From NCBI GenBank assembly GCA_025935615.1, contig JAICUY010000008.1, positions 1 through 39,633 of the forward strand: DNA of 39,633 nucleotides. The letters are read 5' to 3'. Under the pieces are notes generated by a model. That model saw nothing but the letters and a program-made list of their open reading frames with translations. It did not search any database and was not told the DNA's origin. The translations under genes were made by a program, and so were the position numbers. The stretch is from Steroidobacteraceae bacterium (GTDB taxonomy: Bacteria; Chloroflexota; Limnocylindria; QHBO01). Each line of letters opens with the position of its first letter. The first letter of the stretch is position 1. Of this stretch, positions 1-39,633 are shown piece after piece.

Positions 1-163
1 CCGGCGGCGACGGCCCCTAACGACTGTCCTGGGAGCCGGTAAGGGCCGGATCGGGGCGTGCTCGGACCAGAATCTCGACATAGTGGTGGTTGTGACAGTC
101 GGTATCCGTCCGCGCCGGCTGATGCCTTAAGCGCGGGCGAGCGGGGGCGAACCGGAGCCTGCC

Positions 164-169
164 TATAAT
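164..169 (+). promoter_or_regulatory. -10 box TATAAT, 9 nt upstream of ATG 179 (near-leaderless)
   Basis: Perfect TATAAT at 164-169. Confidence 0.6.
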
Positions 170-178
170 CGGTGCCCC

Positions 179-874
179 ATGGCCGGCACGATCATGATCG
201 TCGAGGATGAGCCAGCCGTCGCACGGGGAGTGCAGGTCGCGCTTCAGCGCGAGGGATACCAGGTCGACATCGCCCCGACCGGCGAGAGCGCGCTGGAGCG
301 CTTCGGCGACCTCGCCCCCGAGCTGGTGCTGCTGGACGTGCGGCTGCCCGGGATGGACGGCTTCGAGGTGTGTCGCCAGCTACGGCGAGAGTCGCGGGTG
401 CCGATCCTGTTCCTGACGGCACGCGCCGACGAGGTGGATAAGGTCGTCGGTCTCGAGATCGGTGCCGACGACTACCTGGTCAAGCCCTTCAGCGTGCGCG
501 AGCTGGTGAGTCGGGTGAAGGCGTTGCTGCGGCGAGCGTATGGCGAGCTGGCGAACACGGAAGCCGGCCGCACGTTACGGCGGGGCGACCTTGTGATCGA
601 CCTCGACCGGCGCCGCGTGGCGCGCGATGGGGAGCGAATCGCGCTGACGACCACCGAGTTCGACCTGCTGCGCCACCTGGCCACCCGCCCGGGTCGGGTC
701 TACACCCGCGCCCAGCTGCTCGAGCTGGTGCGCGATTACGAGGCGCTGGAGGCCGACGAGCGGACGATCAACGTGCACATCAGCCACATCCGCGACAAGA
801 TCGAGGTGGATCCCGCCCAGCCGCGTTACATCAAGACGGTGAGGGGTGTCGGGTACGCATTCAGCGAGGAGTAA
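179..874 (+). CDS. OmpR/PhoB-family response regulator
   Basis: Receiver domain (MIVEDEP, DVRLPGMDG, LTAR, KPF) plus C-terminal winged helix (TTTEFDLLRHLATRPGRVYTR...TVRGVGYAF). Confidence 0.95.
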   Translation: MAGTIMIVEDEPAVARGVQVALQREGYQVDIAPTGESALERFGDLAPELVLLDVRLPGMDGFEVCRQLRRESRVPILFLTARADEVDKVVGLEIGADDYLVKPFSVRELVSRVKALLRRAYGELANTEAGRTLRRGDLVIDLDRRRVARDGERIALTTTEFDLLRHLATRPGRVYTRAQLLELVRDYEALEADERTINVHISHIRDKIEVDPAQPRYIKTVRGVGYAFSEE

Positions 875-877
875 CGC

Positions 878-2347
878 GTGAGCCGGTTGCGCGCGTTCCT
901 CAACCGCCTCGACGTGCGGCTCGTGCTGACGCTGAGCAGCGTCGCGGCCGTCAGCCTGCTCGTGTCGGGGATCGCGCTGTTCCAGATCCTCCCCAACTAC
1001 TTCGTGGGCCAAGCCGAGCAGCGTCTGAGCAATGCGGGTCAGGCGACCGGGCTGTTCCTCCAGAACCAGGCGGAGTCGATCGCCGCGCAGCGCCCGCAGT
1101 TCCTGACCTTGCGCGAGCTGCGCGAGGGCCGCTTCCTGCCGGGCGTCGCCCAGTTCGCAGCCGACAACTTCGTGCTCGGCACGGTCGAGTTCTACAACCT
1201 CGATGGCTCGCTGGCGGCCCGCGCCGTACCGAGCGACCCGGCCGCGCTGGCCAGGCAGGGACTGCACGTCGATCCCGATGTCGGCAGCTTCCGCAGCAGG
1301 AACCCGGTCACCATCGCCAACCCGACCCTGGCCGCACCGAGCTTCCGGTACGTCATCGTCGTCTCACAGCCATACACCTCGCGGGCGACGACCCTCAACA
1401 GCGTGCGCGCCGCGCTGCTGGGTGCCGGCGTGCTCGCGCTGCTGGTCTCGGGCCTGGTCGGGACGCTGGTCGGCCGGCGCCTGACGCGACCCATCGACCG
1501 GGTGCGGCGCGTATCGGCCCGGCTGACCGCGGGAGAGCTGGACCAGCGCGTGCCTCCTTCGGGGGTGCGCGAGGTGGACGAGCTGGGGCAGCAGTTCAAC
1601 GTCATGGCCGACCGGCTGTCGGAGTCGCTGCACCTGCTGGAAGCGGACCGGGACCGGCTGCGCGAGTTCGTCGCCGACGTCAGCCACGAGCTCCGCACGC
1701 CGATCGCCGCGCTGCGCACCTTCACCGAGCTGCAGCGCGAGGGAACGGTCGACGAGGCGACGCGGCACGAATTCCTGGATCGGTCGCGCGAGCAGATAAG
1801 CCGGCTGGAGTGGCTGAGCACCAACCTGCTCGACCTGTCGCGGATCGATGCCGGCATCTTCCCGCTCGACATGCGCTGGGGCGACCTGCGCGACCCGCTC
1901 GGCTCGGTTGCCGAGGCACAGGCCGAGGCGGCCGAAGAGCGCGGCGTGAGCCTCGCCACCGCCGTGCCGGCCAAGCCGCTGATGGCGCGCTTCGACCACG
2001 AGCGGATGGTGCAGCTGTTCAGCAACCTGATCGGCAACGCCCTGAAGTTCACGCCGCGAGGCGGCCAGGTGCAGGTCAACCTGAGCGATGGCGACCGGCA
2101 GGCGACGGTCGAGGTCGCCGACACCGGCCCGGGCATCCGGGCCGACGAGCTGCCGCGCATCTTCGAGCGCTTCTACCGGGGCACCAACGTGGGCGAGGCC
2201 CGGGCATCGGGAAGCGGGCTTGGCCTGGCCATCTCGCGCTCGATCGTCGAGATGCATGGCGGCAGCATCGAGGTGGCCAGTCGGGAGGGCCAGGGATCGA
2301 CCTTCCGCGTGCACTTACCCTTGCAAGATCGTTCGCAAGGTCAATGA
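878..2347 (+). CDS. Sensor histidine kinase (HAMP, HisKA, HATPase_c)
   Basis: TM segments, HAMP, H-box DVSHELRTPIAALRTF, N-box LIGNALKFTP, G-boxes DTGPGIRADELPRIFERFYRG and GSGLGLAISRSIVEMHGG. GTG start 3 nt after the response regulator stop. Confidence 0.95.
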   Translation: MSRLRAFLNRLDVRLVLTLSSVAAVSLLVSGIALFQILPNYFVGQAEQRLSNAGQATGLFLQNQAESIAAQRPQFLTLRELREGRFLPGVAQFAADNFVLGTVEFYNLDGSLAARAVPSDPAALARQGLHVDPDVGSFRSRNPVTIANPTLAAPSFRYVIVVSQPYTSRATTLNSVRAALLGAGVLALLVSGLVGTLVGRRLTRPIDRVRRVSARLTAGELDQRVPPSGVREVDELGQQFNVMADRLSESLHLLEADRDRLREFVADVSHELRTPIAALRTFTELQREGTVDEATRHEFLDRSREQISRLEWLSTNLLDLSRIDAGIFPLDMRWGDLRDPLGSVAEAQAEAAEERGVSLATAVPAKPLMARFDHERMVQLFSNLIGNALKFTPRGGQVQVNLSDGDRQATVEVADTGPGIRADELPRIFERFYRGTNVGEARASGSGLGLAISRSIVEMHGGSIEVASREGQGSTFRVHLPLQDRSQGQ

Positions 2348-2423
2348 AACTTCATCTCGCATCGATCCTGCACGCAATCCAACACGTTCAGCATGGTGAG
2401 GTTTCATCCCAGCACCGCAGACC

Positions 2424-3716
2424 ATGACCGACCCGACACAGAACGAATTCGACGACACGCAACCGGTTGAAGTCCACCGCTACGGCCCCGAGCCGACCGA
2501 AGCGGCCCGGCCGGTGCAGTCGCAAGCCGCACCGGCGTGGTCCAGCCGCCCGCCGCTGATGCACAGCGCGCCCCCTTCTCGCGAGCGCCGCGGGCCGGGG
2601 CTGCTGCCGGTGATCGGCATCGCGCTGGTGGTGGGCATCGTGTCGGGTGGTCTTTCGGCCGCGGCGGTGACCAACCTGATGCGCGACGGCAGTGGCACAC
2701 CGGCGGCGCCGAGCCAGGGCATCGACGGTGGCACGAACGTGTCGCAGGTGCATATCGACGAGTCGTCGGCGGTGATCAGCGCGGTCGACAAGGTGATGCC
2801 GGCGGTGGTCACCATCGCCTCGACCTCGAACGGCATCTTCGGCGGCGCCAGCGGCGTCGGATCGGGCTTCATCTTCAATCCTGACGGCTGGATCCTGACC
2901 AACAAGCACGTCGTCGACGGCGCCGACAAGCTCAGCGTGCAGCTCAACGACACGCGCACCTTCGACGCCAAGGTGATTGGGATTGACACGCTGACGGACC
3001 TGGCGATCGTGAAGATCGATGCAAAGGACCTGCCCACCGCACCGCTCGGCAACAGCGCGGACCTCGAGCTCGGCCAGCTGGCGGTCGCCATCGGCAACCC
3101 GCTCGGCAACTTCCGCAACACCGTCACCACCGGCGTGGTCTCAGGGCTCGGGCGCCAGATCCAGGCCAACGACGCCAGCGAGACGAGCGCCGAGCAGCTC
3201 AACAACCTGATCCAGACCGATGCGGCCATCAATCCCGGCAACTCCGGCGGCCCGCTCATCGACAGCTCGGGCCAGGTGATCGGCATCAACACGGCCGTGT
3301 CGAACAATGCGCAGGGCATCGGCTTCGCGATTCCGATCGACGTCGCCAAGCCGATCCTGAGCCAGGCGGTTGCCGGCAAGGAGATTGCGCGGCCATGGAT
3401 CGGGGTCTACTACCAGCAGATCACCAAGCAGCTGGCCAACCAGGAGAACCTGCCGGTCGACGAGGGTGTCGTGATCGAGCCGCCGCGCCAGGGCGTGCCG
3501 GCGGTCTTTCCCGGCAGTCCCGCCGACAAGGCTGGGCTGAAAGCGGGCGACGTGGTCGTCGCGGTCGACGGCGAGCAGCTCGACATGAACCACGATCTGT
3601 CGACCATGATTCTGCCGCACCAGCCGGGCGACACCATCAGCCTGCGAGTGCTCCGCAGCGACAGCACCACCGAGCTGAAGGTCACCCTCGGCACGCTTCC
3701 GCGCCAGACGAGCTAG
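2424..3716 (+). CDS. HtrA/DegP-like trypsin-like serine protease with PDZ domain
   Basis: N-terminal TM; GSGFIF...NKHVV, DLAIVKI, TDAAINPGNSGGPLID; C-terminal PDZ. Confidence 0.93.
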   Translation: MTDPTQNEFDDTQPVEVHRYGPEPTEAARPVQSQAAPAWSSRPPLMHSAPPSRERRGPGLLPVIGIALVVGIVSGGLSAAAVTNLMRDGSGTPAAPSQGIDGGTNVSQVHIDESSAVISAVDKVMPAVVTIASTSNGIFGGASGVGSGFIFNPDGWILTNKHVVDGADKLSVQLNDTRTFDAKVIGIDTLTDLAIVKIDAKDLPTAPLGNSADLELGQLAVAIGNPLGNFRNTVTTGVVSGLGRQIQANDASETSAEQLNNLIQTDAAINPGNSGGPLIDSSGQVIGINTAVSNNAQGIGFAIPIDVAKPILSQAVAGKEIARPWIGVYYQQITKQLANQENLPVDEGVVIEPPRQGVPAVFPGSPADKAGLKAGDVVVAVDGEQLDMNHDLSTMILPHQPGDTISLRVLRSDSTTELKVTLGTLPRQTS

Positions 3717-3762
3717 CCGCCCATTTCCACGCACCGAGGCTGCCGTTGACCGTCGGCGGTGC

Positions 3763-4137
3763 TCAGGCCTGCTCGCGGCTCCGCACCAGCACCACTTCAA
3801 CGGTCTCGAAGGCTCCAGGGAGCGGGGCCTCCGGCTTGCGCACCCGCACCTCGACCTTCGTGATGCGCGCCTGATTGGCAAGCACCGCATCGGCCACGGC
3901 GGTGGCCAGCGACTCGATCAGCCGGAAGCTGGTGTCCTCGACGATGCGCGCCACCTCGGGCATCACGGCCGCGTAGTCGACGGTCTTGGCAAGATCGTCG
4001 TCGGCGGCCGCCGCGGAGAGATCCGCCCACATCGTCACGTCGACCTCGAACGGCTGCGGCTCCATTCGCTCCTCGAGGCTGACGCCGTGCCGTCCCAGGA
4101 AGCGCATCCCGCGCAGCGTGATGTGGTCCTCACTCAT
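3763..4137 (-). CDS. folB: Dihydroneopterin aldolase
   Basis: DHITLRGMRFLGRHGVSLEERMEPQPFEVDV...; ATGA overlap with the folP stop. Confidence 0.9.
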   Translation of the reverse strand: MSEDHITLRGMRFLGRHGVSLEERMEPQPFEVDVTMWADLSAAAADDDLAKTVDYAAVMPEVARIVEDTSFRLIESLATAVADAVLANQARITKVEVRVRKPEAPLPGAFETVEVVLVRSREQA

Positions 4138-4991
4138 GGCCGCAGTCTGACGATGGCGTCGGCGACGCGCAGCGTGCGGGCGACGTGCTCGACGTCGTGC
4201 ACCCGCACCACGTCGGCTCCCTGGGCAATGGCCAGCGCGACGGTGGCGGCGGTGCCCTCGACCCGCTGATGCGGAGGCAGGCCTCCCAGCAGCTCACCGA
4301 TGAACCGCTTGCGGCTGGTCCCGACCAGCAGCGGCAGCGCGCCCACCGCCTCCTTCAGCTCTCCGAGCCGATGCAGCAGCTCGATCGAATGCTCCGGCTT
4401 CTTGCCGAAGCCGATGCCGGGGTCGACCAGCAGGCGGTCGCGCGACACGCCACGCTCGAGCGCCGCGTCGATCGCATCGCGCAGCCAGGCGACCACCTCC
4501 TCGAACACCCCGTGTTCGTAGTGCGCCCGTTCCTTGTTGTGCATCAGCACCAGGTAGGCGGCGCGTTCGGCCGCGGCCGTGGCCGTGTCCGGGTCGCGCC
4601 GCGCGCCCCACACGTCGTTGACCATGCCGGCGCCAGCGGCCAGCGCCTCGCGCGCCACGCCTCCTTTCGAGGTGTCGATGCTCACCAGCGCTCGGTCGCC
4701 GAACGCGTTGGCGAGCGCCCGCACCACGGGCACCGCTCGGGCAGCCTCGCGCCGCGGATCGACCTCGTCATGCTCTCCATAGACCGATGCGGGCCGCGTC
4801 GACTCGGCACCCACGTCGAGGATGTCGGCTCCGGCCTCGACGAACGCGCGTCCCTGTTCGAGCGCGGCGGCCACCACAGCCGCCTCGTCGGCGTCGGGCG
4901 GCGCGATGCCGTCGCCGCTGAACGAATCAGGGGTGACGTTGATGATCCCCATCAGATACGTGCGCTCGCCCCAGCGCAGGTCCGGCGTCAT
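4134..4991 (-). CDS. folP: Dihydropteroate synthase
   Basis: MGIINVTPDSFSGDG, DVGAESTRPAS, DPGIGFGKKPEHS, GTSRKRFIG. Start reassigned to MTPDLRWGERTY; the longer ORF runs into folC. Confidence 0.93.
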   Translation of the reverse strand: MTPDLRWGERTYLMGIINVTPDSFSGDGIAPPDADEAAVVAAALEQGRAFVEAGADILDVGAESTRPASVYGEHDEVDPRREAARAVPVVRALANAFGDRALVSIDTSKGGVAREALAAGAGMVNDVWGARRDPDTATAAAERAAYLVLMHNKERAHYEHGVFEEVVAWLRDAIDAALERGVSRDRLLVDPGIGFGKKPEHSIELLHRLGELKEAVGALPLLVGTSRKRFIGELLGGLPPHQRVEGTAATVALAIAQGADVVRVHDVEHVARTLRVADAIVRLRP

Positions 4992-6304
4992 GCCTCCCGC
5001 TCCCCGGTGAGCAGGCCGCGGACTGCGCCGACCAGGTACAGCGAGCCGGCCACAACGACCGGCGTGTCGTTCTCCGCCCGCTCGGCAGCCCGCGCCATCG
5101 CGTCCGCCGGCGTCACGGCGATTTCGGCTGACGTTGCGCTCAGCCTGCGCCAGCGGCGCGCCAGGTCGGCCGGCGGCAGCGCGGTCGTCTCGTCGACGGC
5201 GGTGAAGATCGGCCGCGGATCGACGGCCGTCAGCGCGCGGAGCACCGCCTCGACGCGCTTGCCGCGCATGGCGCCGAAGACGAGCATCGGCCGTCGCACG
5301 CCGAGCTCGGCGAGCGCAGTTGCCAGGGCGCGGCCGCCCGCCGGGTTGTGGGCGCCGTCGAGCAGGACGCGGCCGAGTCCCAGCCGGGCGCCGTCGAGCA
5401 GCTCCAGCCGTCCGGGCCAGCTCGCGGCCGCCAACCCTTGGCGAACCGCCTCCTCGCCGACCGTCACGCCATGTCGCTCGGCGACCGCATCGAGGAGTGC
5501 CAGGGTCACCGCGGCATTCTGCGCCTGGTGGCTGCCGAGCAGGCCGATCTGGAGGTTGCGCAGCGCGCGCCCCGGGGTCACCGCATCGACGAGCAACCCG
5601 TCCCAGCCGGATTCGCGGAGTGTCACGCGATACGGCTGGCGCGGGCCGGCGAGCCGCAGCGGGACGTCGAGCGCGGTGCATCGGTCCAGGATCGGGCGCA
5701 GCCCACGGCCCGAGGCGCCGGTCACCGCCAGGTCGCCAGCCTCGATGATCGCCGCCTTCTCGGTCCCGATGGCAACCAGCGTCGAGCCGAGGTAGCGCTC
5801 GTGATCCTTCTGCACGTTCGTGATCGCCGCCACGCCCAGATCCGCGGCGTGGGTCGCATCGAGCCGGCCGCCCATGCCGACCTCGACCAGCGCCAGATCG
5901 ATCCCCGCGCGCGCCAGCTCGGCGTAGGCGGCGGCGGTCAGCACCTCGAACTCGGTCGGCGGGCCGAGACGAGCGGCCACGGCGTCGACCGCGGGCAGCA
6001 CCCGCTCCAGCGCGGCCGCAAAGCGCTTCTCGGAGAGCGGCTGGCCATCGATCGCAATGCGCTCGCGATAGCTGACAAGGTGCGGCTTGGGCATGGTGCC
6101 AACGCGGCAACCGGCCGCCTGGAGCACGGCACGCGCCATGGCCACGACACTCCCCTTGCCGTTGGTGCCACCGACCAGTGCGCCGCGCAGCGTGCGCTCG
6201 GGATGGTCGAGCTCGTCGAGGATGCCGCGGATGCGGTCGAGGCCCAGGCTGATGCCGAAGCGGCCGCGGGCGCGCAGCGCCTCGACGGCATCGGCGTAGC
6301 TCAT
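4988..6304 (-). CDS. folC: Folylpolyglutamate synthase/dihydrofolate synthase
   Basis: GGTNGKGSVVAM, VGMGGRLDATH, DGAHNPAGG. Start MSYADAVEALRARG at 6304, inside a GACCGATG motif. Confidence 0.9.
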   Translation of the reverse strand: MSYADAVEALRARGRFGISLGLDRIRGILDELDHPERTLRGALVGGTNGKGSVVAMARAVLQAAGCRVGTMPKPHLVSYRERIAIDGQPLSEKRFAAALERVLPAVDAVAARLGPPTEFEVLTAAAYAELARAGIDLALVEVGMGGRLDATHAADLGVAAITNVQKDHERYLGSTLVAIGTEKAAIIEAGDLAVTGASGRGLRPILDRCTALDVPLRLAGPRQPYRVTLRESGWDGLLVDAVTPGRALRNLQIGLLGSHQAQNAAVTLALLDAVAERHGVTVGEEAVRQGLAAASWPGRLELLDGARLGLGRVLLDGAHNPAGGRALATALAELGVRRPMLVFGAMRGKRVEAVLRALTAVDPRPIFTAVDETTALPPADLARRWRRLSATSAEIAVTPADAMARAAERAENDTPVVVAGSLYLVGAVRGLLTGEREA

Positions 6305-6329
6305 CGGTCCGGCCCTCGCAGCCGAGCGG

Positions 6330-6896
6330 TCACTCGGAAGCCGCGTCGTCCTCGTAGAAGACGCAGTCGTTGAACTGGCCGGTGAGGCACAGGTCGGTGA
6401 CGTAGCCCGAATCGAGGTGGACGCCGCCACGCAGCTCGCATCGGCTCACGACGCCGTCCTGCTTCATGAGCGTGCGCAGCATCTGAGGCGCCTGGATGGG
6501 GACTCGGCCCTTCGAGCCGTTGGTGAGGTAGAAGTGCGGGCAGGTGTGCCGGCGCGGACGCCCGTAGCCGAGTGGCACGCCACGGCGCCCGACGTGCACC
6601 TCCAGCGGCGGCTTCTCGACTCCGGCGAACCGCTTCTCGGCGATGATGCAGCGCCCGGGCTCGCATTCCTTGTCGTTGTAGCAGCAGGCCCGCTCGGGAC
6701 CGATGCCCTCCACCGCCCACAGCTCCCAGCAGGGACGGCGCAGGATGAAGGCGGGACAGCGGTAGCGAATGGTGAGATCGCAGTTCTCGACCTCCCAGCA
6801 CATCTGTCGCCGGTCGGCGCCACGCCGGTCCGGCGCGAAGGGATCGGCCTGCTGGCGGCGATCCGCTCCCCTCCGTCGCTCGGTCTTGATGATCAT
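6330..6896 (-). CDS. Cysteine-rich protein of unknown function (12 Cys, two CWE motifs)
   Basis: MIIKTERRRGADRRQ...CWEVENC...RCPAF...PCWELW...ACCYNDKECEPGRC...HTCPHFYLTNGS. Confidence 0.75.
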   Translation of the reverse strand: MIIKTERRRGADRRQQADPFAPDRRGADRRQMCWEVENCDLTIRYRCPAFILRRPCWELWAVEGIGPERACCYNDKECEPGRCIIAEKRFAGVEKPPLEVHVGRRGVPLGYGRPRRHTCPHFYLTNGSKGRVPIQAPQMLRTLMKQDGVVSRCELRGGVHLDSGYVTDLCLTGQFNDCVFYEDDAASE

Positions 6897-6932
6897 GGGC
6901 GGTGTCGGTCGATTCCCTCCGTGGCGGGCCGA

Positions 6933-7253
6933 TTACAGGAATCGGCTCAGCCGGTCCTCCATCGCCTCCTGCGGCATGTAGCCGACCAGCCGGGCGGCCT
7001 CGCTGCCGTTCTTGAACAGGATCAGCGTCGGGATACTGAAAATGCTGTAGCGCATGGCGAGCTGCTGGTTCTCGTCGGTGTTGACCTTGGCGACCGACAG
7101 CTTCTCGGCGTGAGCGTCGCCGAAGCTCTCGACCACGGGCGAGACGAGCCGGCACGGGCCGCACCACGGCGCCCAGAAGTCGACGAGGACCGGTTTCTGG
7201 CTGTTCAGCACATCGGTCTCGAAGCTCGATTCGTCAACCGTCACGGGTGACAT
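6933..7253 (-). CDS. trxA: Thioredoxin
   Basis: VLVDFWAPWCGPCRLVSPVVE...SIPTLILFKNG. Start MSPVTVDESSF chosen; the upstream extension is probably spurious. Confidence 0.93.
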   Translation of the reverse strand: MSPVTVDESSFETDVLNSQKPVLVDFWAPWCGPCRLVSPVVESFGDAHAEKLSVAKVNTDENQQLAMRYSIFSIPTLILFKNGSEAARLVGYMPQEAMEDRLSRFL

Positions 7254-7330
7254 GTTCGCGTTGATGACCTCCCACAGGGGATATCGGTTTGCGTTCTGAA
7301 GTGTTCGGCATGATAGACCGATGCCGCCGC

Positions 7331-7350
7331 GGAGCGTGTCGCCACGCTCC
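7331..7350. promoter_or_regulatory. Perfect 8-bp hairpin GGAGCGTG-GCGA-CACGCTCC (GNRA loop on the minus strand)
   Basis: Inverted repeat read directly, upstream of trxA. Confidence 0.5.
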
Positions 7351-7551
7351 CGGCGGGCTTGAGCGGCCGTTTTTGGGCCTCGCGTTTCACCCGGCGGAAC
7401 GAATGACCCTCGGCGCACCGACGCGAGGCTGATTCCGGCGGAATCGCGGTCAATTGTTCCGCCGTGTGAGCACGCTTGACCATGCACGCCGATCCGGCCG
7501 TCAAACGTTCCACCACGCGGAACGGCGTGCAGCGGGGGCTGATTCGCGGGT

Positions 7552-7569
7552 TGGCCGACATGTCGGCCA
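7552..7569. repeat. 18-bp perfect palindrome TGGCCGACATGTCGGCCA
   Basis: Read directly in the trxA-kinase intergenic region. Confidence 0.7.
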
Positions 7570-7619
7570 TGTGCAGCGCGGGGCGCTTCCGGTGAAATCC
7601 GGCCGTACAACGGCCAGGA

Positions 7620-9251
7620 TCACGTGGGCGACGGCGTGGGACTCGGGCTGGGGCTCGGCGACGGCGTGGGACTCGGGCTGGGGCTCGGCGACGGCGTGGG
7701 GCTCGGGGTGGGGCTCGGCGATGGGGTCGGTTCGGGACCCTTGGACAGCCAGATGTCCACCGGGTCGCCGACCTGGACGGGCGCGCCCGTGATGGGGCTG
7801 GTGCGCGTCACCGTGCCCTCCCGCTGGTCGCTGAATTCCTCCCTGACATTGCCGAGCACCAGACCGGCCTGGGCGAGCGACTCGCGGGCAGTCTGCTGGT
7901 CCTGGCCGACGATGGGCGGGACCGTCGTCTCCTCGGGGCCGCTGCTCGGAATGATGGTGACGGTGGCGCCGTCGGGCTGCTGCTCACCGGCAGCCGGCTC
8001 GGTGCGGATAACGTGGTCCTCGTCGACCTCGTCGCTGGCCTCCGGGTCGCCCAGCTTCACCTCGAAGCCGAGGTCGGTGAGCGTACGGCGCGCCTCCGGC
8101 ACGGTGTCGCCGGTGACGTCCGGGACTCCGACCAGGGCCGTCGACGGCGACGGCGAAGTCGCAGGCCCGCCAAGACCGGAGAAGACCTGGGCGGCAAGGA
8201 AGCCGATCGTGCCCAACAGCACGATCGCCAGCAGCGCCAGCAACCAGATCCACCACGGCTGGCCCTGGCGCTCGCGCTCCTCGGCCGGCCGATACGGAGG
8301 CGCACCGACTACCGGCGTGCGCGGCACGCGGTCGGAGGGCCGAGTGACGCGGGGCGGAACGTAGACGGTTGGCTCCCCGCGCGGCGGGACGGCGGCCACG
8401 GCCGCAGCTGGCACCTCGTCCGGGTCGCGCTGCCAGGCACGCAGCGCCTCGGCGAACGAGCCGGCATCCGGGAAGCGGTCCTCCGGCTCGCGGGCCAGCG
8501 CGCGCATCACGACCGCCACCAGGCCGGCCGGCAGCTCGGGACGGTAGCGGGTCGGCGGCGGGGGGTCCTCGTTCAGGCGTTTGAGCGCCACCCCGGCGGC
8601 CGAGTCGCCCTCGAACGGCCGCCGCCCGGTGAGCATCTCGTACAGGACGATGCCCAGCGCGTAGACGTCCGAGGCGCCGGTCACCTCGTCGCCGCGTGCC
8701 TGCTCGGGGCTGAAGTAGTGGACCGAGCCGAGGGTCGTCCCGGTGACGGTCATCGACGCCTCGCTGACGGCGCGGGCGATGCCGAAGTCGGTGACCTTCA
8801 CTTCGCCGTCGTCGGTGATCAGGATGTTGCCCGGCTTCACGTCGCGATGGACGATCCCGCGTCGGTGGGCCGCCTCCAGGGCCGAGGCGACGCCGATCGC
8901 CACCCGCACCGAGTCCTCGACGGACAGGTTGCCGCGCTCGCGCAGGACGGTTGCCAGGTCCTCGCCGTCGACCAGCTGCATGACGATGTACTGAGTGCCC
9001 TCGTCCGCATCGGTCCCGTAGTCATAAACCGACACGATGTTGGGGTGGGCCAGTGAGCCGGCGGCGCGCGCCTCCTGCTTGAAGCGGGCCACGAATCCTG
9101 GATCGCCGGAGTACTGGGCGCGCAGCAGCTTCACGGCGACCTCCCGGTCGAGCTGCTGGTCCACGGCGCGCCACAGCGTCGCCATCCCGCCCTCGCCAAG
9201 CGGAGCGATGAGGCGGTAGCGGCCGCCGATGAGCCTGCCGATCATCTCCAC
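7620..9251 (-). CDS. PknB-like Ser/Thr protein kinase with two PASTA domains and a Pro/Ser/Thr-rich tail
   Basis: GGRYRLIAPLGEGGMATLWRAVD, HRDVKPGNILI, DFGIARA; TM segment; two PASTA units; (PTPSPSPSPS)n C-terminus. Confidence 0.95.
   Translation of the reverse strand: MEMIGRLIGGRYRLIAPLGEGGMATLWRAVDQQLDREVAVKLLRAQYSGDPGFVARFKQEARAAGSLAHPNIVSVYDYGTDADEGTQYIVMQLVDGEDLATVLRERGNLSVEDSVRVAIGVASALEAAHRRGIVHRDVKPGNILITDDGEVKVTDFGIARAVSEASMTVTGTTLGSVHYFSPEQARGDEVTGASDVYALGIVLYEMLTGRRPFEGDSAAGVALKRLNEDPPPPTRYRPELPAGLVAVVMRALAREPEDRFPDAGSFAEALRAWQRDPDEVPAAAVAAVPPRGEPTVYVPPRVTRPSDRVPRTPVVGAPPYRPAEERERQGQPWWIWLLALLAIVLLGTIGFLAAQVFSGLGGPATSPSPSTALVGVPDVTGDTVPEARRTLTDLGFEVKLGDPEASDEVDEDHVIRTEPAAGEQQPDGATVTIIPSSGPEETTVPPIVGQDQQTARESLAQAGLVLGNVREEFSDQREGTVTRTSPITGAPVQVGDPVDIWLSKGPEPTPSPSPTPSPTPSPSPSPSPTPSPSPSPSPTPSPT
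7627..7735. repeat. ~30-bp tandem repeat (about 3.5 copies) encoding the PTPSPSPSPS tail
   Basis: Unit ggcgacggcgtgggactcgggctggggctc repeated with drift. Confidence 0.8.
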
Positions 9252-9291
9252 GTCGGCGACAGGGTACCCGCCGAGGACGGGGCGGTCGCGC

Positions 9292-10170
9292 TCAGTCGCG
9301 CAGGTCGAGGCCTCGGATGTAGGCCCGGAACTCGTCGGCGTCCTCGGAGTCGAGCCCGACCGCCACGCTGGCCTGCAGCCAGCCGAGCCGCGTCCCGGCG
9401 TCGTGGCGCGTGCCCTCGAAGCGGTAGCCGAAGACGGGCTGCTCCTGCATCAGCATCTTGATCGCATCGGTCAGCTGGATCTCGCCGCCGGCACCGCGTG
9501 GGGTCTGTTCGAGCATGTCGAACACCTTCGGGGTCAGCACGTAGCGGCCGAGGACCGCCAGGTCGGAGGGCGCATCGGTCACGGAAGGCTTTTCGACGAG
9601 GTCGCCGATCTCGTACAGACGGCCCTCGTCGTGGACCGGATCGATGATTCCGTAGCGGCTCACGTCGTCGCGTGGGACCTTCTGGACGGCGATGACCGAG
9701 CCGCGGTGGTTGGTGTGCGCCTCGATCAGCTGGCGCGTCACCGGCTCGCCGCCCCGGTTGAGCATCACGTCGTCGGACAGCAGCACGGCGAACGGCTCGT
9801 CGCCGACCAGCTCCTTGGCCATCAGCACGGCGTGGCCCAGGCCGAGCTGCTCCTTCTGGTGGACGAAGGCGATGGGACCGATCTCGCTGATGCGCCGCAC
9901 CTGGCGCAGCATGTCGATGTCACCGCGCTCCTCGAGCCAGCGCTCGAGGGTTGGGTTGGAGTCGAAGTGGTCCTCGATGGCGCTGCGCCCGGTGGCGATC
10001 ACGATGATGATCTGCTCGATCCCGGATGCGACCGCCTCCTCGACCGCGTACTGGATGATCGGTCGATCAACCAGCGGCAGCACCTCTTTGGGTATGGCCT
10101 TGGTGGCGGGGAGGAAGCGGGTGCCGAACCCTGCGGCGGGCAGGACGGCCTTGCGAACGCGCGCGGTGAT
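9292..10170 (-). CDS. galU: UTP-glucose-1-phosphate uridylyltransferase (proposed non-canonical AUC start)
   Basis: ITARVRKAVLPAAGFGTRFLPATKAIPKEVLPLVDRPIIQYAVEEA... The frame is open upstream of the called GTG (10083) and includes the essential GFGTRFLPATK motif. GGAAGGAG lies 8 nt before ATC at 10170. Confidence 0.8.
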   Translation of the reverse strand: MTARVRKAVLPAAGFGTRFLPATKAIPKEVLPLVDRPIIQYAVEEAVASGIEQIIIVIATGRSAIEDHFDSNPTLERWLEERGDIDMLRQVRRISEIGPIAFVHQKEQLGLGHAVLMAKELVGDEPFAVLLSDDVMLNRGGEPVTRQLIEAHTNHRGSVIAVQKVPRDDVSRYGIIDPVHDEGRLYEIGDLVEKPSVTDAPSDLAVLGRYVLTPKVFDMLEQTPRGAGGEIQLTDAIKMLMQEQPVFGYRFEGTRHDAGTRLGWLQASVAVGLDSEDADEFRAYIRGLDLRD

Positions 10171-10342
10171 CGGGTTGTCTCCTTCCGGTGTTCGGGCCTC
10201 GCGGCGGCCGGCGTCGGCAGCCCGCGCGACACCAGATGCACATGGCGGACCCGCCCATGCGCGGTCGGTGTCGGGGCGGTGAAGTATACCAACGGGTCGC
10301 CCGAGGGCCGGGTGGCGGCCTTGGCGCTAGAATCGGTGACCG

Positions 10343-10834
10343 ATGCTGAAGCAGCTCAAGCGCACCTTCCTGGGGCCCAGCCGCGACCCGCGGGTCGTCT
10401 CCTACATCAGCCGGCCGCTGCCGCGCTACCTGCCCGACGAGGACGTGGTGGCGGCGCTCGACCTGGCCCTGGCCGACAACCCGGACCCCGCCTATCTCGT
10501 CGAAACCCTGCGCCCCGCCCTGCGGCAGGTGACCGGCCACGACTACCAGGTGCTCGATCGGTCCGTCCGCGACGTCACCGGCGCCTTCACCAAGACGATG
10601 GTCATGATCCGCGACGGCGACATCGGCCTGTGGCCGGGCTACGCGGCCCGGTCCTACCCGCTCATCCGGCCCTCGGAAAAGGCGGTCGAGACCGCTGCGG
10701 CGATCGAGGCCAGCGAGGGCGTCGAGACACCGAAGCGCAAGGTCGGCTGGGAGCCACCGCCGCCGCTGACCCGCCAGGTAGCCGAGGCGCACGATCGGGG
10801 CGCACCGGTCGTAGCGGCGCCGGAGGATCAGTAG
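10343..10834 (+). CDS. Conserved hypothetical protein
   Basis: 163-aa ORF; TAGAAT box 9 nt upstream of ATG; ATG lies within GACCGATGC. Confidence 0.75.
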   Translation: MLKQLKRTFLGPSRDPRVVSYISRPLPRYLPDEDVVAALDLALADNPDPAYLVETLRPALRQVTGHDYQVLDRSVRDVTGAFTKTMVMIRDGDIGLWPGYAARSYPLIRPSEKAVETAAAIEASEGVETPKRKVGWEPPPPLTRQVAEAHDRGAPVVAAPEDQ

Positions 10835-11013
10835 TGGGCCGCCAGAACCTGCCGCGCGATCAGTGGCTGGAGATCGGGAGCGAGTGTCCGCACTGCGGGG
10901 AGCGCATCACCGAGGACCTGGTCTACTCCCTGCGACCGATTCCTGAGGACCCGAAGCTCGCCTTGCTGTACTGCGCGAACTGCGGCGAGCGGAACGAGAT
11001 CAACTTCGTCTAA
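10834..11013 (+). CDS. Small zinc-ribbon protein (CPHCGE...CANCGE)
   Basis: GTG start overlapping the upstream stop (TAGTG); two CxxC pairs; GRQNLPRDQWLEIGSECPHCGERITEDLVYSLRPIPEDPKLALLYCANCGERNEINFV. Confidence 0.75.
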   Translation: MGRQNLPRDQWLEIGSECPHCGERITEDLVYSLRPIPEDPKLALLYCANCGERNEINFV

Positions 11014-11221
11014 GCCGCGCGTAGCCCGCGACTGCAACGACGAGTCCGATGCTGAGAACGGCCTGCCACCAGGGGCCAGCGACGGATGAGTATCGTCGTT
11101 TGCGTGCTTTCGGCTTTTCACTGGTGGCCTGTTGCGATATGGCGGATCACGGCCGGATATCAATGCGACCGGGTTCCACTCTCCAACTTCTCCCGCTCAG
11201 CGCGCGCGATGTCGTAACGAG

Positions 11222-11295
11222 TGCCCCCAAGGGGATTCGAACCCCTGATCTCCACCTTGAAAGGGTGGCGTCCTAGGCCTCTAGACGATGGGGGC
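11222..11295 (-). tRNA. tRNA-Glu (TTC)
   Basis: GCCCCCATCGTCTAGAGGCCTAGGACGCCACCCTTTCAAGGTGGAGATCAGGGGTTCGAATCCCCTTGGGGGCA: 7-bp acceptor stem, anticodon loop CTTTCAA, canonical T-arm. Confidence 0.95.
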
Positions 11296-11508
11296 GCGAG
11301 CGCAATGCTACCAAGCCGGCCTGATTTACCCGCTCTAGCCGCGTTTGCTGTGGGTGCACCAACTGCCGGAGCCACACCCCGAAACGGTTGGTAGTCCGGC
11401 GTTTCTTGCTTCGGTGGCAGCAATCGTGGGAGGAGAGGGAGACTGCGGTATCGGTCGGACGCCTTCTTCTGCAGATGATGCAGCAGGTGCGAGGCCTCGA
11501 CGGAGCGC

Positions 11509-11820
11509 TCAGCCGAGGTAGAAGAGCAAAACCAGCAGCACCGCCCCGGCCAGCGCGCCGGCCGCCATCACGATCATGAGTCCGCCGGCCAGCGCAATCG
11601 CGACCGATCGCCCCGCATACCCGTGTTGCGCGGCGCGCTGCGACCAGATCCAGCCCTGCACGAACAGGAACAGCCCGATGGCGGTAGCGATGAGTGCCGA
11701 GGCGAGCATGGCGAGGACCGATAGGTTCGAGTCCTGGCCGAGCAGGGCGAGCGCGGAGAGGGCGCCGGCGATGATCAGCCCGACGATGCCGATCACCAGA
11801 TTGCGCAGGAAGGGGTGCAT
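11509..11820 (-). CDS. Small integral membrane protein
   Basis: MHPFLRNLVIGIVGLIIAGALSALALLGQDSNLS...; about three hydrophobic segments. Confidence 0.65.
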   Translation of the reverse strand: MHPFLRNLVIGIVGLIIAGALSALALLGQDSNLSVLAMLASALIATAIGLFLFVQGWIWSQRAAQHGYAGRSVAIALAGGLMIVMAAGALAGAVLLVLLFYLG

Positions 11821-12007
11821 CAGCGGGCCATTCTGGCATGACCAGCGCGCTGAGGGCCGCGCCGGTGGCCGCGTCGGTGGCCGCGGTGCCGGTGTGCAAG
11901 CGCCTCGGTCAACTCGCCTGCTCGCTGGGTTAGCGCGCGCATGCTCTGCGGGTACGCAACTTGCTCCCTGTCGCCTCACAGCACCACGACTTCCAGGAGG
12001 CGCCGCG

Positions 12008-12244
12008 ATGGCGGAGAGCGACAACGGCGGCATGAGCGTCCGCGAAGCGGGACGCAAGGGCGGCAAGACGACCAGGCAGCGCTACGGGCCGGAGTTCTAC
12101 CAGGAGATCGGCCAGAAGGGCGGCAAGACGGTCAGCGAGCGCTACTCGCACGAGCACTTCCAGAACATCGGGCGCAAGGGCGGCCGGAAGGTCGCCGAGC
12201 TGATCGACCGCGCCAAGCGCCTGGACGAGAACGGCCAGCAGTAA
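12008..12244 (+). CDS. KGG-repeat general stress protein (GsiB/YciG/con-10-like)
   Basis: MAESDNGGMSVREAGRKGGKTTRQRYGPEFYQEIGQKGGKTVSERYSHEHFQNIGRKGGRKVAEL; AGGAGG Shine-Dalgarno 8 nt upstream. Confidence 0.9.
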   Translation: MAESDNGGMSVREAGRKGGKTTRQRYGPEFYQEIGQKGGKTVSERYSHEHFQNIGRKGGRKVAELIDRAKRLDENGQQ

Positions 12245-12328
12245 CTGCGTAACGGCGTCCGCGTCCCCGGCTTCATCCACGTTCTCCTGGGAAATCCCCG
12301 CGACACGGCGGCTGCCTAGACTCCGCCC

Positions 12329-14035
12329 ATGTCGAGTCTCTTCGCCGCGTTCGCCTCGACGGCCGATGCGGTGGCGGCCACCGCCTCCAAGCTTCGCAAG
12401 CGCGACCTCCTTGCCGCCTATCTCCGCGAGCTGCCGTCCGATGACGTGGCCACGGCGGCCACCTTCTTCGCTGGACGGCCGCTCCCCGGCGCCGCGGACC
12501 GGCTCGGGGTGGGTGGCGCACAGGGATCGGCGGCACTGCTCGCCGCGTCGGGTGCCAGCGACCAGCAGCTCGGGCAGGCGTACCTGCGCCACTCGGACTT
12601 CGGGGATGCCGCTGCCGAGCTGATCACCGAACGTGACGGAGCGGCGCTGACCGTCGCCGACGTCGCCACCGCGTTCGGCGCCATGGCCGGGACGTCGAGC
12701 GCGGAGCGGCGAACCGGGCTGATGGCCCAGCTGTTCCGACGAGCGACGCCCGCGGAGGCGCGTTACGTGGCGCGGATCGCCGGGCGCGAGCTGCGGATCG
12801 GGCTTCGCGAGGGCCTGCTGGAGGAGGCGATCGCCGCGGCCTTCGACCGACCGATCGCCGACGTGCGTCGCGCGCTGATGCTGGTCGCAGAGCCGGGCGA
12901 GACGGCAGTGCTGGCGCGCGAGAACCGCCTGGATGAGGCCGCGCTGCACCTCGGCCGGCCCATCCGTTTCATGCTGGCCACGCCGGTCGCGGACGCGGAC
13001 GAGGTGGTGCGGCGGGTCGGCGACGAGGCCTGGATCGAGGACAAGTACGACGGCATCCGCGCCCAGCTCCACGTCACGCCCGATGGTCCGCGCCTCTTCA
13101 GCCGCGACCTGAACGAGATCTCGCGTTCCTTTCCCGAGGTGATCGCCGCGGCAGCGACGCTCGACACGCCGCTCGTTCTCGACGGTGAGCTCGTCCCATG
13201 GAAGCAGGGTGCGGTCGGCGACTTCGCCAGCCTGCAGACCCGCCTCGGTCGCGTCGACCCGAGTGCCACGCTGCTGGCCGACGTCCCGGTCGCGCTGGTC
13301 GCCTTCGACGTGCTGCATCTCGCCGGCGAGGACCTCCTCGACACGCCGCTGCGCGAACGCCGGCAGGCGCTCGAGGATCTCCAGCTTCCCGAGCGGACCG
13401 GCGAGCAGATGCTGTACTCGCACCTCGAGACGGCCCGATCGGCGGCCGAGGTCGATGCACGCTTCGACGAGGCGCGGGAGCGCCACAACGAGGGGCTGAT
13501 GATCAAGGATCCCGCATCGGTCTATCAGCCAGGACGGCGGGGGCTGGGCTGGCTCAAGCTCAAGCGTCCGCTGTCGACCCTCGACTGCGTGGTGGTCGGC
13601 GTGGAATGGGGCCATGGCAAGCGCCGCGGCATGCTGTCGGACTACACCTTTGCGGTGCGCGAGACCGATGGCGACGCGCTGCTGACCATCGGCAAGGCCT
13701 ACACCGGATTGACCGATGCGGAGATCGCCGAGATGACATTGCGGTTCAAGGAGCTGACCGTGCGCGACTTCGGGCGGTACCGCACGGTCGTGCCCGAGGT
13801 CGTGGTCGAGATCGCCTTCGACCGCATCCAGCGTTCGGCGCGGCACAAGAGCGGGTATGCGCTCCGCTTCCCGCGGATCGTGCGCATCCGGACCGATAAG
13901 GGACCCGACCAGATCGACGACCTGGCGGCCGTGGAGCGGACCTTCGAGCAGCAGGCCACCGGGCGGATCCTGCTCGCCACCGGCGCACGGGGTGAAACGG
14001 AGCGGATCGCGGCGACGGGCGAGACTGAGGGCTGA
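12329..14035 (+). CDS. ATP-dependent DNA ligase
   Basis: Catalytic motif EDKYDGIRAQLH, LDGELVPW, FDVLHLAGEDLL, EGLMIKDPASVY, WLKLKRP. Confidence 0.93.
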   Translation: MSSLFAAFASTADAVAATASKLRKRDLLAAYLRELPSDDVATAATFFAGRPLPGAADRLGVGGAQGSAALLAASGASDQQLGQAYLRHSDFGDAAAELITERDGAALTVADVATAFGAMAGTSSAERRTGLMAQLFRRATPAEARYVARIAGRELRIGLREGLLEEAIAAAFDRPIADVRRALMLVAEPGETAVLARENRLDEAALHLGRPIRFMLATPVADADEVVRRVGDEAWIEDKYDGIRAQLHVTPDGPRLFSRDLNEISRSFPEVIAAAATLDTPLVLDGELVPWKQGAVGDFASLQTRLGRVDPSATLLADVPVALVAFDVLHLAGEDLLDTPLRERRQALEDLQLPERTGEQMLYSHLETARSAAEVDARFDEARERHNEGLMIKDPASVYQPGRRGLGWLKLKRPLSTLDCVVVGVEWGHGKRRGMLSDYTFAVRETDGDALLTIGKAYTGLTDAEIAEMTLRFKELTVRDFGRYRTVVPEVVVEIAFDRIQRSARHKSGYALRFPRIVRIRTDKGPDQIDDLAAVERTFEQQATGRILLATGARGETERIAATGETEG

Positions 14036-14257
14036 TCGGCTGCCCGCGACGGCGCGTTTCCACCTGCTGGCAGTAACGGACAGGGAGATGGCCGAGCGGA
14101 GGCTTCGTTGGCCGGAATTGCCGCGGGGTGGAACAAGCGGAGAGCGAACGAGCCGAAATGGCCTGCTGGAGGGCTGGCTGGGCGGTCCCGTTGGCCGATA
14201 CTTCCACCAGCTGGCTAAGGCGATGTCGGCGGGCTGGGGCGGCTACTATCCGCACCC

Positions 14258-15031
14258 ATGACCGAGCTGCCCGAGCACGTCGCGCGCAACCGCGCGGCGT
14301 GGGACGAGAAGGCGCCGGAGTACGTCGCGCACGGCGAGCACGCGTGGCGGGAGGACGAGCCTAGCTGGGGCATCTTCGGTGTCCCCGAGTCACTGCTCCA
14401 CGTCCTGCCGGAGCAGCTGGATGGCAGGGATGCGATCGAGCTGGGGTGTGGCACGGCGTACGTATCGGCCTGGCTGGCCAGGCGCGGAGTGCGCGTGGTC
14501 GGCATCGACAACAGCCCACGGCAGCTCGAGACGGCCCAGCGTCTCCAACGTGAGCACGGCCTCGACTTTCCGCTGCTCCTCGGCAATGCCGAGAGCGTGC
14601 CCTATCCCGATGTCAGCTTCGACCTTGCCATCAGCGAGTACGGCGCCAGCCTGTGGGCCGATCCGTATCACTGGATCCCGGAGGCCGCCCGCCTGCTGCG
14701 TCCGGGCGGCGAGCTGATCTTTCTGACCAACGCCGCGATCTGGATGTTGTGCGTCCCGGAAACGGATTACGAGGGTCCGGCCACCGACCGTCTTCTCAGG
14801 CCGTACTTCGGGATGTACCGTTCGGAATGGCCCGATGAGCCGGGCGTCGAGTTCCATCTGCCCCACGGCGACTGGATCCGGCTGTTGCGGGCCAACGGTT
14901 TCGAGGTGACAGACCTGATCGAGGTGCAGCCCCCGCCCGGCGCGACGACCACGTTCGAGCTGACCACGCCGGAGTGGGCGCGGCAGTGGCCGTGCGAGGA
15001 GATCTGGAAGGCGAGGAAGCTGAACGCATGA
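14258..15031 (+). CDS. Class I SAM-dependent methyltransferase
   Basis: AIELGCGTAYVSAWLARRGVRVVGIDNSPRQLETAQ...EAARLLRPGGELIFLT; TACTAT box 8 nt before ATG. Confidence 0.9.
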   Translation: MTELPEHVARNRAAWDEKAPEYVAHGEHAWREDEPSWGIFGVPESLLHVLPEQLDGRDAIELGCGTAYVSAWLARRGVRVVGIDNSPRQLETAQRLQREHGLDFPLLLGNAESVPYPDVSFDLAISEYGASLWADPYHWIPEAARLLRPGGELIFLTNAAIWMLCVPETDYEGPATDRLLRPYFGMYRSEWPDEPGVEFHLPHGDWIRLLRANGFEVTDLIEVQPPPGATTTFELTTPEWARQWPCEEIWKARKLNA

Positions 15032-15630
15032 CCATGTTCGACCCCTTCGCGCCGGCGACCTTCAGCGAGGTCGCGCTGGACGTCTATACCGATGCGTTCC
15101 GGGTCAGCGGCGTCACGCGCACCCGCTTCCAGCGCGTCGGCGACATCGTCAACCAGCTGCCGACGCAGCATCTGCAGATCGACAACGCGACGATCACCGA
15201 GCACGGCGTGTCCGCCGCGCCGACCACCGCAACCGAAGCGCTGATCGACCTCGCGCGGATCCTGTTCGTGGTGACCACCGGCGAATCGGTTCAGGGACGG
15301 GCCGAGATGCGCATTCCGAAGCGCGCGGCGCGGGTCGAGCTGGTGCTGCCGCCGTTCCGCGTGGCCGGCTCGGTCCACATCCCGCCCGGCAGCCGTCCGG
15401 CGGACGGGCTGCTCAATGCAGCCGACCGCTTCCTGGTGATGACCGATGCGAGCATCGCGTCGGCACGCCATCCGGCGCTGGGCGCGTCGGTCGCGGCGCT
15501 CGCCATCCAGCGCGCGCTCGCCCAGCTGATCGTGATCGGCGACGACGAACAGCCGGAGGAGCTGCTGGCGGACGTGCTCGACGAGAGCACCGCGCAGGAC
15601 TGGCTGCAGCGGGAGCCGCCGCAGGCCTGA
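15028..15630 (+). CDS. Hypothetical protein
   Basis: Start MTMFDPFAP; ATGA overlap with the preceding methyltransferase stop. Confidence 0.7.
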   Translation: MTMFDPFAPATFSEVALDVYTDAFRVSGVTRTRFQRVGDIVNQLPTQHLQIDNATITEHGVSAAPTTATEALIDLARILFVVTTGESVQGRAEMRIPKRAARVELVLPPFRVAGSVHIPPGSRPADGLLNAADRFLVMTDASIASARHPALGASVAALAIQRALAQLIVIGDDEQPEELLADVLDESTAQDWLQREPPQA

Positions 15631-15633
15631 CGC

Positions 15634-16392
15634 CTAGCGGCGTGCCTCCACGGTCGTTGCCGGCCGGGCGGTCGGCTGCGGCCGCTCCGACGCGTTCATC
15701 AGCGCGTCGACGACGCGCGCCACGTCGGCGGGCGACAAGCGCTGCAGTCGGCCGACCCGCTGCGCCCACCACGGTGCGTTGTCGGGCGTGACGATCTCGT
15801 CGTCCGGTTCCTCCAGCACGATCTTGCTGTGCGCCCGCGGGAAGACGATGGCCGGCGCGATCGGCAGGTTCGGCGGGAGATCCTCGGAGGCAGCCCAGCG
15901 CGCCAGCGCATCGGCGACCCGCTGGCCCTCGAACGAGGGATTGGTGCGGCACGCGATCCAGCCGCGCCGACCGTGGGTGTCGTACTCCCAGCCGCGGCCC
16001 CGCACCCGGTAGTGGCCGTCCCAGTCGCGCACGAGCATGGCTCGTACTGCGGCGGGACCGACCAGCACTGCGCCCAGATCGCGCGACACGCCGGGCAGGC
16101 GTGGTTGGACGACCAGGGCCCAGCTGTCATCGAGGCTCGGCGCCAGCAACCGCTCCAGCTCGTCGGCCAGCCGGCGCTGCGGCGAGCGCTGCAACGCGCG
16201 CAGGACGTAGGCGCCGCCGATTCCCAGGCCCAGCGCGGCCGCGATGCCGAGCAGGGCGATGGTGCTCGGGCTCGAGCTGGGAACGAAGGCCAGCATGGCG
16301 CTCGCGACCGCGCCCACAAAGACCATTGTCAGGGCTGGCAGGAGAGCGCGGCGGCGGGGATGGCCGGGCTGGGCCGGGCGGATCAGGCGCAT
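15634..16392 (-). CDS. Membrane-anchored protein with possible NERD-like domain
   Basis: Two N-terminal TM segments, then a soluble domain (DLGAVLVGPAAVRAMLVRDWDGHYRV...). ATG lies within GACCGATGC. Confidence 0.55.
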   Translation of the reverse strand: MRLIRPAQPGHPRRRALLPALTMVFVGAVASAMLAFVPSSSPSTIALLGIAAALGLGIGGAYVLRALQRSPQRRLADELERLLAPSLDDSWALVVQPRLPGVSRDLGAVLVGPAAVRAMLVRDWDGHYRVRGRGWEYDTHGRRGWIACRTNPSFEGQRVADALARWAASEDLPPNLPIAPAIVFPRAHSKIVLEEPDDEIVTPDNAPWWAQRVGRLQRLSPADVARVVDALMNASERPQPTARPATTVEARR

Positions 16393-16421
16393 CGGTCCAG
16401 CTGGCTGCTAGGCTGCGGAGC

Positions 16422-16904
16422 ATGTCCAACGAAGTCATGGCCGTCTTCGGCGACCCACAGCGCATGCAGGTCGAGGCGACCACCGGCAGCGGTCACCGGA
16501 TCGTGCTCGACACCGGCCCGGAGGACGGCGATGACGCGGGCGCGAGGCCGATGGAGGTGCTGCTCGCGGCGCTGGCGGGGTGCACCTCGATGGACGTCGC
16601 CAGCATCCTGCGCAAGAAGCGCCAGGTCCCGGAGCGCTACGAGATCGCCGTGCGTGGTGAGCGGGCCGAGGAGCATCCGCAGGTCTTCACGCGGATCGTG
16701 GTCGAGCACCGCGTGGGTGGCGCGCTCGACGAAGAGGCGGTGCGGCGCTCGGTGGAGCTGTCGGCGACCCGCTACTGCCCCGTGAACGCGATGCTGTCGC
16801 AGGGCGCGACGATCGAGCACTGGTATCGGATGGGATTCGACCCCGACGAGGGCCGGGCGGTGCTGGTGGCGGTGAGCGGACCGGAGGGCAGCCGGAGCCC
16901 CTGA
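16422..16904 (+). CDS. OsmC family protein
   Basis: DTGPEDGDDAGARPMEVLLAALAGCTSMDVASILRKKRQ...RYCPVNAMLSQ; TAGGCT box 7 nt before ATG. Confidence 0.88.
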   Translation: MSNEVMAVFGDPQRMQVEATTGSGHRIVLDTGPEDGDDAGARPMEVLLAALAGCTSMDVASILRKKRQVPERYEIAVRGERAEEHPQVFTRIVVEHRVGGALDEEAVRRSVELSATRYCPVNAMLSQGATIEHWYRMGFDPDEGRAVLVAVSGPEGSRSP

Positions 16905-16906
16905 GG

Positions 16907-17322
16907 TCACGCCGCCGGCACCTCGAGGGCGGCATGCACGGCGTCACCGAACGCCTCGAGGTCGAACGGCTTGGGCAGCACCGGACCGAGGTCGGCCAGC
17001 TCGGCCAGCCGCTCGCGGGCCGCCGCACTGACGATCACGACCGGAATGCCTGGCCACGCGCTGCGCAGCAGCTCGGTGATGTCGCCGCCGTCACCATCGG
17101 GCAGCATCACGTCGACGACCAGCAGGTGCGGCAGCGCCAGCTCCATCAGATCGCCGAGCTCGACGATCCGCGCGCAGATGACCACGCTGAAGCCGAGATC
17201 GCGAAGCAGATCCGATTCGAGGGCGGCGATATCGGGATCGTCCTCCAGGACGTAGGCGCGCAGCAGCTCGTCGGCGCCTCGCTCGCGAATGGCGATGGGG
17301 TCGTCGGTGGCGGGTTCGTGCA
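16907..17322 (-). CDS. Stand-alone response regulator receiver protein
   Basis: AYVLEDDPDIAALESDLLRDLGF...LLVVDVMLPDGDGG...VVIVSAA...LPKPFDLEAF. Confidence 0.85.
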
Positions 17323-17460
17323 TGGGCCGATCATCCGCGTCGCTTCGGACCAACGGCAATGGCCGCATGGTCCCAGCCGATGGGGCCGATCGCCGTGCTT
17401 GCACCGGGGTTGTATAGTCGCCGCCCGGCTTCGGAATACGCAGGAGAGCGCAGAGGGCAC

Positions 17461-18369
17461 ATGGCGCGATCGATGTGGCGGGGGGCGATCCAGTTCGGTC
17501 TGGTGACCATTCCGGTGAAGCTGTACCTGGCCACCGAGAGCGGCGGCATCGGCTTCAACATGCTCCACGCGAGCTGCCTCAACCGGATCCAGATGAAGAT
17601 CTACTGCCCGTACCACGACGAGGTCGTTCCGCGATCCGAGACGGTGCGCGGCTACGAGTACGCCAAGGGCCGCTATGTCGTCGTCACCGAGGAGGACGTC
17701 GACTCGATCCCGCTCAAGACGCTGCGCGCGATCGAGATCGAGATGTTCGTCGACGCCCGCAACGAGGCCCACGGCGCGCAGTTCGTGAAGCAGGCCTACT
17801 ACCTCGAGCCGGACGAGATCGGGCGCAAGGCCTTCTACCTGCTGAAGTCCGTCCTGGCCGATACGGGCAAGTCCGCGATCTGCAAGATCGTGCTCAAGGA
17901 CCGCGAGCAGCTCGCGGCGCTCAATCCGTTTTCGAACACGCTGCTGCTCACCACGCTGCACTGGCCGGATGAGGTGCGCTCCATCGACGAGCTCACCCTG
18001 CCGGAGGAGGAGGTCACCTTCAAGGCCGGCGAGCGAGCCATGGCCGAGCAGCTGGTCGCCTCGATGACCGGCGACTTCAGCGCCGACGACTACAAGGACG
18101 ACTACCGGCAGGCCCTGATGGCGGTCATCGAGCGCAAGGTCTCGGGTGAGGCGCCGGCGCCCGCCGTGCGGGCCGAGCCGACCAACATCGGCGACCTGAT
18201 GGCGGCACTCGAGGCTTCGGTGGCTGCCGCCCGGGAGAGCCGCGCCCAGGAGGCTGCCGCACCGACCCCGGCCGAGCCTGCCGCACGCCGCCGCCGCAAG
18301 GCCGCCGCGGCCGAGACCGCCGAGCCCGAGCCGGAAGCCGCCCCGCAGCGCCGACGCAAGACCGCCTAG
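17461..18369 (+). CDS. ku: Prokaryotic Ku (NHEJ)
   Basis: MARSMWRGAIQFGLVTIPVKLYLATES...GYEYAKGRYVVVTEEDV...; Ala/Arg/Lys-rich C-terminal tail. Confidence 0.95.
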   Translation: MARSMWRGAIQFGLVTIPVKLYLATESGGIGFNMLHASCLNRIQMKIYCPYHDEVVPRSETVRGYEYAKGRYVVVTEEDVDSIPLKTLRAIEIEMFVDARNEAHGAQFVKQAYYLEPDEIGRKAFYLLKSVLADTGKSAICKIVLKDREQLAALNPFSNTLLLTTLHWPDEVRSIDELTLPEEEVTFKAGERAMAEQLVASMTGDFSADDYKDDYRQALMAVIERKVSGEAPAPAVRAEPTNIGDLMAALEASVAAARESRAQEAAAPTPAEPAARRRRKAAAAETAEPEPEAAPQRRRKTA

Positions 18370-18377
18370 CGCGGGTC

Positions 18378-19070
18378 GTGGCCGCCGAGCAGCTCCCGCT
18401 GTCGATCGGCCGCGCGTCGCGGAGCCAGCTGCCGGTCCGGCTGCGCCCGATGCAGCCGACGTCGGTCGGCGCCCCGTTTGACGACGAGGGCTACTGGTTC
18501 GAGCCGTGGTGGCCCGGGGTACGCGCCTTCGCGCTCGTCGAGGGCGGAGATCTGCAGCTGCGGGCCGAGGGGCTCAACGACGCGCTGGCTGCCCTGCCCG
18601 AGCTGGCAGGACTGCCGGCTCAGCTCGAGCGCGACGGCGTCATGCTGGACGGGACGCTGCTGGTGCTCGACGACGACGGCCGGCCCGATGCCGACCTGCT
18701 GCGGCAGCGACTGGCGATCGGGCGTGGTGCGGGAACCGCGGCGTATGTCGCCAGCGACCTGCTCCACGTCGATGGCCGGCCCCTCGGCCGGCACGCGTTC
18801 CGGCGGCGGCGCGAGCACCTCGAGCGCGTCCTCCGCGCCAGTGAGCGGGTCGTCGTCGGCAGTGGCCATGCCGCCGAGGGGCTGCTGATGGCCGAGGCGC
18901 TGCGCCGCCTGGGCCTGGCCGAGCTGTCCGCGCGCGAGCTCTCGGCACGGCATCGGTCCGGGCCGGCGGGCTCGGCCTGGCTGCGAGCTCCCACCGCGTT
19001 ACCCGGCGCCGAACCGGTCGCCGATCGGCGACCGTCGCTGGCGCTGATCATGCGGCTCCCGCTCGAGTAG
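18378..19070 (+). CDS. DNA-ligase-like protein, predicted catalytically inactive
   Basis: GYWFEPWWPGVRAFALVEGG aligns to LigD-type WLFEVKWDGYRAIA; LDGTLLVLDDDGRPDADLLRQRL aligns to LDGEIVVLD.DGRPDF..LQ.R; YVASDLLHVDGRPL aligns to Y.VFDLLYLDGRDL. GTG start 8 nt after the Ku stop. Confidence 0.7.
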   Translation: MAAEQLPLSIGRASRSQLPVRLRPMQPTSVGAPFDDEGYWFEPWWPGVRAFALVEGGDLQLRAEGLNDALAALPELAGLPAQLERDGVMLDGTLLVLDDDGRPDADLLRQRLAIGRGAGTAAYVASDLLHVDGRPLGRHAFRRRREHLERVLRASERVVVGSGHAAEGLLMAEALRRLGLAELSARELSARHRSGPAGSAWLRAPTALPGAEPVADRRPSLALIMRLPLE

Positions 19071-19085
19071 GCGGGACAGCATGCT

Positions 19086-19595
19086 GTGATCCTGAGCAAG
19101 GTTCGCGACCCCAGGCTGATCACCGTGCGTCGTGGCGGAATGCTCAGCGACGACGACCACCACCATTTGGCGATCTGGGCTGCCGACTGCGCCGAGCACG
19201 TACTGAGCCTCTTCGAGGCGACGCGGCCGGACGACGACCGGCCGCGGCAGGCCATCGCGCTGGCACGTGCCTGGGCACGCGGCGAGGCCAGCATGACCGA
19301 GTCCCGTACAGCCGCCGGCCATGCCAATGCCGCCGCGCGGGAGCTCCGTGGCGCGGCGCGGTACGCGGCGTACGCCGCCGCCCAGGCCGCAGCTGTCGCG
19401 CACGTCGCGGCGCACGAGCTGGGTGCCGCCGCCTACGCGATCAAGGCCGTGCGCGCGGCCGCACCGAACGAGGACGAGGCAGCGGGCCGCCGCGAGTGTC
19501 ACTGGCAGCGCGACCGGCTGCCCGCGCCGATCCGCGCGCTGGTGCTCGACGACCAGCGGCTGCGCAACGAGATCTGCTGGTCGGTCTTCGACTAG
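19086..19595 (+). CDS. Imm-5-like (putative immunity) domain protein
   Basis: ADCAEHVLSLFEATRPDDDRPRQAIALARAWARGEASM...AARYAAYAAAQAAAVAHVAAHELGAAAYAIKAV resembles 'putative immunity protein' sequences. Confidence 0.65.
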   Translation: MILSKVRDPRLITVRRGGMLSDDDHHHLAIWAADCAEHVLSLFEATRPDDDRPRQAIALARAWARGEASMTESRTAAGHANAAARELRGAARYAAYAAAQAAAVAHVAAHELGAAAYAIKAVRAAAPNEDEAAGRRECHWQRDRLPAPIRALVLDDQRLRNEICWSVFD

Positions 19596-19613
19596 GCCAA
19601 CGCTGGCTCCCGG

Positions 19614-21788
19614 CTAGTTCGGGGCGAGCAACGGCTCGAGTACCCACGGCCAGGGGTCCTCCGGCAGCAGGCGAACGGCCGGGCCTACCAGGCCGTCGAG
19701 GGGGTAGGTGCGGAACGAGGCGATGTCGTAGGTCAGAGCCGGAACGCCCGCACGTCCGGTGGCCAGCGGCATGCCGCGCAGCGCCTCATCGATGGCCAGC
19801 GTCCGCTCGATGGGCTCGCCCCAGTGCCGGCGCAGGAGTGCCGCGATGTCCCAGGCGGTCACCTCCTCGCGCTGCGTGCTCAGCGCCTCGGCGAGCGACG
19901 ACTCCGCCTCGGCGCGGTCGCCGACGATCGCGGCCGCCAGGGCGCGCGCGGTCGGGTCCTCGTACTGCGCCACGTCGATCGCCTTGCCGAGCATGCCGCG
20001 GCCGATCACGAGATTGAGCTCCCCCGCCGTCTCGCCGATCTCCGGCGCCAGGCGACGGCCGAGCTGGATCGGTCGCGGCCAGGGGAGCGCCAGGGTCGTG
20101 GAGGGGTTGGTCAGCACCGAAAGGCGGTAGGCACGGTCGGCGGCATCGGTCTGGCCCAGGCGGTCGAGGACGAGGGCTGCATTGGCGAGCTCGCGCCCGA
20201 AGAGCGAGGCGGTATCGACGGCACGCGCAGCCGCCCGTGACGCGCAGCCGTCGTCACCCTCCTCCAGGCACAGGATGGCCAGGTTGGTCCACGACGGGCC
20301 GTCGCCGGCGTTGAGACGGGTCGCGTCGAGCGCCGCCTGGCGCGCGGTGGCCAGATCGCCGGCCATCTGAGCGGCGACGGTCAGCGACTTGGGGCCGGTC
20401 GGCTGCCAGGGGTCGAGGGCCACCGCGCTGGCGTACCAGCTCGCCGCCTGCGGCCAGTGCCCTTCGGACGCGGCGTCGGAGCCGAAGCGATAGTTGACCG
20501 CGGCCGCATCGACGATGACGGTGACGAGCACCAGCGCCGCGGCCGCCACGCCGGCCGGGATCAGCAGCCATCGCCGCACCGCCACGGGATGCCAGGTCAC
20601 CGCGTCCGCATCGGTCAGTGCCAGGGCCGCGAGCAGGACGACCAGCAGGCTGAAGCCGGGGACGAAGGTAAGGTCCTCGAAGAACGACGCCACGCCGAAC
20701 CCTGCCAGCACCGCGAAGGCGGCGCGGCCGGAACGCGTGCGAGTGCGCCATGGACCCGCGACCGCCACGAAGACGACGATCACGGCCAGCGCCGCCGCCA
20801 GGCCCACCATCCCGGCATCGCCGAGGATGCCGAGCAGCACGTCGTGCGAGTGCGGGACGCGCACGGGAAACGAGAGCGTCGGAGCGGCTGCCTGGCGCGC
20901 CCAGGGCATCACGCCCGGGCCGAGCCCGGTGAGCGGGCTGCTCGACCAGGCGTCGAGCGTGTCGCGCCACAGGTAGCCGCGATAGATCAGCGAGGCAACC
21001 GCCGTCACGCGAGGCGCGACCAGCAGCACGACGGCGATGCCTCCGACGGCCGCCGCCGCGGCGAGGCCCATCTCGCGCGCCGTCCACCGACGGGGCAGAC
21101 GAACCCGGCGCAGCTCGGGCAGGACCAGCACCAGCACGGCGCCGCCGATCGCCAGCCAGGCCGAGCGTGAGCCCGAAAGGATGGTCAGCGGCACCCCCGC
21201 AACGAGCACCGCCATCTGGATCCAGCGCCGCACCTGCGGCTCGGCGATCAGGAAGGTGAGCGGCAGCACGCCCATCAGCACGAACGGCGGCATGGCCACC
21301 GATCCGAAGGCCGTCCCCTCGTTCGGGACGCGCAGCGGCGGCAGGCCCGGCCCACCGGCCGCGATCCAGTCCAGGCGCCGCGCCAGCAGGCCGACCAGCG
21401 TCCCGAACGCCAGCACCAGGATCGGCACGCTCGTCACCATCGCGACCAACGCAGACCGATGCCGGAGCAGCACCAGAGCGAGCGGCAGCATGGCAGCGGT
21501 GGCGAGGATGGCGGCGAGCGACCGCAGCGACATGCCGTGGTTCTGGGCCAGGAGGGTGGCCACGCCGAAGGCGCTCAGCAGCAGCAGGACGGGCAGGTCG
21601 ACCGGCGTGCGTGGCAGCTCGAAACCGCGCCCGACCAGCACCGCCAGCGCCAACAGTGCGGCCAGCGCGCCGGCGTGGAGCAGTGCCTGGAATCGCGCGT
21701 CCCACAGGGCGCCGTCCCAGGCGACATAGCTCCACAGGCCGATGCCGGCCGCCACCGCGGCCAGCTCCCACGCGGTGCGCGCCTTCAT
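19614..21788 (-). CDS. O-antigen ligase (Wzy_C)-like polytopic membrane protein with C-terminal TPR-like region
   Basis: ILSGSRSAWLAIGGA, LTGLGPGVMPW, HSHDVLLGILGDAGMVG; many TM segments; helical repeats at the C-terminus. Confidence 0.8.
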   Translation of the reverse strand: MKARTAWELAAVAAGIGLWSYVAWDGALWDARFQALLHAGALAALLALAVLVGRGFELPRTPVDLPVLLLLSAFGVATLLAQNHGMSLRSLAAILATAAMLPLALVLLRHRSALVAMVTSVPILVLAFGTLVGLLARRLDWIAAGGPGLPPLRVPNEGTAFGSVAMPPFVLMGVLPLTFLIAEPQVRRWIQMAVLVAGVPLTILSGSRSAWLAIGGAVLVLVLPELRRVRLPRRWTAREMGLAAAAAVGGIAVVLLVAPRVTAVASLIYRGYLWRDTLDAWSSSPLTGLGPGVMPWARQAAAPTLSFPVRVPHSHDVLLGILGDAGMVGLAAALAVIVVFVAVAGPWRTRTRSGRAAFAVLAGFGVASFFEDLTFVPGFSLLVVLLAALALTDADAVTWHPVAVRRWLLIPAGVAAAALVLVTVIVDAAAVNYRFGSDAASEGHWPQAASWYASAVALDPWQPTGPKSLTVAAQMAGDLATARQAALDATRLNAGDGPSWTNLAILCLEEGDDGCASRAAARAVDTASLFGRELANAALVLDRLGQTDAADRAYRLSVLTNPSTTLALPWPRPIQLGRRLAPEIGETAGELNLVIGRGMLGKAIDVAQYEDPTARALAAAIVGDRAEAESSLAEALSTQREEVTAWDIAALLRRHWGEPIERTLAIDEALRGMPLATGRAGVPALTYDIASFRTYPLDGLVGPAVRLLPEDPWPWVLEPLLAPN

Positions 21789-22433
21789 GCGCCTGGTGCG
21801 CCGGGTGCGCCGACGAGCGCCAGGGCGCGCTCGAGCTTTGTCCGGCGCTCGGGGCGCAGACCCGGGACCTCGCGGAGCGCGTCCGCCAGGTCGGGGAGCA
21901 CGGCGGCGTCCTGGCCGGGATGGAGCTCGAGCTCGACGACGTGGAACCGGCCGCGCAACGCGCCGCCGGCGAGCACCTCGACGCGGTCGAGCGTCAGCGT
22001 TCCAATCCCGTGCCCGTCGACCAGGACGTCGCGCTCGACGCGGCGCTGGTGCAGCCTCAGCCGCTCGACGAGTGGTTCGGCGTCACGCAGCCGATCGACG
22101 AGGTCGCGTGCCTCCGACGGCGACCACCTCGCCGGCTCCAGGGAGTCGCTCGCCGCGCCTTCGAGCTCGGGGCGCCGGTGGAGCTCCTGCACGGCGTCCT
22201 CGGCGACCTCGGCCGGACCTTTCAATGACGCGATCGTGCGGTCGCCGCGTGTTCGCAGGCGGCAGGCCCAGCCTGCCGCCGCGAGCGCGCCGCGGGCGGT
22301 GTCGAGGTAGCGGTCGACCTCATCGACTTCGTGGACGACGCCGAGTGCTGAGGAACCGAGTTCCGCCGCCGCCGCGAGGTGTTCGAGGGGATCGAGCCCG
22401 TCGGCGGCGAATTTGAGCTCGACCTCAAGCACC
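21785..22433 (-). CDS. CYTH domain protein
   Basis: VLEVELKFAADGLD...VDRYLDTARGALAAAGWACRLRTRGDRTIASLKGP...ERDVLVDGHGIGTLTLDRVEVLAG. GTG start proposed. Confidence 0.75.
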
Positions 22434-23477
22434 GGAGCGACGCGCGCGCCCGGGCGCCGCCTCGTAGCGAGCCGCAGCGCGTTCGACGACACCGCCGATC
22501 GCCTCGCGCAGCTCGGCCGGCTCGAGCACCTCGACCGCGTCGCCCCAGGACAGGATCCAGGGCCGGATCTCGACCGTGCCCGCCACGCGGAAGGTCATCA
22601 CGATCCCGCCATCGGGCAGCTCCTGGACCTGCTGCGAGCGGTGCCAGGTTGCCTCACGCACCCAGTGCACCACCGAGGCGTCGAAGCGGAGCTTGATGCC
22701 GACCGGCGGCGTGCCGTCGGACGACCAGATGGCCCAGGAGTGCTCCAGCCAGCGCTGCGCGTCGAAGTCGGCTGGTATCTCGTATCGGTCCTGGGTGACG
22801 ACCGATGATCGAATGCGCTCGACCGTGTAGGTGCGCATCGCATCGGCCGGCTCGTCGAAGGCGATCAGGTAGACGCTGTGGGTGGCGGCGTCGGGCTCGA
22901 GGAAGTAGGGCCGCACGCGGGTCTTCTTGCGGTCGCCCTCGAACGACTCGTAGTCGAGCTCGACCACGCGGCCTTCGGCCCACGCCAGCGCGACGTTGGC
23001 GAAGTTGCGGGTGAACGGGTCGTTGCGGCCGTGGGCGCCGACGGCCAGCATCGAGCCCATCACCTGCCGCGCGATGGCCTGCGGCAGCAGATCGGCCAGC
23101 TTGGTGAACGCGCTGATCACGACCTGGTCGTACTCGTCGCTCCAGCGGGCGATCAGGCGCGCGGCCAGGAAGAGCACGATCGCCTCCGCGAGCGACAGCC
23201 GGAGCGGCGGCAGGAATGACTTCTTGTCGATACCGTAGCGGCCGCGCCCGGCCTCGAACACCGGAATGCCGAGCTCCTCGTCCAGGGCGCGGATGTCGCG
23301 GTAGACGGTGCGCTTGTTCATGCCCGTCAGCCGCGCGATCTCGTCGACCGGCACGCCGGCCTCGTCGCCGCCGCGGGTATAGAGGATGGAGGCCACGCTC
23401 AGCAGCCGGGCGAGGCGGTCGCGCTTCCTGCCGAGCCGATCATTGCGGAGGTCGCCGAGGTCCCAGCCGAGGTCCAT
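22425..23477 (-). CDS. YafY/PafC-like HTH + WYL domain transcriptional regulator
   Basis: RLLSVASILYTRGGDEAGVPVDEIARLTGMNKRTVYRDIRALDEELGIPVFEAGRGRYGID...; WYL region; TATGAT box 6 nt before ATG. Confidence 0.85.
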   Translation of the reverse strand: MDLGWDLGDLRNDRLGRKRDRLARLLSVASILYTRGGDEAGVPVDEIARLTGMNKRTVYRDIRALDEELGIPVFEAGRGRYGIDKKSFLPPLRLSLAEAIVLFLAARLIARWSDEYDQVVISAFTKLADLLPQAIARQVMGSMLAVGAHGRNDPFTRNFANVALAWAEGRVVELDYESFEGDRKKTRVRPYFLEPDAATHSVYLIAFDEPADAMRTYTVERIRSSVVTQDRYEIPADFDAQRWLEHSWAIWSSDGTPPVGIKLRFDASVVHWVREATWHRSQQVQELPDGGIVMTFRVAGTVEIRPWILSWGDAVEVLEPAELREAIGGVVERAAARYEAAPGRARRSGA

Positions 23478-23503
23478 CGGCCGATCATACGGCGGGCCAC
23501 CCG

Positions 23504-24586
23504 CTAGGGCGTGAGGAAGAAGAAGGCGATGGCCAGGATGGCGTAGACCGAAGTGAGCTGCAGCCCTTCCAGCCAGTTGGAGCGCCCGTCGAGGGCGATG
23601 AACCCGGCGATGAACACCGCCACTGCCACGCCGACCACCTCGAGCGCGCTGAAGACGAGGGTGACCGGGTGACCGACGATGAGGCCGAAGAAGACCAGCA
23701 CCGGCACCGCGAACAGCGCGATCTGGGTCGCCGAACCGATGGAGGTGATCAGGCTGAAGTCCATCTTGTTCTTGTAGGCGAGCGTCACGCCCACGACGTG
23801 CTCGGCCAGGTTGCCGATCAGCGGGATGAGGATGATGCCCACGAAGAACTCGTTGATGCCGAGCGAGTGCACCGCCGGCTCCAGGGTATGGACCAGCACT
23901 TCGCTGGCGAAGGTCAACGCAGCGGCCGATGCGATGAGCACCGCCAGCGCCGTCCGCCACTCCCATTCCGCCACCTCGACCTCCTGCCGGCCGGCGGCCG
24001 GCGGCGCCTCCGGCGCGCGGAGGAAGAACCAGGTCTGCGCGGCGTAGGTTCCGATCAGCACGACCGCCACGCCGACGGTCAGCGCCTCGATCCGGAAGAA
24101 CTCCGGATCACCCGGTGCCGACGCCTCGCCACCGCCGATCAGGAAGGCGAACGACGCCGGAACGATGAGGCCGATGGTCGCCAGCACGAGTGACGCCGCG
24201 TTCATGCCGGTGATCTGCTCGTCGAACTCCTGCACGCCGTTCTTCAGCCCGCCGACCAGGAGCGAGATGCCGAGCACCAGCAGCAGGTTGCCGATGATCG
24301 AGCCGGTGATCGAGGCGTGGACGACCTCGATCTTGCCGTCGAGGATCAAGAAGGCGGCGATGATGATCTCGCCCACGTTGCCGACCGTCGCGTTCATGAT
24401 CCCGCCGATCCGCGGGCCGGTCGCAATCCCCAGCTGCTCGGTGGCATGGCCGAGCACGTAGGCGAGCCCCAGGATCGTGATCGCGCTGACGCCGAAGGTG
24501 AGGGTCGGATCGGCGCCCAGCAGGCGCAGCACGATCGTCAGCAGCGTCCCGCCGGCCGACAGGCCGTAGGCGATCAGCTCGAACAT
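23504..24586 (-). CDS. Calcium/proton antiporter (CaCA/CAX)
   Basis: GNVGEIIIAAFLILDGKIEVVHASITGSIIGNLLLVLG and GIILIPLIGNLAEHVVGVTLAYKNKMDFSLITSIGSATQIALF duplicated alpha-repeats. Confidence 0.93.
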   Translation of the reverse strand: MFELIAYGLSAGGTLLTIVLRLLGADPTLTFGVSAITILGLAYVLGHATEQLGIATGPRIGGIMNATVGNVGEIIIAAFLILDGKIEVVHASITGSIIGNLLLVLGISLLVGGLKNGVQEFDEQITGMNAASLVLATIGLIVPASFAFLIGGGEASAPGDPEFFRIEALTVGVAVVLIGTYAAQTWFFLRAPEAPPAAGRQEVEVAEWEWRTALAVLIASAAALTFASEVLVHTLEPAVHSLGINEFFVGIILIPLIGNLAEHVVGVTLAYKNKMDFSLITSIGSATQIALFAVPVLVFFGLIVGHPVTLVFSALEVVGVAVAVFIAGFIALDGRSNWLEGLQLTSVYAILAIAFFFLTP

Positions 24587-24608
24587 CGGCCGATGGTAGA
24601 CGCCGGCG

Positions 24609-25400
24609 TCAGGATGAGGCGGGTGTCGCGGACGGAGATGCCGAGCCGCTGGGGAGCGGCGTCGCGCTGGGACTGGGGCTCGGTCGCGGCGGAGGCGGGT
24701 CGCCCGGCAGGGCCTCGAGCATCGCCTTGTTGACCCGACGATCGGTTCCGATCATCAGGAAGACATACTGGTCGTCGGCCGCCCAGGTGTAGATCATGGT
24801 CCCCGCCGCCGTCGCGTTGTCCTCGGGCCGCGACCAGACGTCGTGGCCGGCCACGCGAGCGCGCTTCCAAGCTTCCGGATGCAATCCGGCGATGCCGACG
24901 TACTGTCCCGCCGTGGCCAGGTACGGTCGCAGGTCGGCGGTCGTGACCGCGTCACCCTCGGTCCGCAGCGCGTAGAGCGACAGCAGCCGCGGCTCCACGT
25001 AGGCAATCGCCAGCGAGCGGAAGCGGACGCCCAGATCACCGTAGGCCGAGGCCACGTCGCCGGGCGTCACGCCGTACTCGGAGCTCTTGGGCTTGTTGAC
25101 GGTGCGGCCGGCGACGTGGCCTGGGATGAGCCGTTCCAGGGCTGGGTCGGGCGGATTGGTGTAGCTCGGCGTCGGTGACGGCGTGGGGACCGGCGTGGCG
25201 ACGTTGCTCGGCGGCGGGCTGACCGCGCCGCTGACCGCGCCGCTGGGCGGGACGGATGGGATCGACGACGCGGGCGAGGAGCCATCCGGGCCACCGGTCG
25301 GGGTCGTGCTGCCGCAGCCGGCGATGGCGACGAGAAGGGCGACCAGGACGCCCGACGCGGGGCGCGCGGCGCGCGGCGGCGCCAGGCGGAGGATCGGCAT
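24609..25400 (-). CDS. Putative lipoprotein
   Basis: MPILRLAPPRAARPASGVLVALLVAIAGCGS lipobox; Pro/Ser-rich linkers. Start 25400 preferred over 25415 because TATGAT overlaps the latter ATG. Confidence 0.7.
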   Translation of the reverse strand: MPILRLAPPRAARPASGVLVALLVAIAGCGSTTPTGGPDGSSPASSIPSVPPSGAVSGAVSPPPSNVATPVPTPSPTPSYTNPPDPALERLIPGHVAGRTVNKPKSSEYGVTPGDVASAYGDLGVRFRSLAIAYVEPRLLSLYALRTEGDAVTTADLRPYLATAGQYVGIAGLHPEAWKRARVAGHDVWSRPEDNATAAGTMIYTWAADDQYVFLMIGTDRRVNKAMLEALPGDPPPPRPSPSPSATPLPSGSASPSATPASS

Positions 25401-25442
25401 GGGAGCGGCGATCATAGCATCGCCGCGGGACGTCGCCGTGGG

Positions 25443-28400
25443 TCAGGCGGCCCCGGCCACCTCGTCGTCCGGATCGCTTTCGCGGCGGGCGGGGCGGGCC
25501 GCCGGCGGCATCTCCACCGCGGCGGCGAGCGCCTCGAGCACGTCCTTCCGGAAGCGGCGCTTCTGCTCCCGGAGCTCGCCGAGCGCGGCCTCGGCCGACA
25601 GCAATGTGCCGCCCGCGCCGCTGGTCATGACGTCGTAGGCATTTGCGGCCGCGACGATCTGTGCGGCGGCCGGCATCGAGCGCGAGCCGAGGCCCGACCG
25701 GCGGCTGGTGCGCATGATCTCGTCGACACGCGCCAGCGACGGCACGCCGTGCAGCTCGGCGGTCGCCTCGAGCTCGAGCCCGTGCAGCCGCGCGGCGAGC
25801 TCGACGTTGCGGACCTCGTCGTCGCCGCAGCCCAGGATGCGGGTCATGGCCGCGGCCAGCTGGCCGACGCGGTCGGCGTGACGGCGGCTCCCCGCGTCGC
25901 GCGCGTCGAGGGTGCGTGCCATGGACAGCAGCGCGTCCCGCAGCGTGTACTCGTCGCTCTCGCCACCCAGCTGCGCGGCGTGTTCCATCAGGTGCTCCAC
26001 CGCTCCCGGCTCATCCGCGCGCTGGAGCGCGGCGCGAGCCAGCTGATCCAGCGTGCCGCGCAGGTCGCGCAGGTCACGCGGCACGTCGGCGGCCAGCACC
26101 ACGCGGTCTTCGCCCGACTGCTTGCCGAAGTAGAGGGCCGTATCGGCCGCCGCGATGAGGGCGTTCTTGTCGTCGGCGTCGGCCGGCCAGCTGCCGACCC
26201 CCACCGTGATCGTCACCGGGCTCAGCTCCTTGCCCGTCAGCCGCGCCACCGCGCGGCGCACGCGATCGCCGATCGCCGCAGCGGTCGCCGATTCGACGCC
26301 GTGCAGGATCAAAGCGAATTCGTCGCCGCCGTAGCGGTAGACGCCATCATCCGCGCGCGCCGCCCCCTGGATGGCGGCGCCGATCGCGTTCAGCAGGGCG
26401 TCCCCGGCGGGGTGGCCGAGGCGGTCGTTGTAGGCCTTGAAGTTGTCGAGGTCCATCATCAGCAGCGACACCGGCTCACGCGGATCGGCCGTGGCGGCAC
26501 GCTCGAGCGTGGCAGCCAGCTGGCGCTGGAAAGAGCCGTGGTTGCCGAGCCCGGTCAGCGCATCGGTCTCGGCCTGGACGCTGACGGCATGGTGGGTATC
26601 GGCGTTGCGGAGGGCGATCGAGGCCTGGCCGGCGAAGAGCTTGACGAGCTCGAGGTCGTTGTCGGTGAAGTAGACCTCGCTGCCGCCGATGCGGCTGATG
26701 TTCAGCGACCCGGTCACCTCGCCGTCGCTGATCAGCGGCACCACGATCAGCGCCTCCGGGTCGTCCGGCGTGCCGGGGATCTGCGCCACGCGCGGGTCGG
26801 CCAGGGCGTCGTTGGCCATCACCGCCTGGCGGTGATCCACCGCCCAGCCCATCAGGCCATGGCCGAACGGAACGATGTAGCGCGCCACCTGCTCGGCGTG
26901 GCGCTCGCGGGCGAGAACCGGCAGCAACATGCCCCTGGCATGGTCGGCCCGATAGATCGACAGGTTGTCGTAATGGACCACGCTCTTCAGCCCGTCCGCG
27001 ATCAGGTCGAAGACGCTGGCATGGTCCAGCGAGCCGAGCAGCCGCTCGTTGATCTCCAGCAGCCGGCGCTGCGAATCGAGCTGGCGCGCCAGCTCGGCCG
27101 ACTGTTCGGCCAGCCGCTCGTAGGCAGTCGCGTTGGCGATCGCCTGCGCCGCGTAGCCGGCGAAGATCTTCATCGTCTGGAGGTCGTCGTCGGTGAACTG
27201 GTTGAGTCCCAGCTTCGACAGCGCCATGACACCCACCGCCCGCTCCTCGTAGAGCATCGGTACCACGAGCATCGACTCGTCGATGTCGTCGGTCCCGTCG
27301 ATGGTCAGGCCCCGGTCGTCGGCCAGCGCGTCGTTGATGAGCATCGCCTCGCCGGTCTCGGCCACGGTGCCGGTGAACGAGCCAGGACCGATGTCGACCT
27401 TCAGCCGCTCCTCGAAGTCGCCATCGCCCAGCAGCCGCCGGGTGTAGGCCACCGGCCGGCAGATGCGCGTCTGCCAGTCGACGGTGTAGATGCGGATGTC
27501 GTGGTACTCGGCCAGAGCGCTGGCCTCGGCCACGATCGCCTCGGCGATCGATTTCACATCGGTCAGGCGGTTGAGGCGGGCCGACAGGTCGCCAATCGAT
27601 TTCATGCGAGCCGCCTGGTCGGCGGTGGACCGATACAGCCGCGCATTGCTGATGGCGACCGCCGCCTGGTTGGCAAATGCCTGCGCCAGCGCCAGCTCGT
27701 CCTCGGGCCACTCGTGGTCACGGCCGTGATAGAGGCCCAGGATGCCGACCGTGCGGTCATGTGACACGAGCGGCACCAGGCAGGCGGTGCGCACGCCGTC
27801 GCGTGCGTAGATGTCGCGCATCCTGCCGGTCGTGCTGCGCTCGTCGGCGTGGTCGATGACGTAGGTCCGCCGGTCGCGCACGGCATAGACCCCGACCGAC
27901 GGGCTGTCGAGCGTCAGGTCCGCGACCGCCGCCTGGAATTCGTCGCTGATGCCGCGCGATGCGGCCGGCTGGAAGGGGCGCTGCCGGTCGTCGGTGATCA
28001 GCCACAGTCCGGCCTTGTCGGCGTCGAACAGGCTGCGGGTGCGATCGATGACATCGGTCAGCACCACGTTCAGGTCGAGCTTGCCGGTGAGCTCCTGGGT
28101 GATGCCGCGCAGCGCGCGGGCGCGGGTCAGCTCGCGCCGGACGCGGGCCAGCAGCCGGGCGCTGTGGATGGCGAGCGCCACGGCGTTGGCCGCGGTGCGC
28201 AGGAAGGGCAGGTGCGCCGCCTCCAGCACGCCGCCCGGCTCGTCGGCGACGATCAGGATGCCGACCAGCTCGCCGGCCGCGCGCAGGGGAAGCCGGACCT
28301 CGGTGAGCGACACGACGTGGCCGTCGGCCGCGGTGATCGACTCGGTCAGGTCGTCGTCCGGCCCCGCCTCGAGCAGGCTGGCAGGCGCGATCCGGTAGCC

Positions 28401-28808
28401 GGCGTGCGTCTCGAGGCCCAGGACGTTGTTGCGGGCGAGGTAGATCGCCAGCCGGGGATACGCGAATCGTGAGCGCACGGCGTCGATGGCGACGCGGCAC
28501 ACGGCGGACGCGTTCGAAGCGGCGGCGGCGCCCTGCGCCAGGCGAGCGAGCACGGCCAGCTCGGCCTCGCGCTGCTCGTCGGTGACGGGCGGCGTGATCT
28601 CGGGCATCTCCGCACCCTCGGCCAGCAGCCGCTCCACGTCGCCACGCCGGTAGCGGCGATCGCCACGGGCGTTGATGCGATACGCGGTCAGCCGCCCGGC
28701 CTCGGTCCAGGCGCGGATCGTGTTGGGATGGACGCCGAGCAGCGCGGCAGCCTGGGCGACGCTGATCAGCGCCTCCTCGGAGGTGCGGTCGCGAGGTGGG
28801 ATCGCCAC
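25443..28808 (-). CDS. Multidomain signalling protein: HTH (MerR/excisionase type), several GAF, GGDEF, degenerate HD-GYP-like tail
   Basis: ISVAQAAALLGVHPNTIRAWTEAGRLTAYRINARGDRRYRRGDVERLL; repeated GAF units; DALTGLGNHGSF...RYGGDEFALILHG; C-terminal SMARTLDARDAGSRRHADRVGQLAAAM...ARLHGLE. GTG start at 28808 with GGAG spaced 9 nt; the ORF extends to 28883. Confidence 0.85.
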   Translation of the reverse strand: MAIPPRDRTSEEALISVAQAAALLGVHPNTIRAWTEAGRLTAYRINARGDRRYRRGDVERLLAEGAEMPEITPPVTDEQREAELAVLARLAQGAAAASNASAVCRVAIDAVRSRFAYPRLAIYLARNNVLGLETHAGYRIAPASLLEAGPDDDLTESITAADGHVVSLTEVRLPLRAAGELVGILIVADEPGGVLEAAHLPFLRTAANAVALAIHSARLLARVRRELTRARALRGITQELTGKLDLNVVLTDVIDRTRSLFDADKAGLWLITDDRQRPFQPAASRGISDEFQAAVADLTLDSPSVGVYAVRDRRTYVIDHADERSTTGRMRDIYARDGVRTACLVPLVSHDRTVGILGLYHGRDHEWPEDELALAQAFANQAAVAISNARLYRSTADQAARMKSIGDLSARLNRLTDVKSIAEAIVAEASALAEYHDIRIYTVDWQTRICRPVAYTRRLLGDGDFEERLKVDIGPGSFTGTVAETGEAMLINDALADDRGLTIDGTDDIDESMLVVPMLYEERAVGVMALSKLGLNQFTDDDLQTMKIFAGYAAQAIANATAYERLAEQSAELARQLDSQRRLLEINERLLGSLDHASVFDLIADGLKSVVHYDNLSIYRADHARGMLLPVLARERHAEQVARYIVPFGHGLMGWAVDHRQAVMANDALADPRVAQIPGTPDDPEALIVVPLISDGEVTGSLNISRIGGSEVYFTDNDLELVKLFAGQASIALRNADTHHAVSVQAETDALTGLGNHGSFQRQLAATLERAATADPREPVSLLMMDLDNFKAYNDRLGHPAGDALLNAIGAAIQGAARADDGVYRYGGDEFALILHGVESATAAAIGDRVRRAVARLTGKELSPVTITVGVGSWPADADDKNALIAAADTALYFGKQSGEDRVVLAADVPRDLRDLRGTLDQLARAALQRADEPGAVEHLMEHAAQLGGESDEYTLRDALLSMARTLDARDAGSRRHADRVGQLAAAMTRILGCGDDEVRNVELAARLHGLELEATAELHGVPSLARVDEIMRTSRRSGLGSRSMPAAAQIVAAANAYDVMTSGAGGTLLSAEAALGELREQKRRFRKDVLEALAAAVEMPPAARPARRESDPDDEVAGAA

Positions 28809-28957
28809 GCTTCGAATCTCCGCTATGTCTGCCGGCCGGGACGCCAGACCGCTCGGGTGGAGGTTCTGGTAAGTGCCGTGCACCGGATGGTATTCGTGGC
28901 AAGCCCGCAGGCCGATGCCCCGTTGGTACCGATGCGCGCCGGTACGAGCGCCGCGCG

Positions 28958-29701
28958 TCAGCCCAGGGCGGCGATCAGGGTGCCGGCCAGACCGATGCCG
29001 GCCAGCACCGTCCCCGCGACAGCTCCGACCAGAGCGGCCGGAATCCAGCGCCGACGGGGCCCGCCGAGGAGGCGCATGGCGTCGTCCAGCTCCATGCCCG
29101 AGATCACGTAGCCGCCCGGCGGCGGAAGGAGTCGTGTTCGGCCGCCCTCGCGCTCGACGCGGGCCAGCACCAGCAGCCGATCGACGACGCTCAGCATGCG
29201 GGTCTCGGCACGAGCTGCCGTCACCGGTCCGGCCTGCGCGGCGAGGCGCGCGATGGCCGGCTGATAGGTCTCGTCCAGCTCATCGGGCGAGCCGTTCCAG
29301 ACGTGCGGGATGGCGATCAGCGGCTCGGCGGCGTGCGCCGGATCGACCGCCAGCGACCCGTCGTGGTCCCACAGCTCGAAGCTGCGCGTCTCGCGGCGGT
29401 GCTCGATGCTGCGCCAGCCGTCGCGCGTCCTGACCTCGACGTCGCGGTGCCAGGCCACCAGCCGCTCGTCGCGCTCGGTGACCAGCGGGTCGGCGCATCT
29501 CACACGGCCGACGACCCGGACGGACCGATGCGGCGGCTCGGCCTCATCGAGCAGGCTGCCGACCTTCACCTCGCGCGCGCCGGCCAGGCGTCGCGCGGCA
29601 CGGATCCGCGCGCCGCTGCGGTCGAGGAGGACCAGAGCGGCGACCAGCAGCGCAACGCCGAACAGGGCAACGACCAGCCAGGGGAGCGCTTCCGGGGGCA
29701 T
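28958..29701 (-). CDS. Membrane protein with GIDE-like domain
   Basis: N-terminal TM; VRVVGRVRCADPLVTERDERLVAWHRDVEVRTRDGWRSIEHRRETRSFELWDHDGSLAVDPAHA; C-terminal TM. TATACT box 8 nt before ATG. Confidence 0.65.
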   Translation of the reverse strand: MPPEALPWLVVALFGVALLVAALVLLDRSGARIRAARRLAGAREVKVGSLLDEAEPPHRSVRVVGRVRCADPLVTERDERLVAWHRDVEVRTRDGWRSIEHRRETRSFELWDHDGSLAVDPAHAAEPLIAIPHVWNGSPDELDETYQPAIARLAAQAGPVTAARAETRMLSVVDRLLVLARVEREGGRTRLLPPPGGYVISGMELDDAMRLLGGPRRRWIPAALVGAVAGTVLAGIGLAGTLIAALG

Positions 29702-29834
29702 CGGGCGCGAGTATATCGGTCAAAGGCGATTCTTCCCGAACGGAAGAAGCGACCAACGAGGCGCGGGTTGGGCGAGCGGCTGGGCGTCTCCTTCGCCGAT
29801 ACTGCCCAGCAGGGGGCAAACCTTGGCTCGCCCG

Positions 29835-30320
29835 CTAGCCGCTCGCCTCGGCCAGGTCCACGAGACGCGCCCCGGCCGCAGTGGCGAGCTCGACCGGAGC
29901 GACGCCGAACGAGGTGTCCGGCAGGCCGGCGGCGGCCCACACCTCGTCGAAGCGGAGCAGCCCGCGGTCCATCAGCACCGGCAGAGGCGTCGCATGGCCG
30001 AGCGGCGGCACGCCTCCGATGGCGTAGCCGGTCGCGGCGCGAACCTCGTCGGCGTTCGCGCGTCGCACGGAAGCCGTTTCAAGCCCCAGCTCGGCCGCCA
30101 GGCGCCCGGGATCCAGGCGGTCGGATCCGCACAGCAGGGCGACGACCGAAGCGTCGCCGGCCATGAAGACGAGGGACTTGACGATCTGAGCCACCTCGCA
30201 GCCGATGGAGCGCGCCGCGTCGGCCGCCGTGCGGGTGCCGTCGGGGAAGCGGACGGGCTCGATGGCCAGGCCGGCATCGGCGGCGGCGGCGACCACGCGG
30301 CGGACGTTGGGGTGCTGCAT
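29835..30320 (-). CDS. YbaK/EbsC-type aminoacyl-tRNA deacylase
   Basis: IGCEVAQIVKSLVFMAGDASVVALLCGSDRLDPGRLAAELG...ANADEVRAATGYAIGGVPPLGH. Confidence 0.9.
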   Translation of the reverse strand: MQHPNVRRVVAAAADAGLAIEPVRFPDGTRTAADAARSIGCEVAQIVKSLVFMAGDASVVALLCGSDRLDPGRLAAELGLETASVRRANADEVRAATGYAIGGVPPLGHATPLPVLMDRGLLRFDEVWAAAGLPDTSFGVAPVELATAAGARLVDLAEASG

Positions 30321-30367
30321 CGGTCGATCATGACAGCCCCTGTGCTAGGCTCAACCGACCAATCACA

Positions 30368-30458
30368 AGCACGACAGGGGAGCGCGCAAGCGCTGAGAGT
30401 GCGGGCCACCGCAGACCCTCGAACCTGATCTGGGTCATGCCAGCGCAGGAAGTCGCTC
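30368..30458 (+). ncRNA. TPP riboswitch (THI element)
   Basis: acgacaggggagcgcgcaagcgctgagagtgcgg...cgcagaccctcgaacctgatctgggtcatgccagcgcaggaagtcg has the canonical CTGAGA, GACCCTCGAACCTGATCTGG and CAGCG elements; P1 cgac/gtcg. Confidence 0.95.
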
Positions 30459-30506
30459 GCCAGCCACCGCGGCTGCTCCTGTCGAACCGATGCGAAGGGA
30501 GGCGGC

Positions 30507-31160
30507 ATGCTCGCGGTCATCGTTGCCGCAGGCGACCCGGCGGCGAGCGATACGCGCTGGTTGACCGATGCCGATCTCGTCATCGCCGCCGATTCCGGTG
30601 CGTGCTGGCTCGAGGAGGTCGGCATCACGCCGCATCTGCTGGTGGGAGACCTCGACTCGGTGGACGAGGGGCTCGTCGAGCGCTACACGGCAGCCGGGGT
30701 GGAGATCGAGCGCCATCCGGCGGCCAAGGACGAGTCCGACGCCGAGCTGGCCCTCCAGCGGGCGGTGGCGTCAGGCGCCGACCGAATCGTGATCCTTGGC
30801 GCCCTCGACGGGGAGCGGCTCGACCACGAGCTGGCCAACCTGCTGCTCCTTGCCGACCCGGCGTGGCGCGGGCGCGACCTGCGCATCGTGCGCGGCACGA
30901 CCACGGTGCGCGCCCTGCATTCCGGTGAGTCGCTGGAGCTGGAGGGAGCACCGGGCGACATCGTCACCTTGCTGTCCGTGGCCGGCGATGCGCAGGGCGT
31001 GTCGACCGACGGCCTGCGCTACCCGCTCAGCGATGAGGAGCTCCGTTTCGGCCGGTCCCGCGGCCTGTCCAACGTGGTGGAGCGGGCCGGTGCATCGGTC
31101 TGGCTGAAGAGCGGAACGCTGCTGGTCATCGAGCACCGGCAGCAGGGAGAAGGATCATGA
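30507..31160 (+). CDS. thiN: Thiamine pyrophosphokinase
   Basis: ADLVIAADSGACWLEEVGITPHLLVGDLDSVDEG...KDESDAELALQRAV...GALDGERLDHELANLLLL. Confidence 0.9.
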   Translation: MLAVIVAAGDPAASDTRWLTDADLVIAADSGACWLEEVGITPHLLVGDLDSVDEGLVERYTAAGVEIERHPAAKDESDAELALQRAVASGADRIVILGALDGERLDHELANLLLLADPAWRGRDLRIVRGTTTVRALHSGESLELEGAPGDIVTLLSVAGDAQGVSTDGLRYPLSDEELRFGRSRGLSNVVERAGASVWLKSGTLLVIEHRQQGEGS

Positions 31161-31750
31161 ACCAGGCACAGGCGCCGGCCGGCTGGCGCACCGTCGACAT
31201 CGTGGTGGCGGCGGTGATCGCCGTCGCCTTCGGCATCGTCTTCTGGGCATGGGGCGCGTTCGTGTGGACCGCCACCGGGCCGTTGTTCACCGCCGCGCCG
31301 CCGGCCCAGTACGTTCTCTCCGGCGTGTGGCTGATGCCCGCCGTGCTGGGCGGCCTCGTCATCCGCAAGCCTGGGGCGGCGCTCTTCAGCGAGCTGGTGG
31401 CGGCCGCCATCTCGGCCTTCATCGGCTCGCAGTGGGGGCTCGACGCGATCCTCTCCGGCGTGGTGCAGGGCGCCGGCGCCGAGCTGGTCTTCGCCTTCAC
31501 GCTCTATCGAGCCTGGGGACTGCCGGTCGCGCTGCTGGCCTCGGTCGGTGCCGGGGTCGGCGAGTGGCTGCACGACATGCCGGTCTACTACGCCGGCACC
31601 GCCTTCGAGGTGCAGCTCGTCTATGGCGCCGCCATGATCGTCAGCGCCCTATTGATCGCGGGCCTCGGCTCGTGGCTGCTGACCCGGGCCCTGGCCGACA
31701 CCGGCGTCCTGGCGCCGTTCGCGTCCGGTCGGTCGCAGCGCACTGTGTGA
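31157..31750 (+). CDS. ykoE: YkoE-like ECF transporter S component (thiamine/HMP)
   Basis: DIVVAAVIAVAFGIVFWAWGAFV...; five to six TM segments; position in the TPP-riboswitch operon. Confidence 0.85.
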   Translation: MNQAQAPAGWRTVDIVVAAVIAVAFGIVFWAWGAFVWTATGPLFTAAPPAQYVLSGVWLMPAVLGGLVIRKPGAALFSELVAAAISAFIGSQWGLDAILSGVVQGAGAELVFAFTLYRAWGLPVALLASVGAGVGEWLHDMPVYYAGTAFEVQLVYGAAMIVSALLIAGLGSWLLTRALADTGVLAPFASGRSQRTV

Positions 31751-31786
31751 GCCGCCGCGGCCGTTTCGGTCTGCTTTGATGGACCG

Positions 31787-33280
31787 ATGAGGTCGCCGGC
31801 GACGATCGAGGCGCGCGGCTGGGGCTGGCGTCACGCCGGCCGCCGCGAGTGGGCGGTCCGCGGTCTCGACCTGCGGATCGAAGCCGGCGAGCGCGTACTG
31901 CTGCTCGGGCCGTCGGGCGCCGGAAAGTCGACGCTGCTGGCCGGGCTGGCCGGACTGCTCGACCCTTCGGGCGGCGGCGAGTCGGCGGGGGAGCTCCTGG
32001 TCGACGGTCTGTCGCCATCGGCGGCGCGCGATCGGGTCGGTATCCTGTTCCAGGATCCCGAGACGCAGATCGTGATGGCCCGCGCCGGGCACGACGTGGC
32101 CTTCGGCCTCGAGAACCGATGCCTCCCGGCGGGCGACATTCCTGCTCGCGTCGCTGCGGCCCTCGAGGCGGTGGAGTTCCCGTATGGCGCGGAACGGCCG
32201 ACGGCGGCGCTGTCCGGTGGCGAGAAACAGCGGCTGGCGCTGGCCGGGACGCTGGCCCTCGCGCCGTCGCTGCTGCTGCTCGATGAGCCGACCGCCAACC
32301 TCGATCCCGACGCGGCGCGCGAGGTGCGCTCGGTGGTGGCGCGAGCCGTCGACCGGCTGGGAGCGACGCTGGTGATGGTCGAGCACCGCGTCGAAGCGGC
32401 GGTGCCCCTCGTCGAGCGGGTCGTGGTGATCGAGTCGGGTGGCGTGGTCGCCGACGGCCGGCCGGCCGAGGTGTTCGCCGAGCACGGGGATCGGCTCGCC
32501 GAGGCCGGCGTCTGGATCCCCGACCTGCCGCTTCCGCTGCCGCCGTTGCGGGCGCGTCCCGCTCCGCAGACGCTGCTGCTGGCCGAGCAGGTTTCGTTCA
32601 CCTATCCGGGCGGATCGCAGCCGGCGCTGAGCGGAGTCGACGTCGGGGTGCGCTCGTCCGAGGCGCTGGCCATCCTCGGCCCCAACGGCAGCGGCAAGTC
32701 GACGCTGCTGCTGCTGCTGGCGGGACTGCTGCGCCCGGGAAGCGGCGCGGTGGTTTCGGGCGAGGCGCTGCTATCAGGGCACGGCGGCGAGCCGATCTGG
32801 CGCTGGCCGGCGAGCCGGCTGGTCGAGGCGATTGGAACCGTCTTCCAGGATCCGGAGCACCAGTTCCTGACCGGCAGCGTCCGCCAGGAGCTCATCCTCG
32901 GCCCGCTGCGCGCCGGTGTGGCACGGCCGGTCGCCGAACGGCGCGCTGACGAGCTGCTCGAGCGCCTGCGCCTCGCTGCGCTCGCCGCCGCGAACCCGTT
33001 CACGCTGTCGGGCGGCGAGAAGCGGCGGCTATCGGTGGCCACGGCGCTCGCCACCGCGCCGTCCATCCTGCTCCTCGATGAGCCGACGTTCGGGCAGGAC
33101 CGGCGGACGTGGATCGAGCTGCTCCTGCTGCTGGCCGCGCTGCGCGACTCGGGTCGCGCCGTCGCGTTCGTGACGCACGACCTCGACTTCGCGTCGGCGC
33201 TGGCCGACGCCAGCCTTCAGCTCATCAACGGCCACGCAGCGCCCAGGACCGATGCGGCTCTTCACCCCGCTCGTTCCTGA
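31787..33280 (+). CDS. ECF transporter ATPase with two fused ATPase domains (YkoD-like)
   Basis: Two Walker A motifs (GPSGAGKST, GPNGSGKST), two signature motifs (LSGGEKQRL, LSGGEKRRL), two Walker B motifs (LLLLDEPT, ILLLDEPT). Confidence 0.93.
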   Translation: MRSPATIEARGWGWRHAGRREWAVRGLDLRIEAGERVLLLGPSGAGKSTLLAGLAGLLDPSGGGESAGELLVDGLSPSAARDRVGILFQDPETQIVMARAGHDVAFGLENRCLPAGDIPARVAAALEAVEFPYGAERPTAALSGGEKQRLALAGTLALAPSLLLLDEPTANLDPDAAREVRSVVARAVDRLGATLVMVEHRVEAAVPLVERVVVIESGGVVADGRPAEVFAEHGDRLAEAGVWIPDLPLPLPPLRARPAPQTLLLAEQVSFTYPGGSQPALSGVDVGVRSSEALAILGPNGSGKSTLLLLLAGLLRPGSGAVVSGEALLSGHGGEPIWRWPASRLVEAIGTVFQDPEHQFLTGSVRQELILGPLRAGVARPVAERRADELLERLRLAALAAANPFTLSGGEKRRLSVATALATAPSILLLDEPTFGQDRRTWIELLLLLAALRDSGRAVAFVTHDLDFASALADASLQLINGHAAPRTDAALHPARS

Positions 33281-34055
33281 CCCCGCCGCGCCCCTGGCGC
33301 GTGCCAACCCGGTCGCCAAGCTCGGCGCGGCGGCGGTGCTGATGCTGACCTGCTTCGTCGCGGCGGACCTGCTGACGCCCGCGCTGATCCTCGGCGTGGA
33401 GCTGGTGGTCATTCCCCTCACCGGCCTCTCCCCGGGGTCGCTGCTGCGTCGCGGCTGGCTGCTGCTCGTCGCCGCTGCGGGGATCGGCCTCGCCAACGCG
33501 TTGTTTCCGGCCGAGTCGTCGGGGACGGTGCTGCTCGCCGCGGGCCCGATCCGCCTCACCAGCTCGAGCCTGCTGGTCGGCCTCGCCCTGGGCGTGCGGC
33601 TGCTCGGGATCGCCTTCGTCGGCGTGCTGGCGCTGGCCACCACCGATCCGGCCGATCTCGCCGAGTCCCTGGCGCAGCAGCTCCGCTTCCCGCCACGCTT
33701 CGCAATCGGGGCGCTGGCGGCGGTGCGGCTGCTGCCCTTGCTCGCCGAGGAATGGCAGACGCTGTCGCTGGCCCGCCGCGCGCGCGGTGTGGAGTCCGGC
33801 GGCTCGCCCGTCGCCGCCGTGCGGCTGTTCGCGGGGAAGCTGCTTGCTCTGCTGGTGGCGGGCATTCGCCGCGGGACGCGGCTGGCGCAGGCGATGGACG
33901 CGCGTGGCTTCGGCGCGCTCGACTGCCGGACGTGGGCACGACCACAGCACATGGCAGCCGGCGACTGGTGGCTCCTGGTCGGCGCGACGCTCATCGCCGG
34001 AGCGGCGACGGCTGCCAGCGTGGCGATCGGCAGCTGGCGCTTCCTGTTCGGCTGA
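33252..34055 (+). CDS. ECF transporter T component (YkoC/CbiQ-like)
   Basis: Polytopic; ARRARGVESGG and AMDARGFGA EcfT motifs; overlaps the ATPase gene by 29 nt. Confidence 0.9.
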   Translation: MRLFTPLVPDPAAPLARANPVAKLGAAAVLMLTCFVAADLLTPALILGVELVVIPLTGLSPGSLLRRGWLLLVAAAGIGLANALFPAESSGTVLLAAGPIRLTSSSLLVGLALGVRLLGIAFVGVLALATTDPADLAESLAQQLRFPPRFAIGALAAVRLLPLLAEEWQTLSLARRARGVESGGSPVAAVRLFAGKLLALLVAGIRRGTRLAQAMDARGFGALDCRTWARPQHMAAGDWWLLVGATLIAGAATAASVAIGSWRFLFG

Positions 34056-34062
34056 CGGCTCG

Positions 34063-35355
34063 TCAGGCGTGGGACTCGAAGGGTTCGAGCCACGTCGGTT
34101 GATGGACGACGCCGGCGTATCGGGCCGGATCAAACGGCTCCAGCGGAAGCGTCCGTGAGCTGCCGCTGGTGATGAGCTCGGAAAGCAGCAGCCCCATGAC
34201 CGGGGCATAGGGCAGGCCGTGGCCGGTGAAGCCGCAGGCGAGATAGCCGCCGGGCATCGGTCGGCCATCCTCATCGGGCAGCGCGCCGACCATGGGGACC
34301 TCGAGCGAGGCGAAGTCGAGCAGGCCGGCCCAGGCGCGGACCACGCGCACGTCGCGCAAGGCTGGGTGCAATCGGATCAGCAGCCCGGCCAGCATGGGCG
34401 GCAGGCTCGGCCGCACCCGCATCGAGTACGAGCCGATTCCCATCCCTTCATCCGCCACCGCATAGCCGCCGATGAGCACCTCGCCGGTCCGCATCTGGCG
34501 CCAGTACTCGTTGCACGAGTTGGTCTCGATGCCCGGGTCGAACAGCGGCGGCACCTGCTCGGTGACCAGGACGTGCTCGCGGATGGGCGTCAGATTGGCG
34601 CCGACCCAGTCGACCAGGGCGGGTGTCCAGGCATTGGTGGCGAGGAGGACCGCATCGGTCTCCACGGTGCCGGCGGAGGTGGCAACACCGGTGACGCGGC
34701 CGCCAGCGGTGACGAGGCGCTCCACGCGAACGCCGGTGACCACGCGCGCACCGGACCGTGTCGCGGCATCGAGCAGGCCGTAGACCAGCCGGAAGGGATT
34801 GAGCTTTCCGTCGCGGGCCGTCCACTTGGCGGCCAGCACGCCGGACGTGTCGAGCGCCGCGCAGCGATCGCGTAGCTCGTCACGATCGATGATCCTGGCG
34901 TCCAGTCCCTCCGCGTTCTGGGCGGCGGCCATTGCCTTGCCGCGTGCCAGCTCTCCCTCGGTCATCAGCAGGTCGAGCGAGCCGCTCCGGTCCCACTCGA
35001 TCCCGCCGGGGAGCGTCGCGTCGAGCTCCTCGAGCAGGTCGAGCGAGCGGCAGGTGTAGTCGAGGATCGACCGCGCGCCGGCTTCATGGACCAGCGCCGT
35101 GACGCGCGGAAAGTGCCCGCCGAGCCCGGCGAGGGCCATCCCTGCCAGCCGGCCGCTGGCGCCCGACGCGGGCGCGTTGGCCTCGATCACCAGCGGCCGC
35201 AGTCCGGCCAGCGCCAGGCGGTACGCGGCCGAGGCACCGAGCATGCCGGCACCCACCACCACCACGTCGGCGTGGCGCGGCAGCTCGGCAGCCGGGTTCG
35301 GCGTGAAGGCCACGGGCTCCGGTGGCGGCCGGAACTGCGGCGTGTCGAGCGGCAT
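34063..35355 (-). CDS. FAD-dependent oxidoreductase (DAO/DadA superfamily)
   Basis: DVVVVGAGMLGASAAYRLALAGLRPLVIEAN Rossmann motif; C-terminal YLACGFTGHGLPYAPVMGLLLSELI. Confidence 0.88.
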   Translation of the reverse strand: MPLDTPQFRPPPEPVAFTPNPAAELPRHADVVVVGAGMLGASAAYRLALAGLRPLVIEANAPASGASGRLAGMALAGLGGHFPRVTALVHEAGARSILDYTCRSLDLLEELDATLPGGIEWDRSGSLDLLMTEGELARGKAMAAAQNAEGLDARIIDRDELRDRCAALDTSGVLAAKWTARDGKLNPFRLVYGLLDAATRSGARVVTGVRVERLVTAGGRVTGVATSAGTVETDAVLLATNAWTPALVDWVGANLTPIREHVLVTEQVPPLFDPGIETNSCNEYWRQMRTGEVLIGGYAVADEGMGIGSYSMRVRPSLPPMLAGLLIRLHPALRDVRVVRAWAGLLDFASLEVPMVGALPDEDGRPMPGGYLACGFTGHGLPYAPVMGLLLSELITSGSSRTLPLEPFDPARYAGVVHQPTWLEPFESHA

Positions 35356-35377
35356 CGGGCGAGTGTACGCTCGGGAC
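35356..35377. promoter_or_regulatory. 22-bp symmetric divergent promoter (both genes leaderless)
   Basis: cat-cgggcg-agtgTAcgct-cgggac-atg: minus -10 TACACT (35362-35367) and plus -10 TACGCT (35366-35371), each 6 nt from its ATG. Confidence 0.6.
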
Positions 35378-36358
35378 ATGCCCCGCTCCGAGGAGGTCAG
35401 ATTCCGTGCCGGCGAGGTGGAGCTGGCAGGGACGCTGACCCTGCCGGACGCTCCTCCGCCCGACGGCCGGCGCGGCCGCTACCCGAACGTGCTGCTGCTC
35501 GCCAGCTGGCTGCCGCGCGATCGGGACGGCGCCTGGGACCGCATCGGTCATCCGAGCTGGTTCGCCCATGGGCCCACCGGTGTTGACGAAGACCGCCTGC
35601 TGGCTCGCCTGGCCGATGCGCTCAGCGCGCACGGCGTCGCCAGCCTGCGCTACGACAAGCGTGGCTGTGGCGCCTCCGGCGGCGACTGGACCGATGCGGA
35701 CCTGTTCACCCTGATCGACGACGCGCGCGACGCGCTCGGCTGGCTGCGTTCGCGGCCGGACCTCGACCTGCGACGGGCGGGGTTGCTCGGGCACGGCGAG
35801 GGAGCGGGACTGGCGCTCAGCGTAGCGATCCCCGATCCGGCAATCGGTGCGCTGACCCTGGTCGGTGCCTCCGCCCGCTCGATGCGCGACACGCTGCGCC
35901 GCGGCGTCGCCGAGCGCTCGAGGACGGGGCAGGACCGAGACCACCCGCTCATCGTTGCGTTCGACCGTTTGGCCGAGGAGCTCATCGAGCGCGCCGACCG
36001 CGGCGAGGCACGCATGGCGTTGCCCCTGCCCGGCGGGCAAGGCCCGATGCTGCGCCTCGCGTTATGGGAGCAGGCGTTTCGCACGCCGCCGCTCGCGCTG
36101 GCGACCATGCTGCATCGGTCGGTGAGCCTGGTCCACGGGCTCCGCGACGCCTGGGCGGATCCTGCGGAGAGCCGGCTGCTTGCCGACGTCCTGCGCCGAG
36201 GAGGGAATGAGCCGGCGCTGCGGGTCGTGGACGGGACCGGGCATGAGCTGGCCGAGGCACCGGACGATCTCACCGACGACATTGCCGCGGACCTCGCCGC
36301 GCGGCTCCTGCCACGCGAGCTGCCGCCTGTCCTGCTCGCGCTCCAGGATGCGCCGTGA
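35378..36358 (+). CDS. Alpha/beta hydrolase
   Basis: GVASLRYDKRGCGASGG...GLLGHGEGAGLALSVA; C-terminal GTGHELAEAPDDLT. Confidence 0.85.
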   Translation: MPRSEEVRFRAGEVELAGTLTLPDAPPPDGRRGRYPNVLLLASWLPRDRDGAWDRIGHPSWFAHGPTGVDEDRLLARLADALSAHGVASLRYDKRGCGASGGDWTDADLFTLIDDARDALGWLRSRPDLDLRRAGLLGHGEGAGLALSVAIPDPAIGALTLVGASARSMRDTLRRGVAERSRTGQDRDHPLIVAFDRLAEELIERADRGEARMALPLPGGQGPMLRLALWEQAFRTPPLALATMLHRSVSLVHGLRDAWADPAESRLLADVLRRGGNEPALRVVDGTGHELAEAPDDLTDDIAADLAARLLPRELPPVLLALQDAP

Positions 36359-36378
36359 TCAGTCTCGCCTCGCGGCAG

Positions 36379-36405
36379 TGACAGATTCCGCTCACGGCGG
36401 AGTTA
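36379..36405 (-). repeat. 27-bp intergenic repeat copy A (inverted)
   Basis: Reverse complement TAACTCCGCCGTGAGCGGAATCTGTCA. Confidence 0.75.
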
Positions 36406-36497
36406 GGCCACCGAAGGTCCGCGATAGGCAGCCACGCGGAGCGCGCGCACGCGCGCATCGGTCCAGCAGGCCGCAATATTTGGCGCTTGACGCTGCG

Positions 36498-36524
36498 TAA
36501 CTCCTGCGTGCCGGGAATCTGTCA
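36498..36524 (+). repeat. 27-bp intergenic repeat copy B
   Basis: TAACTCCTGCGTGCCGGGAATCTGTCA, followed by ACGAACCGGGTCGA. Confidence 0.75.
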
Positions 36525-36547
36525 ACGAACCGGGTCGACGGCGCCCA

Positions 36548-36574
36548 TAACCCCCGCTTGGCAGGAATCTGTCA
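36548..36574 (+). repeat. 27-bp intergenic repeat copy C
   Basis: TAACCCCCGCTTGGCAGGAATCTGTCA, followed by ACGACCCGGGCCGA; exactly 50 bp after copy B. Confidence 0.75.
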
Positions 36575-36626
36575 ACGACCCGGGCCGATGCGCCACCAGC
36601 CGCGTAACCCGGCTAGGATGGATGGC

Positions 36627-37112
36627 ATGACCCAGCAGGCACAGGAGACGCGGCGACTCGAGGCGGGCCAGCCCGCACCGCAGTGGCAGATGGCCGCCGA
36701 CGACGGTTCCAGCATGAGCAGCGCCGATCTCGCCGGCGAGCGCTACGTCCTCTACTTCTATCCCAAGGACGACACCCCCGGGTGCACCAAGCAGGCGTGC
36801 GGCATCCGCGACAACATCGGTCGCGTGACCGCCACCGGCGTCAAGCTCTTCGGCGTGTCGCCGGACAGCGTCAGGAGCCACGTCAAGTTCCGGGACAAGT
36901 ACGCGTTGCCCTATCCGCTGCTCTCCGATGACGGCCATCGCGTGGCCGAGGCGTTCGGGGTCTGGATCCTGAAGCAGTTCGCCGGCCGGAGCTATTACGG
37001 CAATGAGCGCAGCACCTTCGTCATCGGTCCCGACGGCGTCATCGAGCACGTGCTGCCCAAGGTCAAGCCGGATGAGCACGTCGACCAGCTGCTCGAGGTC
37101 CTCGCGGCATGA
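36627..37112 (+). CDS. bcp: Thiol peroxidase/peroxiredoxin, Bcp type
   Basis: LYFYPKDDTPGCTKQACGIRDN...LPYPLLSDDGHRVAEAFGVW...RSTFVIGPDG. TAGGAT box 7 nt before ATG. Confidence 0.93.
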   Translation: MTQQAQETRRLEAGQPAPQWQMAADDGSSMSSADLAGERYVLYFYPKDDTPGCTKQACGIRDNIGRVTATGVKLFGVSPDSVRSHVKFRDKYALPYPLLSDDGHRVAEAFGVWILKQFAGRSYYGNERSTFVIGPDGVIEHVLPKVKPDEHVDQLLEVLAA

Positions 37113-37222
37113 GCGATAACGAGCGCCAGACCACGCTCCTGGTCTCGATCGGTGTCGCCGTGCTCGGCGTGCTGCTGGTCGCGGGCGTGCTCGGCCTGAT
37201 GACCCTCCTGGCGCCGGTTTGA
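37109..37222 (+). CDS. 37-aa single-TM micro-protein
   Basis: MSDNERQTTLLVSIGVAVLGVLLVAGVLGLMTLLAPV; ATGA overlap with the bcp stop. Not in the ORF track. Confidence 0.6.
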   Translation: MSDNERQTTLLVSIGVAVLGVLLVAGVLGLMTLLAPV

Positions 37223-37226
37223 GCTC

Positions 37227-37367
37227 ATGCTCTGGATCGTGCTCGCCATCGTGCTGGTCGCGTGGCTGGCCGGGCTGCTGCTCAGCATCGGCCCCATCGT
37301 CAACCTGCTGCTGGTGATCGCCGCGATCCTGCTGGTGGTGCAGGTTCTCAACGAGCGCGCCGCCTGA
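37227..37367 (+). CDS. 46-aa small membrane protein (lmo0937-like)
   Basis: MLWIVLAIVLVAWLAGLLLSIGPIVNLLLVIAAILLVVQVLNERAA. Not in the ORF track. Confidence 0.7.
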   Translation: MLWIVLAIVLVAWLAGLLLSIGPIVNLLLVIAAILLVVQVLNERAA

Positions 37368-37449
37368 GCAGCCGAACGACAGCGCCTACTCGCCGAGTTG
37401 GCATGCGGCGTGCGTCTACCGGACCATTCGGAAAGGAGGCTCGAACGGC

Positions 37450-37596
37450 ATGCTCTGGACGATCATCGTCATTCTCCTCGTTCTGTGGCTGCTGGGCCTG
37501 ATCACCAACATCGTGGGTCCGCTGATCTGGATCGTGCTGGTGGTCGCGGCGATCGTGCTGATCTACCAGCTGCTTACCGGCCGCCGCGCGGTCTAG
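37450..37596 (+). CDS. 48-aa small membrane protein (lmo0937-like), paralogue of the preceding one
   Basis: MLWTIIVILLVLWLLGLITNIVGPLIWIVLVVAAIVLIYQLLTGRRAV; AAAGGAGG Shine-Dalgarno. Not in the ORF track. Confidence 0.8.
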   Translation: MLWTIIVILLVLWLLGLITNIVGPLIWIVLVVAAIVLIYQLLTGRRAV

Positions 37597-37633
37597 CCGA
37601 GGCGCTCCAAAGGGGGGAGCACCACATCTGCGC

Positions 37634-37671
37634 CGCTCGGCCTCAACGGCACCATCCGTCGAGGCCGAGCG
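37634..37671 (+). terminator. Strong hairpin, putative terminator
   Basis: CGCTCGGCCTC-A-ACGG-caccat-CCGT-C-GAGGCCGAGCG; 11-bp perfect outer stem plus 4-bp inner stem; weak T-tract. Confidence 0.6.
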
Positions 37672-37723
37672 CGTTCGTGTGTGACAGTCGAGCTGTCATC
37701 GGCATCGGCTACCCTTGGCCGCG

Positions 37724-39052
37724 GTGCCGTCGATCGAGCCGTTCCGCTTCCTGCACACCGGCGATCTCCACCTCGACAGCCCGTTCGAGGGGGTGAGCAC
37801 GGAGGCGCCTGCATCGGTCATGGCGCTCCTTCGGTCGGCGACCACCAATGCCTGGGCCACCATCGTCCGGACAGCCATCGCCGAGCGGGTCGATTTCGTG
37901 CTCGTGGCCGGCGACGTCTTCGAGAACCGCAGTCCGACGCTGCTGGGCCAGACCCGATTCCGTGACGGCCTTGCCGAGCTTGCCTCGCACGGCATCCACA
38001 GCTACGTCGTGCACGGCAACCATGACCCGCTTGACGGCCGATCCTGGACGCCCAGCCTCGCCTTCCCGGACGAGGTGCATCGGTTCGGGACGGCGGCGGT
38101 CGAGGGCCTGCCGGTGCTCCGCGCCGGTCGCGAGATCGCCCGCGTCTACGGCCGAAGCTTCGGCGCCCCGGCCGTCACCGACAACTACGCGGCGGGCTTC
38201 CGGCGCGACGGGGGCGTGCCGTTCGCGGTCGGCCTGCTGCATGCCAACGTCGGCGACCGTCCCGGGCACGGCAATTACGCGCCGTGCTCGCTCGACGACC
38301 TGCGGGCCAGCGGCATGGACTACTGGGCGCTGGGCCACATCCACCAGCCGGGCGTCGTGCTCGACGCGGATCCGCTGGCGGTGTACTGCGGCATTCCCCA
38401 GGGTCGCGACCCCGGCGAGACCGGACCGCGTGGCTGCTTCGTGGTCGACGTCGATGCGGCAGCGCACCCCCAGGCCCGGTTCATCCCGACCGACGGCGTT
38501 CGATGGGAGAAGCTCGCCGTCGCGATCGACAGCCTGCCCGATGACGAAGCGCTGACCCGCGCTGCGCGCGACGCGCTGGAGGCCGCGGTTGCCGGTGGCG
38601 GTGGTCGCTCGCTGGTGTTTCGGCTGCGGCTCACGGGGCGCGGTGCATTGCATGGACACCTGCGTCGGAGCGGCTATCTCGAGGACCTGCGGCGGCTGCT
38701 GAACGACGGCATGGCCAGCGTGCCGCCGCTCGCATGGGTCGAGTCGATCCACGACACGACCGGCTCCGAGGTCGATCTTGCCGCGCGGCGCGGGACTCCC
38801 GATTTCATCGGCGACTTCCTGCGCACGGTCGAGTCCGCCCGCCGCGCAGAGCGCTCGACCGACCCGGACGAGCACGACGCCTGGCTGGAACGGCTGCGGG
38901 GATCGATCGCACCGCTGTTCGACGATGCCACTCGCGGCCGGCGCCATCTCGCCGGCGCACGCCCGAGCGACGCGGCGCTGTTCGGTCCGCTGCTCGACGA
39001 GGCCGAGCTGCTTGCCGTCGACCTGCTGCTCGCCGCCGAGGAGGATCGCTGA
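37724..39052 (+). CDS. SbcD/YhaO-like DNA repair exonuclease (calcineurin-like phosphoesterase)
   Basis: FLHTGDLHLDSPFEG, LVAGDVFENRS, VVHGNHDPLDG, WALGHIHQPGV. GTG start preferred, with TACCCT 8 nt upstream; the track starts at TTG 37715. Confidence 0.88.
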   Translation: MPSIEPFRFLHTGDLHLDSPFEGVSTEAPASVMALLRSATTNAWATIVRTAIAERVDFVLVAGDVFENRSPTLLGQTRFRDGLAELASHGIHSYVVHGNHDPLDGRSWTPSLAFPDEVHRFGTAAVEGLPVLRAGREIARVYGRSFGAPAVTDNYAAGFRRDGGVPFAVGLLHANVGDRPGHGNYAPCSLDDLRASGMDYWALGHIHQPGVVLDADPLAVYCGIPQGRDPGETGPRGCFVVDVDAAAHPQARFIPTDGVRWEKLAVAIDSLPDDEALTRAARDALEAAVAGGGGRSLVFRLRLTGRGALHGHLRRSGYLEDLRRLLNDGMASVPPLAWVESIHDTTGSEVDLAARRGTPDFIGDFLRTVESARRAERSTDPDEHDAWLERLRGSIAPLFDDATRGRRHLAGARPSDAALFGPLLDEAELLAVDLLLAAEEDR

Positions 39053-39057
39053 GCACG

Positions 39058-39633
39058 ATGCGGATCGAGCGGATCGAGCTCGACGGCTTCGGGCACTTCG
39101 CCGCCAAGCACTGGGACCTCAACGAGGGGGTCACCGTGCTGTACGGCGCCAACGAGGCCGGCAAGTCGACGCTGCTCAACGCGATCCGGGCTCTGCTCTT
39201 CGGCTTCGAGTCGAGCCGCGAGGGCCGGACCTGGTATCCGGCGCTGGCCGGCGGCCGACGTGGTGGGCGGCTCGTGCTGCGCACCGGCGCCGGCGAGCGC
39301 TGGACGGTCGAGCGCCATGGTGACCGCGGTGGCCTGGGCGCCGTGGTGGTCGAGGCGCCGAACGGCAATCGCGGCGGCCAGGAAGAGCTGAACCGCCTGC
39401 TGGGCGGTGCGGATCGCGACCTGTTCCGCAACATCTTCGCGTTTGGCCTGGGGGAGCTGGAGTCGTTCTCCAGTCTCTCGAGCGAGGGCGTTCGCAGCCG
39501 CATCTACGGTGCCGGCAGCGGCCTCGGTGGCACGAGCGTGGTCGAGATCGAGCGGCGGCTGCGCGCCGAGCAGGAAGCGATCTTCCGCTCGGCTCGCGCG
39601 CACGAGCAGAGCCTGGCCCGGCTGCTGGCACGG
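39058..39633 (+). CDS. YhaN/SbcC-like AAA ATPase, N-terminal part (runs off the window)
   Basis: MRIERIELDGFGHFAAKHWDLNEGVTVLYGANEAGKSTLLNAIRALLFGF...FRNIFAFGLGELESFSSLSSEGVRSRIYGAG. Not in the ORF track because it is truncated. Confidence 0.88.
   Translation, partial: MRIERIELDGFGHFAAKHWDLNEGVTVLYGANEAGKSTLLNAIRALLFGFESSREGRTWYPALAGGRRGGRLVLRTGAGERWTVERHGDRGGLGAVVVEAPNGNRGGQEELNRLLGGADRDLFRNIFAFGLGELESFSSLSSEGVRSRIYGAGSGLGGTSVVEIERRLRAEQEAIFRSARAHEQSLARLLAR

Follow-up and report, generated by a model that had tools for sequence, protein, structure and literature searches.

The repeat cluster upstream of bcp in the window (by which we mean the whole stretch of 39,633 nucleotides analysed here) is a dispersed intergenic element, not an operator of bcp. 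Elements of this kind, in which two inverted arms enclose a central box at helically phased distances, are linked in genomes of the class Limnocylindria to the 3′ ends of genes for a nuclease that is under purifying selection, and in one genus their abundance is tied to the presence of the partner gene. We infer that the nuclease binds, cuts and copies the elements, and is the agent of their dispersal. The pairing of repeat and enzyme looks like a previously undescribed bacterial system.

The element between a hydrolase gene and bcp

The element occupies the gap that separates a Hydrolase_4 gene, whose stop codon is at 36358, from bcp (36627); its left arm lies about 20 bp past that stop codon (Table 1). 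The preliminary description had reported three copies of a 27-bp repeat, one inverted and two direct at 50-bp spacing, and these proved to be exactly as quoted (A′ at 36379–36405 on the minus strand; B at 36498–36524 and C at 36548–36574, both on the plus strand): allowing up to three mismatches, the pattern was matched three times in the window, against no match in 100 dinucleotide shuffles. C repeats B in direct orientation after a 50-bp step (83% identity over 41 bp), and A′ is inverted relative to both. Aligned with all the other copies, the repeat unit becomes an arm of about 31 bp, the imperfect palindrome TTGnCAnATTCC-N9-GGAGTTAGGC, and the window element then consists of two inward-facing arms and, outside them at a distance of exactly 50 bp, a third. 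The left arm is itself an imperfect 29-bp palindrome, GACAGATTCC-N9-GGAGTTAGGC, with a leftward tip, GTGACA.

Arms of the window family start with TTGnCA and end with GTTAGGC. The resemblance to TTGACA that had been pointed out is that of this conserved arm tip, and no sigma-70-like promoter was found in the interval 36300–36700 (nor any terminator-like site). The sequence ACGAnCCGGGnCGA, described as common to B and C, forms the arm's outer tip; in reverse complement it is similar to GGTTCnTGnCA at other copies and at nuclease gene ends. The ‘partial TAACCC’ at about 36605 does not amount to a fourth copy: it was absent from the mismatch search and from searches with our arm model R1, and lies 57 bp from C, not 50. 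The tip extension of arm B, as its reverse complement, resembles TGGTTCnTG, the stretch that codes for the conserved ...WF in the nuclease genes. The box near the middle of the spacer differs at two positions from CCACGCTC, which is found midway in many elements, and lies 38 bp from the left arm and 40 bp from the right, as does the exact box in another genome (G007). Farther along, after bcp (37110–37600), are very small open reading frames for hydrophobic proteins, two of which (46 and 48 aa) look alike.

Table 1. Features of the element in the window, in order of position
Feature	Position	Strand	Basis or remark
Left arm (A′)	36378..36408	+	R1 match, 43.7 bits, E 4.1e-10
Spacer, 86 bp	36409..36494	.	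Length conserved; sequence mostly unrelated to spacers of other copies
Degenerate central box, GCACGCGC	36447..36454	+	Read from sequence; weak in window copy
Right arm (B)	36495..36525	-	R1 match, 41 bits, E 3.3e-9; tip TTGACA, rightward
Tip extension of arm B, ACGAACCGGGTCGA	36525..36538	-	Sequence comparison
Outer right arm (C), direct copy of B 50 bp out	36545..36575	-	R1 match, 33 bits, E 1.4e-6
Tip extension of arm C, ACGACCCGGGCCGA	36575..36588	-	B/C comparison

Dispersal in the window's genome and in relatives

In the assembly of the window's genome (G000; 1.88 Mb in 115 contigs, 68% complete), R1 found 15 arms of the window family (family 1) at seven loci, the window included. In four of the other pairs (on contigs C10, C21, C40 and C60) corresponding arm positions are 115 bp apart, which is precisely the window's spacing; a fifth pair (C23) has 126 bp, and C76 has only one clear arm. 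An outer third arm is found on the left side at C10, exactly 50 bp out, and the same 50-bp step recurs at two loci in G092 and in G007. These copies adjoin unrelated, differing genes, their spacers are mostly not alignable with one another, and no target-site duplication was seen by eye at the six complete copies, which may be old. A search next to the dispersed copies found no degenerate nuclease gene and no other remnant of a partner gene.

The window element is not an operator of bcp, because 12 genomes of the same family that have bcp show none of these arms within 330 bp upstream of it; given this and the unrelated neighbours of the other copies, the earlier suggestion of an operator array controlling the peroxiredoxin is not supported. 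The other suggestion made there, of a ‘REP/MITE-like dispersed element’, is right about dispersal (15 arms at seven loci, and arms in 31 other genomes) but not about REP/REPIN membership, and a MITE was not shown. The author of that description would have counted the idea refuted had there been neither further copies in the genome nor conservation in relatives; this was checked, and it is not the case.

The exact motif of the window family had no match in 40 relatives, in GTDB contigs or in viral contigs, and it was through R1 that arms were recognized in 32 of the 177 genomes of the class (G000 among them), the versions in the other 31 being diverged. One relative, G092, has several inward-facing pairs, and R1 pairs on one contig are 102–228 bp apart, none being at a gene-sized distance among the loci examined. 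When 31 elements were checked, none lay inside a predicted gene; the neighbouring genes, as called, were convergent in six cases, co-directional in 15 and divergent in six, with the window itself miscalled as divergent.

No clean empty site was found, and movement was not observed. Elements persist at orthologous loci, where the spacer diverges and the arms, centre and spacing are kept; such persistence fits slow or past mobility, or a function for the host, as well as it fits active spread. An extra segment of about 730 bp at the edge of one element (L217 compared with L215) was checked as a candidate inserted partner gene, and is not one.

The partner nuclease

A comparison of flanks brought out, in several genomes, homologues of a single gene next to the element, and the R1 repeat coincides with the 3′ end of this gene in eight (G079, G092, G126, G131, G007, G044, G045 and G128). 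The gene encodes a protein of about 230 aa with an XRE helix-turn-helix (HTH) and a PD-(D/E)XK domain. It is present in 113 of the 177 genomes of the class, in up to 13 copies each, and in a sample of 400 genomes from the phylum it had matches in 34, which belong without exception to two families of this class. Within the scope of these searches the gene is restricted to Limnocylindria, and the protein was not found in the plasmid and phage collections searched.

The HTH is of the Cro/C1 type (PF13560/PF01381 in six out of six partner proteins), and the catalytic residues E108, D121, E136 and K138 (E, D, E-x-K) are invariant in 36 sequences. In an AlphaFold2 model (pLDDT 91), the HTH half is predicted to share the fold of HipB and restriction controller (C) proteins, and the nuclease half, which is without a Pfam model, gave weak fold matches that may relate it to R2 endonuclease and AF1548; it also shows weak similarity to restriction and defence nucleases such as Upx. 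No whole-length match to the HTH/nuclease fusion was found in Pfam, NCBIfam or PADLOC, and such PADLOC matches as there were covered the HTH only, or brief and weakly matching parts of the nuclease half. The nuclease is under purifying selection (dN/dS 0.12–0.29). Genomes have several fast-diverging paralogues, and split or stop-containing copies in several genomes (G049:C43, G063:C21, G014:C260, G130:C73, G080:C48 and G092:C14) suggest recurrent decay of the gene.

In a family related to that of the window, the left arm can be read in frame as the last residues of the nuclease (...LPDS...GV.R). In 61 distinct nuclease genes we looked for inverted repeats with one arm in the codons directly behind the conserved SGLxF and the other in the next 360 bp downstream, and gave each a score. 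A repeat scoring at least 11.5 was present at 40 of the 61 3′ ends; at the same threshold, an in-gene window used as the arm gave 1/61, and the region upstream of the gene 2/54. About a third of the genes have no clear 3′ pair. The link to a 3′-end arm pair is a property of the nuclease family. The arm sequences differ between paralogues (e.g. L118, L136, L122 and L146), and at an orthologous locus with flanks about 82% identical, the nuclease (66–69% identical) differs, and its arms differ with it.

Which part of the protein might recognize the arms? The recognition helix of the HTH was tried as the arm reader, and a partial Mantel test gave it no support (helix similarity against arm similarity, partial r = -0.01, p = 0.56); arm similarity follows the nuclease half (r = 0.32). 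A putative division of labour, in which the central box is read by the fairly conserved HTH and the arms by the C-terminal half, is possible.

Several individual loci show further arrangements. At L132 (G108:C128:930-4625), four 34-bp right arms follow one another in exact 50-bp steps, 112–295 bp past the end of the nuclease gene model, and at L114/L090 (G131:C214) the arm pair and the last nuclease codons are duplicated in tandem, with about 290 bp per unit. At L122 (G110:C66), a second inverted pair with the same arms lies upstream of the nuclease gene, from -989 to -783 relative to its end, and the gene thereby has pairs on both sides. A short tandem repeat (GCTCGAACGCCGGTGGGAG...) occupies part of the spacer of the gene-linked element at L050 (4120–4205; G079:C137). 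In the window's own genome, the region downstream of one nuclease homologue (G000:C76:15231-15914; L111 2158–2351) has different arms of its own (CACCAATACGGTTGGTG), with two right copies.

A second family, and its abundance

We derived a second arm model, R2 (family 2), exclusively from arms at gene ends in one genus. R2 arms, largely in inward pairs, occur in 18 of the 21 genomes of that genus, and copy number varies widely among its species, from 0 to 29 arms (the latter in G072). Among the matches listed, a nuclease gene ending in an R2 arm is present in all seven genomes with at least 10 arms and in two of the 14 others, and in one of those two it has an in-frame stop. The association, among the matches listed, has a Fisher p of 3e-4 (0.009 when the gene's own arms are subtracted), R2 having been built from some of the genomes used in the test. 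Some genomes (G084, G025 and G079) have family-2 arms without a partner gene among the matches listed. Within this genus, then, family 2 is abundant only where the partner gene is present, among the matches listed.

Architecture of the elements

The box CCACGCTC occurs in either orientation near the middle of 16 of 37 spacers (both families), compared with a maximum of eight for any 8-mer in shuffles. The exact box also occurs in five gene-linked pairs, where 0.44 would be expected, and four of these are outside the families used to find it. The distances between inverted arms in family 2 fall at 147–149, 156–161, 167–169, 178–179, 188, 197–199, 229–230 and 239 bp, and inverted-arm distances are phased at about 10.2–10.5 bp, or about one helical turn (nominal Rayleigh p 5e-11 for family 2 and 7e-5 for family 1; 2e-5 on distinct values; all are optimistic, as elements at orthologous loci are not independent). 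The spacer was considered as a hairpin, and this was rejected: spacers are not palindromic (0.389, against 0.379 in shuffles, with 2/37 below p 0.05). The phasing, the non-palindromic spacers, and the retention of arms, centre and spacing at orthologous loci point to a protein assembly that forms on double-stranded DNA, where REPINs have hairpins instead.

How might the elements be maintained?

By a narrow balance, we judge it probable that a multimeric nuclease cuts at or near these sites and that copies are maintained through repair of the breaks. The XRE-HTH/PD-(D/E)XK protein would form a multimer across the two arms and the centre, for which all three would have to share one face of the double helix; it would cut at or near such sites, and break repair would copy the element to, or maintain it at, other intergenic places. 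Arm-centre-arm copies could then make up a lasting, non-autonomous population that is serviced in trans. The assembly of the window's genome (68% complete) contains six nuclease homologues, none with the window's arms, and the family-1 partner gene might lie in the missing third of that genome or have been lost.

Alternatively, the elements might be dispersed operators, by which an XRE regulator, bridging phased arms, forms DNA loops at numerous promoters or gene ends, with its nuclease-like half serving for dimerisation or signalling and its own 3′ element belonging to the regulon. A looped repressor complex would suit the palindromic arms, the helical phasing and the central box, and the XRE/HipB/C-protein-like HTH and the retention of elements at orthologous loci are also in keeping with it; but the catalytic E, D and E-x-K are invariant in the 36 proteins, the elements adjoin genes in every orientation (convergent 3′ ends included), the bcp genes of 12 relatives are without one, and the arms do not track the recognition helix, so that we consider this unlikely. 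It is distinctly improbable that they are sites that structure the chromosome or serve a restriction-like or defence system for self-marking, maintained for the host and not spreading: the range of 0 to 29 arms between species of one genus argues against it, as does the confinement of PADLOC matches to the HTH or to short, weakly similar parts of the nuclease half, even though vertical retention, several fast-diverging paralogues per genome and the weak similarity to nucleases such as Upx would all accord with it.

As for an ordinary MITE, or the ends of a conventional DDE insertion sequence, the TG...CA tips and repeated terminal sites do resemble the ends of IS21 (PMC10122671), and the non-coding body is short. 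However, no R1-type ends surround a gene-sized body in the loci examined, the linked gene is not enclosed by the arms and encodes a PD-(D/E)XK protein, spacers are unrelated between copies, and the six complete copies inspected by eye have no obvious target duplications; we think this very improbable. An RNA hairpin or transcription terminator is hardly to be credited: the whole window element does fold better than shuffles (z -3.2), but the fold comes mainly from the arms and the spacers are not palindromic, covariation in the arm hairpin is weak, no terminator was found in 36300–36700, and an Rfam covariance-model search of the element gave no match up to E = 1.

Among the kinds compared, dispersed populations of short inverted repeats with a dedicated single enzyme gene are known with HUH (Y1) transposases; if repeats of this sort also had a second, unrelated enzyme as partner, this way of life would have evolved more than once. 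A protein family present in many copies within one class of Chloroflexota would gain a context, intergenic repeats otherwise read as promoters or operators would be explained, and matched pairs of protein and DNA from across the family would allow direct tests of recognition and cutting.

Comparison with known systems

REPINs are intergenic inverted pairs of short palindromic repeats, with a spacer variable in sequence and conserved in length; their families each have their own adjacent gene (RAYT), and persist vertically over long periods (PMC3116915, PMC8266576). The present elements are like REPINs or BIMEs with RAYT (TnpA-REP, the ‘REPtron’) in forming extragenic inverted doublets of conserved spacer length, with a dedicated adjacent gene for each family, and in being retained over long periods by vertical descent. 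They are unlike them in that the partner is an XRE + PD-(D/E)XK nuclease rather than a Y1/HUH transposase, the spacers are non-palindromic and helically phased with a central box, the window family is without a GTAG foot, and an arm lies inside the coding end of the partner gene. The Y1 transposase domain (PF01797) was found in none of the 177 genomes of the class, although positive controls were matched, and its absence, with the non-hairpin spacers, rules out a canonical REPIN/RAYT system. We would put forward, tentatively, the idea of an independent double-stranded-DNA counterpart of REPIN/RAYT, in which a PD-(D/E)XK nuclease would come together on phased arm-centre-arm sites, copying driven by breaks would spread or maintain these sites, and each paralogue would diverge together with its arms.

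The GTAG and CGTC repeats, of which GTAG has been reported in Chloroflexi (Thermomicrobium roseum), are also small palindromic repeats, often in dimers (PMC3733652), and to that extent resemble the present elements. The window family differs in having no tetranucleotide at the foot of a hairpin, and the partner enzyme is different; in family 2, GTAG occurs only inside the palindrome. With MITEs and IS21-type ends, the elements have in common terminal inverted repeats, TG..CA tips and multiple terminal sites, but in the loci examined they have no transposase between the ends, their spacers are unrelated, and no target duplication was seen by eye at the six complete copies. Integron attC sites (RYYYAAC ... 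GTTRRRY) were rejected: the boxes here are in the opposite order, GTTAGGC and then GCCTAAC-like, with an 86-bp spacer. On the protein side, the modelled halves of the partner appear to share their folds with HipB and restriction controller proteins (the HTH half) and with R2-type and AF1548-like PD-(D/E)XK nucleases (the C-terminal half), and unlike any of these the partner is a fusion of both.

No description of such a system in this phylum was found in the part of the literature covered, and the nuclease-linked dispersed elements fit no known family tested here. We rate them a kind apart because membership failed in each family tested and the enzyme is unrelated; to weigh more heavily the logic that they have in common with REPINs would place them within the REPIN kind.
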